56,795 bases of DNA from positions 1 through 56,795 of the forward strand of contig JASKKT010000009.1 in assembly GCA_030154025.1 (NCBI GenBank), written 5' to 3'. The notes beneath the pieces were generated by a model that saw only the letters and a program-made list of their open reading frames with translations, ran no database searches and was not told where the DNA came from. Below, piece after piece: positions 1 through 56,795 of the stretch. Position 1 is the stretch's first letter. The number at the start of each line of letters is the position of its first letter. The position numbers and the translations under genes are program-made. This DNA comes from Methanolobus sp. (GTDB lineage Archaea; Halobacteriota; Methanosarcinia; Methanosarcinales; Methanosarcinaceae).

Positions 1-455
1 TCCTTTGAAAGGTTATCCGGGATGAACTCCTGCACGGACTGTTTTGAAAGGTCGATGCCAAAGGTGGAGAGTGTCAGTGCCTTGGTTATAGCCTGCGAGA
101 CTACCAGCCTGTCTTTCCTGGGAAGTACATCAAAGGTCACGAAATCCCTGATATTTGAAGGAACTTTCAGGAACTGGTCCTCGGTCCTTACATAATAGTG
201 CCCGTAGTCCTCAAAGACCGGCATGTAATCAAAATAGTTATCCATGAGCCTTCTCAGCGGTCCCACTTCCAGATGCGTGATGGCGTGTGCACCGGTGTCA
301 ACCTGGAAGCCGTCCACCATGTAACTATTACAATTGCCGCCGACAAAGTTATTTTTCTCAAGGACAAGAACCTTGTTTCCGTGTTTTGATAGGGTGAGTG
401 CCGCCAGCAGGCCGCTTATGCCTGCACCCACAACTATGACATCGTATTTTTCCAT
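1..455 (-). CDS. FAD-dependent oxidoreductase, phytoene desaturase-like (C-terminus outside window)
   Basis: Only the first ~151 residues lie in the window. The protein starts with a Rossmann dinucleotide motif (VIVVGAGISGLLAAL, about residues 5-19), an acidic residue closing the second beta strand (LVLEKN), and the GGN...DTGAH pattern of the phytoene desaturase / protoporphyrinogen oxidase flavoenzyme superfamily. These enzymes bind FAD and oxidise or reduce isoprenoid or tetrapyrrole substrates; the substrate cannot be told from this part. The start is ATG at 453-455, with a purine-rich AGGGGAAAG just upstream. It is co-directional with purC, whose stop lies 52 bases upstream. Confidence 0.72.
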   Translation of the reverse strand, partial: MEKYDVIVVGAGISGLLAALTLSKHGNKVLVLEKNNFVGGNCNSYMVDGFQVDTGAHAITHLEVGPLRRLMDNYFDYMPVFEDYGHYYVRTEDQFLKVPSNIRDFVTFDVLPRKDRLVVSQAITKALTLSTFGIDLSKQSVQEFIPDNLSK

Positions 456-507
456 CTTTCCCCTCGGAATAATTGTAAGTGTAAGTGTAAAAATAATAGC
501 AGAGATA

Positions 508-1221
508 TTATTTAAATATTTCCGGTACTATGCGCTTTGCGACTTCTTCATAGGCCTTGGAAAGGTCACCCTTGTCAAAGCGGAATATATCCTTGTCCAT
601 GGACTGTCCCGTGCTCTTATCCCAGAGCCTGCAGGTGTCACAGGATATCTCGTCAGCAAGGACGATGTCTCCGTCCTTCCTTCCGAACTCCAGCTTGAAA
701 TCGGGGAGCAGGAAGCCCTTTGAGTCAAGGTATTTCACTAGTATGTCGTTTATCTTAAGGGCCATGGAACGTATCTGGGTTATTTCCTCGTATGTGGCTA
801 TCCCCATTGCGACGGCAATATCCTCGTTGAGCATCGGGTCACCATACTCATCGCTCTTGTAGTCCAGGACGATCACCGGCTTCTTGAATACAGTACCCTC
901 CTTTATAGGGTATTTGCGGGTTATTGAGCCTGCTGCAATGTTGCGCGGTATGACCTCGATGAGAACGATCTCAACTGCGTCAACAAGCATCTCAGTGTCG
1001 GAGACCATGTCGATGTAGTGGGTCTTAATGCCTTCTTTCTCAAGCATCTCGAAGATCTTCTTTGAAATCTGGGCGTTGTAATACCCTTTTCTCGCAGCTT
1101 CGCTCTTCTTCTTGCCGTCGAAGGCCGTGAGGCTATCCCTGAATTCAACAACCAGTTTCTTCGGATCGTCGGTCTTGTATATTGTCTTTGCTTTCCCTGA
1201 GTATAACTGTTCTTTTTTCAT
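508..1221 (-). CDS. purC: Phosphoribosylaminoimidazole-succinocarboxamide synthase
   Basis: Complete 237-residue SAICAR synthase, the normal length for the short prokaryotic form. It ligates aspartate to CAIR with ATP in de novo purine synthesis in the cytosol. Visible family features are the N-terminal [10 protein letters not shown] glycine/lysine segment, the [12 protein letters not shown] motif, the central [11 protein letters not shown] substrate loop and the [17 protein letters not shown] metal/ATP-binding segment with SCDTCRLWD. No other purine gene is adjacent, so it appears monocistronic, or co-transcribed only with the downstream FAD oxidoreductase. It is divergent from nikR. Confidence 0.96.
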
Positions 1222-1271
1222 AACATCACTCCTCTAAGGTATTCTGTGTTTTAATCTTTTATGCTTGAATG

Positions 1272-1347
1272 TCGTATAACTATTTATGTCTTAATTTATG
1301 TATAATAAGTGACACTAAATGTTATTACGATTTACATGTTGTTATTA
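1272..1347. promoter_or_regulatory. purC/nikR divergent promoter region with a 20-bp-spaced direct repeat
   Basis: The 164-bp gap between purC and nikR is very AT-rich. TATA-like elements are visible for nikR (about 1295-1309) and, on the other strand, for purC (about 1272-1286). Between the nikR TATA and its start, the octamer TGTTATTA occurs at 1320-1327 and 1340-1347, exactly 20 bp apart (two helical turns). This is a plausible operator for a dimeric regulator such as NikR itself. The bacterial Nik box (GTATGA-N16-TCATAC) was not found. Confidence 0.4.
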
Positions 1348-1385
1348 TTTCAAACTAACAATGCTTATTCAAGGTGAATTTAACA

Positions 1386-1808
1386 ATGGACCAGGAACTT
1401 ATGCGCATAGGTGTATCGCTTCCGGAAAACCTTCTGACGAAATTTGACACCATTATTGAAAAAAGGGGATACTCCTCCAGGTCTGAAGGTATCAGGGACG
1501 CCATCAGGAACTATATTACCCATTATGAGTGGATGAGCGACGTAAAAGGGAGGCGTGTGGGCACTATCACACTCATATATGACCACACGAAGCGCGGCCT
1601 GTCTAGCGCCCTCACAGATATCCAGCATGATTACTCCCACCTCATAAAGTCGGCTATACACATCCATCTTGACCATGACAACTGCCTCGAGGTGATCATC
1701 CTTGACGGGGAGGGTGAGGAAGTCAAGACCGTTGCCGAGAAGATCATGGCCCTCAAGGGAGTGACCTACGTAAAACTCAACACTGCCCTGCCTGCAGAGA
1801 GCCTATAG
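1386..1808 (+). CDS. nikR: Nickel-responsive regulator NikR (ribbon-helix-helix)
   Basis: 140-residue NikR. An N-terminal ribbon-helix-helix DNA-binding domain ([16 protein letters not shown], then [13 protein letters not shown]) is followed by an ACT-like nickel-binding domain. The candidate nickel ligands are His residues in the [20 protein letters not shown] segment and the following Cys, matching the H-H-x-H-C ligand set of the family. The ATG at 1386 is chosen because AAGGTGA lies 8 bases upstream; an in-frame GTG at 1374 is part of that ribosome-binding site. It probably represses or activates nickel uptake genes, important here because methanogens need nickel for F430. The 3' end overlaps the convergent ArsR gene by 6 bases. 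Confidence 0.93.
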
Positions 1809-2174
1809 TTCCTTCTGGAACCTGTCACTGATGGAGCGTTCAATAGTGTGCAAAAGGGATCTTCCGAAATCAGTGAGGTAATAGGTCTGGAAGTTCTTCT
1901 CTCTTTTTGACTCCACCATATTTGCATCCTTGAGCAGCTTAAGATGATATGAGAGCGCAGAGTGTTTGTAATCCGTGATCTCCACCAGTACGCAGACGCA
2001 GAGCTCGCTCACTTCAAGTGCCCTGAGGATATGTATTCTGACTGGATCGGAGAGGACCTTGAAAAGGGCCACCAGGGGACCGACATCTTCCTGCATTGTC
2101 TCATGGACCCTGAGGGCCACCCTGTCAGGAAGGATGTAAGGTTCCGGGCATTCTGCACTTGGCTCGATTTTCAT
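1803..2174 (-). CDS. ArsR-family winged-helix regulator
   Basis: 123 residues from the ATG at 2172-2174. The core ([33 protein letters not shown], then the beta-wing YYLTDFG) is a classical ArsR winged helix. The recognition-helix neighbourhood carries ELCVC, like the ELCVCDL metal-binding motif of ArsR/CadC, so a soft-metal or thiol signal is plausible but not proven. The frame stays open to an earlier ATG at 2229-2231, giving 142 residues; neither start has a good Shine-Dalgarno, and the shorter start fits family length better. It converges on nikR with a 6-base overlap of stop codons. Confidence 0.82.
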
Positions 2175-2238
2175 CAAGTGATTATTGTTCTTGTGGGATA
2201 ATAAGTTTTGTAATACCCGGTGACAGCCCATCCAAGGC

Positions 2239-2501
2239 TTAGTTCAGGCCCTTTGAACTAAATAATGGGGCGTATTTCCTGTCACTGGACTCTATATGTT
2301 TGACAAGCCATTCCTTATGGAAGTTCATCAGGTCGTAGCTGAGCCCGGCTTTCCCATTCTCATAATCCTTTTTGAAGCTGCCCACCTGTGCTACGAATTT
2401 GCATCGTGCAGTTTATTTATCGTCTTCACCAGTTGTTGATGCTGGCTATCGATCTCTTTTATATTCATACTGTATTTGTCAGACCACGTTATGGGTGCCA
2501 T
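2239..2501 (-). pseudogene. Bacteriohemerythrin relic with internal deletion and frameshift
   Basis: Reading leftwards from the ATG at 2499-2501, the frame gives a clear bacteriohemerythrin N-terminus (ITWSDKYSMNIKEIDSQHQQ..INKLHDA) and hits a stop at 2395-2393. Immediately after, another frame gives the family C-terminus: FVAQVGSFKKDYENGK, then LMNFHKEWLVKHIESSDRKY, ending at TAA 2239-2241. Compared with the usual ~130-residue family, about 50 residues between HDA and the FVAQ segment are missing, including the HxxxE and HxxxH iron ligands. The remaining gene cannot form the di-iron site. The relation to the family is seen directly; the deletion size is estimated from family knowledge. Confidence 0.82.
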
Positions 2502-2559
2502 CGGGATCACTACATATGAATTAAAATATAAATATATAAATAACCTGGCATGACTACCA

Positions 2560-5280
2560 TTATTCCATGCCGCGTACCCCATATTTGATCCCTTCCGCAA
2601 AGAGGAGCGTTATAAATGCAACTCCAAGCGGCAGTACCCAGTCCGAGGGTGAAAGAGGTACAAGTTCAAATATATCGTTCAGGAATGGAATGTACATTAC
2701 CGAAAGCGTGAGCAGGACAGTGCTGAGCACACCCACTATCATCAGCCGGTTGCTTAGAATACCTGTCTTTATGACAGGTTCTTCAAGGGATCTGAAAGCG
2801 AATGGTATGAACAGGATCATGCTGACAATGGTGGCAAACGTAAGCGTTCTTGCCATTGTGGTATTGCCTGCGGGATCATTGAGCAGGAACACCAGAAAGG
2901 CCGATGACGCCATGACGGCAGCCATGCTGACCATGATGATCACATTTCTCTTCTTAAGCAGGCTTTCATCGGGGTCATGAGGCGGCTTATTCATGATCTT
3001 TTCCTGCACAGGATCAAGCCCAAGGGCTATTGCAGGCATTATCTCGTCAAACATGTTAATGAACAGGATCTGCAGGGCAAGCAGGGGAATAAGGTCAAAT
3101 CCCAGCAGCAGAAGTCCCAGCATGATAAGCGTGACCTCTGTGAAGTTCCTGGAGATAAGATACGTTGTGAACTTCTCTATGTTCTCATAGATCGACCTGC
3201 CCCTTTTGACAGCCTCCACAATGGTTGCGAAGTTGTCATCCTGCAGCACCATCAAACTGGACTGCTGGGCCACGTCAGTTCCTTTAAGTCCCATTGCCAC
3301 ACCTATGTCAGCTTTCCTAAGGGCGGGCGCGTCATTGACACCGTCCCCGGTCATGGCGACGATCTCTCCGTTCTTCTGCAACGCTTTAACTATCCTCAGT
3401 TTCTGTTCGGGCATTGTTCTTGCGTAGACGCTGATCCTGGAAGCTACCTTCTCGAACTCCTCCTCGCTCAGCTCATCAAGCTCGGAGCCTGTCACGGCAC
3501 AGTCAGCCATGATGTGCCGTATCTTTCTGTCACTCTCGTTAAGAGGTCCAGTGTCGGAATGGCAGGCATCCGAGTCATCCAGAAGTCCGACGTGCCTGGC
3601 TATGGCCTTGGCTGTATCCGGGTTATCACCGGTTATCATCATTACCTTGATGCCTGCATCGTGTGCTATCCTCACAGCCTCTCTGACCTCATCCCTCGGA
3701 GGGTCTATCATAGCTACGAGCCCCAGGAAGGTCATATCCCTCTCAAGGTCTTCTGCGGAGGGGTCTCCGGGATTTTCGTTACAGGCAACTCCGAGCACGC
3801 GGTATGCAGATGACGCCATCTCATGGTTCATATCCAGTATGCTTCTGCGCTCGTCATCTTTCAGGTCGAGGGCATTGCCTTCCTTCTCTATTCGGGAGCA
3901 GCGCTCAAGGACATACTCGGGAGCCCCCTTTGTGAAAGAGATCATCCTGTCTTCCTGCCTGTGGACGGTTGTCATGAGCTTCCTTTCGGAAGTAAAGGCA
4001 ATCTCGTCGATCATGGGATACTCCTTATCAAGTTCATCCTTCCACAGACCGGCCTTTGCGGCAACAACCACCAGTGCGATCTCCGTAGGGTCTCCAACGG
4101 CATCCCACTTTTCTTCCCTTTTTTCTATGGATGAGGCATTGCACAATGCGACCGCTTTGAGTAACTTTTCTGCAGTATCATGCCGGGCGATATCCACCTT
4201 CTCTTCTGTTATCAGGAACTCTCCTTCAGGTGTATATCCTGAACCGCTGACCTCAATGACCTGCCCGCTGGCAAAGATCCTTTCCACCGTCATCTCGTTC
4301 TTGGTAAGCGTTCCTGTCTTGTCAGTGCAGATGATCGTGGTTGAACCCAGGGTCTCGACAGCCAGCATCTTCCTCACTATGGCATTATGCTGGGCCATTC
4401 TTCTCATCCCGAAGGCAAGGGTGATCGTCATAATAAGAGGTAATCCCTGAGGTACCGCAGCCACGGCCAGTGCAAGCGCCACCAGCAGGATCTCGGTGAG
4501 AGGTGCCCCTGTTAGCAATCCCAGGATGAATGTGGTGAGTGAGGCAAGCAGTGCTATTGCTGCAAGCTTTTTTGATAGCTTTGTAACCCTTTTCTGCAGG
4601 GGTGTGGGCTCGTCCTCAACCTGGATGAGGCCTGCTATCTTTCCAATCTTTGTGTCCATTCCGGTGGATATGACCACGGCTCTGCACTTGCCGTGAACTA
4701 TCTGCGTGCCTGCAAATATTGTCTCTCCCACATCTTTCCATACAGGCTCGCTTTCACCTGTGAGGGCTGCCTCCTCGACCCTGAGACCGTCCGATCTGAA
4801 GACAACCGCGTCTGCAGGGATATTGTCTCCCATCTCAAGGACCAGCACATCACCGGGCACGACATTCTTTGTCTGCACGTTCCTGAGTTTATTGTCCCTG
4901 ATTGCCGTGGTCTCGGGCCTGACTATATCCTTCAGGGCCTCAATGGCCTTCTCTGCCCTGTATTCCTGGATGAATCCCAGCATAATGACAAAGGCAATTA
5001 TGGACAGTATCACCCAGAAGTTTATGACCTCGTCAGCCAGAAGGGAGATTATAGCTGCCGCTATGAGCACCCATACGATAAAATCGGCGAACTGCCCTTT
5101 AAATATTTTCCAGGCTGTCGTCTTTTTCCTTTCTGTCAGCTCGTTGTAGCCATACTTCTCAAGTCGCTGGGACGCCTGCTCTTCTGTAAGCCCTTTATCA
5201 GAAGTCCCTGCTTTGGCAAATATCTCTTCAACAGTCGGAAGTTCATCTTCCACCGGACCTTCCACCAATTCACTCTCCAA
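2560..5280 (-). CDS. Cation-transporting P-type ATPase (Ca2+-ATPase-like, type II)
   Basis: 906-residue P-type ATPase. Order: N-terminal cation ATPase domain (~10-60), TM1-2 (~66-105), actuator domain with TGES (174-177), TM3-4 with the PQGLP motif (277-281), phosphorylation site DKTGTLT (Asp320), nucleotide-binding domain with KGAPE, hinge motifs TGDNPDTA and MTGDGVNDAPAL, and six C-terminal TM segments. Layout and length fit type IIA/PMR1 Ca2+ pumps, but TM4 has Gln where SERCA-like pumps usually have the Ca2+-ligating Glu (PEGLP), so the ion is uncertain. The frame opens at TTG 5280; a GTG at 5265 with GGAGAG 7 bases upstream is an equally good or better start. Confidence 0.92.
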   Translation of the reverse strand: MESELVEGPVEDELPTVEEIFAKAGTSDKGLTEEQASQRLEKYGYNELTERKKTTAWKIFKGQFADFIVWVLIAAAIISLLADEVINFWVILSIIAFVIMLGFIQEYRAEKAIEALKDIVRPETTAIRDNKLRNVQTKNVVPGDVLVLEMGDNIPADAVVFRSDGLRVEEAALTGESEPVWKDVGETIFAGTQIVHGKCRAVVISTGMDTKIGKIAGLIQVEDEPTPLQKRVTKLSKKLAAIALLASLTTFILGLLTGAPLTEILLVALALAVAAVPQGLPLIMTITLAFGMRRMAQHNAIVRKMLAVETLGSTTIICTDKTGTLTKNEMTVERIFASGQVIEVSGSGYTPEGEFLITEEKVDIARHDTAEKLLKAVALCNASSIEKREEKWDAVGDPTEIALVVVAAKAGLWKDELDKEYPMIDEIAFTSERKLMTTVHRQEDRMISFTKGAPEYVLERCSRIEKEGNALDLKDDERRSILDMNHEMASSAYRVLGVACNENPGDPSAEDLERDMTFLGLVAMIDPPRDEVREAVRIAHDAGIKVMMITGDNPDTAKAIARHVGLLDDSDACHSDTGPLNESDRKIRHIMADCAVTGSELDELSEEEFEKVASRISVYARTMPEQKLRIVKALQKNGEIVAMTGDGVNDAPALRKADIGVAMGLKGTDVAQQSSLMVLQDDNFATIVEAVKRGRSIYENIEKFTTYLISRNFTEVTLIMLGLLLLGFDLIPLLALQILFINMFDEIMPAIALGLDPVQEKIMNKPPHDPDESLLKKRNVIIMVSMAAVMASSAFLVFLLNDPAGNTTMARTLTFATIVSMILFIPFAFRSLEEPVIKTGILSNRLMIVGVLSTVLLTLSVMYIPFLNDIFELVPLSPSDWVLPLGVAFITLLFAEGIKYGVRGME

Positions 5281-5325
5281 TACATTGATTGAAGGATTAA
5301 CACTTATAGATATTTGTATCGCCTT

Positions 5326-6249
5326 TCAGGATACAAGTATGAGGGCATACTCCCTGGAGATGTAATTCTCAGTGCTCATACAGACATCTGTGGCAAAACC
5401 AATGCCGTTCCCGATGATGCGGTCCCATGTACCCACAGGAATGTTCCCGAGCTGCTTCTTTCCGATGCCCTCCCTGCACAGGGTGTACACGATCCCTGCA
5501 TTGAAGCTGTCCCCTGCACCCACGGTGCTGACAGTCTCTATATCCGGTGTGCTGTAGTATTCTGACAGCAAGGGGGTTCGCAGATACACACCTCTTCCGG
5601 AGGTGGTGTAAATCATGCACTCACATCCTGCACCAAGCACATAGTCATAGGCTTCATCCGCGTTCCTGCATTCGCCAAGGGACATCATATCCTCCTCGGA
5701 TGTCCTGATAATATCGGCCTTCTGGATGTTACTATCGATAAGGTGTCCTATGCTGTCAATATCAGGCGTGAAATCCTTCCTGATGTTGGGGTCATACAAC
5801 ACAGTTGCGCCTGCCCTGGCTGCTCTCCCAAGTATCCTGTTCAGCTCGCCACTGAGAGGTTCCAGGCACGCAAGGATGGAGCCGAACATCAGGATATCGT
5901 TTCCGGTAAGATCCATGTTAGACTTCAGCTCCCTCTCCGCTGGGAAATCCTCATAAAAACTGTAGTGAGCATTGTTGGCACTATCCAGTAGCGCCAGGGC
6001 CAGAGGGGATTTCCGGTCATCATATCTGGTCACATATTGGCCTGACACATTGTTCTCTTTAAGGAACTCGCATATGGTGTCCCCAAGGGCATCTCTTCCG
6101 AATTCGCTTACCAGTTCGACGGGAATGCCTGCCCTGCCAAGTGAGAGCGCGCTGTTGAGCATCGCTCCTCCGGGGCAGGCGGCTATAGGCTTACCCTGCC
6201 TGAACAATATATCATAGAACGTTTCGCTGATTGCAAACACGCAGGAAAT
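5326..6249 (-). CDS. PfkB-family carbohydrate kinase (fructokinase-like)
   Basis: About 307-residue ribokinase/PfkB-fold sugar kinase. The GGAMLNSALSLGRAG segment (substrate/lid region) and the signature VSTVGAGDSFNAGIVY (anion hole GAGD with catalytic Asp) are intact. It phosphorylates a sugar or sugar-like alcohol with ATP; its PGGAMLN and FYEDFPAER segments resemble fructokinases. The usual N-terminal beta strand (CVFAISETFYDILF) is only complete if translation starts upstream of the first canonical start, GTG 6240. Going upstream from there, the next initiator-like codon is ATT at 6247-6249, placed 5 bases after GGGGTG; this start is chosen tentatively. It is downstream of, and co-directional with, the PAS relic. 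Confidence 0.85.
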   Translation of the reverse strand: MSCVFAISETFYDILFRQGKPIAACPGGAMLNSALSLGRAGIPVELVSEFGRDALGDTICEFLKENNVSGQYVTRYDDRKSPLALALLDSANNAHYSFYEDFPAERELKSNMDLTGNDILMFGSILACLEPLSGELNRILGRAARAGATVLYDPNIRKDFTPDIDSIGHLIDSNIQKADIIRTSEEDMMSLGECRNADEAYDYVLGAGCECMIYTTSGRGVYLRTPLLSEYYSTPDIETVSTVGAGDSFNAGIVYTLCREGIGKKQLGNIPVGTWDRIIGNGIGFATDVCMSTENYISREYALILVS

Positions 6250-6280
6250 ACTAACACCCCGGAGATGCAGTGAATGTGGT

Positions 6281-6790
6281 TCAGTCCGGCAGCATTATCA
6301 CTGTCGTATAATAGGCAGGCTCTCCGCTTTCATTTCTCTGGATGAAGGTATGCTCCTCTACAGGCATGAGTTCGCCACTCTTTGTCTTTACCCTGTATTT
6401 CAGGGTAAGCCCGTGAGCTCCCTCCCTGACGTTCTCAAGCAGTTCAAGCACTACACCGGGCAGCTCCTGCGGATCGATGATGTCCTCATATGTGAGTTCT
6501 CCCGAGCTGAAATCCTCAGGACTGTACCCCAGGGCGGATATCTTTGCCGAGATAAGCTTTACAGGTCCGTTCTTCAATGCAGGGCGCACAAGGGCTATCA
6601 CCGGGAGATGCCTGATAAGATCTTCCAGGGCCCTTGTATAAGTGTCATGCGAGGGCTTGCTGGCAATAGCTGTCTTTTCCTGCTTTTCTGACTGAAGGAA
6701 TGCACCTTCTTCCAGGTCGTTGGCTTCGATGTCCGATATTATTCCCCCTATACCATGTAGTATCTTATTTTCCCTAAGGATGCTGAATGA
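6281..6790 (-). pseudogene. PAS-domain sensor fragment without a canonical start
   Basis: The frame is open from 6790 to the stop at 6281. It reads as coding throughout: a helical N-terminal part (LRENKILHGIGGIISDIEAN), a linker rich in Glu/Lys, then a complete PAS fold (LISAKISALGYSPEDF, then YEDIIDPQELPGVV, then LTLKYRVKTKSGELMPVEEH). No ATG, GTG or TTG occurs before GTG 6601, which would cut off the helix preceding the PAS fold. There is no kinase or output domain. It looks like the remaining C-terminal sensor piece of a signal-transduction protein, or a small stand-alone PAS protein using an unusual start. No ligand can be predicted. Confidence 0.55.
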
Positions 6791-6936
6791 TCATTAATCT
6801 ATCATCCTCTGATTTAAGCCTGTCTTCAGAGAACGTGTTTGAGTATCGGAGACTTCCCATCGATTAAAAAAGCAAGTGAATTATTGTTGGAAGAGGGAAA
6901 GGTTCCTCTCCCTGTTCTGGAATCGTACCTGCGTCC

Positions 6937-7212
6937 TTATTTTATGAAAAGGCCGCACTTGCAGGAACCGCGCATCTCAAGATCCTTTGCCCTTGCGGCA
7001 CACGGACAGATGATCTTTTTGTCCTTCTCCTTGTCCCCGGTCCTTGGCTGACAGAAGCAGTACCATTCTCCAAACTGTCTCTTGTTGTTGCAGATACCTT
7101 TGACCGCAGTGGTGATAACATCCCAGTCACTGTTCATCTTGTATCCGCCGTTCTCTGCATTCTTCTTCGAGCGTTCATAGAATTGGGCTTCAAGTTCTCC
7201 GTCAAATCTCAT
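6937..7212 (-). CDS. Ferredoxin:thioredoxin (disulfide) reductase catalytic subunit-like protein
   Basis: 91-residue protein whose cysteine pattern is that of the FTR catalytic beta subunit: an isolated Cys (GICNNK), then YCFC, then ICPC about 16 residues later, then SCKCGLF near the C-terminus. In this family four Cys bind a [4Fe-4S] cluster and two form the active-site disulfide that reduces thioredoxin-like partners with electrons from ferredoxin; related ferredoxin:disulfide reductases are known in Methanosarcina. The ATG at 7210-7212 is chosen; a GTG nine bases upstream overlaps the GTGGT that may serve as ribosome-binding site. It lies downstream of fprA on the same strand, so a redox/oxygen-response role is likely. 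Confidence 0.85.
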   Translation of the reverse strand: MRFDGELEAQFYERSKKNAENGGYKMNSDWDVITTAVKGICNNKRQFGEWYCFCQPRTGDKEKDKKIICPCAARAKDLEMRGSCKCGLFIK

Positions 7213-7296
7213 TTTTACCACACTTTTTATTGTTTTTGTTTTACCGTTGTTCTATACTTTTACCATTATTGTATAATAATCCTGCCATGTCATAGG

Positions 7297-8508
7297 TCAG
7301 GATCTTGCCATATCCTTTGCTATCTCTGCAAGCCGGTGGCCGATGTCCCTGCACACTTTCAGGTCTTCCTTGAAGGGCCTGAACTTGACCTGCAGGCTTT
7401 CCATGGCAAGTTCATATCTTGCGGCTTCCATCTCTTTCTCCATGCCTTTGATCGCACCGCCGCCCCAGCCGTAGGACCCGAAAAGGAAGTACTTCTTATT
7501 CTTCGGATGAAGCCCTGTCATGTATGTCAGGAATCCGGCAACAGTGTAGAACATCTTATTGTTCATCGTAGGAGAGCCAATAGCAATGACCGGTGAGTCC
7601 ATGACTTCCTTCATTGTCATGCTCCAGTCGTTCTTTCTCAGATGGCGTACCCTTACTTCCACCCCTGCTTCCCTGACGCCCTCGGCGATCTCCATTGCCA
7701 GTTTCTCGGTGCTGCCCCACATGGTGTCATATATCACAAGCACCTTCTCCGCAGCCTCTCCCCGTGCCCACCGCCCATATGCTTCGATTATCCATGCCGG
7801 GTCTTTCCTCCATATGACCCCGTGGGCGGGAGCTATCATCTCTATACTTATCCCAAGCTCGTTTACCTTTTCGATGTATTTGAGTATCTGCGCACTGAAA
7901 GGCAACAGGATGTTGGCATAATAGATGGCTGCATCCTCCATGACATCATCCACCTCGTCATCAAAGCGCTTGGAAGTTGCCACATGCTGGCCGAACGCAT
8001 CGTTGGAGAAAAGTATCCTGTCTTCCTTAAGATATGTCTGCATGCTATCGGGCCAGTGGAGCATGGTGGCCTCTATGAACATCAGTGTCCTCTTTCCAAG
8101 GCTGATCTCATCCCCGGTCTTTGCCACCCGGAAGTTCCAGTTATCGCATCCCATCTCCTTATAGTGCTCGCATAGTCCTGATTTCCCCTTCGAGCTTGCG
8201 ATGAGAGTGGCATTCATGGCAATATCCATGATAGCAGGCAGTGACCCCGAGTGATCCATCTCTACATGGTTTGAAATGACGTAGTCGATCTTCGCAGGGT
8301 CAACGAGCTGCCTTATTCTCCTGAGCATCTCGTCCGAGAAGCTTGCCTTCACCGTATCGATAAGTGCTATCTTCTCATCGATTATCAGATATGCGTTGTA
8401 GCTTCCTCCCTTTGGGGTCTCGTATCCGTGGAAGTCCCGGAGGTTCCAGTCAACAACGCCTACCCAGTATATCCCTTTCGCTATCTCCAATGGCTCTAGC
8501 TCATCCAT
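7297..8508 (-). CDS. fprA: F420H2 oxidase / flavodiiron protein FprA
   Basis: 403-residue A-type flavoprotein. The N-terminal metallo-beta-lactamase-like domain carries the di-iron ligands in SNHVEMDHSGSLP (HxExD) plus later His/Asp; the C-terminal flavodoxin-like domain begins at VLVIYDTMWGSTEKLA, the FMN phosphate loop. Methanogen FprA reduces O2 to water with reduced coenzyme F420, protecting the cell from oxygen. The ATG at 8508 is chosen because GGGAG lies about 9 bases upstream; the in-frame GTG at 8532 lacks one. It follows the rubrerythrin-like gene with only ~20 bases between them, so the two are probably one oxygen-detoxification operon. Confidence 0.95.
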   Translation of the reverse strand: MDELEPLEIAKGIYWVGVVDWNLRDFHGYETPKGGSYNAYLIIDEKIALIDTVKASFSDEMLRRIRQLVDPAKIDYVISNHVEMDHSGSLPAIMDIAMNATLIASSKGKSGLCEHYKEMGCDNWNFRVAKTGDEISLGKRTLMFIEATMLHWPDSMQTYLKEDRILFSNDAFGQHVATSKRFDDEVDDVMEDAAIYYANILLPFSAQILKYIEKVNELGISIEMIAPAHGVIWRKDPAWIIEAYGRWARGEAAEKVLVIYDTMWGSTEKLAMEIAEGVREAGVEVRVRHLRKNDWSMTMKEVMDSPVIAIGSPTMNNKMFYTVAGFLTYMTGLHPKNKKYFLFGSYGWGGGAIKGMEKEMEAARYELAMESLQVKFRPFKEDLKVCRDIGHRLAEIAKDMARS

Positions 8509-8528
8509 AAACCCGTCTCCCTGTATAT

Positions 8529-9017
8529 TCACGTCTGCATCCTGAACTCAGTAGCAGCTTCGAGCAATTCATCTATTATTCTGTAGTGACCTCTCTCGGC
8601 AGCTGCAACATTCTCAAAGAAGGTCCTCTGCTCCTCATCATCTGTTCTTTTTGCCAGTTCGGTATAGAAATACTCGCTCTTGTGCTCAAACCTGAGGGCT
8701 GCCAGCAGTACGCCGATCTCCCCGAGTTTCTTTCCTGAGAACTCCTCTGTGAACGAAGCCTTGAACTCAGGATAGTTAAACTCCACCACTGGCGCCTTCT
8801 TTTGTTCCCTGTACTGGTGAAGGTACTCCGCGTGCTTCTTCTCCTCGTCAGCAAGGAACATGTAAAGGTCCTTGACAGTCGCATTGTCCATAGAGGAAGC
8901 TTCTTCCAGATAGTACTCTCTTCCTTCGTTTTCCAGTTCAATGGCCACGGCGATCGCCTCATCGACAGATCCGAGCCTATCCAGCTCGTCCGCTATTTCT
9001 TTTAATATGTCTTTCAT
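8529..9017 (-). CDS. Rubrerythrin/ferritin-like di-iron protein
   Basis: 162-residue four-helix-bundle protein. Two ExxH-type helices are visible: ELENEGREYYLEEA with DEEKKHAEYL in the first half, and FEHKSEYFYTELA with AAERGHYRIIDE in the second, giving the duplicated Glu/Glu-x-x-His di-iron ligand pattern of rubrerythrins. No C-terminal rubredoxin CxxC knuckle is present, so this is an erythrin-like short form. It probably reduces peroxide or stores/oxidises iron. The ATG at 9015-9017 is preferred (GGAG 8 bases upstream) over in-frame ATGs at 9023 and 9107. It is the first gene of the pair with fprA. Confidence 0.88.
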   Translation of the reverse strand: MKDILKEIADELDRLGSVDEAIAVAIELENEGREYYLEEASSMDNATVKDLYMFLADEEKKHAEYLHQYREQKKAPVVEFNYPEFKASFTEEFSGKKLGEIGVLLAALRFEHKSEYFYTELAKRTDDEEQRTFFENVAAAERGHYRIIDELLEAATEFRMQT

Positions 9018-9121
9018 GCTCATATCTCCGACAGGATGAACGGTATTGTCAACCAGATGCAGTTCAGTGTTTGTTTGTCTGCTTATGAACAAATCCCACT
9101 TATTCAAGCTATCAGAGTCAG

Positions 9122-9139
9122 GCTTAATATAACTTTCGA
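9122..9139 (-). promoter_or_regulatory. Promoter of the rubrerythrin-fprA unit
   Basis: On the minus strand the sequence CGAAAGTTATATTAAG presents a purine-rich BRE followed by a TATA box (TTATATTA). It lies about 105 bases upstream of the rubrerythrin start, implying a leader of roughly 80 nt. The assignment rests on similarity to archaeal TATA/BRE elements only. Confidence 0.45.
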
Positions 9140-9249
9140 AGGTTGGCTTCGTTTAAGGCAGGTATGAATTGGGCATTGTTAATCCTTTTTAGAAAAAAGG
9201 GCTGGCTAAACCTTTATTTAGAAACCTTTTTATTCACTATCATCCTTTA

Positions 9250-9266
9250 CAAAGGTTATATTTAGT
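9250..9266 (+). promoter_or_regulatory. Promoter of the inositol-phosphate synthase gene
   Basis: CAAAGGTTATATTTAG has a BRE-like CAAAGG next to a TATA box (TTATATTTA) about 50 bases upstream of the ino1 start, placing transcription start near 9285. A T-rich stretch just upstream (about 9180-9240) also holds short A/T-symmetric segments of no clear meaning. Confidence 0.5.
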
Positions 9267-9311
9267 TTGATTCCAGTATTTTAAAAGTATTATTTTGACA
9301 GAGGTAATGTG

Positions 9312-10415
9312 ATGGATAAAATCAAGATTGCAATTGCGGGAATTGGCAATTGTGCAAGCTCTCTGATCCAGGGTGTCGAGTACTATAGGAACAAAAATGA
9401 AAACGACTCCATAGGATTGATGCACTGGGATATCGGTGGTTACAGGCCTTCCGATATTGAGGTGGTTGCAGCCTTCGATATCGACATGAGGAAAGTGGGA
9501 AAGGATGTTTCGGAGGCTATCTTTGCACCGCCTAACTGCACTGCTGTGTTCTGCAGTGATATTCCCAAAACAGGCGTACTTGTAAAAATGGGCTGCACAC
9601 TCGACGGCTTCTCAGACCACATGAAGGATTTCGATGAGAAGAGGACCTTTGTGCCTTCAGGACAACCTGAAGCCACTAAGGAGGATATCGTCAAAGAGCT
9701 GAAAGACTCAGGTGCAGAGATATTACTTAACTATCTTCCGGTTGGCTCTGAACAGGCAACCCGCTTTTATATGGACTGCGCCCTTGATGCCGGTGTTGCA
9801 TGCATCAATAACATGCCTGTCTTTATAGCAAGTGACCCTGAGTGGGCTGCCCGGTTTGAAAAGAAGGGTATCCCAATAATTGGGGATGACATCAAGGCAC
9901 AACTGGGTGCCACCATCACCCACAGGACACTGGCTGACCTTTTCAATAAGCGTGGTGTGAAACTTGAGAGAACCTACCAGCTTAATACAGGTGGTAATAC
10001 TGATTTCCTGAACATGCTCAACCGCAGCAGGCTTGCCTCTAAGAAAACGTCCAAGACCGAGGCTGTACAGTCCGTGGTCGCACAGCGCCTGGACGATGAC
10101 AATATCCACGTCGGACCAAGCGATTACGTTCCCTGGCAGAACGATAACAAAGTCTGCTTCCTGAGAATGGAAGGCAAGCTCTTCGGAGACGTGCCCATGA
10201 ACCTGGAGCTGCGCCTTTCCGTTGAGGATTCCCCAAACTCGGCGGGTGTAGTGATCGATGCCATCAGGTGCTGTAAGCTTGCCCTGAACAGAGGTAACGG
10301 TGGAGTGCTTTACTCACCGTCCGCCTATTTCATGAAACATCCTCCCAGGCAGTTCACCGATGACCAGGCTCACAAGATGACCAGCGAGTTCATCCGCGGC
10401 GAGCGTGCAAACTGA
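9312..10415 (+). CDS. ino1: Inositol-3-phosphate synthase
   Basis: 367-residue myo-inositol-1-phosphate synthase of the archaeal/actinobacterial length. It converts glucose 6-phosphate to inositol 3-phosphate with bound NAD, supplying inositol for archaetidylinositol lipids. The NAD-binding start AIAGIGNCASSLIQGVEYY, the region around LNYLPVGSEQA, the catalytic-lysine neighbourhood GDDIKAQLGATITH, and NTGGNTDFLNM are family hallmarks. The ATG at 9312 has GAGGT 6 bases upstream; an in-frame GTG one codon earlier is less likely. DUF429 follows after 21 bases. Confidence 0.94.
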   Translation: MDKIKIAIAGIGNCASSLIQGVEYYRNKNENDSIGLMHWDIGGYRPSDIEVVAAFDIDMRKVGKDVSEAIFAPPNCTAVFCSDIPKTGVLVKMGCTLDGFSDHMKDFDEKRTFVPSGQPEATKEDIVKELKDSGAEILLNYLPVGSEQATRFYMDCALDAGVACINNMPVFIASDPEWAARFEKKGIPIIGDDIKAQLGATITHRTLADLFNKRGVKLERTYQLNTGGNTDFLNMLNRSRLASKKTSKTEAVQSVVAQRLDDDNIHVGPSDYVPWQNDNKVCFLRMEGKLFGDVPMNLELRLSVEDSPNSAGVVIDAIRCCKLALNRGNGGVLYSPSAYFMKHPPRQFTDDQAHKMTSEFIRGERAN

Positions 10416-10436
10416 AAGCTGGAGCAGGCTGCAAGC

Positions 10437-11270
10437 ATGATGTACACTGAAGGGCAGCGCCGGATATATGGTGTTGACTTCAGTGGCTCAAAGACAGCAT
10501 GCAGTAAGATATGGATAAGTGAAGGTATCGTCAATGACGGTATCCTTGACATCTCTGCCTGTTACCCCATATCGGAGATAGTCATAGGCGGGGCTAAGGA
10601 CCGTGATTCATGCCTGCATGCAATGCGGCATTTGATAAAGGGAAGCGGCAAAGGGATATTCGGCATGGATTTCCCTTTCAGCCTGCCTCATGAGCTGCTT
10701 TCTTCTGGGAATAGTCACCCTGAATGGAAGTCCTTTATAACTGATTTCCCCAGAAGGTATTCCTCAGCAGAACAATTCCGTGAGGAGATGAGGTCACTTG
10801 CTCCCGGCAATGAGCTTAAGCGCCTTACTGATGCAGAGGTCAAAGCTCCGTTCTGTGTGTACAACCTCCGACTCTACAGGCAGACATATTTCGGTATCTG
10901 TGAGGTGCTGGGACCTCTTGTGATCGAGGACTCGGCACGCGTCCTGCCCATGCAGGAGCCTGCCCATGATAAAGCCTGGCTCATCGAGGTATGCCCTGCC
11001 TCTACATTGAAAAAAGAAGGTCTATACATTCCGTATAAAGGCAAATCCTCACGTGAGTCCGAAGCAAGAAAGTACATCCTTGAGGAAATGCTGGACAGGG
11101 GGATCACTCTCTCCTCGTGCATAAGGGAAGCCGCCCTTAAGAACACCGACGGTGATGCCCTGGACAGTATAATTGCAGCCTTCGCGACATCAAAAGCTGT
11201 GATGCAACTGCATCTTTTGCGGGAATCGCTCCCGCAGATATATCTTACCGAAGGCTATACCTTTTTCTAA
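10437..11270 (+). CDS. DUF429 family protein (predicted RNase H-fold)
   Basis: 277 residues. The N-terminus IYGVDFSGSKTA, the mid-protein GIFGMDFPFSLP and the C-terminal DGDALDSIIAAFATS carry conserved acidic residues that resemble the scattered catalytic carboxylates of RNase H-like folds; this is the pattern of DUF429. The biochemical role is unknown, with a nuclease or nucleotide-related activity suggested for the family. It directly follows inositol-phosphate synthase and is probably co-transcribed, but no functional link is evident. Start is ATG 10437 (ATGATG), with a weak, distant GGAG upstream. Confidence 0.7.
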   Translation: MMYTEGQRRIYGVDFSGSKTACSKIWISEGIVNDGILDISACYPISEIVIGGAKDRDSCLHAMRHLIKGSGKGIFGMDFPFSLPHELLSSGNSHPEWKSFITDFPRRYSSAEQFREEMRSLAPGNELKRLTDAEVKAPFCVYNLRLYRQTYFGICEVLGPLVIEDSARVLPMQEPAHDKAWLIEVCPASTLKKEGLYIPYKGKSSRESEARKYILEEMLDRGITLSSCIREAALKNTDGDALDSIIAAFATSKAVMQLHLLRESLPQIYLTEGYTFF

Positions 11271-11291
11271 AGGGTGAACATCTCTGCTGCA

Positions 11292-11846
11292 TCAGGTCTT
11301 GTCAGGCCTGCTCACACCGATTATATCATACAGGTCTGAAGGCTTCCGGATCACAGTGATATTCTCCATCTCCGCAAGTTTCTCGGTATTGGAAACATCG
11401 ATCTCCCTCATCTTCAGGTTGATGGTCTTTCCCTGGGGTGATATGGTCTGCACACTTCCCCTCCTCTGGTCCACTGCAAGTATGTAGATGGGGGTTTCAC
11501 CCTTTGCTGTCTGGGCAACTGCGTTTGTGACCAGGGTGTCTGCTATCCCATAGACGATCTTCGCAACGGTATTGGCAGTGGCAGGGGCAATGATAAGTGC
11601 ATCATAGTGGCCCACCTGCAGGGGTCCTACAATGAAAGGTGAGTTAGGTCCTCCCTCCTTCTTGAAATCGGGGAAGTCTTTCTGCAGGTCGCCCCACATG
11701 TGATACCATTTCAGGACCGTCTCTCCTTCTTTTGAAAGGAAGACCGCTATCTCAACATCGCCTCTCTTACTGATATCTGTCATGACGTCATACGTTTCCT
11801 TTATCAGGTCCCCTGAACCTGTTATTCCCCAGGCTATCTTCTTCAT
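11292..11846 (-). CDS. afpA: Archaeoflavoprotein AfpA
   Basis: 184-residue flavoprotein of the AfpA group within the flavin-decarboxylase-like (HFCD/UbiX/Dfp) fold. The N-terminal strand-loop KKIAWGITGSGDLIKETYDV binds FMN phosphate, and ALIIAPATANTVAKIVYGIADTLVTNA is the conserved PxxANT segment. In Archaeoglobus AfpA accepts electrons from a ferredoxin. Here it is the last gene of a unit that also encodes a ferredoxin, an iron-sulfur flavoprotein and an FNR-like reductase, so a role as a downstream electron carrier is likely; its final acceptor is unknown. Confidence 0.9.
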   Translation of the reverse strand: MKKIAWGITGSGDLIKETYDVMTDISKRGDVEIAVFLSKEGETVLKWYHMWGDLQKDFPDFKKEGGPNSPFIVGPLQVGHYDALIIAPATANTVAKIVYGIADTLVTNAVAQTAKGETPIYILAVDQRRGSVQTISPQGKTINLKMREIDVSNTEKLAEMENITVIRKPSDLYDIIGVSRPDKT

Positions 11847-11888
11847 CTAAAGTCTCCTAAATGTATTATTGATATTCTCCCGGACATG

Positions 11889-12587
11889 TCAGTACCCTAT
11901 AAGTGATTCCTTCCTGATCTTCAGGACCGTCACGCCCAGTGAGTGCAGCATCTCCATCATTGAGTCCACCATCGCCGGCGGCCCGCAAACGTAGAACTCC
12001 CTTGATGCAAAGTCCGGCAGCTCTCTTCTCACAAGAGTCTCGCTGATGCGGTCCCTGGCCCCTGTCCAGCTTTCTGAGGCTCTTGTCAGGGTTTGGAACA
12101 CCTTCAGGTGTGGGTTAACCCGGGTCATCTCTGATAACTCTTTCCAGAAGACCATGTCTTCCTCGCTCCTGTCACTGCAGATGAGCACCACGTCCGTGTC
12201 CAGTGCCATATCGCTACAATATTTACAGATGCTTCTCATAGGTGTGATACCAATCCCTCCGCTGAGCAGGGCGATCTTCTCATACTCTCCCTCATAGCTC
12301 ATTTTCCCGTAGGGGCCACTGATGTTGAAAGTATCTCCCTTTTTCATGGAATCCAATGCATCCGAGTACTCATGGCCGGTAAGTTTCTTTGTGAACTCCA
12401 GGTGGTCCTTTTCCGTAGGGCTGCTGGACAGGCTGAACGGTTTGCTGACGCTCTCGCCGTTGACATCAAGTGTTACCACAATGTACTGTCCCGCTTTATA
12501 ATCAAAATCCTCAGGCTTTCTGAACCTGAAGCTTTTGATATGTTCGCTGCGTCGGACAATCTCACTCACATGTGCCTGGAATTTCAA
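11889..12587 (-). CDS. FAD-dependent ferredoxin-NADP reductase-like oxidoreductase
   Basis: 232 residues. An N-terminal FAD-binding beta barrel contains RSEHIKSFRFRKPEDFDYKAGQYIVV and KPFSLSSSPTE (RxYS-like flavin motif), followed by a nucleotide-binding domain with LLSGGIGITPMRSI and the terminal YVCGPPAMVDSM. No 2Fe-2S domain is fused. It should pass electrons between a pyridine nucleotide and an iron-sulfur or flavin partner. The start is TTG 12587, with GGAG about 8 bases upstream overlapping the end of the Isf gene (5-base gap). The adjacent ferredoxin and flavoproteins are the obvious partners. Confidence 0.88.
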   Translation of the reverse strand: MKFQAHVSEIVRRSEHIKSFRFRKPEDFDYKAGQYIVVTLDVNGESVSKPFSLSSSPTEKDHLEFTKKLTGHEYSDALDSMKKGDTFNISGPYGKMSYEGEYEKIALLSGGIGITPMRSICKYCSDMALDTDVVLICSDRSEEDMVFWKELSEMTRVNPHLKVFQTLTRASESWTGARDRISETLVRRELPDFASREFYVCGPPAMVDSMMEMLHSLGVTVLKIRKESLIGY

Positions 12588-12592
12588 TATAC

Positions 12593-13219
12593 TTACTCCT
12601 GCTCTGCCTTCTTTATTAATAGTGTGGTTTCCATCAGTTTTTTCATTGTCCTGCGGAGGCTCCTCAGCCCGTCAGGGTCTTCAGACACCCCTTCGGCTCC
12701 CTTGTCCTTTGACCAGAAGGTCCCTCCCAGATTGGAGCCAAAAGACCCTCCTCCTATCGGTATCATTTCGCTGATAACATAAAAGTCATGTATGGTCCGG
12801 ATGGCAGGCTCCTGTCCTCCTATCCTGTCTCCTCCCACGGCTGCAGCAGCACCAACCTTGTTCATGAACACTTTCGGGTCACGGGCGACCACGGCCCTGC
12901 ACCTGTCCAGTATTGTCTTTGTCTGGGCGCTGAGTGTACCCTGGTAGACCGGAGTGCCTATTATCCAGGCATCAGCCCAGATCATTTTCTCATACAGCTC
13001 CACAAGGTCGTCCTTATGGATGCATCCCTGTTTGGTACGCACACAGTAGTCACAGTGGATGCAGAACTTCATGTCCTTCCCGCTTGCAGAGAAGTATTCG
13101 GTTTCAGCACCATATTTCTCCTGTGCATAGCGCAGTGCTTCGTTCACAATGTAGTCTGTGGCCTTCTTCCTCGGGCTGCCTGATATGCCAAGCAGCCGGA
13201 CAGCTGAACCTTCGGACAT
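12593..13219 (-). CDS. Iron-sulfur flavoprotein (Isf-type NADPH-dependent FMN reductase family)
   Basis: 208-residue flavodoxin-fold protein. LLGISGSPRKKATDYIV is the FMN phosphate loop. CIHCDYCVRTKQGC (CX2CX2CX6C) matches the compact cysteine motif that holds the [4Fe-4S] cluster in Isf of Methanosarcina thermophila. IIGTPVYQGTLSAQTK and the GAAAAVGGDRIGGQE segment are also typical. Isf takes electrons from ferredoxin and can reduce O2 or H2O2. It lies 19 bases after the ferredoxin gene, its likely electron donor. Confidence 0.9.
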   Translation of the reverse strand: MSEGSAVRLLGISGSPRKKATDYIVNEALRYAQEKYGAETEYFSASGKDMKFCIHCDYCVRTKQGCIHKDDLVELYEKMIWADAWIIGTPVYQGTLSAQTKTILDRCRAVVARDPKVFMNKVGAAAAVGGDRIGGQEPAIRTIHDFYVISEMIPIGGGSFGSNLGGTFWSKDKGAEGVSEDPDGLRSLRRTMKKLMETTLLIKKAEQE

Positions 13220-13238
13220 CTCACTCCTGTCTCCTTGA

Positions 13239-13430
13239 TCACTCGATACCTATTGATTCCGTGGGGCAGGCGTCAACACATATCCCGCACTCCACGCAAT
13301 CGTCAGGCCGGGCGATAACGGACTTAAGGTCTCCATTATCGTCTTCCTGAAGCTCTATCACGTTTGTCGGGCAGGCCTGAACGCATGCTCCGATGCCTTC
13401 ACATTTGCTTTTATCTACTTTTGCAGGCAC
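13239..13430 (-). CDS. Small two-cluster ferredoxin, first motif of 3Fe-4S type
   Basis: 63-residue ferredoxin. The second motif, CVECGICVDACP, is a complete CX2CX2CX3CP [4Fe-4S] site. The first, CEGIGACVQACP, has Ile where the second cysteine of the motif should be, a pattern seen in 7Fe ferredoxins whose first centre is [3Fe-4S]. Start is GTG 13430 with GGAGG 8 bases upstream. It sits between the cytochrome c gene (16-base gap) and the Isf gene, and is the natural soluble carrier of this redox unit. Confidence 0.92.
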   Translation of the reverse strand: MPAKVDKSKCEGIGACVQACPTNVIELQEDDNGDLKSVIARPDDCVECGICVDACPTESIGIE

Positions 13431-13446
13431 TACTATATCCTCCTTT

Positions 13447-14850
13447 TCATTGTTTTTTCTCCAGGTTGAGAAGTGTCAACAGTAAAGTCAGTGCTATCAC
13501 CGCGACAGCTGCCAGGGGAGCCGTGAAACCGGGTGTTTCAGCCTGAGCCTCCACAGGCATGTCAGGGTCATATATCCTGCCTGACGTCTGGACCATGCTT
13601 ATCACCGGTACTTCATGCACCCCTTCTCCGAAAAGGCGGTCCACCAGTTCCTGAGGCGCTGACATATATTTTAAGGTTGCAATCACAGTGACCGGATATG
13701 CCGTATTTTCCGGCAGGGTGAAAGTGTGCTCCTCGATAACTGTCTCTCTGGGCGCTATCCTGTTATCTGCAATGACCCTGTCCGCAAGCCAGAAGCTGAG
13801 TGTCTCGTTTCCTGCACTGTCCCCAAGCACGGTATTATACATCATGCCTGGTTCCATGCCCGGAGAGCTGTCCGCTTTTGCTGTGCTGTAGATGTTCTGT
13901 CCCTTGCCATCGGTGACTTCTACCTCAAGCCACAACTGGCGGATCTCGGAGACTCCCGTGGGCAGCATGTGGCCTGCACCTGAGTTGGTGATAGCTACCT
14001 CGATAGTGACATTGTTTCCCTTGTTTGCAGTCAGGGGTGCATCAAAGCTGAGAGTTGCGGCCCTTTGCAGCCTTTCGATAGCAAGCTTCCTTTGTTTCTC
14101 AGCTCCTAGCATCTCAGTTACGAATGCATTACCTCCTACCGCGCTGTGCAGTGAGATGTGTTCCCTCCTGACCGAGCTTGAGGCGGCTCTGCCGGGATTA
14201 GCCTTGAACTCGGTGATTCCCGGGCTCATGTGGCAGTCCTGACAGCTCACACCGTTCTGTCCGTAGTAGCTCTCTTTCCATGTGCTGTAGGTATCATCGA
14301 TCACAAGGCCGTTGACAGGATGACTTACCTGGTGGCACATGCCGCAGAACTCTGACTGCGTGTGAAGCTCCAGATACTCCGAAGCATGGTAAGCTGACTT
14401 CGAATCGTTGAATGGTCCCCATTTTATATTACCCGGACTGGCAATGAAAGGTGCATTGCCGGTGCCGTTACTGCCAGAGACCGTATGGCAGAAGTCACAT
14501 TGCACTCCCTCATGTGCGATCTCACTGAGCTGCGATCCGTCAGCAGGAGGTATCTCGCCGGCAAGCACGCCTATGGGAGTGTGACAGCGGGAGCAGAATT
14601 CATCGACCAGCCCCTCAGTGTCCGTGCTAGCTGCATGGAACTCCTGCTGGTAAAAGGGGTCAGTATAAGCATTCGCATGCATCGTTCCCTCCCACTGGTG
14701 ATGGATGATTGCATGGCACTGCTGGCATTTGCTGGCCGCTGTGAATTCCGATGAGGAATATTCTCCTGCAGGTGTGGGCTCTGCTGCACTCGTACAGCCT
14801 GCAAGTAATAAGAGTGCCATGATCGCGGTCAATATGGTGGTGGCTCTGAT
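13447..14850 (-). CDS. Secreted pentaheme cytochrome c with lipobox and PGF-type C-terminal anchor
   Basis: 467 residues from the proposed start. Five CxxCH heme motifs lie at about residues 42-46, 86-90, 118-122, 169-173 and 203-207, within a multiheme c554-like N-terminal half; the second half is a beta-rich domain (VTIEVAITNSGAGHMLPTG). The N-terminus is a signal peptide with a lipobox LLAGC (Cys19). The C-terminus has PGF, a ~17-residue hydrophobic segment and a Lys-rich tail, as in archaeosortase (PGF-CTERM) substrates. GGAGG at 14858-14862 is 7 bases before ATC 14850; the only upstream ATG (14937) would bury the signal peptide, and TTG 14832 is far from the ribosome-binding site. Outward-facing electron transfer is inferred. 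Confidence 0.88.
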   Translation of the reverse strand: MRATTILTAIMALLLLAGCTSAAEPTPAGEYSSSEFTAASKCQQCHAIIHHQWEGTMHANAYTDPFYQQEFHAASTDTEGLVDEFCSRCHTPIGVLAGEIPPADGSQLSEIAHEGVQCDFCHTVSGSNGTGNAPFIASPGNIKWGPFNDSKSAYHASEYLELHTQSEFCGMCHQVSHPVNGLVIDDTYSTWKESYYGQNGVSCQDCHMSPGITEFKANPGRAASSSVRREHISLHSAVGGNAFVTEMLGAEKQRKLAIERLQRAATLSFDAPLTANKGNNVTIEVAITNSGAGHMLPTGVSEIRQLWLEVEVTDGKGQNIYSTAKADSSPGMEPGMMYNTVLGDSAGNETLSFWLADRVIADNRIAPRETVIEEHTFTLPENTAYPVTVIATLKYMSAPQELVDRLFGEGVHEVPVISMVQTSGRIYDPDMPVEAQAETPGFTAPLAAVAVIALTLLLTLLNLEKKQ

Positions 14851-14964
14851 AGTGTTTCCTCCATTTTGGTATGGTGTGCCATGCAGCAGATGCATCTCGC
14901 AAGGCCAGTGCCTGATGCAATGGACAATTAAGATCAAAGAGGACCCCAGGGTCCTCCTCTGTCC

Positions 14965-15378
14965 TTATTTAAGCATTCTCAGTGCATGCCTGCAGGCTGC
15001 AACAGCAGGTGCTCCGGAAGTGATGAAAATCACATCCATCACTTCCATGATCTCTTCTTTTGTCGCTCCGTGATTGAGGGCGCTCTTCATCTGGGCAACG
15101 ACGCAGGTTTCACATTGTTTTGAAGCTACCACGGCCAGTGCCATCAGGATCTTTGTCTTTGCAGGAAGCACACCGTCCTTGAGGATCTTACTGTTGCACA
15201 TGTTGTACTTGTGGAGGAACTCCGGTTCCAGCTCGTCGAGGGTCTCCAGTATATACGGTGTGAACCCAAGTTTCTCGGACATGTCTCCGAGCAGTCCTTC
15301 ATGCCTTGTTTTCTCCCCGCTTATTATTCTGTCCTTATTTCCTTTCTCATCTTCGTATCTCTTTGCGTTTCCACACAT
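14965..15378 (-). CDS. Carboxymuconolactone decarboxylase / AhpD-like protein
   Basis: 137 residues, all-helical AhpD-like fold. The active-site region [24 protein letters not shown] has the CxxC of the alkylhydroperoxidase group, but Gln is found where AhpD has the proton-relay His, so peroxidase activity is uncertain; thiol-disulfide exchange is more likely than decarboxylation. The ATG at 15378 is preferred because AAGGAG lies 9 bases upstream; a TTG at 15387 is directly next to that site. It precedes the cytochrome gene by 114 bases and follows the DUF2180 pair, suggesting a shared redox-stress unit. Confidence 0.83.
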
Positions 15379-15409
15379 ATCTTCCAACTCCTTGCCTGAG
15401 AATGAACGT

Positions 15410-15625
15410 TCAGTCGAATCCGTCCTCTATGGTATGGTCCAGGCAGTAGCTGCACATGAGCCGGGGCAGCCCCTTAGGAAGCCTTTCCACATGAGGCGGC
15501 TTCCCGACTGACACCGGCAGCTCAAATTCCCTGGCATGTTCCATACATAGTCCTTTACCGCATACGATACACACACATACGGATTCAGTGTCCTTTCCTG
15601 TTTCCATGCAATCATAGCATTTCAT
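15410..15625 (-). CDS. DUF2180 cysteine-rich zinc-ribbon protein (copy 2)
   Basis: 71 residues with [20 protein letters not shown] and MCSYC motifs, i.e. paired CxxC knuckles plus a His, the arrangement of DUF2180 proteins of methanogens. It probably binds one or two zinc ions; the function is unknown. AGGTGA at 15634-15639 directs the ATG at 15625 (or 15628), and the ribosome-binding site overlaps the stop of the upstream paralogue, so the two are translationally linked. Confidence 0.8.
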
Positions 15626-15637
15626 CATGTATATCAC

Positions 15638-15877
15638 CTAGTAGTTCTCCTTCAGGGCCTCGTGGCACGGCATGCACAGTATTTTCTTCATATGCTGCAC
15701 ATCCTCGTATTTGCATTCGACTCCCATGCCGCATTTTAGCCTGATGCTGTATTCCCCTTCCCATACGGGGGTGTCTTCCCGTACCAGGTGTTGTTTACAT
15801 ACTCCTCTTCCGCAGACTATACAGATAGCCACAGTATCAGTGTTTTTGTCATTTTTTGAGCATTCATAACATTTCAT
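15638..15877 (-). CDS. DUF2180 cysteine-rich zinc-ribbon protein (copy 1)
   Basis: 79 residues, paralogous to the next gene downstream: MKCYECSKNDKNTDTVAICI then VCGRGVCKQH correspond position by position to the second copy. It has an extra C-terminal segment with LKCGMGVEC and LCMPCHEAL. The pattern suggests metal (zinc) binding. It is the first gene of the redox unit running to afpA, with a TATA-like element at about 15903-15914. Start ATG 15877 has GTGATC upstream; the GTG at 15886 belongs to that site. Confidence 0.8.
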   Translation of the reverse strand: MKCYECSKNDKNTDTVAICIVCGRGVCKQHLVREDTPVWEGEYSIRLKCGMGVECKYEDVQHMKKILCMPCHEALKENY

Positions 15878-15902
15878 GCTGATCACTTCTTTATGATATG
15901 TC

Positions 15903-15914
15903 TGTTATATCAGA
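15903..15914 (-). promoter_or_regulatory. Putative promoter of the DUF2180-to-afpA redox unit
   Basis: On the minus strand CTGATATAACAG contains a TATA-like GATATAAC about 30 bases upstream of the first DUF2180 start, giving a very short leader. No other TATA-like element is as well placed; evidence is sequence only. Confidence 0.38.
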
Positions 15915-17282
<1,368 letters not shown>

Positions 17283-17309
17283 ACAAATAAAACACGTCGG
17301 AGGCAATTA

Positions 17310-18338
17310 ATGGCCCATCCCAAGATATTAGAGGTCATTGAACACGACGTCTGCACAGCTTGCGGGGCATGCGTTTCAACATGCCCTGCCGGCGCTATTG
17401 TCATGAACAAGCGTGCAGAGGTCCGTGACCCTGATAATTTAGAGTTGTACGTCAAAGGAGCAGCACCCAATGTGTGTGAGGATTGTCTTACATGCGCAAG
17501 GCTCTGTCCTGTAATTGACGGATATGTGGAAGACGAATTTGCAAATGTGGAAGAGTTCTTTGCAGCAAAGAGCGCTATCAAAGGCCAGGACGGCGGTGTC
17601 ACTTCAATACTGGCAAAGGCTTTGCTCGAGACCGGCACTGTGGATTGTATTGTAGGTATCGCCAGGGATGACCAATGGGGTACTGAACTTATACTTATGA
17701 CCAAGCCTGAGGATGTTGACCAGACCACAGGTACCAAGTATACTTATGATTCAGTTCTTTCAGCTCTCAGGGAGCCCTTTGAGAAATATGACAAGATCGG
17801 TGTGATCGGCGTCCCCTGCCAGGCACACGGAGCGCGTCTTATCTTTGAGAATGCAAGCGACAAGATTGTTGTTATTATAGGCCTGTTGTGCATGGAAAGC
17901 TTCCACCATGATGTGATGGCCGAGAAGATAATCCCTGAAGTAATGGGGCTTAAGCTCGAAGATGTGGTCAAGATGAACTTCAATAAGGGTAAGTTCTGGA
18001 ACTACACGAAGGACGGTCAGGAGCACAGTGTGAAGATCGCGGATGTTGCCCATTATGCAAGGAACCCCTGCCACCACTGCTGTGATTATACCTCAGTGTT
18101 CGCTGATATCTCACTGGGTTCTGTTGGTGCTCCAGAAGGATGGAACAGTGTGTTCATACGCACAGAGGAAGGAAGGAAGATCTTCGACCTTGTCAAGGAT
18201 AAAGTTGAGATCATGGAAGATCCGAAGCCTGGACTGGACATGGTCAAGAAGCTTGCCCAGATGAAGCACGACAACAACAAGAAACACTACCTGGAAGTAT
18301 GTGAAGAGTTCACATTCGATGAGTGTGGCTTTCACTGA
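17310..18338 (+). CDS. fpoF: F420H2 dehydrogenase input subunit FpoF (FrhB/FpoF family)
   Basis: 342 residues. Two N-terminal 4Fe-4S motifs (CTACGACVSTCP at ~15-26 and CEDCLTCARLCP) precede an FrhB-like flavin domain with GQDGGVTSILAKALLETG, the GVPCQAHGAR segment and further Cys in NPCHHCCDYT. FpoF oxidises F420H2 with FAD and passes electrons to the membrane Fpo complex, or can act with ferredoxin in the cytoplasm. In Methanosarcina fpoF is separated from the main fpo operon and lies next to mer, exactly as here. GGAGG lies about 7 bases before the ATG. Confidence 0.95.
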   Translation: MAHPKILEVIEHDVCTACGACVSTCPAGAIVMNKRAEVRDPDNLELYVKGAAPNVCEDCLTCARLCPVIDGYVEDEFANVEEFFAAKSAIKGQDGGVTSILAKALLETGTVDCIVGIARDDQWGTELILMTKPEDVDQTTGTKYTYDSVLSALREPFEKYDKIGVIGVPCQAHGARLIFENASDKIVVIIGLLCMESFHHDVMAEKIIPEVMGLKLEDVVKMNFNKGKFWNYTKDGQEHSVKIADVAHYARNPCHHCCDYTSVFADISLGSVGAPEGWNSVFIRTEEGRKIFDLVKDKVEIMEDPKPGLDMVKKLAQMKHDNNKKHYLEVCEEFTFDECGFH

Positions 18339-18348
18339 TGGTTGTTAA

Positions 18349-18867
<519 letters not shown>

Positions 18868-18925
18868 CGCTCATCCGGGAAACTTACTGGCTTTCATGAT
18901 AGGTCCGCCGGATTGAAGCAAGCGG

Positions 18926-19456
18926 TCAGTGTTCTCCAAATTGCTTTGCTTTTTTAATGATCTCATTGAAGACGGGGCTACAGCACCTGCCAGCAGGGTT
19001 CTTTATTTTACACTGGCTACTTGCACCCTGATCGTAATATTTCCTTATGGCATTCATATCCGTAATCTTCTGCTCCCTTACAGCCCGTACGACATCTTCT
19101 TGCGTTATCTTGCTGCAGTAACATGCATACCTGGGATCGGCATCCTCCTTGAACCATAAAGGTACAGTAAGGTCCGCTTTCCTAAATGCAGTGCCTGTCT
19201 TGTCATTGTAGTAGGCTATGTCGCACTTTTCATCCATGCACAGGTAGTAATCTTCCTGGCCTGCTTTCTTTTCCATTTCCTTCCTGAGCAGATGCCTCAC
19301 TGTGATACTCTCAACATGCCTTCCTTTTTTCCTGCACAAGGGACATGGAGCACTCTCTGTCGAAGTGTCCTGTCCTCCCCCGCTACAACAGTCTGGTGTG
19401 AGTGGGACCTGTTTAAGGGGTATTCCCTTCCCGGGGCTGCACCAATTGTTTGTCAT
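18926..19456 (-). CDS. CopZ-like iron-sulfur/zinc metallochaperone domain protein
   Basis: 176 residues, Cys-rich. An N-terminal CPLCRKKG zinc-knuckle and LCMDEKCDIAYYND are followed by YACYCSKITQEDVVRAVRE and a C-terminal GRCCSPVF, the BFD/CopZ-N [2Fe-2S] arrangement seen in Archaeoglobus CopZ. The metal-binding MXCXXC copper domain of CopZ is absent, so this is the N-terminal module alone. The extreme N-terminus has CCSGGG, a thiol-rich stretch. It lies 38 bases downstream of the ArsR-ArsM gene on the same strand, so a role in arsenic or soft-metal handling is likely but inferred. Confidence 0.78.
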   Translation of the reverse strand: MTNNWCSPGKGIPLKQVPLTPDCCSGGGQDTSTESAPCPLCRKKGRHVESITVRHLLRKEMEKKAGQEDYYLCMDEKCDIAYYNDKTGTAFRKADLTVPLWFKEDADPRYACYCSKITQEDVVRAVREQKITDMNAIRKYYDQGASSQCKIKNPAGRCCSPVFNEIIKKAKQFGEH

Positions 19457-19494
19457 GAGTACCTCGACTTGATACGGTTTTGACGTGTGGCTGC

Positions 19495-20526
19495 TTATTT
19501 CTTCCGCAGCTCAAGTTTCAGGCTTTCCAGTGGATATCCCGAATACTGCCTTTTACTTATGTCCTTGTCTTCATCGATTATCCTGATAGTGAAGCCTGCT
19601 TCCCGTATTATCCTGAGGTAGTCGTCTTTCAGCAGGGCTCCGCCCACGCAGGCACATATGAGCTTCTCGTCACTCCTCTCTTCAGGTGTCAGGTCCTTCA
19701 GGAGAACAATATCCGACAGGTACATCCTGCCGCTATCTTTCAATACCCTGTATGCTTCCCTGAAGACCCTGGACTTATCGGGAGCAAGGTTAATGACACA
19801 GTTGCTCATGACCACATCCACCGAGCCGGTTTCAACCGGCAGTTCCTCTATATCCCCCTGCCTGAACTCCACATTCCCAAACCCGTATCTTTCAGCATTC
19901 TCCCTGGCTTTTGCAAGCATCTCTGCTGTCATATCCACACCTATGACCTTGCCGGTCTTTCCTACTTTCCTTGCAGCCAGGAAGCTGTCAAAGCCGGCAC
20001 CTGAGCCCAGGTCAAGTACAAGCTCGCCTTCATGTATATCTCCGAGCGCAGTGGGATTGCCGCACCCGAGCCCGAGATTGGCATCCGGGAACGAACTGAT
20101 GTCCCGGCCTGAATACCCAATGGAGCCAGCTATCTCTTCCCCGCTGAGCTCGCCACAACAGCCGCATCCCTGCACCATGCCCAGAGCGATCTCGCCATAG
20201 TTCTTCCTGACGGCGCCCTTCCTGGCGTCTGCATCCATCATGCTGCCCGGGCAGCATGAATCCACTTTCTCCACTCCGCACTTTTCCAGTGTTTCCTTCA
20301 TTTTATCATCCTTTATGCTGTAGATGACATATCTGCCATTCTTCTCATAGCGCAGGATACCTGCCTCCGTAAGTATCTTCAGGTGGCGCGATATCGTGGT
20401 CTGGTCCTTTCCCGCGATAGCAGAGAAATCACAGGCACAGTGGTCATGCTTCAGTAAGCATCCCACGATAGTCAGTCTTGTCCTGTCGCCCAGGGCTTTG
20501 AAGAAGCTGGCTTTATCTTCGATCAT
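19495..20526 (-). CDS. arsM: ArsR-type regulator fused to arsenite methyltransferase ArsM
   Basis: 343 residues in two modules. Residues 1-75 are an ArsR winged helix ([38 protein letters not shown] with Cys30 and Cys32). A Cys-rich linker (CC at 91-92, CGCC at 121-124) leads to a SAM-dependent methyltransferase with [17 protein letters not shown] (~170) and the As(III)-binding cysteines expected of ArsM: C155 in GLGCGNP, C243 in SNCVINL, and C291/C293 in ICACVGGAL. ArsM methylates arsenite with SAM. One polypeptide would both sense and detoxify arsenic and may control its own promoter. Start is ATG 20526. Confidence 0.93.
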
Positions 20527-20529
20527 TAT

Positions 20530-20560
20530 TCATGCATATTTGTGCATATGTACATATAAT
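20530..20560. promoter_or_regulatory. Palindromic operator/promoter region of arsR-arsM
   Basis: Directly upstream of the fusion gene are a perfect 12-base palindrome ATATGTACATAT (20546-20557) and two copies of TGCATAT, 10 bases apart (20533-20539 and 20543-20549). Such dyads overlapping an A/T-rich promoter are typical ArsR operators, so autoregulation by the N-terminal HTH is likely. No TATA box separate from the palindrome stands out. Confidence 0.5.
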
Positions 20561-20709
20561 TGATGATAAGGCCATGATCCTGCTGTAATAACTGCATTAT
20601 ATTATTACAAGCATAGCTGCATATTGTCTTATCCTTTGTACATTCGCATGCAATGACCATATTGACCTCCGTTTGTGATATATACCCCCTCTTTGTGATA
20701 ATCTATTCA

Positions 20710-20738
20710 TTGTTTTATATCCCACTTTTACTGGAGGG
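20710..20738 (+). promoter_or_regulatory. Promoter-like element and Shine-Dalgarno of the corrinoid protein gene
   Basis: GTTTTATATC (about 20712-20721) is a TATA-like box only ~20 bases before a strong GGAGGG (20733-20738). Spacing would place transcription start close to or inside the ribosome-binding site; another TATA-like GTGATATATACC lies at about 20675-20686 and would give a normal leader. The ribosome-binding site decides the start of the gene, discussed in that entry. Confidence 0.42.
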
Positions 20739-20744
20739 TTGTGG

Positions 20745-21407
20745 ATCCAGGATAAAAAGCAAGATATCCTTGAGAGAGCAAAAAGAGCGATTATGGAGTT
20801 TGATGACAGGGCGGCAACACAAGTCGCTGAGGAAGCCCTGGATGCCGGGATCAGTCCTGCCGAGCTCATAGAGGACGGCTACACTGCGGCAATGAATGAG
20901 GTTGGTGAACTGTTTGCAAAAGGTAAGATGTTCCTGCCCCATGTTATCGCAGCATCGGAAGCAATGCAGGGCGCTATCAAGACACTTATGCCTGAACTTG
21001 AAAGGACCAATGCCCAGACAAAGTCCAAAGGTACTATCGTTATCGGTACCATTGAAGGAGATATTCACTCCATCGGGAAGGATATTGTAGCAACCATGCT
21101 CAGGATCGCAGGTTACAAGGTATATGATCTTGGCAGTGATGTCCCGATAATGTCCTATATCGAAAAAGCAAAGGAGGTCAAGGCGGATATAATTGCCTCC
21201 TCGGCACTGATGAGCATTACGATGATCAATCAGATACAGATTGAAGAACAGCTGAAGGAAGCAGGCCTGCGTGCAAGCCTTAAGACCATGGTGGGCGGTG
21301 CACCTGTGACCCTGGAATGGGCAAGAAGGATCGGGGCCGATATCTATGCCGAGAATGCGGGAGATGCTGTGAGCAAGATCAACGCATCGTTCCGGGAAAA
21401 GACATAG
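20745..21407 (+). CDS. Methylamine-type methyltransferase corrinoid protein (MtbC/MttC/MtmC family)
   Basis: About 220 residues. An N-terminal four-helix cap (ILERAKRAIMEF...FLPHVIAASEAMQGAI) precedes a cobalamin-binding Rossmann domain with GTIEGDIHSIGKDIVATML (DxHxxG lower-ligand His) and SALMSITMINQIQIEEQL, plus VGGAPVT. Such proteins carry the methyl group from a substrate-specific methyltransferase to MtbA/MtaA. No methyltransferase gene (mttB, mtbB or mtmB) is adjacent, so the substrate, di- or trimethylamine by resemblance, is unproven. The frame opens at TTG 20739, which abuts GGAGGG; the codon at normal spacing (6 bases) is ATC 20745, giving an N-terminus beginning MQDKKQDIL. Confidence 0.9.
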   Translation: MQDKKQDILERAKRAIMEFDDRAATQVAEEALDAGISPAELIEDGYTAAMNEVGELFAKGKMFLPHVIAASEAMQGAIKTLMPELERTNAQTKSKGTIVIGTIEGDIHSIGKDIVATMLRIAGYKVYDLGSDVPIMSYIEKAKEVKADIIASSALMSITMINQIQIEEQLKEAGLRASLKTMVGGAPVTLEWARRIGADIYAENAGDAVSKINASFREKT

Positions 21408-21472
21408 TGGATCCAGGCAGATGAGTGCAGGCCAGGTTTTCAGGACCGCCCCGGGCTTTGAGGATTCTCTTT

Positions 21473-22915
21473 TCAGGCTAATGCCCGCCTCCACCTGACA
21501 CCGTCCTTCCCGTCCTCGATGACAATGCCCTTATCCTTTAGCTTGTCCCTGATGGCATCGGCCATCTTCCAGTCCTTGGATCTCCGGGCCTCCTCCCTCT
21601 GCTGTATCAGGGCATCTATCTGTGCATCGGAAAGTCCTTCGGCTGCTATCTCCTGCGTGCCGCTGATATCCTTCCCGAAGACTCCGAGCACCTCGTCTAT
21701 CTCCGAGAAGAACCCAAGGCTCGCTTTCAGGGACGCCCTGTCAGGCTCGCTTTCGGAAAGAGTCGCGTTGACCTTGCGGGAGAAAACGAAGAGGTTTGCC
21801 AGTGCTTCCCTTGTATTGAAGTCCTCATCCATTGACCGAGTGAAGGCTTCCCTGGCTTCCTGGATCTCGCCGTAAAGATTAAGGTCCCCGCCCTGCTCAG
21901 GCGCACTTTCGATGGCATATCTCACATTGCTTATCGTGTTGGCGATCCTTTCATAGGCCCTTCCTGCCTCTTCAAGGTGCGACCTGCTATAATCAATAGT
22001 GTTACGGTAATGGGTATTGAGTATAAAGAACCTGATAACCTCAGGTGAAAAATCCTCCAGAACCTGCTTTATAGTGAAAAAATTGCCCAGGGACTTGGAC
22101 ATCTTCTCCTTATCGATGGTCAGGAAGCCGTTATGCAGCCAGTACTTGCTGAAAGGCTGCTTTCCTGTGCAGCCTTCTGACTGGTGTATCTCGGCTTCGT
22201 GGTGCGGGAATATGAGGTCTGCCCCGCCGCCATGGATATCCAGCTGTTGCGAGCCGTACTTCATGGACATGGCTGTGCATTCAATGTGCCATCCCGGTCT
22301 TCCCCTTCCCCAGGGGCTGTCCCAGCCCGGCTCGTTTGCGGAGGATGACTTCCAGAGCACGAAATCGAGGGGGTATTTCTTGTCCTGTTCCACATCGATG
22401 CGGGCACCTGAGCCTTCCATCAGGCCTTCCACTGTCTGGTGGCTCAGTATACCTATCTTGTCCATGGAACTTGTAAGGTCATAATATACATTTCCTTCAG
22501 ATGTCGCATAGGCAAAACCATTGAGTATCAGCATCTTTATGGCGTCTGTGATCTCAGTGATGTGACCGGTAACAGTAGGCTGCCTGTCGGGCGCTTTTAC
22601 ATTGAGGCTCTCCATATCCTCGATAAAGGACCTGGTGAACCTGGCAGACAGTTCGAAGGGGTCCTGTCCCGTTTCCCTTGCCCTGTCCAATATCTTGTCA
22701 TCGACATCCGTCACATTGGATATGTAGTTCACATCGTAGCCCCGATAGCAGAGGTATCGCCTGATCACATCAAAGGATATGTAGCTCCTGGCATGTCCCA
22801 GGTGGCAGTGGTCATATACGGTAGGGCCGCATACGTACATGTTCACTTTCTTTCCGTGGATGGGGATAAACTCCTCCATCTCCCTGGTAAGTGTGTTATA
22901 GACTCTCAATGCCAT
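21473..22915 (-). CDS. cysS: Cysteinyl-tRNA synthetase
   Basis: 480 residues from ATG 22915. Class I synthetase with CGPTVYDHCHLGHARSY (zinc Cys and HLGH), WHIECTAMSMKY and PHHEAE supplying further zinc ligands, and the KMSKSLGN loop. The C-terminal DALR-like helical domain is present, and length matches the family. It charges tRNA-Cys directly, an alternative to the SepRS/SepCysS route used by many methanogens. GAGG lies 8 bases before the start; the frame extends to 22969 but nothing upstream resembles the family. tRNA-Cys lies 54 bases upstream on the same strand. Confidence 0.97.
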   Translation of the reverse strand: MALRVYNTLTREMEEFIPIHGKKVNMYVCGPTVYDHCHLGHARSYISFDVIRRYLCYRGYDVNYISNVTDVDDKILDRARETGQDPFELSARFTRSFIEDMESLNVKAPDRQPTVTGHITEITDAIKMLILNGFAYATSEGNVYYDLTSSMDKIGILSHQTVEGLMEGSGARIDVEQDKKYPLDFVLWKSSSANEPGWDSPWGRGRPGWHIECTAMSMKYGSQQLDIHGGGADLIFPHHEAEIHQSEGCTGKQPFSKYWLHNGFLTIDKEKMSKSLGNFFTIKQVLEDFSPEVIRFFILNTHYRNTIDYSRSHLEEAGRAYERIANTISNVRYAIESAPEQGGDLNLYGEIQEAREAFTRSMDEDFNTREALANLFVFSRKVNATLSESEPDRASLKASLGFFSEIDEVLGVFGKDISGTQEIAAEGLSDAQIDALIQQREEARRSKDWKMADAIRDKLKDKGIVIEDGKDGVRWRRALA

Positions 22916-22969
22916 CACTAAAGCCTCATTGATATCAAAAGAACCTGCAAAATGTGAAGTTTTATACAT

Positions 22970-23041
22970 GCCGAGGGGAAGATTCGAACTCCCGGAAAAC
23001 CGCTCTGCAGGCGGTCACATTGGCCACTCTGTCACCTCGGC
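22970..23041 (-). tRNA. tRNA-Cys (anticodon GCA)
   Basis: 72-base tRNA on the minus strand. Acceptor GCCGAGG pairs with CCTCGGC (7 bp); the anticodon arm ACCGC-CTGCAGA-GCGGT has anticodon GCA; the T arm GGGAG-TTCGAAT-CTTCC is intact. The D arm stem is short (ACA/TGT). CCA is not encoded. It is just upstream of, and co-oriented with, cysS. Confidence 0.96.
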
Positions 23042-23210
23042 GCTCCCATGATGTGACTCATGCTGTAATCTAATGTCTGCGGGTTGCTTTATTTAGTTTT
23101 TGCTTGCGGCAATAGTAGCTGCTGCGCGATTGGAGCTCCTCACCAAAAAATATATCCGGTATCATTTCAATACATTTTGAAATATCTTGTTGAAATATCT
23201 GGTGCCGATC

Positions 23211-23507
23211 ATGCATGTCGTATCCATCGAACAGGTGCTGCCATGTATAGCAGACCCATGGAAGCTCAGGATAATAGCACAGCTGGATCAGTGTCCGGAT
23301 CTTCCCCTGCTGGCTAAATACCTCCCCGGGCGCTATAGCGAAGGGCTCGGTGTCGTCATGGCAAAGAGCGGGTACAGGGAGATCACATTCTACAGCGATG
23401 GCAAGGTGGCTGTGCGCATGGTGGATACCAAGGAAGAGGCCGAGAAGTTCATTAACGGCATGCTGTCCATGGCTTTGACCAAGGCCCTGCTCCAGGAAGA
23501 GATGTAG
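23211..23507 (+). CDS. Small conserved-looking protein of unknown function
   Basis: 98 residues from the ATG at 23211, with GGTG 6 bases upstream; the frame is open further upstream but nothing there looks coding. Visible are an ADPWKLRIIAQLDQCPDL segment, a LAKYLPGRYSEGLGVVMAKSGYREITFYSDGKVAVRMV beta-rich core and a C-terminal helix (EEAEKFINGMLSMALTKAL). The core resembles a small alpha/beta domain with a basic glycine-rich loop. I do not recognise the family; similar short proteins occur in methanogens, but that is recollection, not a search. It is isolated between tRNA-Cys and the kinase cluster. Confidence 0.6.
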   Translation: MHVVSIEQVLPCIADPWKLRIIAQLDQCPDLPLLAKYLPGRYSEGLGVVMAKSGYREITFYSDGKVAVRMVDTKEEAEKFINGMLSMALTKALLQEEM

Positions 23508-23584
23508 TTCTCCTCTGGCTGCCTGCCTGATTGTTGAACAGCACTCCTTCAGTCAGCAGAAGAAACAGTCTGGATCGCATGGTG

Positions 23585-23599
23585 TTAAATTTTATATGC
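23585..23599 (+). promoter_or_regulatory. Promoter of the two-component cluster
   Basis: TTAAATTTTATATGC is a strong TATA-type element about 135 bases before the kinase start, implying a leader of ~110 nt. The sequence GTTAAATTT(T)ATAT followed by CTATAAAG is shared with the element at 46918-46945 that precedes the candidate non-coding RNA. Confidence 0.5.
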
Positions 23600-23734
23600 A
23601 TTGAGACGTATTATCTATAAAGCCTATATTAATTTATTATGTCTGATGCCGTACTATTGCATTGTTCCTGACTGATGCCCCGGCGGGAGCAGGTACAGTC
23701 AGCTCTTGCACGATAAGGCCGGAAGAAGGAGTGG

Positions 23735-24256
23735 ATGAAAAATGTATGTTCCCCGTGGATCATCAGGATGCGAAGGGTGGTTCCTGTGAACTATGAACCG
23801 TTAGCCGGCATAATCAGTAATGCGGCACTGCTTCTTGCGCTCTGGGTAGTGTATGAGGCAACCTTCCTAAGCGTCAATGTCAGTACGGGCCTGAAAAAGG
23901 TCCTTGTGGGAATCGTCATCGGCCTTATATGCATTGCACTCATGCTGAATCCCTGGGAATTGTCCCCGGGGATCTTCTTTGACACACGTTCGATCCTGCT
24001 GGGTATCACGGGGCTGTTCTTTGGTCTTGTCCCGACGCTCATAGCCATGTCAGTTGCAGCTGTCTTCCGGCTATATCAGGGAGGGGCTGGCGTCTGGATG
24101 GGTGTTTCCGTCATAATCACATCCTCTCTGCTGGGATTATTCTGGACCAGCCGCCATGAAAAGCTGAAAAGGGTATTTGGGAAACTTGACCTCTATGTTG
24201 TTTGGGCTCACGGTCCACGTCACAATGCTCCTGTGCACTTTCCTGTTGCCTCCTGA
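23735..24256 (+). pseudogene. 5' part of sensor kinase: LytS-type 5TM receptor domain, separated by a frameshift
   Basis: Encodes four hydrophobic segments (AALLLALWVVYEATFLS; VLVGIVIGLICIALML; SILLGITGLFFGLVPTLIA; MGVSVIITSSLLGLFW), the start of a 5TMR-LYT membrane receptor domain. After KLDLYV the frame runs into an unrelated tail. The next frame resumes with [16 protein letters not shown], the missing last TM part, and continues into the kinase. One extra base (or two missing) around TATGTTGTTTGGG (~24192-24205) explains the break. It is a real mutation or a sequencing error. GTG 23786, with AGGGTGG upstream, may be the true start. Confidence 0.72.
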
Positions 24257-26405
24257 GCTTGTAATGAACACTCTCGGTAAGATATTTCTTCCTGTCTTGA
24301 TGGTCTACCCTGTGGTGACTGTCCTTCTGGGAAACATGCTGAACTATCAGATAGACCGGAAAAGGTCGCAGGGGGCACTCCTTGAGAGCGAGGAACTTTT
24401 CAAGACAGTTTTTGAGCAATCGGCGGTAGGAATGGCCCAGGTTGACCCAGACTTCATTATCCGTAAAGTGAATGCCCGCTTTTGCAGGATAGTTGGTTCC
24501 TCAGCGGAAGAACTGGCAGGGAAGGATATGCGGAAAATGTTCCTTACAGCAGGACCTGATGCTGGGGATGGGAGTATGGGCCAGCTGCTTGAAGGAAATC
24601 CCGGATCATGCGATACTGAGAGACAGTACTTGCGTAAAGACGGGCAGCATGTATGGATACATCTTTACATGAGTGCTGTCAGGAGAGAAGATGGCTCCCT
24701 GAAGTACGCCATTGCTGTCATTACTGATATAACCGAGAGGAGGGCTGCTAAGGAATCTCTCGAGGAGAGTGAGGAACGGTTTAAACTTTTCATGGATAAC
24801 TTCCCGGGATACGCATACATAAAAGACGAAACCGGAAGGCACTTATTCTGTAACAGGAAGCTGGAGGAAAGGCTTGGGTCGGGATGTGTGGATCTTGTGG
24901 GGAAATCCAATGAAGATGTATTCCCTGCAGATACGGCAAGGCACTTTTCCCTGAACGACGAGCTGGTATTGCAAAACAGTGACACTCTTGTTATTGAGGA
25001 ACAACTGCAGGGAGATAACGGTACTGAGACATTCCTCACCTATAAGTTTGCCATCAACAGGAAGCAAGGGTTGCCATATCTGGGCGGCATCTCTCTTGAT
25101 ATCACTGACAGGAAGCAGGCAGCTGAGACCTTAAAGGTATATAACCAGCGCCTGAGCATCCTGCACCGGATAGATAAAGGGATAATCAGTGCTCATTCCT
25201 CGGAAGAGATCGCAAACACCGTACTGCAATGTCTGCGCCGTATGATCGTTTGCTCCAATGTACATTTGATGCTGTTCGAAAAGGATGTTTCAGAAGCCTC
25301 TGTGTTTGCAAGCAACGGTGATGTGGGCATTGCCTTCTCTGAAGGCGCTCGCTTCAACGTTCAGGTACAAAGGCAATTGAGCGAACTGCATTCCGGGTAT
25401 GTACTGTCCTTTCATGAGATGTCGGAATTTGAAAGCTTATTCTCTCCCGCGTCAGGCAGCATCTCCCCGGGAACCTTCTTCATGGCTATCAGTGCCCCGC
25501 TTTTGCTTGAGGGGGAACTCATTGGCACTCTAAATCTTTTGTCTTCCGTGCCTGACTTTTTCAATGACGAGCACCTGGAGATCGTCCAGGAGGTCGCTAA
25601 TCAGCTTGCGATCGCCATTCAGCAGGCCCGCCTCAATGAACAGATAGGGCGCCATAGCTGTGACCTGGAGGAGAGCGTAAAACAGCGGACCGCACAGCTC
25701 GAGGCCGCTAACAGGGAACTTGAGGCCTTTGCATACTCCGTATCCCACGACCTGCGGTCACCTCTCCGTGCCATTGACGGTTTTTCAAGGATAATAGTTG
25801 AAGACTACGCTGACCGCCTCGATGAAGAAGGTAACAGACTGCTCAATGTTGTGAGGGATAACGCGCAAAAAATGGATAAACTTATTACTGACCTGCTCTC
25901 TCTTTCACGTGTCAGCAGGAATGAGATGAACCTGACAAACATAGATATGTCCACCATGGCCGGGTCCGTCTACAGGGAGCTGGCATCACCCGAGGTAAAA
26001 GCCAGATTCAATGTTGATATAGGTCCGATGCCTCAGGGTTACGCAGATCCTGTCCTGATGAAGCAGGTATGGAGCAATCTGGTATCCAATGCCATAAAAT
26101 ACACCCTTCCCCGGGATGAGCCTTTCATATCTATGGGAGGTTACAGGGAGGACGGAAAGAACGTTTACTACGTAAAAGATACGGGAGTCGGTTTCGATCC
26201 TAAGTATGAGCATAAGCTGTTTGGTCTTTTCCAGCGTCTGCATACGGAGAAAGAGTTCGAGGGGACAGGCGTGGGACTTGCCATTTTTCAGCGCATAGTA
26301 CACCGTCACGGTGGAAGCGTCTGGGCGGAGGGTGCAGTAAACGAGGGTGCCACATTCTATTTCTCATTACCTGTCAGGGAGGTATCAGACAATGATGGAA
26401 AGTGA
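24177..26405 (+). CDS. Sensor histidine kinase (TM-PAS-PAS-GAF-HisKA-HATPase), main part of frameshifted gene
   Basis: 742-residue frame. After the last receptor TM segments come PAS1 ([20 protein letters not shown]), PAS2 ([20 protein letters not shown]), a GAF-like domain ([20 protein letters not shown]), a coiled coil, a HisKA H-box ([19 protein letters not shown], phospho-acceptor His) and HATPase N/G boxes ([28 protein letters not shown]). It resembles phytochrome-like/NtrY archaeal kinases that signal to Rcp1-type receivers. The response regulator gene overlaps its 3' end by 14 bases. The ATG at 24177 is only formal; in an intact gene the frame would join the upstream 5TMR part. Confidence 0.88.
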
Positions 26406-26841
26406 GGTGGAGATATTACTGGTGGAGGACAATCCCAACGACTCGGAGCTCGCTCTGAGGGCACTGAAGAAAAACAAGATAGCAAACAACGTAGTGGTTG
26501 TATCTGATGGCGAACAGGCTCTTGACTTTTTCTTTGCGAGAGGCAAGTTTTCCGGGAGGGATGCCGAACAGGTTCCAAAGATGGTTCTCCTGGACCTGAA
26601 GCTGCCTAAAATGGACGGACTGGAGGTTTTGAAAGTACTTAAAGACCATCCTTCCACAAGGACCATTCCCATAATCATGCTTACGTCCTCCAAGGAAGAG
26701 AATGATATTGTGGAGAGCTATCGCCTGGGTGTTAACAGTTATATTGTTAAGCCGGTGGATTTTGACAAGTTCGTCGAGGCTGTCCGGGATATAGGCCTGT
26801 ACTGGCTTCTGCTGAACCAGCTGCCCTCAAGTAAAAGGTGA
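26392..26841 (+). CDS. Single-domain response regulator (Rcp1/CheY-like)
   Basis: 149-residue receiver. [19 protein letters not shown] holds the acidic pair, [16 protein letters not shown] the phospho-acceptor Asp, MLTSSKEE the conserved Thr/Ser, and [10 protein letters not shown] the Lys. The insertion around [21 protein letters not shown] is typical of Rcp1-type regulators paired with phytochrome-like kinases. No output domain is fused. The ATG at 26392 follows GGGAGGT by 8 bases inside the end of the kinase gene, so translation is coupled. Confidence 0.94.
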
Positions 26842-26852
26842 GAGTACGGACC

Positions 26853-28754
26853 ATGGAAGAAAAAGACCAGCTGCGCATACTGTTCGTTGAGGACATGCTA
26901 TCTGATATGGAGCTTGCGGAGAGGGAACTGGCCAAGAGCGGGATTGTTTTTATCTCGGCAAGGGCGGAAACGAAAGAAGAATTCCTGGCGAGCCTTCATG
27001 ACTTCAGACCCGACATTGTCATCTCGGATTACTCACTTCCGTCCTTTGACGGCATGCAGGCGCTCAGGCTGTCCCTCGATCACGATGACACGATACCATT
27101 CATCGTTTTTACAGGTTCCATGAACGAAGAGACCGCTGTGGCCTGTATGAAAGCCGGGGCCACAGACTACATTATCAAAGAGCATACAAAACGGCTCCCC
27201 TATGCTGTACGTGAGGCGCTTGAAAAGAAGAAGATGCGCCTCTCAAGAGACCAGGCTGAGAAGGAACTTGCCCAGAAGAAGGAAGAGCTGAACAACTATT
27301 TCGATAACGCTCTTGACATGTTCTCTATAGTAAGCACAGACGGTTTCTTCATACGCCTTAACAAGGCATGGGAAAGGGTGCTAGGTTTCAGTATCGGGGA
27401 GCTGGAGGGAAGGTCATTTCTGGACTTTGTCCATGCCGAAGACGCCAATGCGGCAATAGATGTATGCTCTGCCCTGAAAACGGGTCAGGAAGTATCAGGC
27501 TTTGCCAACCGCTTAAGGTGCATTGATGGCTCTTATAGGTGGATAGAATGGAAATCCTCGCTAAAGGATGGTCTGATCTATGCAGCTGCCCGGGATATCA
27601 CGGACCGCAAGCGGGCAGAAGATGCTCTCAGGGAGAGCGAGGAACAGCTGCAGCTAGCCATGGAGGTTTCAGAACATGGTTTCTGGGACTGGGACATGGA
27701 CAGCAATAAGACCTATTTCAGTCCTAAATGGTACACCATCCTCGGCTACGAACCCGGCGAACTCCCCATGACCTTCGATACTTGGTCAGATCTCCTGCAC
27801 CCCGATGAACGGGATGTGGTGCTCGAATCCCTGCTGGCCCACCTCAGGACCCTGCAGTATTTCAAAATGGATTATCGCATGGGGTCAAAGTCCGGTAAAT
27901 GGGTATGGGTGACCGGCCGCAGCAGGTCCTTCAGGGTGGACGGGCGGGGTGTGCCTCACAGGGCAGTGGGAACATACGTTGATATAAGCAAGCGCAAGCG
28001 GGCAGAAGAACAGATGCTTGTGGCAAGGATAGCTGCTGAGGATGCCAGCCGCAGCAAGAGCGAGTTCCTTTCAAATATGAGCCATGAGCTCAGGACACCT
28101 CTGAGTGGAGTGATAGGCTTTTCGGATATCCTGATTGAGGAGTTGTCCGCGGGTTTGAACGAAACGCAAAAGAAGTACATATCCACGATCAATCACAGCG
28201 GCAATCAGCTACTTCATCTGATCAATAAGATACTGGATATATCCAGCATCGACTCGGGAAAGATGTGCATGAGGCCGGACCGCCTGAACCTTCGCTCTGC
28301 AGTTGAGCATACATACACGGTTCTGAATCCCATGGCACTCAGGAAAAGGATAGAACTTAGTTCAGACATAGACAGCAGCCTTATCGAGATAACTGCCGAT
28401 GTGGAGAAGTTCAAGAGCATACTGTACAATCTTGTGGAGAACTCCATCAAATTCACGCCCGAGGGCGGGGCAGTAACTATCATGGCTGTTCCTGAGGGGG
28501 ATTGCATAAGGATTTCCGTAAGTGACACCGGTATCGGTATTCCCCAACAGGAGAGGGAGCGTATATTCGAGCCCTTTGTTCAGGTGGATGGCTCAACATC
28601 CCGCAATTATGGGGGTACAGGCCTTGGGCTTATGCTGGTCAGGGAGTATGTGAAGATGCACGGAGGAAGAATATGGGTTGACAGTGAGCCAGATAACGGC
28701 AGTACTTTCACATTCATTATTCCTGCAAGGCCACAGTCTGCCGGGAGCCTTTGA
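26853..28754 (+). CDS. Hybrid sensor kinase REC-PAS-PAS-HisKA-HATPase
   Basis: About 633 residues. The receiver comes first (ILFVEDMLSDMELAE; DIVISDYSLPSFDGM with Asp; FTGSMNEE), then PAS (NYFDNALDMFSIVSTDGFF), PAS_3 with PAC (EHGFWDWDMDSNKTYFSPKW; VDISKRKRAEEQ), HisKA (FLSNMSHELRTPLSGVIGF) and HATPase (NLVENSIKFTPEGG; DTGIGIPQ; GGTGLGL). No TM segment is present, so it is cytoplasmic. It can receive phosphate through its own REC or from the upstream kinase, giving a relay. The frame also has GTG 26838 overlapping the stop of the preceding gene (GTGA); ATG 26853 is preferred because the sequence from there looks natural. Confidence 0.93.
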   Translation: MEEKDQLRILFVEDMLSDMELAERELAKSGIVFISARAETKEEFLASLHDFRPDIVISDYSLPSFDGMQALRLSLDHDDTIPFIVFTGSMNEETAVACMKAGATDYIIKEHTKRLPYAVREALEKKKMRLSRDQAEKELAQKKEELNNYFDNALDMFSIVSTDGFFIRLNKAWERVLGFSIGELEGRSFLDFVHAEDANAAIDVCSALKTGQEVSGFANRLRCIDGSYRWIEWKSSLKDGLIYAAARDITDRKRAEDALRESEEQLQLAMEVSEHGFWDWDMDSNKTYFSPKWYTILGYEPGELPMTFDTWSDLLHPDERDVVLESLLAHLRTLQYFKMDYRMGSKSGKWVWVTGRSRSFRVDGRGVPHRAVGTYVDISKRKRAEEQMLVARIAAEDASRSKSEFLSNMSHELRTPLSGVIGFSDILIEELSAGLNETQKKYISTINHSGNQLLHLINKILDISSIDSGKMCMRPDRLNLRSAVEHTYTVLNPMALRKRIELSSDIDSSLIEITADVEKFKSILYNLVENSIKFTPEGGAVTIMAVPEGDCIRISVSDTGIGIPQQERERIFEPFVQVDGSTSRNYGGTGLGLMLVREYVKMHGGRIWVDSEPDNGSTFTFIIPARPQSAGSL

Positions 28755-28792
28755 CAGGATATCTCTGGGGGTGGCCTGGCAAAAAAGCGCAT

Positions 28793-29347
28793 CTAGCTCT
28801 GATTGAAAAACTCCTCGCTCCAGTCCACAGAACCCGGCCCGTATCTGGCAGCCAGTTTCTCCTGCTGATCCGCGGCAAGGCCGTCAAGAATAGCTACAAT
28901 GTCATCAAAGGTTCTCTCAAGGGACCGGGATGTGGTATCTATCTCAAAGACATTATCGCACCAGTCCACAGCTTCGCAGAGAATTATATCAAGGGCTTCC
29001 GCTTCAAGGTTCTCCTGGACTTTTTCGGCGGAGTACTTCCTTTTTTGCAGCCTTACCCTGAGCACCTCAGGCTTTGTTCTCAGGACTATGACGCTGTTGG
29101 CAATATGGTGGGAGAGATGGCTGTCAAGAACAGTGATGTTATTGGTGTCCTCCATTTCCCCCACACGCCTCTCGACAAGGTCCATATCGGCGACCACACA
29201 GTCCCTCTCGGTATCCACTTCCGAGTACAATTTCTCCTCCTTGATCAATTCATTGAGGTGGACAACTCGGTAAGGTGTCCTGCTCTCAAGCAGACTGCTG
29301 ACTGCTGTTTTCCCGGTGCCGGGTGTTCCTGTGATCCCTACAAGCAT
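28793..29347 (-). CDS. AK6/Fap7-type adenylate kinase
   Basis: 184 residues. The P-loop GITGTPGTGKTAVSSLL is at the extreme N-terminus, followed by HLNELIKEEKL, VVADMDLVERRV and TVLDSHLSHHI, then VLRTKPEVLRVRLQKRKYSAEKVQENLEAE, the lid-like segment of AK6/hCINAP. This family acts as an adenylate kinase/ATPase and assists small-subunit ribosome maturation. Start is ATG 29347. It is convergent with the hybrid kinase and located 24 bases after trpG, so it could be the last gene of the trp unit by read-through. Confidence 0.88.
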   Translation of the reverse strand: MLVGITGTPGTGKTAVSSLLESRTPYRVVHLNELIKEEKLYSEVDTERDCVVADMDLVERRVGEMEDTNNITVLDSHLSHHIANSVIVLRTKPEVLRVRLQKRKYSAEKVQENLEAEALDIILCEAVDWCDNVFEIDTTSRSLERTFDDIVAILDGLAADQQEKLAARYGPGSVDWSEEFFNQS

Positions 29348-29371
29348 AATAGCCCATAAGCCTGCAAAGGC

Positions 29372-29959
29372 TTAATCTTTATCCATGCCCGCTATCCTCA
29401 GGAAGTTACCGATGATGCGCATGCCGCTTTCTGTCAGGATGGACTCAGGATGGAACTGCACTCCATAGACAGGGAACTCGCTGTGCTCGACAGCCATAAT
29501 AATGCCGTCTGCAGTTATTGCAGTCACTCTCAATTCCTCCGCCAGTTCATCTATTGCCAGAGAGTGATATCTCCCTCCTCTGAAGGTTTCCGGCAGTCCC
29601 TCAAAGAGCTCAGAGGCCTGATGGCTGATATCGGAAGTCTTCCCATGGACAGGCCCGCCCTTTGCATGTCCTATGGTGCCCCCAAAGGCGGCATTTATGG
29701 CCTGGTGGCCAAAGCAGATCCCAAGGACCGGTATTCTGGGCCCGAATTCCCTGATAATCTCCAGACACTTCCCGGCGTCTGCAGGCTTATGAGGGGTGCC
29801 CGGTCCTGGAGATATAACAATGGCATCAGGCTCCATTTCCCTGATCTCTTCTAGCGGGATCGTGTTGGGGACTACCACGGTATCCGGCTCGAAAACGGAA
29901 ACGTAGTCCACAAGGTTCCAGACGAAGGAATCCCTGTTATTGATGAACAGCACTCTCAT
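29372..29959 (-). CDS. trpG: Anthranilate synthase component II (glutamine amidotransferase)
   Basis: 195-residue class I glutamine amidotransferase. ISPGPGTP (oxyanion), VLGICFGHQAI with the nucleophile Cys, and VQFHPESIL with catalytic His/Glu are intact; NNRDSFVWNLVDY is the TrpG/PabA N-terminus. It delivers ammonia to TrpE. ATG 29959 shares one base with the trpE stop (TAATG), indicating coupled translation. Confidence 0.96.
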   Translation of the reverse strand: MRVLFINNRDSFVWNLVDYVSVFEPDTVVVPNTIPLEEIREMEPDAIVISPGPGTPHKPADAGKCLEIIREFGPRIPVLGICFGHQAINAAFGGTIGHAKGGPVHGKTSDISHQASELFEGLPETFRGGRYHSLAIDELAEELRVTAITADGIIMAVEHSEFPVYGVQFHPESILTESGMRIIGNFLRIAGMDKD

Positions 29960-31530
29960 TATTTCCCTCCTATGGCTTTTATCATGGCGGCCATCTTTCT
30001 CTCAGTTTCCTGAAACTCGTAAGCAGGTTCTGAGTCCGCAACTATCCCCGCACCAGCCTGGACATAGGCTGTGTTCTGCTTGATAAGCACTGTCCTTATG
30101 ACAATGGCAAAGTCGGCGTCCCCGTTCCATGAATAGTAGCCGACCCCTCCGCCATAGATACCTCTTGATGCCGTCTCCAGCCTGTGGATGATTTCCATTG
30201 CCCGGACCTTGGGTGCGCCTGACAGTGTGCCTGCAGGGAAGATGGCTCTTGTGGCGTCGAACTGGTCGCATTCGTCCCTCATCTCCCCGCTCACAGTGCT
30301 TTCGATATGCTGCACATGGGAGTACATGATGACGCTCATCAGGTCATCGACATTTACAGTGCCGCCCTTTGATACCATCCTCACATCGTTGCGCCCGAGG
30401 TCCACCAGCATTATGTGTTCGGCTCTCTCCTTCTCATCATCGAGCATCCGGGAGGCAAGTGTCCTGTCCTCCTCCTCGGTGCTGCCCCTGGGACAGGTTC
30501 CGGCTATGGGGTTGGTGATCACCCTCCTGTCATAGACTGTCATCAGGGTTTCGGGGCTTGCACCTACGATGCCTATATCCCTGAAATTGAAGATATACAT
30601 GTAAGGGCTCGGGTTGATATTCCTCAGCCTGATATATAGCTGCAGCGGGGTCTGGCTCATCCGGACAGTGTATCTCCTTGAAAGCACTATCTGGAATATG
30701 TCCCCGTCAATGATGTGTTCCTTTGCCCGGAGGACAGCCTTCTCGAAGGTCTCCTGGTCTGTATCGGCAACAGGTTCCTCCGAATCGACTATCCCGAGGA
30801 TGCTGTCGCTTATGCCAATGACTGCTGCCATGTGCAGTGATCTCTCCATCAGTCTTGCATCCGCGCAGGCGTGCTCGTACACTGCCTCAAGATTGCTCTC
30901 CTCTGTCACGAATGGTGTAATGACTATATAGGTTTCACCGGTTATGTGGTCAAACACAAAGGTCTTGGTCATAATGGCAAAGTGCATGTCCGGAGTGTCT
31001 GCATCGGGCTTTTTGTCTGTCCCCAACCAGGAACCGTAAACGAGATCGTAACTGTTGTATCCGATGGCCCCTCCAAGGAATGTCTGCCTGTCAAAACGCT
31101 TCCGGTTCAGCAGGACGGTGTCATTGCTTGTCGGGAAGATGTCACGGAATGCATCCAGTGCGTCCCTGCCTTCCTCTATCCTTACCCTGTACCTGCCCCC
31201 GATAAGGGACTCGGTCGGGCCCATGGCCTTCACCCTCCTGTATATGTATTGTGAGAGTTCGGAGCTTATCTGGCATTCGATTGTCAGGAAGCTATCCTTT
31301 ATGGACACCACTATCTCAGGCTCGGAGCCTGCAAAAGAGTACCTGGCATGTCTTTTCTCCTTCTCGACAGATTCAAGGAGGTAAGAGTGTCCTGCGTTCT
31401 GCAGGGTTGCGTATAACTGGAGCGGGGTGCATACGCTCTCCACCTTTGCCATAAGCTGCACGATCGCGGGTTTCTGCGAGTCCCTTGCAAGGGATATGAA
31501 CTCTTCCTTACTAAGATCAAAATCAGGCAT
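29959..31530 (-). CDS. trpE: Anthranilate synthase component I
   Basis: 523-residue chorismate-utilising enzyme. It has SYLLESVEKEKRHARYSF near the N-terminus (LLES, part of the tryptophan-feedback site), DGDIFQIVLSRRY, NPSPYMYIFNF, IVGASPETL, PIAGTCPRG, LGRNDVRMVSKGG and GTLSGAPKVRAMEII. It makes anthranilate from chorismate with TrpG. The LLES motif predicts feedback inhibition. It overlaps trpF by 8 bases at its start. Confidence 0.97.
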   Translation of the reverse strand: MPDFDLSKEEFISLARDSQKPAIVQLMAKVESVCTPLQLYATLQNAGHSYLLESVEKEKRHARYSFAGSEPEIVVSIKDSFLTIECQISSELSQYIYRRVKAMGPTESLIGGRYRVRIEEGRDALDAFRDIFPTSNDTVLLNRKRFDRQTFLGGAIGYNSYDLVYGSWLGTDKKPDADTPDMHFAIMTKTFVFDHITGETYIVITPFVTEESNLEAVYEHACADARLMERSLHMAAVIGISDSILGIVDSEEPVADTDQETFEKAVLRAKEHIIDGDIFQIVLSRRYTVRMSQTPLQLYIRLRNINPSPYMYIFNFRDIGIVGASPETLMTVYDRRVITNPIAGTCPRGSTEEEDRTLASRMLDDEKERAEHIMLVDLGRNDVRMVSKGGTVNVDDLMSVIMYSHVQHIESTVSGEMRDECDQFDATRAIFPAGTLSGAPKVRAMEIIHRLETASRGIYGGGVGYYSWNGDADFAIVIRTVLIKQNTAYVQAGAGIVADSEPAYEFQETERKMAAMIKAIGGK

Positions 31531-32200
31531 TGGTACACCTTGCTTCTTTTATGAACCTGCATACCTTTGCAGGATCTTTCTTTCCGTCCGTCTCGACACC
31601 GGAAGCAGTATCCACTGCAAAGGGCCTGACCTCATCAATGGCATGACGGACGTTCTCCGGCTTCAGCCCGCCGGCAAGTATTATCGGAATATCCATGCTC
31701 TCCACGATTTCCCTGCTCACTGACCAGTTATGGGTGAGTCCAGTACCGCCGCTCATCCCGGCCTTTGCAGAGTCTAGCAATACGGCATCTATCAGTCCTG
31801 TATCGGTGAGTGCTTCTATCTCTGCTATGAGTCCATGTGCCTTCTTCCCGGTGTCTGCAGGCACTGTGAAGGTCTTAATAATCCTCTGCCTTGAGCCTTG
31901 CAGCCCATCCCTGATAGTACCAATGTCTCCGATCCCCAGGTCATTGTGTATCTGGATGGCATCCGGGCGCACTTTTCCGATAAGCTCCAGAGCGTGTGAG
32001 GCACTGTCCGGCATGATCACCATTACCGAGTCTACAAACGGGGGCACATGTGCCATTAGGCAGGATGCGGTTCCCGAATCGACCTTCCTTGGGGTCTGTA
32101 CGGGGACATCTGTGATGAAACCCACTGCATCGGCTCCGCATCTGACAGCCATGTCTATGTCTTCAGCACACCGCATACCGCATATCTTCACTTTTGGCAT
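31523..32200 (-). CDS. trpF: Phosphoribosylanthranilate isomerase
   Basis: 225 residues from ATG 32200 (MPKVKICGM). The catalytic Cys is in KICGMRCAED, the conserved Asp lies at LLDSAKAGMSGGTG, and ILAGGLKPENV is the phosphate-binding loop of the TIM barrel. It converts PRA to CdRP. It begins inside the 3' end of trpD (38-base overlap), so it relies on coupled translation. Confidence 0.95.
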   Translation of the reverse strand: MPKVKICGMRCAEDIDMAVRCGADAVGFITDVPVQTPRKVDSGTASCLMAHVPPFVDSVMVIMPDSASHALELIGKVRPDAIQIHNDLGIGDIGTIRDGLQGSRQRIIKTFTVPADTGKKAHGLIAEIEALTDTGLIDAVLLDSAKAGMSGGTGLTHNWSVSREIVESMDIPIILAGGLKPENVRHAIDEVRPFAVDTASGVETDGKKDPAKVCRFIKEARCTNA

Positions 32201-33224
32201 GTGTCTCATTCAGTGCCTCATAGACATGTTCATCATCGCAGAATTGTATTAGCTTCCCAAGTGCCTTACCGCTGTCTATAGTTTCCTCAACGAGAGGGAT
32301 GGCCTCTTTTATCGAATCGGTCCGGCCTGCAAGGTAAAGTGCGGCAGCAGCATTAACTGCGATGATGTCCCTCTTTGGTCCCCTCTCGCCTCTCAGGACA
32401 TATATGATGTCGCGGGCATTCTCCCTGGGCGTGCCGCCGACAATATCTGTGGCCTTTGCCCTCTTGACGCCAAGCTCTTCCGGCGTCAGGGTATATGTTC
32501 TGATCTTGCCGTCCCGAAGTTCGGCCACGCAGGTCTCCGCAAGGGTGGATATCTCGTCCATGCCGTCCCCATGGACCACCATTGCCCTCTCGACCCCCAT
32601 CTTCTTCAGGACCTCTGCCATGGTCCTGCATAGCTTCCTGTCGAAGACGCCTACCAGCTGCACCTTCGCATTGGCCGGATTCGTAAGTGGGCCAAGGATG
32701 TTGAATACAGTCCTGCCCAGCTCCTGTCTGATACCTGCAACTCTCTTCATCGAAGGGTGGAAGACGGGAGCGAACATGAAGCCGATGCCTATGTCCTCTA
32801 TGCTCTGACTTACCTCTTCAGGTGCTTTATCTACCTGTATGCCAAGCTCCTTTAGCACGTCCGCACTTCCGGAAAGTGAGGTAATTGAGCGGTTGCCGTG
32901 CTTGGCTACGGGGACTCCGGCTGCAGCTGTGATAATGGCCGAAGCGGTTGAAATGTTTATTGTGTTATGCCTGTCGGCTCCGGTACCTACAATGTCAACA
33001 AGGGTCCCTTCGACTTCCGGATAGATGAGCTTAGCTGCCTTTTTCATGCCAAGGGCAAATCCGGCAATCTCATCTGCAGATTCTCCTTTCATTTTCAGGG
33101 CCATGAGCAGACCCGCGATCTGGGCGTCATTGGACTCTGTCAATATCTGTGTGATAGCATCCTCAGCTTCTTTTATTGTCAGGTCCTGCCCTTCACTTAC
33201 TTTCTTGATATAAGTCTTCATCAT
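32163..33224 (-). CDS. trpD: Anthranilate phosphoribosyltransferase
   Basis: 353-residue type-III PRTase. DIVGTGADRHNTINISTASA (PRPP loop), VAKHGNRSITSLSGSADVLK and LGPLTNPANAKVQLVGVF are diagnostic. First gene of the trp unit. GAGGGTG lies 5 bases before ATG 33224 and 8 before ATG 33221, so either may be used. Confidence 0.97.
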   Translation of the reverse strand: MMKTYIKKVSEGQDLTIKEAEDAITQILTESNDAQIAGLLMALKMKGESADEIAGFALGMKKAAKLIYPEVEGTLVDIVGTGADRHNTINISTASAIITAAAGVPVAKHGNRSITSLSGSADVLKELGIQVDKAPEEVSQSIEDIGIGFMFAPVFHPSMKRVAGIRQELGRTVFNILGPLTNPANAKVQLVGVFDRKLCRTMAEVLKKMGVERAMVVHGDGMDEISTLAETCVAELRDGKIRTYTLTPEELGVKRAKATDIVGGTPRENARDIIYVLRGERGPKRDIIAVNAAAALYLAGRTDSIKEAIPLVEETIDSGKALGKLIQFCDDEHVYEALNETHAKSEDMRYAVC

Positions 33225-33244
33225 CCAAGCACCCTCTAAAGCAC

Positions 33245-33280
33245 TAATGTATATTATTGTACACTATTGATTAAAGATGG
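33245..33280 (-). promoter_or_regulatory. trp operon promoter with TGTACA box
   Basis: Upstream of trpD are minus-strand TATA-like TTTAATC (33273-33279) and AATATACATT (33247-33256). Between them lies a TGTACA palindrome (33258-33263), the same hexamer as the TRP box bound by TrpY in Methanothermobacter. A related GGTACA occurs at 33304-33309. A tryptophan-responsive repressor site is a plausible reading; no trpY-like gene is in the window. Confidence 0.42.
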
Positions 33281-33334
33281 CATTATGGTATATATACCTA
33301 TGGGGTACACATGCTCTCTTATATCATGCTAAAA

Positions 33335-33362
33335 TTGTTAGGTGCACAAACACTTATATGCT
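33335..33362 (+). promoter_or_regulatory. feoB promoter with possible operator
   Basis: ACTTATATGC (33352-33361) is a TATA-type box about 60 bases before feoB. Just upstream is TTGT-N7-ACAA (33335-33349), a short dyad that could bind a regulator such as the DtxR-like protein of the same operon. The dyad is short and the link is inference. Confidence 0.35.
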
Positions 33363-33418
33363 TAAACTAACTATTGCAGCAATTATAGGTATGACTACAA
33401 TTATGAGGCGTGTAAAAA

Positions 33419-35446
33419 ATGTTAACCTTTTTTAGTAAGAAAAGTTGCTGCAACTTAGAAAACAATAGCCAAAGCGACCTTGAGAAAATAGTCCTGATAG
33501 GGAATCCCAATGTAGGGAAAAGTGTGATCTTTAATCACTTCTCGGACAGTTATGCAGTGGTTTCCAATTATCCTGGCACTACCGTAGCCGTAAGCACAGG
33601 CAAAGGAAAGCTGTGCGGGAAAGAGTACGAGATAATAGATACTCCCGGGATGTACTCACTTCAACCGATCACAGACGAAGAAAGGGTTTCGCAGAACTAC
33701 CTGTTCGATAACAAGATATTTGTTTACCTGCATGTGATCGATGCCAAGAATCTTCAGCGCATGCTCCCTCTCACGCTCCAGCTGATAGATGCTGAGGTTC
33801 CGCTCATACTCGTCCTGAACATGATGGACGAGGCCCGGAGCAGGGGGATACGTATCAACGCAGCTCGGCTTGAGCAGAAGCTAGGAATCCCGGTGGTCTG
33901 CACAACTTCGATCACGGGAGAAGGGCTGGACAGGCTCGAAGCAACAATATCAGCCTACGAGCCCGGATATGTTGCCAGTAAGGTGGAGTATGGCAGGGGA
34001 ATAACACATGCCGTCAATTCGATATCCGCACTCCTCAGGTCTGAATACGGCGTCTCGAAAAAAGCGCTTGCACAGTTGCTTCTTCTCAATGACAGGCTTG
34101 CACTCGAGAAGGTGAGGCAGAAAGGTGAGGATATAGCAGCGATAGAGAAAATAGTCGAAGGCACCGAAAAGGAGTACTCAGATCCTCTCAACTATGTAAT
34201 GACCATGGAAAGACAGGTTTTTGTCAATGGGATCACCGATTCTGTCATGACAACTGAGGTTTCAGCGGATGAAAACCATAGAATGAAGCAAAACGGCACT
34301 CACCTGTCTCTCGGTGAGCGCATAGACAGGCTTCTCATACGGCCTGTAACCGGCATTCCGATATTAATGCTTGTGCTGTACTTTGGGTTGTATAAGTTCG
34401 TAGGAGGATTTGCAGCCGGGACTGTCGTGGACTATCTTGAAAGCACACTATTTGGTGAGCACATTAATCCATGGGTGATCGGGAATTTCACTGCACTTGT
34501 CCCATATCCGGTCGTACAGGATCTGTTTATAGGAGAGTACGGGATATTCACACAGGCGCTGACGTATGCCATAGCACTCATCATGCCTTTGGTAGGGGCT
34601 TTTTTTATCGTGTTCTCCATTATAGAGGATACCGGCTATCTGCCCCGGCTTGCAATGCTCATAGATCGTGTTTTCAAGAAAATGGGCATGAGTGGAAGGG
34701 CTGTTATCCCGATGGTGCTTGGATTCGGGTGCGCCACCATGGCAACCATGGTCACCCGAACCCTCGAAACCAGGCGGGAAAAGCTTATTTCAAACATGCT
34801 GCTGGCTCTGGCAATCCCATGCTCGGCACAACTGGGTGTAATACTGGGTGTATTGTCATTCAGCCCGGCGGCACTGGCGATATGGGCTATCGTGATAGGT
34901 CTTGAACTTGTAGTGATCGGTTATCTTGCATCAAAGGTCATCCCAGGGGAAAAACCCAGTTTCTTTATTGAAATGCCGCCCCTGAGGCTTCCAAAACTCT
35001 CGAACGTGATCGTGAAGACCTATTCAAGGATGCAGTGGTATTTCCTTGAAGTCCTTCCTCTCTTCGTGCTCGCAAGCGTAATGATATGGATTGGCCGGCT
35101 TATCGGTCTGTTCGATATAGCGGTTCGCCTGCTGGGATATCCTTCTCAATGGATAGGCCTTCCGGCTGAAGCGGGGCTCATGTTCTTCTACGGTTTCTTC
35201 AGGAGGGATTTCGGTGCTGCCGGCCTCTTCGATATGTATGGTGCAGGGGTGCTTACAGGAGTGAACCTTGTGGTTGCCTCCATCACGCTGACACTGTTCA
35301 TGCCGTGCATAGCCCAGTTCCTTGTGACCGTAAAGGAAAGAGGGGTCAAAACAGCTCTTGCTATGGCATCCTTCATTTTCCCGGGTGCCTTTGCTGTAGG
35401 GTTCCTTGTGAACCACTTCCTCACTGCATTCGGGGTGGTACTGTGA
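33419..35446 (+). CDS. feoB: Ferrous iron transporter FeoB
   Basis: 675-residue FeoB, slightly short for the family. N-terminal GTPase domain: G1 GNPNVGKS (28-35), G2 region NYPGTTV, G3 DTPGMYSL, G4 NMMD. Two Gate domains follow with GAFFIVFSIIEDTGYLPRLA, GFGCATMATMVTR, and later TM segments. It imports Fe2+ across the membrane. ATG 33419 has no strong ribosome-binding site; a Cys pair (SCCN) lies near the N-terminus. It is followed without gap by a zinc ribbon and a DtxR/FeoA regulator, forming an iron-uptake operon. Confidence 0.97.
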   Translation: MLTFFSKKSCCNLENNSQSDLEKIVLIGNPNVGKSVIFNHFSDSYAVVSNYPGTTVAVSTGKGKLCGKEYEIIDTPGMYSLQPITDEERVSQNYLFDNKIFVYLHVIDAKNLQRMLPLTLQLIDAEVPLILVLNMMDEARSRGIRINAARLEQKLGIPVVCTTSITGEGLDRLEATISAYEPGYVASKVEYGRGITHAVNSISALLRSEYGVSKKALAQLLLLNDRLALEKVRQKGEDIAAIEKIVEGTEKEYSDPLNYVMTMERQVFVNGITDSVMTTEVSADENHRMKQNGTHLSLGERIDRLLIRPVTGIPILMLVLYFGLYKFVGGFAAGTVVDYLESTLFGEHINPWVIGNFTALVPYPVVQDLFIGEYGIFTQALTYAIALIMPLVGAFFIVFSIIEDTGYLPRLAMLIDRVFKKMGMSGRAVIPMVLGFGCATMATMVTRTLETRREKLISNMLLALAIPCSAQLGVILGVLSFSPAALAIWAIVIGLELVVIGYLASKVIPGEKPSFFIEMPPLRLPKLSNVIVKTYSRMQWYFLEVLPLFVLASVMIWIGRLIGLFDIAVRLLGYPSQWIGLPAEAGLMFFYGFFRRDFGAAGLFDMYGAGVLTGVNLVVASITLTLFMPCIAQFLVTVKERGVKTALAMASFIFPGAFAVGFLVNHFLTAFGVVL

Positions 35447-35607
35447 GATGTCCTCTTTGCGGTAAGGAGTTCGATGAGCCTGACCGGTCGAAATGCTCAG
35501 GTTGCGGGAGGTTCAGTTCATGCAACATGCAACGTTGCCCCAACTGCGGGTATGAGATCGCACCGGAGACAAAACTGGAAAAATTCATCAGAGGGATATT
35601 CAAATGA
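35443..35607 (+). CDS. Small zinc-ribbon protein of the feo operon
   Basis: 54 residues with CPLC, CSGCGRFSSC and CPNCG knuckles, enough for two zinc (or Fe) sites, and a short amphipathic C-terminal helix (KLEKFIRGIFK). GTG 35443 overlaps the feoB stop (GTGA), and its own stop overlaps the next start (ATGA at 35604), so all three genes are translationally coupled. Function is unknown; by position it may assist FeoB, in the place other organisms use FeoC. Confidence 0.82.
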   Translation: MRCPLCGKEFDEPDRSKCSGCGRFSSCNMQRCPNCGYEIAPETKLEKFIRGIFK

Positions 35608-36257
35608 AAGTAAGTGAGGATGCCGAGAACATTCTTGAGAGGATGTGGGTGCATATCAATGAAGAGAAGAACGATTCAATGGACCTGGCATCATTTGGCC
35701 TTGAAGGGACTTCAGCTGTCATCAGGGAGTTGCTTGAGTCCGGCAATATCATACTGTCCGGCTCTCATGCCAGGTTTTCTGAAGAAGGCGATTCCAGCGG
35801 CAGGACTGTTGTAAGAAGACGCAGGCTGGCGGAGAGGCTTCTTGTCGACGTGCTCAACACAAAGAAGCAACATGTAAGGAGTTCTGCCTGCGAGTTCGAA
35901 CATATACTGCACAGGGGCATTGATGAGAATGTATGCATACTGCTGGGGCATCCGCGCACATGTCCTCATGGGAAGCCGATTCCTGAAGGTGAATGCTGCA
36001 GGAAAGCAAGGGAAGAATTTGAGCATGTGGTCGCACCTCTCTCTGCACTGAAAAGCGGGCAAAGAGGCAGGATCGCTTATTTTGACATGAGGGAAGAGCA
36101 GAAAATGCAGAAAATGCTTGCGATGGGCGTGCTTCCTGGCATCCCGGTGAACCTTGTCCAGTCGTATCCCTCATACGTCTTCGATCTTAACCACACAAGA
36201 TATGCTGTGGACAAAGAGATTGCAGACAGTGTGTATATAAGGATAGAAAAGGATTGA
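35604..36257 (+). CDS. DtxR-like metalloregulator with C-terminal FeoA (SH3-like) domain
   Basis: 217 residues. The N-terminal winged helix (AENILERMWVHINEE; SAVIRELLESGNIIL) is divergent. The middle dimerisation/metal domain carries CEFEH-type ligands (SACEFEHILHRGIDENVC) and a Cys/His cluster (PRTCPHGKPIPEGECC), as in DtxR/MntR proteins. The C-terminal ~75 residues (LKSGQRGRIAYFDM; KMLAMGVLPGIPVNLVQSYPS) are a FeoA SH3-like domain. It probably represses feoB when Fe2+ is plentiful; the FeoA part may instead contact FeoB. No separate feoA gene is present. Confidence 0.86.
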   Translation: MKVSEDAENILERMWVHINEEKNDSMDLASFGLEGTSAVIRELLESGNIILSGSHARFSEEGDSSGRTVVRRRRLAERLLVDVLNTKKQHVRSSACEFEHILHRGIDENVCILLGHPRTCPHGKPIPEGECCRKAREEFEHVVAPLSALKSGQRGRIAYFDMREEQKMQKMLAMGVLPGIPVNLVQSYPSYVFDLNHTRYAVDKEIADSVYIRIEKD

Positions 36258-36260
36258 AAG

Positions 36261-36324
36261 CCCTGACATGCGATCGGGTGTCAGGGACTAATTGCAGGGA
36301 AGAGCAGTACTATTCCTGCTCTTC
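36261..36324. terminator. Two hairpins between the convergent feo operon and cobQ
   Basis: CCCTGACA (36261-36268) pairs with TGTCAGGG (36279-36286), an 8-bp stem with a 10-base loop, directly after the regulator stop. GAAGAGCAG (36299-36307) pairs with CTGCTCTTC (36316-36324), a 9-bp stem that includes the cobQ stop. Neither has a long T-tract; they may act as 3'-end or bidirectional terminator hairpins. Confidence 0.5.
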
Positions 36325-37806
36325 GATTATCCTGTATATCTTTTCCATGTCAAGGCAGCTTTCCACGACCCCGGCAAGCTCCTCGTAGGCCTCCTCCTCG
36401 GTCATGACAACTTCCGGCAGGTACTCGATGCCCTTCTTCTCTGTCAGATATATCATGAGGGCGCGCCTGACGTTTGCATTCTCGAAGAGGCCGTGCAGAT
36501 AGGTGCCCACAACGGTGCCGCTTCCGTCGATGCTGCCATCGTTACCGAAAACAGTGCTTGAGGTCTTAGTGGCACCCATGTGTATCTCGTAACCCCAGAC
36601 CTCCTGTCCCTTTATGTGGCTGAATATGGGGCCCCCGGCAACAACTTCCTTGCGCACCTGCGTGGTCATCTTCTTGTATTCCCCGAAGACTGTTTCCGTA
36701 TCAAGCAGGCCAAGACCATCGTAGTACGCCTCCACTCCGTTCTCCACGCCGGAGTCATGTATGTTCCTCCCAAGCATCTGGTAACCGCCACAGATGCCGA
36801 ATATAGGGGCCCTGCCATAGAGTTCCTGTATCTGTGCATCCATGCCGCTTTCCCTGAGATCGAGCAGGTCGCTGACTGTGTTCTTGGTGCCGGGTATTAT
36901 CACGCAGTCCGGCTTGCCCAGATCCTCATCGAGATTGACATAGCGCACGTGCGCGATCCTTTCCAATGGCTCGAAATCAGTGAAGTTCGATATCCTGGGC
37001 AGGCGGATGACCGCAATATCCACATCGTTGATACTTTCCTTCCTTTCCTGCCCCTTTTTCTTCTTGCGTATGGCCATGGAATCCTCGGAAGGTATCTTGA
37101 GGTTGTAATAGGGTAGCACTCCCAGCACGGGCACGCCTGTAAGCTCCTCAAGCTGCCGCAGGCCCGGCTCGAGGATTGCAGGGTCTCCCCTGAACTTGTT
37201 GATAACGAATCCCCTGATCTGCTGGCTCACGTCCTTTGGCAGCAGGGCCTTGGTACCATAAAGGCTGGCAAAGACGCCACCGGACTCTATGTCACCCACA
37301 AGGATGATGGGTGCGCCTGTTATCCTGGCAGTACCCACATTCACAATGTCACGATCATAAAGGTTGATCTCGGCAGCTCCGCCTGCGCCTTCCATGACTA
37401 TCAGCTCGTATTCTGACTCAAGTCTCTCAAGTGCGCCCCTGAGCACACCGTGCATTTCCTCAATGGAATCGTAATAGTTGCCGGCAGATTTGTCGGCATA
37501 TGGCTCGCCCAGCACTATCACCTGGGATGTCCTGTCCCCTTTGGGTTTGAGGAGCACGGGGTTCATGTCGGCTGTGGGCTCAACACCTGCTGCCTTGGCC
37601 TGTATCGCCTGCGCGATACCTATTTCCTCGCCGTCCTTTGTTATCCAGGAGTTCAGGCTCATGTTCTGGGCCTTGAAAGGCGCTACCTTGTATTTCCTGG
37701 AAAGGACTTTGCAAAGCCCGGTGACCATTATGCTCTTTCCGACATCTGATGCAGTACCAAGGACCAGTAATTTCTTTGCTTTTTTACCATCTGCCATTTG
37801 CAACAA
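36310..37806 (-). CDS. cobQ: Cobyric acid synthase
   Basis: 498-residue CobQ/CbiP. The N-terminal dethiobiotin-synthetase-like ATPase part has LVLGTASDVGKSIMVTGLCKVL and KAQNMSLNSWIT; EGAGGAAEINL is the second nucleotide motif. The C-terminal amidotransferase has GICGGYQMLG with the nucleophile Cys and GTYLHGLFEN with the catalytic His. It amidates four side chains of adenosylcobyrinic acid a,c-diamide. It is divergent from the cbi operon across a 134-bp AT-rich spacer. Confidence 0.97.
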   Translation of the reverse strand: MLQMADGKKAKKLLVLGTASDVGKSIMVTGLCKVLSRKYKVAPFKAQNMSLNSWITKDGEEIGIAQAIQAKAAGVEPTADMNPVLLKPKGDRTSQVIVLGEPYADKSAGNYYDSIEEMHGVLRGALERLESEYELIVMEGAGGAAEINLYDRDIVNVGTARITGAPIILVGDIESGGVFASLYGTKALLPKDVSQQIRGFVINKFRGDPAILEPGLRQLEELTGVPVLGVLPYYNLKIPSEDSMAIRKKKKGQERKESINDVDIAVIRLPRISNFTDFEPLERIAHVRYVNLDEDLGKPDCVIIPGTKNTVSDLLDLRESGMDAQIQELYGRAPIFGICGGYQMLGRNIHDSGVENGVEAYYDGLGLLDTETVFGEYKKMTTQVRKEVVAGGPIFSHIKGQEVWGYEIHMGATKTSSTVFGNDGSIDGSGTVVGTYLHGLFENANVRRALMIYLTEKKGIEYLPEVVMTEEEAYEELAGVVESCLDMEKIYRIIEEQE

Positions 37807-37873
37807 CCCTTCAAGTGGACTTTAAGTTAATTTAATTTGAATCTTGTAATAGTCCAACAGTTTTATGAGGGAC

Positions 37874-37935
37874 AACTTATATCTACTTAACTCCGGTTAA
37901 TCTTAGTAATAAATCCAGTTTATCTTAGTTAAGGT
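37874..37935 (+). promoter_or_regulatory. cbi operon promoter with a direct repeat in the leader
   Basis: AACTTATATC (37875-37884) is a TATA-type box for cbiT. After the expected start, TTAATCTTAGTAA (37897-37909) and TTTATCTTAGTTAA (37919-37932) form an imperfect direct repeat about 22 bases apart, ending next to the AAGGTGG ribosome-binding site. This fits an operator for a cobalamin or cobalt regulator; bacterial B12 riboswitch landmarks were not seen. Confidence 0.42.
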
Positions 37936-37940
37936 GGAAC

Positions 37941-38495
37941 ATGACTGAACTTTTGCATGTAAGTGGCGGACCTACAAAACCAGAGATAATTGCAATATCC
38001 CTATCTAAACTTGATTTAAAAAATGGGGACAGTTTTTTCGACATCGGCTGCGGCACAGGTGCTGTATCTATCGAAGCTAATAAAATTGTGCGTGATCTGA
38101 GGATACATGCCATCGATGCCAGGGAAGAGGCAATTGAGGTTGCAAGGACGAACTTCAGCTCTTTTAATGTGGATAACGTGACCCTATACTCAGGCGAGTC
38201 TTCGGATATCCTGAGCAGGCAGCCTGTTGGAAGCATTGGTTGTGCATTCATAGGCGGCACCAAGAATATTTCCAGGGTGCTTGAAGTGCTTGCGGAGAAG
38301 AAGGCCCGAAGCATCGTAGTGAATGCTGTCAGGATAGAAACAGTCGTAAATGTAATAAACAAGTTAAAAGAACTTGGCTTATTCGATGAGGTACTGCACG
38401 TTATAGTTTCGCGTGGTGCTCCCCTGACCGGCGAGACAATGTTCAAGCCTGAGAACCCTGTTTATATTGTTGTAGGCAGGTCAGGCATAAACTGA
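37941..38495 (+). CDS. cbiT: Cobalt-precorrin C15-methyltransferase (decarboxylating), CbiT
   Basis: 184-residue SAM methyltransferase. HVSGGPTKPEIIAISLSKL is the CbiT N-terminal motif; FFDIGCGTGAVSIEAN is the SAM loop. It methylates C15 and decarboxylates the C12 acetate side chain of cobalt-precorrin, normally together with CbiE, which is absent here. AAGGTGG lies just before the start. First gene of the cbi operon, with a 105-base gap to cbiL. Confidence 0.95.
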   Translation: MTELLHVSGGPTKPEIIAISLSKLDLKNGDSFFDIGCGTGAVSIEANKIVRDLRIHAIDAREEAIEVARTNFSSFNVDNVTLYSGESSDILSRQPVGSIGCAFIGGTKNISRVLEVLAEKKARSIVVNAVRIETVVNVINKLKELGLFDEVLHVIVSRGAPLTGETMFKPENPVYIVVGRSGIN

Positions 38496-38551
38496 CAGGG
38501 TGGTTATTAGCGGTAATCATTATCGTAATTATAGTTAACTTACAATCAACT

Positions 38552-38593
38552 TATGGTAAAGCTATGGTAAGCTCAATATTAAGCGTATGGTGA
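38552..38593 (+). repeat. Three TATGGTRA octamers before cbiL
   Basis: TATGGTAA at 38552-38559 and 38563-38570, and TATGGTGA at 38586-38593, are spaced 11 and 23 bases apart, about one and two helical turns. They lie in the cbiT-cbiL gap, together with an AT-rich segment, right before the cbiL start. A transcription-factor array or an internal promoter is a reasonable guess. Confidence 0.5.
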
Positions 38594-38600
38594 TCTAAAA

Positions 38601-39212
38601 ATGCTTGTTGGAGTAGGACTTGGACCCGGTGACCCGGAACTTCTGACATTGAAAGCTGTCGAAACCCTGAAAAAAAGCTACAAGGTCTATGTTCCCGGCC
38701 GCCTTGCAGCGGAACTGGTGGCACCCTATGCGGAAGCCGAGATACTGGACTTCCCCATGCTGACCGATTATAATGTGCTAAACGCGGTCTGGAAGAAGAA
38801 TGCGGAAATGATAGCGGGGGAATCCAGGGATAAGCTTGTTTCCTTTGGTCTTATCGGTGACCCGAACTTCTTCTCAACATTCACTCACCTGAAGCGCGTG
38901 ATGAACAGGCTCTATCCTGATGTGGAGACTGCGACCATTCCGGGTATAAGTTCCATTACCTCCTTTGCCGCACAGACAGGTGCAGAGGTGGATGCCTCTT
39001 TTGAAGTAAGCGATGGCTCCGACAGCAAGTACCGTATAAGGCTCAAAGCCAGCAGGCCCCTTGATATCATGGACTCCTACAAGAAGGAAGGCTTCAGCAA
39101 GTTCATATTCGCAGAGAGGCTCTTCAGCCCGGAAGAAGTGATAATAAAGGAACAGGATAAGTTCCCCGAGAAGGGTAACTATTTCAGCATCATCTTCGCG
39201 GAAAAGGAGTGA
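38601..39212 (+). CDS. cbiL: Cobalt-factor II C20-methyltransferase, CbiL
   Basis: 203-residue tetrapyrrole methylase. VGVGLGPGDPELLTLKAVE is the N-terminal P-loop-like motif, GLIGDPNFFSTF the GDP-type motif, and IPGISSITSFAAQTG the third conserved block. It adds the C20 methyl group in the anaerobic cobalamin route. The next gene overlaps its 3' end only in an upstream, non-preferred start. GGTGATC precedes the ATG. Confidence 0.95.
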   Translation: MLVGVGLGPGDPELLTLKAVETLKKSYKVYVPGRLAAELVAPYAEAEILDFPMLTDYNVLNAVWKKNAEMIAGESRDKLVSFGLIGDPNFFSTFTHLKRVMNRLYPDVETATIPGISSITSFAAQTGAEVDASFEVSDGSDSKYRIRLKASRPLDIMDSYKKEGFSKFIFAERLFSPEEVIIKEQDKFPEKGNYFSIIFAEKE

Positions 39213-39229
39213 CTCGGAGGATCATCATA

Positions 39230-39964
39230 ATGACGGACAATAAGGTATACTTTGTAGGCTCGGGACCGGGCAATGAGAAGTACATAACCGTTGCGGGCCG
39301 TGAATTACTGGAAGAGGCGGACCTGGTAATATACGCAGGGTCCCTTGTGAACCCCAAGGTGCTTGACTACTCCGGAGGGGAAAAGATCGACAGCTACGGC
39401 CTGACCCTGGACGAGACCAACAAGCTCATCCTTGACAACCTCAAGGCCGGCAAGAAGGTAGTAAGGCTGCACAGTGGCGACCCCTCTCTCTATGGTTCCA
39501 TCGTGGAGCAGATGGCAGAGCTGAAGGAAGCTGGAGTGGAAATAGAGATTATCCCGGGTGTTTCCTCGGTTTTCGCTACGGCTGCGGCTCTCCAGACCCA
39601 GCTGACACTGAACAATATCTCCGAAACCCTCATCATCACCCGTCCTGCAGGGCAGACACTGGAAAAGGACCAGATCAAGGAGCTCTCCAGGCACAACGCC
39701 ACCATGGCCGTCTTCCTGGGCACCCAGAAGATAGAGGAGATCATGGAAAAAGTGGAGTATCCGCCGGAAACCCCTGTGGCAGTGGTATTCCATGCCTCAT
39801 GGCCTGACCAGAAAATCATCAAGGGTACGGTAGCCGATATTGCAGGCAAGGTAAAGGAAGCAGGCATCAAGCGCTCGGCCATGATACTTATCGGCGGAGT
39901 CGTGGACCCTGTGAACTACGGGAGGTCTTACCTATACGGAGTGGCACAAGAACCGCTGTCATAA
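39230..39964 (+). CDS. cbiF: Cobalt-precorrin-4 C11-methyltransferase, CbiF
   Basis: 244 residues from ATG 39230. KVYFVGSGPGNEKYITVAGRELLEEADLVIYAGSLVNP is characteristic of CbiF/CobM; RLHSGDPSLYGSI and IPGVSSVFATAAALQ are the substrate blocks. GGAGGA lies 8 bases upstream of this ATG, which is why the earlier in-frame start at 39209 is not used. It methylates C11. Confidence 0.96.
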   Translation: MTDNKVYFVGSGPGNEKYITVAGRELLEEADLVIYAGSLVNPKVLDYSGGEKIDSYGLTLDETNKLILDNLKAGKKVVRLHSGDPSLYGSIVEQMAELKEAGVEIEIIPGVSSVFATAAALQTQLTLNNISETLIITRPAGQTLEKDQIKELSRHNATMAVFLGTQKIEEIMEKVEYPPETPVAVVFHASWPDQKIIKGTVADIAGKVKEAGIKRSAMILIGGVVDPVNYGRSYLYGVAQEPLS

Positions 39965-40473
39965 CATTTGAGCGCAATCTCGAAGTGGCACAGCGTCTTG
40001 GCAGGCACCTGGAAGCCGATGTCCTGATGTACGACAAGGACATCTTCAGGAAGGCATTTGAGGAATACGATTCCATCGTGGCGGTCTTTGCCACCGGGAT
40101 AGTGGTGCGTGATATAGCACCACTCGTCCAGGACAAATGGAAGGATCCGGCTGTAGTGGTGGTGGATTCCAATATGAACTTCGCCATTTCCCTGCTTGGA
40201 GGCCATCACGGCGGCAACGAGCTGGTCCGTAAGATCTCCGAGATCGGGCCTGTGCCGGTCATCACCACGGCCACGGAAGTGCACAACCGCAATTCCGTGG
40301 AAGGTATTGCCAAGTCCCTTGGCTGTGATATCGTTAACAAGCCCTCTACTGTGCAAGTCAACTGCGCCCTGCTGGAGCAGGATGTGGAAGTCCTTGAGAT
40401 AAAAGGGCCGAAGATCGTCATTGTAGGTGATGACGTGTCCGTCCTGAAAAAAGAAAAGGCAGAGAACTCATGA
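39934..40473 (+). CDS. cbiG: Cobalt-precorrin-5A hydrolase, N-terminal and central part (CbiG-N)
   Basis: 179 residues from the proposed start. TAVITFERNLEVAQRL, AVFATGIVVRDIAPLVQDKWKDPAVVVVD and SLLGGHHGGNELVRKI are the CbiG N-terminal and middle blocks; IVGDDVSVLKKEKAENS ends the protein, so the CbiG-C domain is a separate gene. The first canonical start (GTG 39985) would remove the first conserved strand. GGGAGGT at 39920-39926 is followed after 7 bases by ATA 39934, giving MRSGTRTAVITF; this start overlaps the cbiF end by 31 bases. It opens the delta-lactone ring, releasing acetaldehyde. Confidence 0.88.
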   Translation: MRSGTRTAVITFERNLEVAQRLGRHLEADVLMYDKDIFRKAFEEYDSIVAVFATGIVVRDIAPLVQDKWKDPAVVVVDSNMNFAISLLGGHHGGNELVRKISEIGPVPVITTATEVHNRNSVEGIAKSLGCDIVNKPSTVQVNCALLEQDVEVLEIKGPKIVIVGDDVSVLKKEKAENS

Positions 40474-40823
40474 TAATCGGCATCGGAGCGCGCAGGGGCG
40501 TCAGCAGTCAGGAGGCAGTGGACGCCATCAGGAATGCTCTGGCAGAGCTTGGCAGGGACATTGCTGAGGTGCAGGTACTTGCATCCGCAAAGTTAAAAGA
40601 GGACGAAGAGGGCCTGCATGAGGCAGCAAGCGTCCTTGGGCTCGAATTAAGGTTCATAGATCATGATGAATTGAACAGGTATGATGCGCCGTCTGCTTCC
40701 CAGGCAAAACGCTTCGGGCTTACAGGTGTGGCAGAACCGGCTGCACTGGCGCTATCGGAAAAAAAAGAACTGATACTAAGGAAGAAGGTTTATGGTAGGG
40801 TCACAATCGCAATCGCAGAATGA
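40470..40823 (+). CDS. CbiG C-terminal domain as separate protein
   Basis: 117 residues. IIGIGARRGVSSQEAVDAIRNAL and ELRFIDHDELNRYDAPSASQAKRFGLTGVAEPAALAL are the CbiG-C/CobE domain. Its ATG overlaps the stop of the N-terminal half (ATGA), so the two halves form the complete hydrolase as a two-subunit enzyme rather than a fusion. Confidence 0.9.
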   Translation: MIIGIGARRGVSSQEAVDAIRNALAELGRDIAEVQVLASAKLKEDEEGLHEAASVLGLELRFIDHDELNRYDAPSASQAKRFGLTGVAEPAALALSEKKELILRKKVYGRVTIAIAE

Positions 40824-41595
40824 AGCGTCCGGCAAAGGAAGGCTGTACATCATAGGTATAGGTCCGGGTTCCGTGGAACAGCTTACGGTAAAGGCAAGAG
40901 AGGTCATAACCAGTTCCGATTATGTTGTCGGTAACGGTACATATCTCGATCAGATGGCAAGCCTGCTGGATAAGCAGAACATAGTGCGCAGTGCAATGGG
41001 CAAGGAAGTCGACCGCGCACGTAAGGCAGTGGAGCTTGCACAGGACAATGTTGTTTCCATGATAAGCGGCGGGGATGCCAATATATACGGCATGGCCGGT
41101 CTTGTACTTGAGGTTGCGGAACATGCCAACCTCAAGGTTGAGATCGAGGTGCTGCCCGGAGTAACAGCCATCACTGCAGCAGCCAGTGTGCTGGGTGCGC
41201 CCATAGTCAATGATTTCTGCACGGTGAGCCTCAGCGACCTGCTGACTCCCTGGGAGGTCATCGAGAAAAGGCTTGACGCTGCAGCATCCGCAGACTTCGT
41301 AATGTCTCTCTACAACCCGAAAAGCCGTCAGCGCAACTCCAATTTCTCAAGGGCTGTCGAGATAATCAGGCGCCATAAGGAGGATTCTGTTCCGGTGGGC
41401 CTTGTAAAGAACGCCCTCAGGGATAAGGACCAGGACTACATTGTCACGACACTTGGCGAGGTCCTCAATTATAATGACTGGGTGGACATGAGCACCACTA
41501 TCCTTATCGGCACGAACGATTCCCGTATATGGGACACGCCTTATGGCAAACGCATAATCACTCCAAGGGGGTATCACAGGAAATATGACTACTGA
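40792..41595 (+). CDS. cbiH: Cobalt-precorrin-3B C17-methyltransferase, CbiH
   Basis: 267 residues. LYIIGIGPGSVEQLTVKAREVI, VSMISGGDANIYGMAGLVLEV, LPGVTAITAAASVLGAP and DFCTVSLSDLLTPWEVI are CbiH/CobJ blocks. It methylates C17 with ring contraction. The first codons overlap CbiG-C by 32 bases; an ATG-poor N-terminus leaves the exact start uncertain, and the frame begins at ATG 40792. Confidence 0.95.
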   Translation: MVGSQSQSQNEASGKGRLYIIGIGPGSVEQLTVKAREVITSSDYVVGNGTYLDQMASLLDKQNIVRSAMGKEVDRARKAVELAQDNVVSMISGGDANIYGMAGLVLEVAEHANLKVEIEVLPGVTAITAAASVLGAPIVNDFCTVSLSDLLTPWEVIEKRLDAAASADFVMSLYNPKSRQRNSNFSRAVEIIRRHKEDSVPVGLVKNALRDKDQDYIVTTLGEVLNYNDWVDMSTTILIGTNDSRIWDTPYGKRIITPRGYHRKYDY

Positions 41596-42316
41596 ACCCA
41601 GAAAGACAGATGAGGGTATCGAAGACCTTGTGGAGATGACCACTGAGATCGACCCGGAGCTAGTCGCTATCTGTAATGACCTTGGCTCACAGACCGATGA
41701 GGCAAAGGCAATTTACATGACCAGCCGTAACATCGCCCGCAAGCTTGTGGGTGATGAGACAGTTGAGGATCGCATAAAACAACGCTGTGTTACCTCAACC
41801 GGTGACCCGGCTGTTGCAGATATCATGCGCTTTGTCAACGATCCTGTCAAAGCAGGCGTGGAAGCCATCAAAAGAGGTGCTCCTATTCTTGTTGATATCA
41901 ATATGGTCAAGGCAGGGATCACCAAGATGGGGCATAAGTGTGAGATAATCTGCGTGCTCGATAAGGATGAGGATGCAGAACTTGCCCGCAAGTACGGTAT
42001 TACAAGGACCGCTGCAGGTTTCCTGAAATGCAGGGACATGCTCGAAGGATCTATTGTCGCTATCGGCAATGCACCATCTGCCGCTTTTGCTGTATGCAGG
42101 ATGATCGAGAGTGGCATCAGGCCCGCTATCATCGTAGGCACACCTGTGGGTTTTGTCAATGCGGCAGAATCCAAGGAAGCTGTCAGGAGCATGGATGTCC
42201 CTTCGATCACATGTGTCGGGACACGCGGCGGAACTCCAATGGCAGTTGCCTGTGTCAACGAACTTGTTGCGATCGCAAATGAAACCAAGTGTAAGTGCAA
42301 GTGTGCAACAGAATAA
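41585..42316 (+). CDS. cbiC: Cobalt-precorrin-8 methylmutase, CbiC
   Basis: 243 residues. VTSTGDPAVADIMRF, APILVDINMVKAGIT, IAIGNAPSAAFAVCRMI-like and IIVGTPVGFVNAAESKEAVRSM are the precorrin isomerase blocks, with the conserved His absent from view in the short excerpt but the NAPTA-like loop clear. It moves the C11 methyl to C12, forming cobyrinate. Last gene of the operon; it overlaps cbiH by 11 bases and ends in a hairpin/T-tract terminator. Confidence 0.94.
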   Translation: MTTEPRKTDEGIEDLVEMTTEIDPELVAICNDLGSQTDEAKAIYMTSRNIARKLVGDETVEDRIKQRCVTSTGDPAVADIMRFVNDPVKAGVEAIKRGAPILVDINMVKAGITKMGHKCEIICVLDKDEDAELARKYGITRTAAGFLKCRDMLEGSIVAIGNAPSAAFAVCRMIESGIRPAIIVGTPVGFVNAAESKEAVRSMDVPSITCVGTRGGTPMAVACVNELVAIANETKCKCKCATE

Positions 42317-42344
42317 GGCACACTTCTTCTTTAATCTTTTTTTT
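42299..42344 (+). terminator. Hairpin plus T-tract terminator of the cbi operon
   Basis: AAGTGTGC (42299-42306) pairs with GCACACTT (42318-42325), an 8-bp stem with the cbiC stop in its loop, followed by a T-rich stretch with eight consecutive T (42337-42344). The convergent ccdA gene ends just beyond. Confidence 0.7.
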
Positions 42345-42357
42345 AGATTCCTTAGTT

Positions 42358-43014
42358 TCACACATAGAGAGCTGCAGTATTGGTATACACCATCCATGAA
42401 CCTGCAACAATAAGTAATGCTCCTGCAGCCTTTTTAATAAAGGCACCATACCTGGCTATCCTGCTAAGCCTTGCAGACGATATGTTTGCTGAGTACGCTA
42501 TGACCAGCATGGGGATTGCAAAGCCCATGGAGTAGATGAACAACATTGATGCACCGTAAGCCATCCCGCCTTCGAGGGCAACGGCAGCAAGTATTGAGCC
42601 AAGGATTGGCCCGACACAGGGTATCCAGACAATTCCCAGTGAGGCGCCAAGGAGCAAGCCCCCGAACATGCTTCCTCTATGTACGTGTATATTGCGGGTG
42701 TAAGGTGTCAGGATGCTTAATATGTCCATATCCAGGAGCATGGATATGCCGAATGCCACTATCAGCAGTCCTGCAAGTATCCGTAAGGTTCCTATGTGGG
42801 AGAACAATGCCGCTCCAAAAACTGAGGTCATGATGCCCATGAGGGTGAATGATATGCTAAGGCCCACTACAATGAAAAGTGGCCGTAGCTTACCTTCTCC
42901 GGTTGAATATGCCAGGATGACCGGAAGCAGCGGCAGAACGCAGGGTGAGAGCACACTTACAACGCCTGCTAGAAAGGAAGCTATCGGCCCCAATGTGAGA
43001 GTATCAAGAGACAT
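42358..43014 (-). CDS. ccdA: Cytochrome c biogenesis membrane protein CcdA
   Basis: 218 residues, six TM segments. LAGVVSVLSPCVLPLLPVI and the matching GASLGIVWIPCVGPILGSIL provide the two membrane Cys of the CcdA/DsbD family. It moves reducing power across the membrane to keep heme-binding CxxCH thiols reduced. The thioredoxin-like lipoprotein lies immediately upstream (9-base gap) as its partner. It is needed by c-type cytochromes such as the pentaheme protein at 13.4-14.9 kb. Confidence 0.94.
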   Translation of the reverse strand: MSLDTLTLGPIASFLAGVVSVLSPCVLPLLPVILAYSTGEGKLRPLFIVVGLSISFTLMGIMTSVFGAALFSHIGTLRILAGLLIVAFGISMLLDMDILSILTPYTRNIHVHRGSMFGGLLLGASLGIVWIPCVGPILGSILAAVALEGGMAYGASMLFIYSMGFAIPMLVIAYSANISSARLSRIARYGAFIKKAAGALLIVAGSWMVYTNTAALYV

Positions 43015-43023
43015 AATTCTGTT

Positions 43024-43518
43024 TCAGGGGCTCGTTCCGTTGCGCTCTGTCAGGGCATGGCCAAGAGTCTGCGTAAGCACTGCCTTTCTGGTAAGCCCTG
43101 TAAATCTCGCCTCTTCCCTGTTCGTGGTCGCCTGGCCATCGAGTCTCATGTAAACGTACTGCTGATCCTCGATGCCGGTTATGACGAACGAGTCCGGTAC
43201 GTAGCTCACACTGAATCCCAGAACTCCTACCTTTTTTGTGTCAATGTACATCACGCTGGCCCTGCCCTTATACTCTGCAGCGATCTCTTCCATAATAGGT
43301 TTCTGGGCTTTGCATGCAGGGCACCCGTCATAGCCTATCTCGACAAGCACGGGCCCGTCCTCAAGAGCCCGATTTATATCGCGCAGGCTGCTTACGGTTA
43401 TCATGCTCTCGTTATTCCCAGATGATGTGTTAGTGCCACTTCCTTCATTTCCTATGCACCCCCCGGCAGCCAGCACCAGGGCAGTAAGAATGAGGAGACG
43501 CAGGATCATTTTATGCAT
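43024..43518 (-). CDS. Thioredoxin-fold lipoprotein (TlpA/ResA-like)
   Basis: 164 residues from ATG 43518, with GGGGG 6 bases upstream. A signal peptide ends in a lipobox-like LAAGGC, then a Ser/Thr/Asn linker, then a thioredoxin fold with GYDGCPACKAQKPIMEEIA (CPAC active site) and a cis-Pro segment (SYVPDSFVI). It should act outside the membrane, receiving electrons from CcdA to reduce apocytochrome thiols. Confidence 0.9.
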   Translation of the reverse strand: MHKMILRLLILTALVLAAGGCIGNEGSGTNTSSGNNESMITVSSLRDINRALEDGPVLVEIGYDGCPACKAQKPIMEEIAAEYKGRASVMYIDTKKVGVLGFSVSYVPDSFVITGIEDQQYVYMRLDGQATTNREEARFTGLTRKAVLTQTLGHALTERNGTSP

Positions 43519-43617
43519 GTCGTTCCCCCTGATAACTAAATCCATATTGACTTCCGGATAAATATCTCTTTGGATAGTACAGCCGTTGCTTTGACGGCAG
43601 GCCGTGTATGGCCCTGC

Positions 43618-44301
43618 TTAGGGTGCAGGCAGTACTTTCCACCTGCAGAGAAATCCTTCATCCATCCTCTCGACGCCCAGCAGGTCGAGTTTCAGTATCC
43701 CCTTTTCGGGAAATCCATCACCATCCACAAATGTAGGGGCTGTTCTGCCGCCTATAATTAGATTCCCTATGAAGGTATATATCTCATCCACCAGGCCAGC
43801 AGAAAGCATCCCCCAGTTGAGGGTAGCCCCTCCTTCGACCATGAGCCTCTTTATCCCCCTTTCCTTAAGTTTTCCCATCGCTGCAGCAAGGTCTACTTCA
43901 CTATCGCCGGCGCAGACAACAGTTGCTTTCTCCCTAAGTTTTTCCACTCTGTAGGCAGGCGCGGATCTTGATACGATTATTATCCTCATACCCTCTCCCT
44001 TGATGAGAATGTCTGCGTCGAGGGGTGTCCTTGCCTTGCTGTCCACCACTATCCTGGCAGGGTTCTCCTCCAGTCCTGCCTGTTTGCGTTCGAGCTTTCT
44101 GCACTGGGATTTGACAGTAAGGCTCGGATCATCGGCCAGTATTGTCCCGATACCCACCATAATGGCATCCGATGAGGCACGAAGTGAATCCATCCTGTCA
44201 AAATCCGCCTTTCCGGATATCCTCACCTGTTTTCTCTCCTTGGTGGATATCTTCCCGTCAGCCGACATTGCCGAGTTGATGAATACAAAAGGTCTTTCCA
44301 T
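43618..44301 (-). CDS. 2,5-diamino-6-ribosylamino-pyrimidinone 5'-phosphate reductase (RibD C-terminal type)
   Basis: 227 residues from ATG 44301. RPFVFINSAMSADGKIST, IMVGIGTILADDPSLT, RIVVDSKARTPLDADIL and LMVEGGATLNWGMLSAGLVDEIYTFI are the archaeal RIB7/ArfC blocks. It reduces the ribosyl side chain in the archaeal route to riboflavin and, through it, F420's Fo chromophore. In-frame ATGs at 44310 and 44370 are possible but do not resemble the family. Confidence 0.92.
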   Translation of the reverse strand: MERPFVFINSAMSADGKISTKERKQVRISGKADFDRMDSLRASSDAIMVGIGTILADDPSLTVKSQCRKLERKQAGLEENPARIVVDSKARTPLDADILIKGEGMRIIIVSRSAPAYRVEKLREKATVVCAGDSEVDLAAAMGKLKERGIKRLMVEGGATLNWGMLSAGLVDEIYTFIGNLIIGGRTAPTFVDGDGFPEKGILKLDLLGVERMDEGFLCRWKVLPAP

Positions 44302-44362
44302 TATGACCATATCCTGTACCGGAAAAAGAGTAAGTGCGGGCCTTCTGGAAGAAGGTCCGGTA

Positions 44363-45217
44363 TCAGTCACTGTTCACGATCGCTTTGAGGAGGTTACGGT
44401 CCCTTAGCAGGCCCAGGAACCTCTGGTTTGCGTTCACTATAGGGATCTGGTCTATCCTGTTGCGCTTCATCTTGAGAGCACACTCACTGATGCCTGAGAT
44501 GTAGGCCGCCTTTACCAGGTCCTTGACCATGATGTCCTTTGCGGGTACCGACGGGACCTTCACCCTGGATACGCTGTAATAGATGCTCATGGTATCTCTC
44601 ATGGATTCCCAGGTCCACTCGTCATCATCCGCACCATTGGACATGTCAGCCATCTCCACGGTATCCTCGATGATACTTGCATTGATTATATCCCTGTCTG
44701 TGATAATGCCTACCACTTCAAGGTGGCTGTCAATCACAGGGACCGCTTTTGTCCTTGCAAGCTCCATGATCCTCGCAACAACGTTCAGGGGCGTATCGGT
44801 CCACACGGGTACCGAAGAAGGGCTCAGGTACTGGCCAACATGCTCAACGATATTCATTTCAGCGAGCACTGCTATTATATCGGCAACTGATAGTATGCCA
44901 ACAAGTTTCTCGTCTTCAACAACAGGGAGTCTTCTGATATTACTCTCCAGAAGGATCTTCGATGCAACAGTTATGTCTACATGGGGTTCAATTGTTATGG
45001 GGTTACGGGTCATAAGCAGAGCAAGTTGCTCTTCTTCCGGGTTTTTCAGCAGGTTTGCCCTGCTGACGATTCCCACGACCTTGCCGTCCTTGAGGACCGG
45101 CACTCCTGACACTCTCTTCTCTTTTAATAAACTATGGACCTCGTCCCTGGAACCCGGGAGAGTTGCATAGGCAACATCAGTCCTCATTATATCCATAACT
45201 TTTACATTCTTTGGCAT
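44363..45217 (-). CDS. Four-CBS-domain protein
   Basis: 284 residues made of four CBS repeats: VMDIMRTDVAYATLPGS, LMTRNPITIEPHVDI, a third around SSVPVWTDTPLNVVARIMEL, and DIMVKDLVKAAYISG. CBS pairs bind adenine nucleotides (AMP, ATP, SAM). No catalytic or DNA-binding domain is attached, so it probably regulates a partner. It lies between Usp and the RibD-like gene on one strand, suggesting a small co-transcribed group. Confidence 0.9.
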   Translation of the reverse strand: MPKNVKVMDIMRTDVAYATLPGSRDEVHSLLKEKRVSGVPVLKDGKVVGIVSRANLLKNPEEEQLALLMTRNPITIEPHVDITVASKILLESNIRRLPVVEDEKLVGILSVADIIAVLAEMNIVEHVGQYLSPSSVPVWTDTPLNVVARIMELARTKAVPVIDSHLEVVGIITDRDIINASIIEDTVEMADMSNGADDDEWTWESMRDTMSIYYSVSRVKVPSVPAKDIMVKDLVKAAYISGISECALKMKRNRIDQIPIVNANQRFLGLLRDRNLLKAIVNSD

Positions 45218-45231
45218 ATTTTTCTCCCTCT

Positions 45232-45687
45232 TTACTCCTTGCCGGACCTGCCGCGCACAACAAGCACTGGCACGCTGGAATTACGAATGACGTTTTCAGC
45301 AACGCTTCCAAGTAAGAAATGATCGAGCCCCCTCTTTCCAAGAGTTCCCATGATTATAAGGTCTATATCCTGTTTATTTGCAAAATCAACAATCTCTGTT
45401 CCCGGATGTCCTTCAAGGATAACGGCTTCAAAAGGGATGCCTTCCTTCTGTGCATTTTCTCCCACTGATGATGTTATCTCATTTGCTTCCTTTTGAAGGA
45501 GTTCATACATCATCTCCCATCCCGCATCCATAGGTATGGAGGCAAAAGCAGCAGTGTCAACAACATACCCTGCATACAGTTTAGCCCCGCACGTCTTGGC
45601 AAATTCCAGTGCATGCTGGACTGCCTTCTTGTTCTGTTCGGATCCATCGGTTGCAATAAAAATCTTCTTGTAGAGATCGCTTTTCAT
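45232..45687 (-). CDS. Universal stress protein (UspA family)
   Basis: 151 residues from ATG 45687, which follows GGAGAGGG. KIFIATDGSEQNKKAVQHALE is the first strand/loop, and IIMGTLGKRGLDHFLLGSVAENVIRNSSVPVLVV contains the G2xG9xG(S/T) ATP-binding pattern. A single Usp domain, probably dimeric and ATP-binding. The CBS gene follows after 14 bases. Confidence 0.94.
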   Translation of the reverse strand: MKSDLYKKIFIATDGSEQNKKAVQHALEFAKTCGAKLYAGYVVDTAAFASIPMDAGWEMMYELLQKEANEITSSVGENAQKEGIPFEAVILEGHPGTEIVDFANKQDIDLIIMGTLGKRGLDHFLLGSVAENVIRNSSVPVLVVRGRSGKE

Positions 45688-45716
45688 AGTCCCTCTCCGT
45701 AGTGAACACACTTACT

Positions 45717-46820
45717 TCATATTATGGTGGACAGGATATCATCAGGTCTTCCTCTTCTGACAATACTGCTGATAGGATTCCTTGCACCTGCAAGGTTATG
45801 TGAATTTCCATTGAGGATCATTATTTTTGCTTCATTCTTTTCCAGGATAGAACCGGAGGTCTTAAGTCCTAATACTGCTGCACCCATAAGCGTACACATA
45901 ATAAATACTTGTCTGTCCTCCAGCCCGAAAACCTTGGACAATATCTCCATTTCCGGGAACATGCTGGCCGAGTTGAGCATGACATTATCTGTACCCACTG
46001 CCACTCTGATGCCCTCTTTGAGCATTTCCTGAACAGGTGGCTTTCCTGCTCCCGTTATGAAATTGGATCGCGGACACACAACAACAGGTATCTGGCGGTC
46101 AGCAATCTCCTTCAGGTCACCTGCCTGAGCTTTGGTAAGGTGTATCAACAGATCGGGGTCCAGGGAGAGAGCTTTCCCGATGTCACTTCTACCGTTCTCT
46201 CCTGCGTGGATGGCGAACATCTTCCTTTTTTCTTTTGTACTTGCTCTTATTTGCTCAAGCACCTTCATATCCACATCATTGGCTCCGCTCATCCCGATGC
46301 CCTGGGATCTTTCCAGCAACTGTTCTATCTCCCTGAGAAGCACATCCGTATCTGCATCAGGGTTTCTTGGCCTTCCCAGCTTCATGCACTCTATATCATG
46401 TCCCTTGACAGCTTCCTCGAGCGCAAGGACTCCCTGGAGTCCTCCCTCCCTGAAATCTGCAAAAGCGCAGGTCCCTGTCATGAGCATGTCCCGGATGGAA
46501 TGTTCCATTGCTTTCACAAGCTCGAGGTGAGGGGTCCTGTTAAGCACCTGATGTTTCAGTCCGTCAGGAGGGCGCACAAGAGCATTCAGGTCTCTTTTTA
46601 CGCAGTAATCTATGCACTCCCCCAGTACGGGATCTTTGAGCACTGAATCACCGATGTGGGTATGTGCATTGATAAAACACGGTGCGATAATGTTCTTTGA
46701 GTCGTTCTTCTCTTCCGAGACTTCCCTGATGATTCCGTCCCTGATGACCACGCAACCTTGAATGGTGTCCATTTCAGGACCGTATATAATGGTTCCGTAT
46801 ACTGTCTGTTCAGTAGTCAT
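45717..46820 (-). CDS. Amidohydrolase-family metal-dependent deaminase/hydrolase
   Basis: 367 residues. APCFINAHTHIGDSVLKD (HxH metal ligands), FAIHAGENGRS (HxxE) and VAVGTDNVMLN (catalytic Asp) define the Trz/AtzF-chlorohydrolase, cytosine/adenosine-deaminase branch of the amidohydrolases. The substrate may be an aminopurine or deoxyadenosine-type compound as in methanogen DadD, but this is a guess. The ATG at 46820 is preferred; 46826 is also in frame. Confidence 0.85.
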   Translation of the reverse strand: MTTEQTVYGTIIYGPEMDTIQGCVVIRDGIIREVSEEKNDSKNIIAPCFINAHTHIGDSVLKDPVLGECIDYCVKRDLNALVRPPDGLKHQVLNRTPHLELVKAMEHSIRDMLMTGTCAFADFREGGLQGVLALEEAVKGHDIECMKLGRPRNPDADTDVLLREIEQLLERSQGIGMSGANDVDMKVLEQIRASTKEKRKMFAIHAGENGRSDIGKALSLDPDLLIHLTKAQAGDLKEIADRQIPVVVCPRSNFITGAGKPPVQEMLKEGIRVAVGTDNVMLNSASMFPEMEILSKVFGLEDRQVFIMCTLMGAAVLGLKTSGSILEKNEAKIMILNGNSHNLAGARNPISSIVRRGRPDDILSTII

Positions 46821-46917
46821 GCTCATCCTGTTCTGTAAATAATTGCGACAGTATTTATACTTGTAGTGAACATTGTTCCAGCACTCTATAGAGTATTTTC
46901 ATGCATCGAGATGTCGT

Positions 46918-46945
46918 TAAATTTATATATTTGTTTCTATAAAGT
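46918..46945 (+). promoter_or_regulatory. Promoter of the candidate structured RNA
   Basis: TTAAATTTATATATTTG (46918-46933) is a strong TATA-type element; transcription should start near 46945-46950, directly before the first helix of the predicted RNA. The same GTTAAATTT...CTATAAAG arrangement precedes the kinase cluster at 23585. Confidence 0.55.
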
Positions 46946-46946
46946 A

Positions 46947-47143
46947 TAGCTGCGTATTGCTAGGTCCTTGCATGAGAGCATGGCAGAGCCTATCTGTGAT
47001 TGTACAGACAACCTCAATGCGCTACACACACGATAATGCGACAAAAGCCTGTCACGAGGGAAACTGGGAGGGACAGCGGGGATCCCATAGGATGAACTTC
47101 CGGAGTTAGTGCGCCGGGCGACAGCATTATCACATTGACCTTT
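46947..47143 (+). ncRNA. Candidate structured non-coding RNA with two long-range helices, each followed by ACA
   Basis: No reading frame fits here. GCGTATTG (46952-46959) plus AGGT (46962-46965) pairs with ACCTCAATGCGC (47011-47022), 12 bp with a two-base bulge, enclosing hairpins CATG/CATG (46971-46982) and TCTGT/ACAGA (46993-47008); ACA follows at 47024-47026. GATAATGC (47032-47039) pairs perfectly with GCATTATC (47124-47131), enclosing CTGTC/GACAG and CCGG/CCGG; ACA follows at 47132-47134. T-rich sequence (CCTTTTC) ends it. The double-helix-plus-ACA layout recalls H/ACA guide RNAs, but no kink-turn was recognised. It does not match tRNA, 5S, SRP or RNase P RNA as I know them. Confidence 0.5.
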
Positions 47144-47192
47144 TCATTTCTGATCTGGTTGCTTCTTTGTTCCTATTATTCCCGGTGGTCTC

Positions 47193-47516
47193 ATGTCCTT
47201 TGAGGATGCGATAAAGGTGGCTTCAGGCGGTGTCATTATAGATGTCGAAGTGACACCTGGCTCAAAGAGGACATGTATTCCGGGAGGCTATAATCCGTGG
47301 AGGAAGAGGATCGAGGTGAAACTCTCGGAGAACGCCCAGAAGGGTAAGGCTAATGAGCAGCTGGTGGAGGGTTTTTCGTCCCTGTTCGGAGTCCGGGAAG
47401 CAGATGTCTGTATCGTTACGGGCCTGAAGAATACCAAGAAATCTGTCCTGCTTACGGGCGTCAGCCGGGAAAGGGCTATGGCTGTTCTGGGCAGGGATCT
47501 TGATAATCTTTCTTGA
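47193..47516 (+). CDS. DUF167 / YggU family protein
   Basis: 107 residues. IIDVEVTPGSKRTCIPGG, KRIEVKLSENAQKGKANEQLVEGFSSLFGV and VCIVTGLKNTKKSVLLTGV are the DUF167 blocks. The family is conserved in bacteria, archaea and eukaryotes, with unknown function. Start is ATG 47193 with CCCGGTGG some 10 bases upstream. Confidence 0.87.
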   Translation: MSFEDAIKVASGGVIIDVEVTPGSKRTCIPGGYNPWRKRIEVKLSENAQKGKANEQLVEGFSSLFGVREADVCIVTGLKNTKKSVLLTGVSRERAMAVLGRDLDNLS

Positions 47517-47549
47517 TCGTGTGAATACTTTCACCTAGCTCGGCTTGAG

Positions 47550-47560
47550 TTAATATAATC
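47550..47560 (+). promoter_or_regulatory. Promoter-like element of the 26-residue small gene
   Basis: TTAATATAATC is a TATA-type box about 40 bases before the small-protein start and just ahead of its GAGGTG site, so the leader would be very short. Sequence evidence only. Confidence 0.42.
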
Positions 47561-47592
47561 AGAATGTCTTTCTAGTAACTGAGGTGAAATAG

Positions 47593-47673
47593 ATGGATGA
47601 TTTCTTTCAAAACCTGGTAGCAAGAGCTGCTTACTACGAACAATTCGAAGAATTCGTTCGCTATTACAAGTGA
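47593..47673 (+). CDS. Small protein of 26 residues, unknown function
   Basis: ATG 47593 to TGA 47673 encodes a 26-residue peptide beginning MDDFFQNLVARAAYYEQFEE, which is amphipathic, aromatic-rich (four Tyr, four Phe) and probably helical. GAGGTG (47581-47586) sits 6 bases before the ATG, an optimal Shine-Dalgarno, and a TATA-type element lies upstream. No signal or membrane segment. Methanosarcina species are known to express functional proteins of similar size, but I cannot equate this one with any of them. Confidence 0.55.
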   Translation: MDDFFQNLVARAAYYEQFEEFVRYYK

Positions 47674-47926
47674 TAGTGCCTTTATCCTGCCGTGCATCCT
47701 CCTAATCCCAAAGCAGTCAACTTTCACGGGCGGCAGGTAGCTACTTTCACTTGTTTTAAATTTATATGTTTTTAGGATCCGCACTAAGGGATCTTTGGAC
47801 CTGCATGCGTTGACAGTCATCTTTTAATCACATTATGCTTAATTCTCTGTCAGAGCTTTGGGGATACCACTGAATGACAGTTTTCCGGCTCAGGCATAGC
47901 AGCTGATCCTATTAGCTATATATATT
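47674..47926 (+). other. Gene-free region with hairpin and TATA box before the TOPRIM gene
   Basis: CCTGCCG (47686-47692) pairs with CGGCAGG (47731-47737), a hairpin or 3' structure after the small gene. TTTTAAATTTATATG (47754-47768) is a strong TATA-type box implying a ~135-nt leader for the TOPRIM gene, or a short RNA ending near the T-run at 47821. A second A/T element (TATATATATT) directly touches the TOPRIM start and is too close to serve it. Confidence 0.4.
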
Positions 47927-48412
47927 ATGACCCGTGACGATAACAGCAGGCAGAACCGTACTTTAAAGGCACCTTTGCAGGTTTATGAAAAGCGGCTTGA
48001 GAACATCGAAGAGATATTGGCCGAACTGGTCTTGCTTGGGGAAGAAAATGCGGTGCTTATAGTTGAGGGTAAAAGGGATGTCCAGGCACTCAACAGGCTG
48101 GGTGTGAAAGGCCACTTCGAGATAGCAACACAGCGTTCGCTCTCGAACTTTTGTGAGAACATTGCCCGGATGAATGAAAAAGTGGTTATACTTACTGACT
48201 GGGACCGACGTGGGAACTTGTTAATGCTCAAGATGACGAAACATTTTCACTCACTTGGTGTAAGTCCCAATACCCTTCTGAGAGAACGTCTTATGTCCAT
48301 CGCCCAGAAAGAAATAAAGGATGTGGAAAGCTTACATACCTTTGTGGTAAAACTCAGGCAGGCAACAGGACATTCCACAAGCGAAGATGGTTTTGCAAAC
48401 GAGATCAGATGA
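47927..48412 (+). CDS. TOPRIM-domain protein (UPF0292-like)
   Basis: 161 residues. An N-terminal helix is followed by a TOPRIM fold: AVLIVEGKRDVQALNRLGV (catalytic Glu) and VVILTDWDRRGNLL (DxD). Stand-alone archaeal TOPRIM proteins of this length (UPF0292) have no firmly known role; primase-, topoisomerase- or nuclease-like Mg2+ chemistry is expected. Its 3' end overlaps the convergent DUF356 gene by 8 bases. Confidence 0.88.
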   Translation: MTRDDNSRQNRTLKAPLQVYEKRLENIEEILAELVLLGEENAVLIVEGKRDVQALNRLGVKGHFEIATQRSLSNFCENIARMNEKVVILTDWDRRGNLLMLKMTKHFHSLGVSPNTLLRERLMSIAQKEIKDVESLHTFVVKLRQATGHSTSEDGFANEIR

Positions 48413-48785
48413 TATCCTGATGATGGTGCGGTTCCCACGTTCTCTCAAACTCAGGATAGAGCTCGGACTTGTCCATCAATTCCGCATATACGTCGTGCCT
48501 CGGACTAACGATCACGACGTGCGCAGGCGGGTGTATCTTCCTCAGTTTACTAATGGCTGCACCTGCATTATTATCCAGTTCAACCAGTGCTGCTGAGTTA
48601 CATTTTGCCCTCAGGGGCACGCCAGCAACGCTAACGAGCAGATTGTCTGCAAAGTTTGGTTCAATCCTTTTAGGCTTGGATGCAAACCTCATGTGCCCGT
48701 AGTGTTCAAGGTCGTGTAATGCAACATTCACTTTATCCGGATTATCGCCTCGGATAACGGCAAACGATTTTACTTCAATCCCCAT
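48405..48785 (-). CDS. DUF356 family protein
   Basis: 126 residues. FAVIRGDNPDKVNVALHDLEHYG, a middle CNSAALVELDNNAGAAI and KLRKIHPPAHVVIVSPRHDVY correspond to DUF356, a family largely restricted to methanogens. Function unknown. The C-terminus is His-rich (EPHHHQ). Minus-strand TATA-like TTTTAATAAG (about 48875-48889) may be its promoter. It is convergent with the TOPRIM gene. Confidence 0.78.
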   Translation of the reverse strand: MGIEVKSFAVIRGDNPDKVNVALHDLEHYGHMRFASKPKRIEPNFADNLLVSVAGVPLRAKCNSAALVELDNNAGAAISKLRKIHPPAHVVIVSPRHDVYAELMDKSELYPEFERTWEPHHHQDII

Positions 48786-48923
48786 TTTATTTTATCCCCC
48801 TGTGTTTTTCATGCCGGTAAATCATTCAATCCCTTTTCTACTTCTCCACAAGTAGGCATAGGAATACCAGCCTAAATCTTATTAAAACTTTGCGGATAAT
48901 AAACCTTTCTCTTAATATATGAG

Positions 48924-48955
48924 GAAAAAATAAAATAAGGGTCCTATTCTTATTT
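48924..48955 (-). terminator. Intrinsic-type terminator of proC
   Basis: On the minus strand AAATAAG (48949-48955) pairs with CTTATTT (48933-48939) around a 9-base loop, followed by a U-rich tract with six consecutive U (48925-48930). The stem includes the proC stop codon. Confidence 0.6.
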
Positions 48956-49765
48956 ACCAAGCTCCTTTGAGCGATTGGAGGAAGCAATCACCGCTTTCAT
49001 GAACGCTGCCCTGACGCCGCTTTCTTCCAGTTCGTATATGCCTCTTATGGTTGTCCCGCCGGGGGATGTGACCATATCCTTGAGCTGTCCGGGATGGGTG
49101 TTTGTCTCAAGCATCATTTTTGCAGCTCCAAGCACGGTCTGTGCGGCAAGTATCAATGCACTGTTACGGTCAAGTCCTTCATAGACGCCTCCGTCGGCCA
49201 TGGCCTCGATCACCGGGAATATGAATGCAGGCCCGCTTCCGGAAAGGCCGGTGACGGCATCCATCAGGTTCTCCGGGACAGGTATTGCACTGCCAACGGA
49301 GCGGAATATATTCAGGACATCCTCTGCATCCTCAGCGGATGCGTACTTCCCCTGTGCCACCGCAGAGGCCGCCTCAGCAACAGTTGCAGCTATGTTGGGC
49401 ATTACCCTGACCACCCGGGTCCCGTCGTTGAGCTCGCTCTCAATTGCTTCCAGTTTCACGCCTGCAGCAATGGAGATCATCAGCTTGTCTCCGCCGATGT
49501 CATCTTTAATAGAGGAGAGTACGGACTTCAGTATCTGGGGTTTCACAGCCAGGACAATGATGTCAGAGTTTTTAACAAGCTCCGTATTGTCCTGCGTGGT
49601 ATTGACTCCCAGGCTCTCGCGAAGTTCACGTAGTGAAGGCTCGAAGACATCACTGGCATAGATATCTGAACATGGAATCATTCCGGCACCGGATATCCCC
49701 TTGATCAGTGCGCTTCCCATCTTTCCGGTCCCGATGAAACCAATTTTTTTACCAACCAGACTCAT
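48950..49765 (-). CDS. proC: Pyrroline-5-carboxylate reductase
   Basis: 271 residues from ATG 49765. KIGFIGTGKMGSALIKGI is the NAD(P) loop, VLAVKPQILKSVL the second conserved block, and MLETNTHPGQLKDMVTSPGGTTIRGIYELEESGVR the ProC signature near the C-terminus. It makes proline from P5C. Three residues upstream (ATG 49774) is an alternative start. Confidence 0.96.
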   Translation of the reverse strand: MSLVGKKIGFIGTGKMGSALIKGISGAGMIPCSDIYASDVFEPSLRELRESLGVNTTQDNTELVKNSDIIVLAVKPQILKSVLSSIKDDIGGDKLMISIAAGVKLEAIESELNDGTRVVRVMPNIAATVAEAASAVAQGKYASAEDAEDVLNIFRSVGSAIPVPENLMDAVTGLSGSGPAFIFPVIEAMADGGVYEGLDRNSALILAAQTVLGAAKMMLETNTHPGQLKDMVTSPGGTTIRGIYELEESGVRAAFMKAVIASSNRSKELGK

Positions 49766-49812
49766 GATTATCACTTCTTACAGGTTAAAACAAATAAATA
49801 AGCTCTTTCAAA

Positions 49813-50304
49813 CTACTTCTTCTTAATTATCACAATGTCTCCGAGTGTGGTGCCCTTGTTCAGGCGCTCCCCGCTCCAGTCATCATCGCCGCACCTCTCA
49901 GTGAGTTTGATATTGAGCTCTCTCTCCAGTTTCTTGCGTACATCTTCTTCCGGAACGATCTCTTCGCGTTCAAGTTTTTTGATCAGTGCAGCCTTTTCCT
50001 TTATCCTGGAAGCAAGTTCCTCATGGCTAAGCTGCTTCTTTTCTCTGGCCTCCCTGATAGCATGGCCATAATCATCAACCAATTCACTGCTCATTGGCTC
50101 AAAGCGCTTGCCTGCCGGCCTGTTACCGCTGCTTCTCCTCTGAGTTACAGGTGCAACAGGTGAAACCTTCCTGGAAGTCGGTGCACGTTTCTCAACATTC
50201 TTCCCGTATTGTGAGCATCTTGGGCACACAGTGAGTTCACTACCGTCTATAATGATCTTGGAAGAAGGCCCTTTAATATCAGCGCCGCATATTTCACATT
50301 GCAT
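49813..50304 (-). CDS. Archaeal MBF1-type transcription factor
   Basis: 163 residues from ATG 50304. An N-terminal zinc ribbon (CEICGADI ... VCPRCSQYG), a basic Ser/Pro/Arg linker, then a Cro/C1-type HTH (YGHAIREAREKKQLSHEELASRI) and a C-terminal basic tail. This is the standard archaeal multiprotein bridging factor 1, a ribosome- and TBP-associated regulator. It is divergent from PAN. Confidence 0.93.
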   Translation of the reverse strand: MQCEICGADIKGPSSKIIIDGSELTVCPRCSQYGKNVEKRAPTSRKVSPVAPVTQRRSSGNRPAGKRFEPMSSELVDDYGHAIREAREKKQLSHEELASRIKEKAALIKKLEREEIVPEEDVRKKLERELNIKLTERCGDDDWSGERLNKGTTLGDIVIIKKK

Positions 50305-50384
50305 AGATCTCAACTCGAAAAGTCAAATCCCGTCTTTACGAAAGGGCTATATACCCTTTGCACTTAAATAATGTTCGGAGGCAT

Positions 50385-51674
50385 ATGAGCGAGACCAGCG
50401 ACAGTGATGTGAATCACGGAAGATATGACTTTACCAATGTGAACAAGGCGGAATACGGTTATCTCAGTACTGAAAGCGAGGAGGATTTTTCTAAATACCT
50501 CTTGGACCGTATGAGGCAGCTCGAGTCGCGAAATAACCTCCTCAAGGAGCAGTGCGACCAGATCGAGTCCGAAAAGCGTTTTGTGGAAAGTCAGAAACTC
50601 AAATACGAAAGGGAAGTCAGAAGGCTTCAGGCTGAGATAGATCGCCTGAAAACGGTTCCTCTTGTAGTTGCAACCATAATGGACGTGATAAGCAACGATA
50701 AGGTCCTTGTGAGAAGTTCCACAGGCCCCCAGTTCATGGTAAACGTGTCCCAGTATATCGATGATAAGGACCTGGCCCCGGGAGCAAAGGTTGCTCTCAA
50801 CCAGCAGACACTTGCGATAGTGGAAGTCATCCCTACGACAGAGGACCCTGCAGTTTCCGCAATGGAAGTGGTGGAATCACAGGATGTTGACTATAGCAAC
50901 ATAGGAGGCCTTGAAGAGCAGATACAGGAACTTGTGGAATCCGTGGAACTGCCGCTTACAAAGCCCGAGTCTTTCAGGCGCATCGGTATCTCTCCTCCCA
51001 AGGGAGTGCTGCTGTATGGTGATCCGGGTACCGGCAAGACCCTGCTTGCAAAGGCAGTGGCACACCGTACGGAAGCGACATTCATTCGGGTTGTGGGTTC
51101 CGAGCTTATCCAGAAGTATATCGGAGACGGTGCAAAACTTGTCCGCGACATGTTCGAGATGGCAAGGAAGAAATCCCCCAGCATCATCTTCATTGACGAA
51201 CTGGATGCTATAGCCTCAAGGCGGCTCAATGACACCAACGGGGCCGACCGTGAGGTTCAGAGAACCCTTATGCAGTTGCTTGCCGAAATGGACGGTTTCG
51301 ACAACAGGGGAGACGTGCGCATAATCGCAGCCACTAACAGGCTGGATGTGCTGGACCCTGCCATCCTGAGGCCCGGAAGGTTTGACAGGATAGTGCATGT
51401 GCCTATGCCGGATGAAGAAGCAAGGATGAGTATACTCCAGATCCATTCCCGCTTCATGAACCTGAACGAGGACATCGATTTCAGGAAACTGTCACACATG
51501 ACCGAAGGTATGAGCGGTGCCGATCTCAATGCCATCACCATGGAAGCAGGAATGCTTGCAGTGAGGTATGATAAAGAGTCTATTGGCATGGACGATTTCC
51601 TTGAATCTGTCAGAAAGGTGATGTCTAAGATAGAGATCAAACCTGAAGAACTGCCTGTAGGGATGTTCGGGTAA
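50385..51674 (+). CDS. pan: Proteasome-activating nucleotidase PAN
   Basis: 429 residues from ATG 50385, with GGAGGC just upstream. N-terminal coiled coil (~35-85), OB domain ([16 protein letters not shown]), AAA+ ATPase with Walker [13 protein letters not shown], Walker [16 protein letters not shown] and the arginine-finger region ([15 protein letters not shown]). The C-terminal tripeptide is MFG rather than the usual HbYX (hydrophobic-Tyr-any). It unfolds substrates for the 20S proteasome. A six-T tract follows the stop. Confidence 0.96.
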
Positions 51675-51685
51675 ATCCGGCCCCC

Positions 51686-51691
51686 TTTTTT
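51686..51691 (+). terminator. T-tract after pan
   Basis: Six consecutive T after CCCCC, within a longer T-rich stretch (51686-51727), 12 bases beyond the pan stop; typical of archaeal T-tract termination, without a clear hairpin. Confidence 0.5.
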
Positions 51692-51783
51692 CATTTGTTT
51701 ATTCTTTCTTTTGTTTACTCTCTTTCTGTTATTCCCTGTGTCCCGAAGTAAACTACTTCTGCCATCCATTCCTAAATTCTCTT

Positions 51784-52374
51784 GTGAGCAGGTGTTTCCA
51801 TATAAAGGACGAGATCCGTATTCTTGGGATAGACGACTCGGCGCTTATAGGAGAAAGGATACTCATCGTAGGGGCATTCTTCAGGGGAGGTATGTGGCTG
51901 GACGGGGTGATGAGCTCTTACCTGACCCGGGATGGCATGGATGCCACAGATCGTATTATGTCCATGATAAGATCCAGCAAGCATTTTCCTCAGGTGCGTA
52001 TCATAATGCTGGATGGCCTAACCTATGGGGGCTTCAATCCCGTGGATATCGTCCGGCTGCATGAGGGAACAGGTATACCTGTTGTAGTGCTCATGAGAAA
52101 ATATCCTGATCTTGAAATGATAAGGAAGGCTCTCTGTCATCTTCCTCAGGGAGATGAAAGGATGGCTATATTCAAAGGGGCGGGGGAGATAGTTGAAGTA
52201 AGGACTGCTGACCCGCTGACCCCAGTCTACATTCAGTGTTCAGGCATTGGTTTCAGGGAAGCTGCAAAAATCGTGAGACTCAGTTCCACAAGGAGCAACA
52301 TACCCGAACCCCTGCGTGTTGCTCATCTCATTGCAACCGGGATAGTACTGGGAGAGTCAAGAGGAAAGGCATAA
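51784..52374 (+). CDS. DUF99 family protein (endonuclease V-like fold)
   Basis: 196 residues. FHIKDEIRILGIDDSALIGER, IIMLDGLTYGGFNPVDI and RSNIPEPLRVAHLIATGIVLGESRG are the DUF99 blocks; conserved Asp residues (IDDS, MLDG) resemble the catalytic acids of endonuclease V/RNase H folds. Role unknown, nucleic-acid repair or processing suspected. Start is GTG 51784; no good Shine-Dalgarno, so it may be leaderless. Confidence 0.82.
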   Translation: MSRCFHIKDEIRILGIDDSALIGERILIVGAFFRGGMWLDGVMSSYLTRDGMDATDRIMSMIRSSKHFPQVRIIMLDGLTYGGFNPVDIVRLHEGTGIPVVVLMRKYPDLEMIRKALCHLPQGDERMAIFKGAGEIVEVRTADPLTPVYIQCSGIGFREAAKIVRLSSTRSNIPEPLRVAHLIATGIVLGESRGKA

Positions 52375-52420
52375 GTCCTTCCATGATGCCGGTCAATGCT
52401 CTTCTTGCTTTGACAGGTAC

Positions 52421-53761
52421 TTAAATATATCTCTCAACAAGCATGACACCCTCAGCCATGAGTTCATCAGCCCTCAGTTTGGATTTTGCCTCAGCGAAGA
52501 CCCTTATGATCGGCTCTGTCCCGGAAGGCCTTATGAGTACCCATCCATCATCGTGCCAGATTTTGACGCCGTCAATTGTATCAGCTTTCTGGCATCCGAG
52601 GAAGATATCCTCCTTGACTCTGTGCATGGTCAGGTCGAGATTCTGGCATCTGATCTTTGTTTTTGAATTATAATACACAGGAACGCTGGCGGAAAGCTCG
52701 GACAGTTTCTGGCCGCTGGCTATTATCTCAAGGAACTTGGCGCATGCCATGGCCCCGTCACGACAGTACTGATGCTCCGGGAAGATAAGTCCTCCGTTAC
52801 CCTCGCCTCCAAAGACAGCACCAATGTCCATCATCTTTCGGGCCACATGTATCGATCCCACTGCAGTCCACACAAGTTCGACCCCTGCCTCCCTGGCAAT
52901 ATCCACCATCCTGGATGACGAGCTGACAGGTGTGACGATCGGCCCTTTTTTCCTATCCAGTACATACTTTGCCATCATAGCAAGCAGTACGTCCTCGGGG
53001 ATGAAATTACCCTCCTCGTCAATGAAAACCGCCCTGTCCGCGTCACCGTCCTGGGCCACACCCATCACGGAGCCTGTCCTCTTGACAAGGTCTATTATCT
53101 CCGTAAGTGCATCAGGGGTAGGTTCCGGGTTCCTCCAGGGGAATGTGCCGTCCACCTGTGCATTCAGGGTCAGTATCTCGCATCCCAGTTCCTTCAGCAG
53201 GAAAGGCAGCGTGGCTGAGCCCGCTCCACAGCCGGTATCAACAACAACCTTGAACCTTTTCTCCCTGATCATGGCTGAATCTACGGAATTCACAATACCC
53301 CTGATATAATACTCGTTCGCATGCAGGTCCTTTCTCAGATCCCCCGTCCTTTCCCATCCAGCTGTAGCGAACTCCTTTGAGAAGTATATCTTCTCGACCT
53401 CTGCCTCGGCTTCCCTTGACAGCTCAGTACCGTCCTTTGCTATCAGCTTTACTCCGTTGTACTCGCGGGGATTGTGCGAGGCTGTTATCACTATGCCTGC
53501 ATCGGCGAAATTCCTCACATAATACTGGATTGACGGAGTTGGAACGATACCTATATCGATCACTGTGAGTCCTGTTGACAGGGCTCCGGCTATCGCTGCT
53601 GACATGAGCATGTCTCCTGAGGCTCTTGTATCCCTGCCTATGGCCACAATTCCCTTTGATCCCATGTATGTGCCGACACTCCTGGTAACATCCATCACAA
53701 GTTGAGGAGTAATATATTCGTTAGCGATTCCCCTTACGCCGTTTGTTCCAAAAAAAGCCAT
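52421..53761 (-). CDS. glmM: Phosphoglucosamine mutase / phosphomannomutase
   Basis: 446 residues. GTNGVRGIANEYITP (N-terminal), VITASHNPREYNGVK with the phospho-Ser, QDGDADRAVFID (metal) and WVLIRPSGTEPIIRVFAEA (phosphate site). It isomerises glucosamine- or hexose-phosphates for UDP-GlcNAc or nucleotide-sugar synthesis. Archaeal GlmM and PMM cannot be separated by eye. It is divergent from larE. Confidence 0.93.
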   Translation of the reverse strand: MAFFGTNGVRGIANEYITPQLVMDVTRSVGTYMGSKGIVAIGRDTRASGDMLMSAAIAGALSTGLTVIDIGIVPTPSIQYYVRNFADAGIVITASHNPREYNGVKLIAKDGTELSREAEAEVEKIYFSKEFATAGWERTGDLRKDLHANEYYIRGIVNSVDSAMIREKRFKVVVDTGCGAGSATLPFLLKELGCEILTLNAQVDGTFPWRNPEPTPDALTEIIDLVKRTGSVMGVAQDGDADRAVFIDEEGNFIPEDVLLAMMAKYVLDRKKGPIVTPVSSSSRMVDIAREAGVELVWTAVGSIHVARKMMDIGAVFGGEGNGGLIFPEHQYCRDGAMACAKFLEIIASGQKLSELSASVPVYYNSKTKIRCQNLDLTMHRVKEDIFLGCQKADTIDGVKIWHDDGWVLIRPSGTEPIIRVFAEAKSKLRADELMAEGVMLVERYI

Positions 53762-53866
53762 ATCCTATCTCCTGTCTTCGCATCCTGTAGTATGATATAT
53801 CAGCCCTGCACTTTATATTTTGTTAACACGATGCTATTAATAAGGGATTCCTCTATATTGAAGATT

Positions 53867-54667
53867 ATGTACGATGCAAGGACCGACCGGCTGAAAAGAG
53901 CAATAATGGACAAGGGTAGTGCCGTTGTGGCCTTTTCAGGCGGTGTCGACAGCTCGACTCTCGCCTATCTTGCCCAGGCCGCTCTGGGGAACAGGGCTGT
54001 TGCAGTCACAGTGAAGATGCTCTCCTTTCCGCAAAGGGAGCTCGATAATGCAAAACAGGTAGCCGAAGAGATTGGCATTCGGCACAGGATAGTGGAATTC
54101 GATGAATTCAATGTTCCTCTGATAACCGAGAACACCCCTGAAAGATGCTATTTCTGCAAGAAGGAGATACTGAAAATGCTCACTGCTGTAAAGGTTGAGC
54201 TTGGTTTTAGTGTGATCATGGAAGGCAGCACAGCGTCTGATACAAATGCCTACAGGCCTGGCAGAAAGGCACTTTCTGAAGCAGTTGATCTGGTTTATTC
54301 TCCATTCCTCGAACAGGGAGTGACAAAAGAGGAAGTTCGTGAGATAGCCCGCCATGCAGGTCTTTCGGTGTCTGAAAAACCTGCTTCCCCCTGCCTGGCA
54401 TCAAGGTTCCCCTACGGGAACGCGCTGACAAAAGACTCTATAAGGCGCGTGGAGGAGGCTGAGAATTTCCTGCTGGACATGGGCTTTACTGACCTGAGGG
54501 TAAGGGACCACAAGGGAATGGCCAGGATAGAGCTATATCCCTTCGACTTCCGTGAGCTCCTGCTGCACAGGGAGGAGATACTGTCCTACTTTAAGAAGAT
54601 CGGGTTTGACTATGTAACTCTTGACATTGAGGGCTTCCGCAGCGGCAGCATGGATGAGGTACTTTGA
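53867..54667 (+). CDS. larE: LarE-like ATP-dependent sulfur transferase
   Basis: 266 residues from ATG 53867 (the frame opens at 53702; ATG 53831 is also possible). PP-loop VVAFSGGVDSSTLAYLA, then ERCYFCKKEIL with CxxC and SPCLASRFPYG with a third Cys. The three-Cys arrangement resembles LarE proteins that use a [4Fe-4S] cluster to supply sulfur, rather than a single sacrificial Cys. LarE sulfurates the nickel-pincer nucleotide precursor of lactate racemase; larB and larC are not in the window. The GNAT gene overlaps its stop. Confidence 0.9.
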   Translation: MYDARTDRLKRAIMDKGSAVVAFSGGVDSSTLAYLAQAALGNRAVAVTVKMLSFPQRELDNAKQVAEEIGIRHRIVEFDEFNVPLITENTPERCYFCKKEILKMLTAVKVELGFSVIMEGSTASDTNAYRPGRKALSEAVDLVYSPFLEQGVTKEEVREIARHAGLSVSEKPASPCLASRFPYGNALTKDSIRRVEEAENFLLDMGFTDLRVRDHKGMARIELYPFDFRELLLHREEILSYFKKIGFDYVTLDIEGFRSGSMDEVL

Positions 54668-55101
54668 GCCCGGATATAAAAATACGTGAGGCTCTACCGG
54701 AAGACAGGGAATCTATCCAGGTCCTGATGTCCACATATTTCCTTGATATCGAGGGAGTGGCAATTGAAGATTTCGCTGTTGCACTCACTGGCACGAAAAT
54801 AGTAGGTGCCGGTGCAATTGTGTACGGCCGATTCCCGGAGGTCCATTCAATAGCTGTGCACCCGAACTACCGCGGGAAGGGCATAGGCTTGTCCCTGGTC
54901 CGCTATCTCCTGCTAAGGATTAAAGGCAGTAGTGATGCCGGATCCTGCGTTTATGCAAGGACCACTTCTCCCGGGTTCTTCGAGAAGCTGGGGTTCGCAG
55001 AAATGGAGCCGGCATCAAAGGCCCGGCTCTGGGAAGACTGCGCAGGATGCGACAGGTTAAATACATGCAGGCAATCTGTCATGTGTCTCAAGCTGGGTTA
55101 A
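54664..55101 (+). CDS. GNAT-family acetyltransferase with C-terminal Cys cluster
   Basis: 145 residues. VHSIAVHPNYRGKGIGLSLVRYLL is the acetyl-CoA motif (RGxGxG type) and YARTTSPGFFEKLGF the C-terminal GNAT strand. The tail has CAGCDRLNTCRQSVMC, four Cys that may bind metal, unusual for a plain GNAT. It resembles archaeal N-acetyltransferases of the ArgA/NAGS type; substrate not certain. TTG 54664 overlaps the larE stop (TTGA), so translation is coupled. Confidence 0.85.
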   Translation: MSPDIKIREALPEDRESIQVLMSTYFLDIEGVAIEDFAVALTGTKIVGAGAIVYGRFPEVHSIAVHPNYRGKGIGLSLVRYLLLRIKGSSDAGSCVYARTTSPGFFEKLGFAEMEPASKARLWEDCAGCDRLNTCRQSVMCLKLG

Positions 55102-55111
55102 TGGTGAAATA

Positions 55112-55648
55112 ATGCTGACTCTCGGAATTGTCAATACCTATGATAAGATAAAAGTGCTTGACGCACATTACAGGGCCATCGCAAGGGCTGCTCCCATATG
55201 CCATGCATTTGGATTCTCGCTTGCACTGTTTGATTTCCCTTTCAAGATGACACCCGATGAGCTGGTGGATTATGTTGCTGACAAGACCACTATCGGAGAA
55301 TCAGGAAAATACCTGCGCATGCTTCATGAAAAGCGCAAGCTCTTTGTTTTCGAGCTTCCGAAAAAAGGCTTCCAGTCCCAGTTCGGCGAGGTTGTGGTGA
55401 CGTCCTCAAAGCCGGAGGAAAAACGTGCCATTACTCCTGAAGCACTTGCTGACGAGATCCTGCGTAGCCGCTCTTTCCTGCTGCTTGTGGGACTCGGTCA
55501 CAAAGGCCTTCCAAAGAATCTCTTTGAAATAGCTCCCCTGCATCTTGATATCACCGGCAGCGGCGTTTCGCTGGAGACATGTACTGCCATAGGCTGCATA
55601 CCTGCCTATCTTATGGGTCTTGTAAGGATGAAGGCAAAAAAGCAATGA
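55112..55648 (+). CDS. DUF531 family protein
   Basis: 178 residues. LTLGIVNTYDKIKVLDAHYRAIARAAPICHAFGFSLAL and FLLLVGLGHKGLPKNLFEIAPLHLDITGSGVSLETCTAIG, the latter with a knot-like glycine-rich end as in SPOUT RNA methyltransferases, fit DUF531 of methanogens. Function unproven, RNA methylation is a guess. The coding end lies in a 12-base tandem repeat. Confidence 0.8.
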   Translation: MLTLGIVNTYDKIKVLDAHYRAIARAAPICHAFGFSLALFDFPFKMTPDELVDYVADKTTIGESGKYLRMLHEKRKLFVFELPKKGFQSQFGEVVVTSSKPEEKRAITPEALADEILRSRSFLLLVGLGHKGLPKNLFEIAPLHLDITGSGVSLETCTAIGCIPAYLMGLVRMKAKKQ

Positions 55649-55675
55649 TAAAAGCAATGATAAAAGCAGTGATAA
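55640..55675 (+). repeat. Three 12-base tandem repeats AAGCAATGATAA
   Basis: Copies at 55640-55651, 55652-55663 (identical) and 55664-55675 (one change). The DUF531 stop codon is in the first copy; each copy carries a TGA and a TAA. Likely a slippage product; no known element. Confidence 0.8.
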
Positions 55676-55745
55676 AGCTTTCCTGAAAGTTTTCATAAAC
55701 ATGCGCGGGAAAAGCTAATAAACATCCGGGCTGAAACAGAGAGAC

Positions 55746-56507
55746 ATGCGAGTGAACATCTTCTATTCGGGTGAGTTTGGGAAAAAAGTGATTGGCAATT
55801 TAGTCAATTCGGACAGGTTCTGCGTGGCCTGTGGTGACCTGTGCGATCATTGCAGGGAGCTGCGACCCGGACTTGGCAATATCATCACCGGGATCTTCGA
55901 GTTAAGGAACGACCTCCCCGATTTCGTTGAAGAGCCCATGGAATACATGCCGGAGCAGGTACCGGGTTGTGACCTTGTTCTAGCTATTGATCTCAATCCT
56001 GACCTGTTGACGGTGATCCCTCAGCTTGCAGAAAAGTCCGGTGCAAAAGGGGTCATCATCCCTGTAGACGACTCAAGGATCGTCCCGGCAGGCCTGGCAG
56101 AACAGGTCAAACAGCAACTGGAGCAAAAAGGCATTGAATGTGAATGTCCCAAGCCTTTCTGTGCCCTTGACATGACAGGAAAAAAACCTATAGACGATTT
56201 TGTCAAGCTGGGATTCGGGAAACCTGTCTTGAAAGTCGAGCTGGGCCATGCTGATGAGATATTCACCCGTGCGGAGGTCCTGAGGGATGCGCCCTGCGGC
56301 TCAACCTGGTTCGTTACAAAGAAGCTCAAGTGGTCAGATGTGAAGGATTATAAGGAAACCATATCCGGAGCTCATCATTCCTATCCCTGTACTGCAAGTA
56401 TGGAGAGGGATCCACAGATCGGTGATACTATCCTGCACGAAGCGGGTTATATCATAAGGAAAAGCGCTGAAGAAGCAATGGAGAATGCATCAAGGAAAAA
56501 TAGATAA
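55746..56507 (+). CDS. DUF166 family protein
   Basis: 253 residues. NIFYSGEFGKKVIGNLVNS, then FCVACGDLCDHCRE (CxxC-CxxC), DLVLAIDLNPDLLTVIPQLA, AKGVIIPVDD and ECPKPFCALD. The middle is alpha/beta; the Cys pairs suggest metal or iron-sulfur binding. It matches DUF166, a methanogen-enriched family of unknown function. Start is ATG 55746. Confidence 0.78.
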   Translation: MRVNIFYSGEFGKKVIGNLVNSDRFCVACGDLCDHCRELRPGLGNIITGIFELRNDLPDFVEEPMEYMPEQVPGCDLVLAIDLNPDLLTVIPQLAEKSGAKGVIIPVDDSRIVPAGLAEQVKQQLEQKGIECECPKPFCALDMTGKKPIDDFVKLGFGKPVLKVELGHADEIFTRAEVLRDAPCGSTWFVTKKLKWSDVKDYKETISGAHHSYPCTASMERDPQIGDTILHEAGYIIRKSAEEAMENASRKNR

Positions 56508-56623
56508 GAAAGGGGTGTTTTATCCCCTTCCTTTACTGGACAAGAATACCACATCCAGGATCTCAGCCATTAATAGCTGGTTTAGGTTGTAACTACTTCT
56601 GTTATCTGCGTGTCTTCTGTCGT

Positions 56624-56795
56624 CTAGACCGTGTCATTCTCAGTTTCTGTCTCATCAACTGCTTCCATATCTTCCGTCTCGTTCATGGTCTCTGTATCAT
56701 CAACGGTTTCCATGTCTTCAGTTTCGTTCATGGCCCCAGTGTCATCAACGGTTTCCATGTCTTCAGTTTCGTTCATGGCCCCAGTGTCATCAACG
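56624..56795 (-). CDS. Acidic repetitive protein, C-terminal end only
   Basis: The last ~57 codons of a minus-strand gene ending at TAG 56624. It is built of a 15-residue unit VDDTGAMNETEDMET, two full copies and one diverged copy (VDDTETMNETEDMEA) before a VDETETENDTV tail. It is very acidic, with no Lys or Arg, resembling low-complexity linkers or C-termini of secreted/S-layer-associated archaeal proteins. No family can be named from this part. Confidence 0.75.
   Translation of the reverse strand, partial: VDDTGAMNETEDMETVDDTGAMNETEDMETVDDTETMNETEDMEAVDETETENDTV
56652..56795 (-). repeat. 45-bp in-frame tandem repeats
   Basis: Units at 56697-56741 and 56742-56786 are identical; 56787-56795 begins another; 56652-56696 is a diverged copy. 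The period equals 15 codons, so copy-number change keeps the frame. Confidence 0.92.

Follow-up and report, generated by a model that had tools for sequence, protein, structure and literature searches.

A Methanolobus redox gene island as a probable form of the Methanosarcinales oxygen-defence operon

A surface cytochrome c encoded among flavoproteins and a ferredoxin raises the question of what such a gene set serves to reduce. We considered this question for eight genes of a Methanolobus sp. contig (JASKKT010000009.1), using a window, meaning the whole stretch of DNA analysed, of 56,795 nucleotides. The preliminary description of this DNA offered two readings, namely a chain between cytoplasmic reductant and an extracellular acceptor or a peroxide/oxygen defence chain.

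Gene content and extent of the island

All eight open reading frames lie closely spaced on the minus strand at 11292-15886, and the frame calls together with Pfam and NCBIfam matches bear out the original picture of eight genes on one strand with short gaps. The limits drawn around them proved too narrow, as the set reaches down to 7297 and includes a diiron and a flavodiiron gene on the same strand. The features are as follows.

15638..15886, minus: DUF2180 protein a, 82 aa, small and Cys-rich; PF09947 81.1 bits (cut-off 22.2)
15410..15637, minus: DUF2180 protein b, 75 aa; PF09947 75.7 bits (cut-off 22.2)
14965..15387, minus: AhpD/CMD-family protein with CXXC; PF02627 64.4 bits
14936..14959, minus: GC-rich stem-loop, then U-rich sequence; 10-pair stem directly 3' of AhpD
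13447..14850, minus: pentahaem c-type cytochrome; Cytochrome_C554 (multihaem) match, Sec signal, PGF-type C-terminal anchor
13239..13430, minus: ferredoxin, 2x4Fe4S-type match; Fer4 matches
12593..13219, minus: Isf-type iron-sulfur flavoprotein; PF03358 (FMN_red) 111 bits
11889..12587, minus: stand-alone FNR-type FAD/NAD(P)H reductase; PF00970 and PF00175
11292..11846, minus: AfpA archaeoflavoprotein; TIGR02699 255 bits (cut-off 192)
9309..11270, plus: inositol-3-phosphate synthase and a DUF429-type ORF, non-members that split the set into two halves in Methanolobus
8529..9107, minus: rubrerythrin-family diiron protein; PF02915 40 bits
7297..8532, minus: flavodiiron protein (FprA/FpaA, predicted O2 reductase); ODP beta-lactamase and flavodoxin domains

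DUF2180 protein a, which is probably metal-binding, is the leading island gene in relatives, and the two copies are paired at nearly all loci. The AhpD-like protein carries CXXC in 94 of 94 orthologues. AhpD peroxidases have a His at the fourth position after this motif, whereas Gln occupies +4 in the common orthologue motifs; the AhpD-like label holds for the CMD/AhpD domain and the CXXC but not for the peroxidase His. Inspection of the ferredoxin reveals a first cluster site of the form C-x5-C-x3-C, which lacks Cys II (replaced by I, S or V in 41/41 orthologues), and a complete second site, a pattern that probably denotes a 3Fe-4S/4Fe-4S type. The Isf-type protein is assigned from its FMN_red fold and from a compact cysteine motif, CX2CX2CX6C, shared by 79 of 80 orthologues; no NCBIfam Isf model matches the 12593..13219 protein. 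Among solved structures, the FNR comes closest to NADH-cytochrome b5 reductases and to sulfhydrogenase gamma, and AfpA matches 3wis/4mwg at E 1.9e-21. The activities of Isf and AfpA in this island, including ferredoxin acceptance and the reduction of O2/H2O2 by Isf, are assumed from what is reported for relatives.

The flavodiiron and diiron genes overlap by 4 bases. The flavodiiron protein matches Moorella FprA (1ycf, E 1.5e-126) and F420H2 oxidase (6frm, E 1e-88), and it has the FprA domains and the HVEMDH ligand motif. Two ExxH motifs mark the diiron protein in 66 of 67 orthologues; a rubredoxin domain was not found in the 8529-9107 protein, and with the diiron domain alone it is not a rubrerythrin proper. 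In Methanosarcina, both genes are contiguous with AfpA, and neither the inositol-3-phosphate synthase gene nor the DUF429 ORF intervenes. In Methanolobus the pair lies 2-3 kb from AfpA on the same strand (~2.2 kb here).

Of 186 genomes in the order, 102 have a cytochrome orthologue, and D2180-D2180-AhpD-Cyt-(Fd)-Isf-(FNR)-AfpA beside mer-fpoF is the recurrent order across Methanosarcinaceae, so the eight-gene grouping is not due to chance. A cytochrome outside the cell accompanies the gene set in many archaea and some bacteria.

The pentahaem cytochrome and the sequence preceding it

Five CXXCH motifs, and no more, occur in the cytochrome and are kept in essentially all intact orthologues; the orthologues also share an invariant His set and a GAGHxxPTG motif. 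Its C-terminus, comprising PGF and a transmembrane segment, is conserved in most orthologues, with the tail here ending KKQ, and archaeosortase A (ArtA) is encoded in the genome (278 bits). The combination of PGF motif, helix, basic tail and ArtA is that of a PGF-CTERM/archaeosortase A substrate and predicts processing, in agreement with the surface anchor proposed at the outset. Lipoprotein anchoring via a LAGC lipobox was rejected; the lipobox is seen in the Methanolobus protein and a few close relatives only and is therefore no defining feature.

The AlphaFold model (pLDDT 78.6) matches pentahaem c552 (5ze8) over its full length (TM 0.57/0.67), and profile and fold relatives comprise this protein, cytochrome c554 and MccSep. 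The c552, from Thermochromatium tepidum, likewise has five haems and a beta-sandwich domain with a GHxxPTG region; however, identity is ~20% and an archaeal PGF anchor sets the Methanolobus protein apart from c552. MccSep-type selenocysteine chemistry was discarded, because Val or another non-redox residue stands where MccSep has Sec, and so was NrfA/NrfH membership, for which scores fall far under the cut-offs. The protein also differs from an MmcA-type cytochrome, with five CXXCH against seven haems and with neighbours that are mer/fpoF and redox genes rather than rnf. MmcA (MA0658) is itself an extracytoplasmic multihaem cytochrome of Methanosarcinaceae, but it is OTR-related, encoded beside rnf and needed for AQDS.

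Comparison of start codons with relatives supports a probable AUC start (ATC at 14850), and the open frame extends to TTG at 14937. The 114-base gap between AhpD and cytochrome (14851-14964) follows from taking the start at ATC 14850. A stem-loop, differing in stem sequence, occurs at the same place in most Methanolobus, Methanomethylovorans and Methanohalophilus loci and is a candidate terminator, attenuator or mRNA stem. A sigma-70 promoter scan returned matches no more numerous than in shuffles, and the sigma-70 model is inapplicable to archaea.

Oxygen-related neighbours and published counterparts

Inspection of related loci reveals repeated insertion of oxygen-related genes. Superoxide reductase (SOR) lies between AhpD and the cytochrome in Methanosarcina, a further Methanosarcinaceae genus and ANME-2; Methanococcoides, Methanohalobium and others have a true rubrerythrin (Rbr) between FNR and AfpA; and Fe-S repair genes, peroxiredoxin and catalase recur in or beside the island. 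In Methanoperedens the cytochrome is divergent from a flavodiiron protein (FDP) gene with a spacing of 52-213 bases. Methanophagales present an array of Isf-AfpA-Cyt-catalase-peroxiredoxin and also cluster NapC-like, Rbr-like, Cyt, SOR, ferritin and FDP genes, and in bacterial loci the cytochrome is found near Rbr and Fur/PerR regulators. FDP, SOR, rubrerythrin, catalase or Fur/PerR genes adjoin the cytochrome itself in ANME and in certain bacteria.

SOR/Rbr/diiron/FDP genes occur in 17 of 20 island regions of ~15 kb versus 2 of 40 arbitrary regions of 20 kb from the same 20 genomes (Fisher 4e-10, a value that overstates independence because these genomes are related). Against such a link, three Methanohalophilus-type genomes have none of the listed O2 genes within the 15 kb island regions, and an ROS gene was not found near several bacterial loci such as L222, L229 and L234. 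SOR is also absent between AhpD and cytochrome in the Methanolobus island, and the sole SOR of this genome is on contig 66.

A published counterpart exists in M. acetivorans, where Isom et al. (2013, PMC3729527, citing Lessner and Ferry 2007) treat MA4664/MA3734-3743 as a putative operon for oxidative stress and MA3743 as an F420H2-oxidase homologue. Weighing the other way, the redox regulator MaMsvR did not bind the tested promoters of this operon (PMC3729527). Locus L071, matched to M. acetivorans, shows the corresponding array, in which DUF2180, DUF2180, AhpD, cytochrome, Isf, AfpA, diiron and flavodiiron genes follow the same order beside mer; the Methanosarcina-type core, DUF2180-DUF2180-AhpD-Cyt-Isf-AfpA beside mer, is found in Methanolobus. 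The Methanolobus set differs in lacking an island SOR, in its extra ferredoxin and FNR, and in the separation of its diiron/flavodiiron pair by two opposite-strand genes. MA3739 is the syntenic orthologue of the cytochrome (~44% identity to L071) and shares five haems and a PGF/PGL-type C-terminus, whereas the Methanolobus protein has a non-AUG start and the LAGC lipobox-like site. MA3736 is not mentioned in the main text of PMC5615479. The Methanothermobacter fpaA-rlp-rub operon (Karr 2010, as cited in PMC3729527) also places an F420H2 oxidase in O2 defence, but it lacks cytochrome, Isf and AfpA and is regulated by MsvR, a regulator that leaves the tested M. acetivorans operon promoters unbound.

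The initial statement that no such system had been described was too strong: the exact eight-gene composition is a genus-level trait, but the wider operon family is already described. The peculiarities of Methanolobus are the ferredoxin and FNR, the missing SOR, a cytochrome with a probable AUC start and a stem-loop 5' of it.

Function of the island and of its cytochrome

Gene content and order are conserved, and the island is repeatedly linked to SOR, rubrerythrin, flavodiiron, catalase, peroxiredoxin and Fe-S repair genes; these direct observations, with the account in PMC3729527, give good support to the oxygen/peroxide-defence reading. An overall role in oxygen/ROS defence is highly likely, and the island is probably the Methanolobus form of a Methanosarcinales operon for this purpose.

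In extracellular electron transfer, electrons would pass from ferredoxin, Isf, FNR and AfpA to the surface cytochrome and on to metals, humics or a partner cell. The five haems, signal peptide and PGF anchor are consistent with this, as is the M. mazei cytochrome, whose reported location is the surface/membrane fraction and for which a complex with flavoproteins was suggested (PMC6962339). MA3739 is 80% up in an mmcA mutant and 4.1-fold up on AQDS, the latter rise fitting either defence or extracellular transfer. However, MA3739 deletion leaves AQDS reduction (PMC6703419) and Fe(0) electron uptake (PMC10989991) unimpaired, and the M. mazei gene MM_0633, which is probably its counterpart (equivalence assumed from the description), can be deleted without impairing DIET or cathode uptake (PMC6962339). 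The thesis in which the MM_0633 mutant originated names protection from oxygen radicals in its title, in line with a defence role. Species without the cytochrome retain the flavoproteins under purifying selection (Ka/Ks mostly 0.03-0.18), profile matches place no membrane-spanning electron carrier among the island proteins to link cytoplasm and surface, and the island neighbours are ROS genes, not electron-transfer genes. Given the knock-out literature, the cytochrome-loss species and the topology, extracellular transfer is rejected as the primary function and is very improbable; the proposed chain from cytoplasmic reductant to extracellular acceptor gives way to the knock-outs and to the flavoproteins kept after cytochrome loss.

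A further reading, rather unlikely, is that the cytochrome acts outside the cytoplasm on another oxidant, namely NO, hydroxylamine, nitrite or a sulfur oxyanion, and happens to share its regulation with oxidative stress genes. Its kinship with 5ze8, c554 and MccSep, weak NrfA/NrfH-region matches and a NapC-like gene adjoining the orthologue in Methanophagales L219 point in this direction, and the NCBIfam model closest to the flavodiiron protein is NO-reductase flavorubredoxin. Flavodiiron proteins can reduce NO too. In contrast, the cytochrome falls under the cut-off for NrfA and related families, nitrogen-cycle genes were not found in the examined loci, and there is nothing NO-specific about SOR, catalase or rubrerythrin. 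Separate transcripts for DUF2180-AhpD and cytochrome/flavoproteins, merely co-located beside mer, are also unlikely. The stem-loop between AhpD and cytochrome would suit such a division, as would two arrangements in relatives: DUF2180-AhpD and Isf-AfpA sit at different places in some Methanosarcina, and ANME-2 has AhpD-SOR-Cyt without Isf-AfpA nearby. Against this stand the combined order kept across Methanosarcinaceae, seen in many genera, and the M. acetivorans operon prediction in PMC3729527.

For oxygen/ROS defence, the cytoplasmic members would be supplied with electrons by F420H2, ferredoxin or NAD(P)H, with ferredoxin and FNR as a local electron-supply module of the Methanolobus lineage. 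The flavodiiron protein would remove O2, the diiron protein and Isf would remove peroxide, and the AhpD-like CXXC protein, DUF2180 and AfpA may deal with damaged thiols or Fe-S centres. Tentatively, the cytochrome, held outside the membrane by its PGF anchor, could be a free-standing and dispensable protein that scavenges or reduces an oxidant, fed from a membrane carrier pool (methanophenazine) and not directly from cytoplasmic ferredoxin.

Several groups have tested this surface multihaem cytochrome for electron transfer without obtaining a phenotype, and its neighbours place it in oxygen defence; not every archaeal multihaem cytochrome need imply extracellular respiration. If it scavenges oxidants outside the membrane, strict anaerobes, ANME included, would possess a surface layer of defence. 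More speculatively, the protein may found a family of enzymes, fed from the membrane pool, that scavenge oxidants outside the cytoplasm (as cell-surface reductases of peroxide, superoxide or O2) and are common to methanogens, ANME and anaerobic bacteria, with rare AUU/AUA/AUC starts in Methanolobus and relatives.

Island order and the pentahaem cytochrome

The preliminary description had placed eight ORFs on one strand, and this is borne out: all are minus-strand genes, arranged as DUF2180-DUF2180-AhpD-cytochrome-ferredoxin-Isf-FNR-AfpA (Isf, iron-sulfur flavoprotein; FNR, FAD/NAD(P)H reductase; AfpA, archaeoflavoprotein). The conserved co-occurrence that it had proposed to check was found, with the island order standing beside mer and fpoF throughout the family (~100 loci read). 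Relatives compared include Methanolobus, Methanomethylovorans, Methanococcoides, Methanohalophilus, Methanohalobium and Methanosarcina. Across these loci the ferredoxin is absent from the island in Methanococcoides and some others, and the Methanosarcina island lacks both ferredoxin and FNR. One Methanosarcina genome (G151) carries two mer genes, C1:345513-346490 and C1:3669897-3670874; against the window mer, one scores 85% and the other, genus-typical copy 81%.

Features of the window:
7297-9107, minus strand: diiron protein and flavodiiron protein genes with a 4-base overlap
13239-13430, minus strand: ferredoxin
14850, minus strand: probable cytochrome start, ATC after GGAGG
14936-14959: stem-loop directly after AhpD

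Of the 186 genomes of the order, 102 encode an orthologue of the cytochrome. The protein starts with a Sec-type signal sequence, has five CXXCH motifs and ends in a PGF-type anchor; its beta-rich C-terminal domain bears an invariant N-x-GAGH-x-x-P-T-G region. Surface anchoring is plausible given that archaeosortase A is encoded in the same genome; a lipobox-like LAGC is not a conserved feature. By fold and by sequence profile the cytochrome is related to pentahaem c552 (5ze8), MccSep and cytochrome c554.

Oxygen-defence genes in and beside the island

Superoxide reductase (SOR) lies between AhpD and the cytochrome in Methanosarcina, another Methanosarcinaceae genus and ANME-2, and in Methanococcoides, Methanohalobium and others a two-domain rubrerythrin separates FNR from AfpA. 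A TusA/DsrE/NifS/IscU-thioredoxin-reductase block, a possible Fe-S repair unit, also fills island gaps in relatives; as a TusA-DsrE-NifS-IscU/thioredoxin-reductase fusion block it was seen directly 3' of the cytochrome at L178, L181, L183 and ANME-2 loci L059 and L202. Immediately after AfpA, Methanosarcina has genes for a rubrerythrin-family diiron protein and a flavodiiron protein. The window counterparts of this pair (7297-9107) extend the set beyond the eight genes; inositol-3-phosphate synthase and a DUF429-type ORF, both encoded on the opposite strand, stand between them and AfpA. The flavodiiron protein has Moorella FprA and F420H2 oxidases among its closest relatives of known structure. 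Downstream of its gene, a small stand-alone PAS-domain protein (6281-6601) is a possible redox or oxygen sensor.

Genes for SOR, rubrerythrin, diiron or flavodiiron proteins occurred in 17 of 20 island regions (~15 kb) from 20 closed genomes versus 2 of 40 arbitrary regions (20 kb) from the same genomes, a count that weighs less than recurrence in distant lineages because these genomes are related. Such recurrence is seen in Methanoperedens, where the cytochrome and a flavodiiron gene are divergently oriented, 52-213 bases apart, and in Methanophagales, with Isf-AfpA-cytochrome-catalase-peroxiredoxin at L205 and a NapC-like cytochrome, rubrerythrin-like protein, the cytochrome, SOR, ferritin and flavodiiron proteins at L219. 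In one deltaproteobacterial and one other bacterial locus, rubrerythrin and a Fur/PerR-family regulator are found close to the cytochrome. Some bacterial loci examined show no oxygen-defence neighbours; the association thus recurs without being universal. This tie across domains is the part worth pursuing. The archaeal cytochrome also has near relatives in bacteria (~43-47% identity; L222, L227, L229, L230, L234), from Thermoleophilia, Gaiellales, Carboxydothermus and Chloroflexi, which suggests inter-domain transfer.

Cytochrome loss and the function of the island

The preliminary description had offered two readings, oxygen defence and electron export to an extracellular acceptor. Three loci (L129, L131, L145) lack the cytochrome with DUF2180, AhpD, Isf, FNR and AfpA in place, and several Methanosarcina keep the DUF2180-AhpD and Isf-AfpA parts without it, sometimes at two places. 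Within the window's own genus, two species retain cytochrome remnants (L091, ~6916-7330; L092, ~7136-7460) comprising signal peptide and tail, the haem-bearing part being deleted and no haem motifs left, and their remaining island genes are under purifying selection (Ka/Ks mostly 0.03-0.18). The cytoplasmic module thus works without the cytochrome, which counts against a single electron chain ending there. In L130, from a Methanohalophilus-like genus member, cytochrome, Isf, FNR and AfpA are lost together from the locus, so a looser functional link stays likely.

L071, which we take to be the M. acetivorans C2A locus, carries an array of the MA4664/MA3734-3743 type with a single five-haem cytochrome, consistent with MA3739. 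MA4664/MA3734-3743 has been reported as a putative oxidative-stress operon, in which MA3743 is a homologue of F420H2 oxidase (PMC3729527). Although the MA3739 transcript rose 4.1-fold on AQDS, its deletion left AQDS reduction and electron uptake from Fe(0) unaffected (PMC6703419, PMC10989991). Deletion of M. mazei MM_0633, inferred from its published description to be an orthologue, left growth, DIET and cathode uptake unaffected (PMC6962339). The idea in the preliminary description thus has a precedent: the same paper cites an earlier suggestion that flavoproteins and iron-sulfur flavoproteins join the cytochrome in a complex. Export is not supported, given these deletions and the flavoproteins kept where the cytochrome is lost; defence is supported by linkage to SOR, rubrerythrin, flavodiiron protein and catalase and by the putative M. 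acetivorans operon. The island is a variant of that already described operon.

Proposed electron routes, start codon and stem-loop

As families, flavodiiron proteins reduce O2 to water, and rubrerythrins and SOR deal with peroxide and superoxide; characterised relatives of Isf and AfpA accept ferredoxin electrons, and those of Isf react with O2/H2O2. Island content, order, linkage and selection are established directly; for electron routes, we infer that ferredoxin and FNR would supply Isf and AfpA. The ferredoxin is probably of the 3Fe-4S/4Fe-4S kind, because Cys II of the first cluster site is missing in 41 of 41 orthologues. The cytochrome would receive electrons outside the membrane from the methanophenazine pool, since it is extracytoplasmic and the island has no membrane-spanning partner; the NapC/NrfH-type gene beside its L219 orthologue fits this route.

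At the homologous start position, 64 orthologues scored gave ATG in 21, GTG in 16 and ATT/ATA/ATC in 26, a few calls perhaps being wrong. In several orthologues no ATG, GTG or TTG could serve as start and keep the signal peptide, and a good ribosome-binding site precedes the AUC/AUU/AUA codons where other orthologues have ATG or GTG. About 25 orthologues, from several genera, appear to use AUC, AUU or AUA as start codon (among them L038, L039, L040, L042-L046, L097, L107, L112 and the window). At such starts, standard gene callers would miss the signal peptide or cut it short.

In most Methanolobus, Methanomethylovorans and Methanohalophilus loci a stem-loop lies 5-18 bases past the AhpD stop, its position kept though the stem is built from differing sequences. 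It occupies the place that SOR takes in Methanosarcina and could be a terminator or attenuator of the upstream transcript, inside the island.
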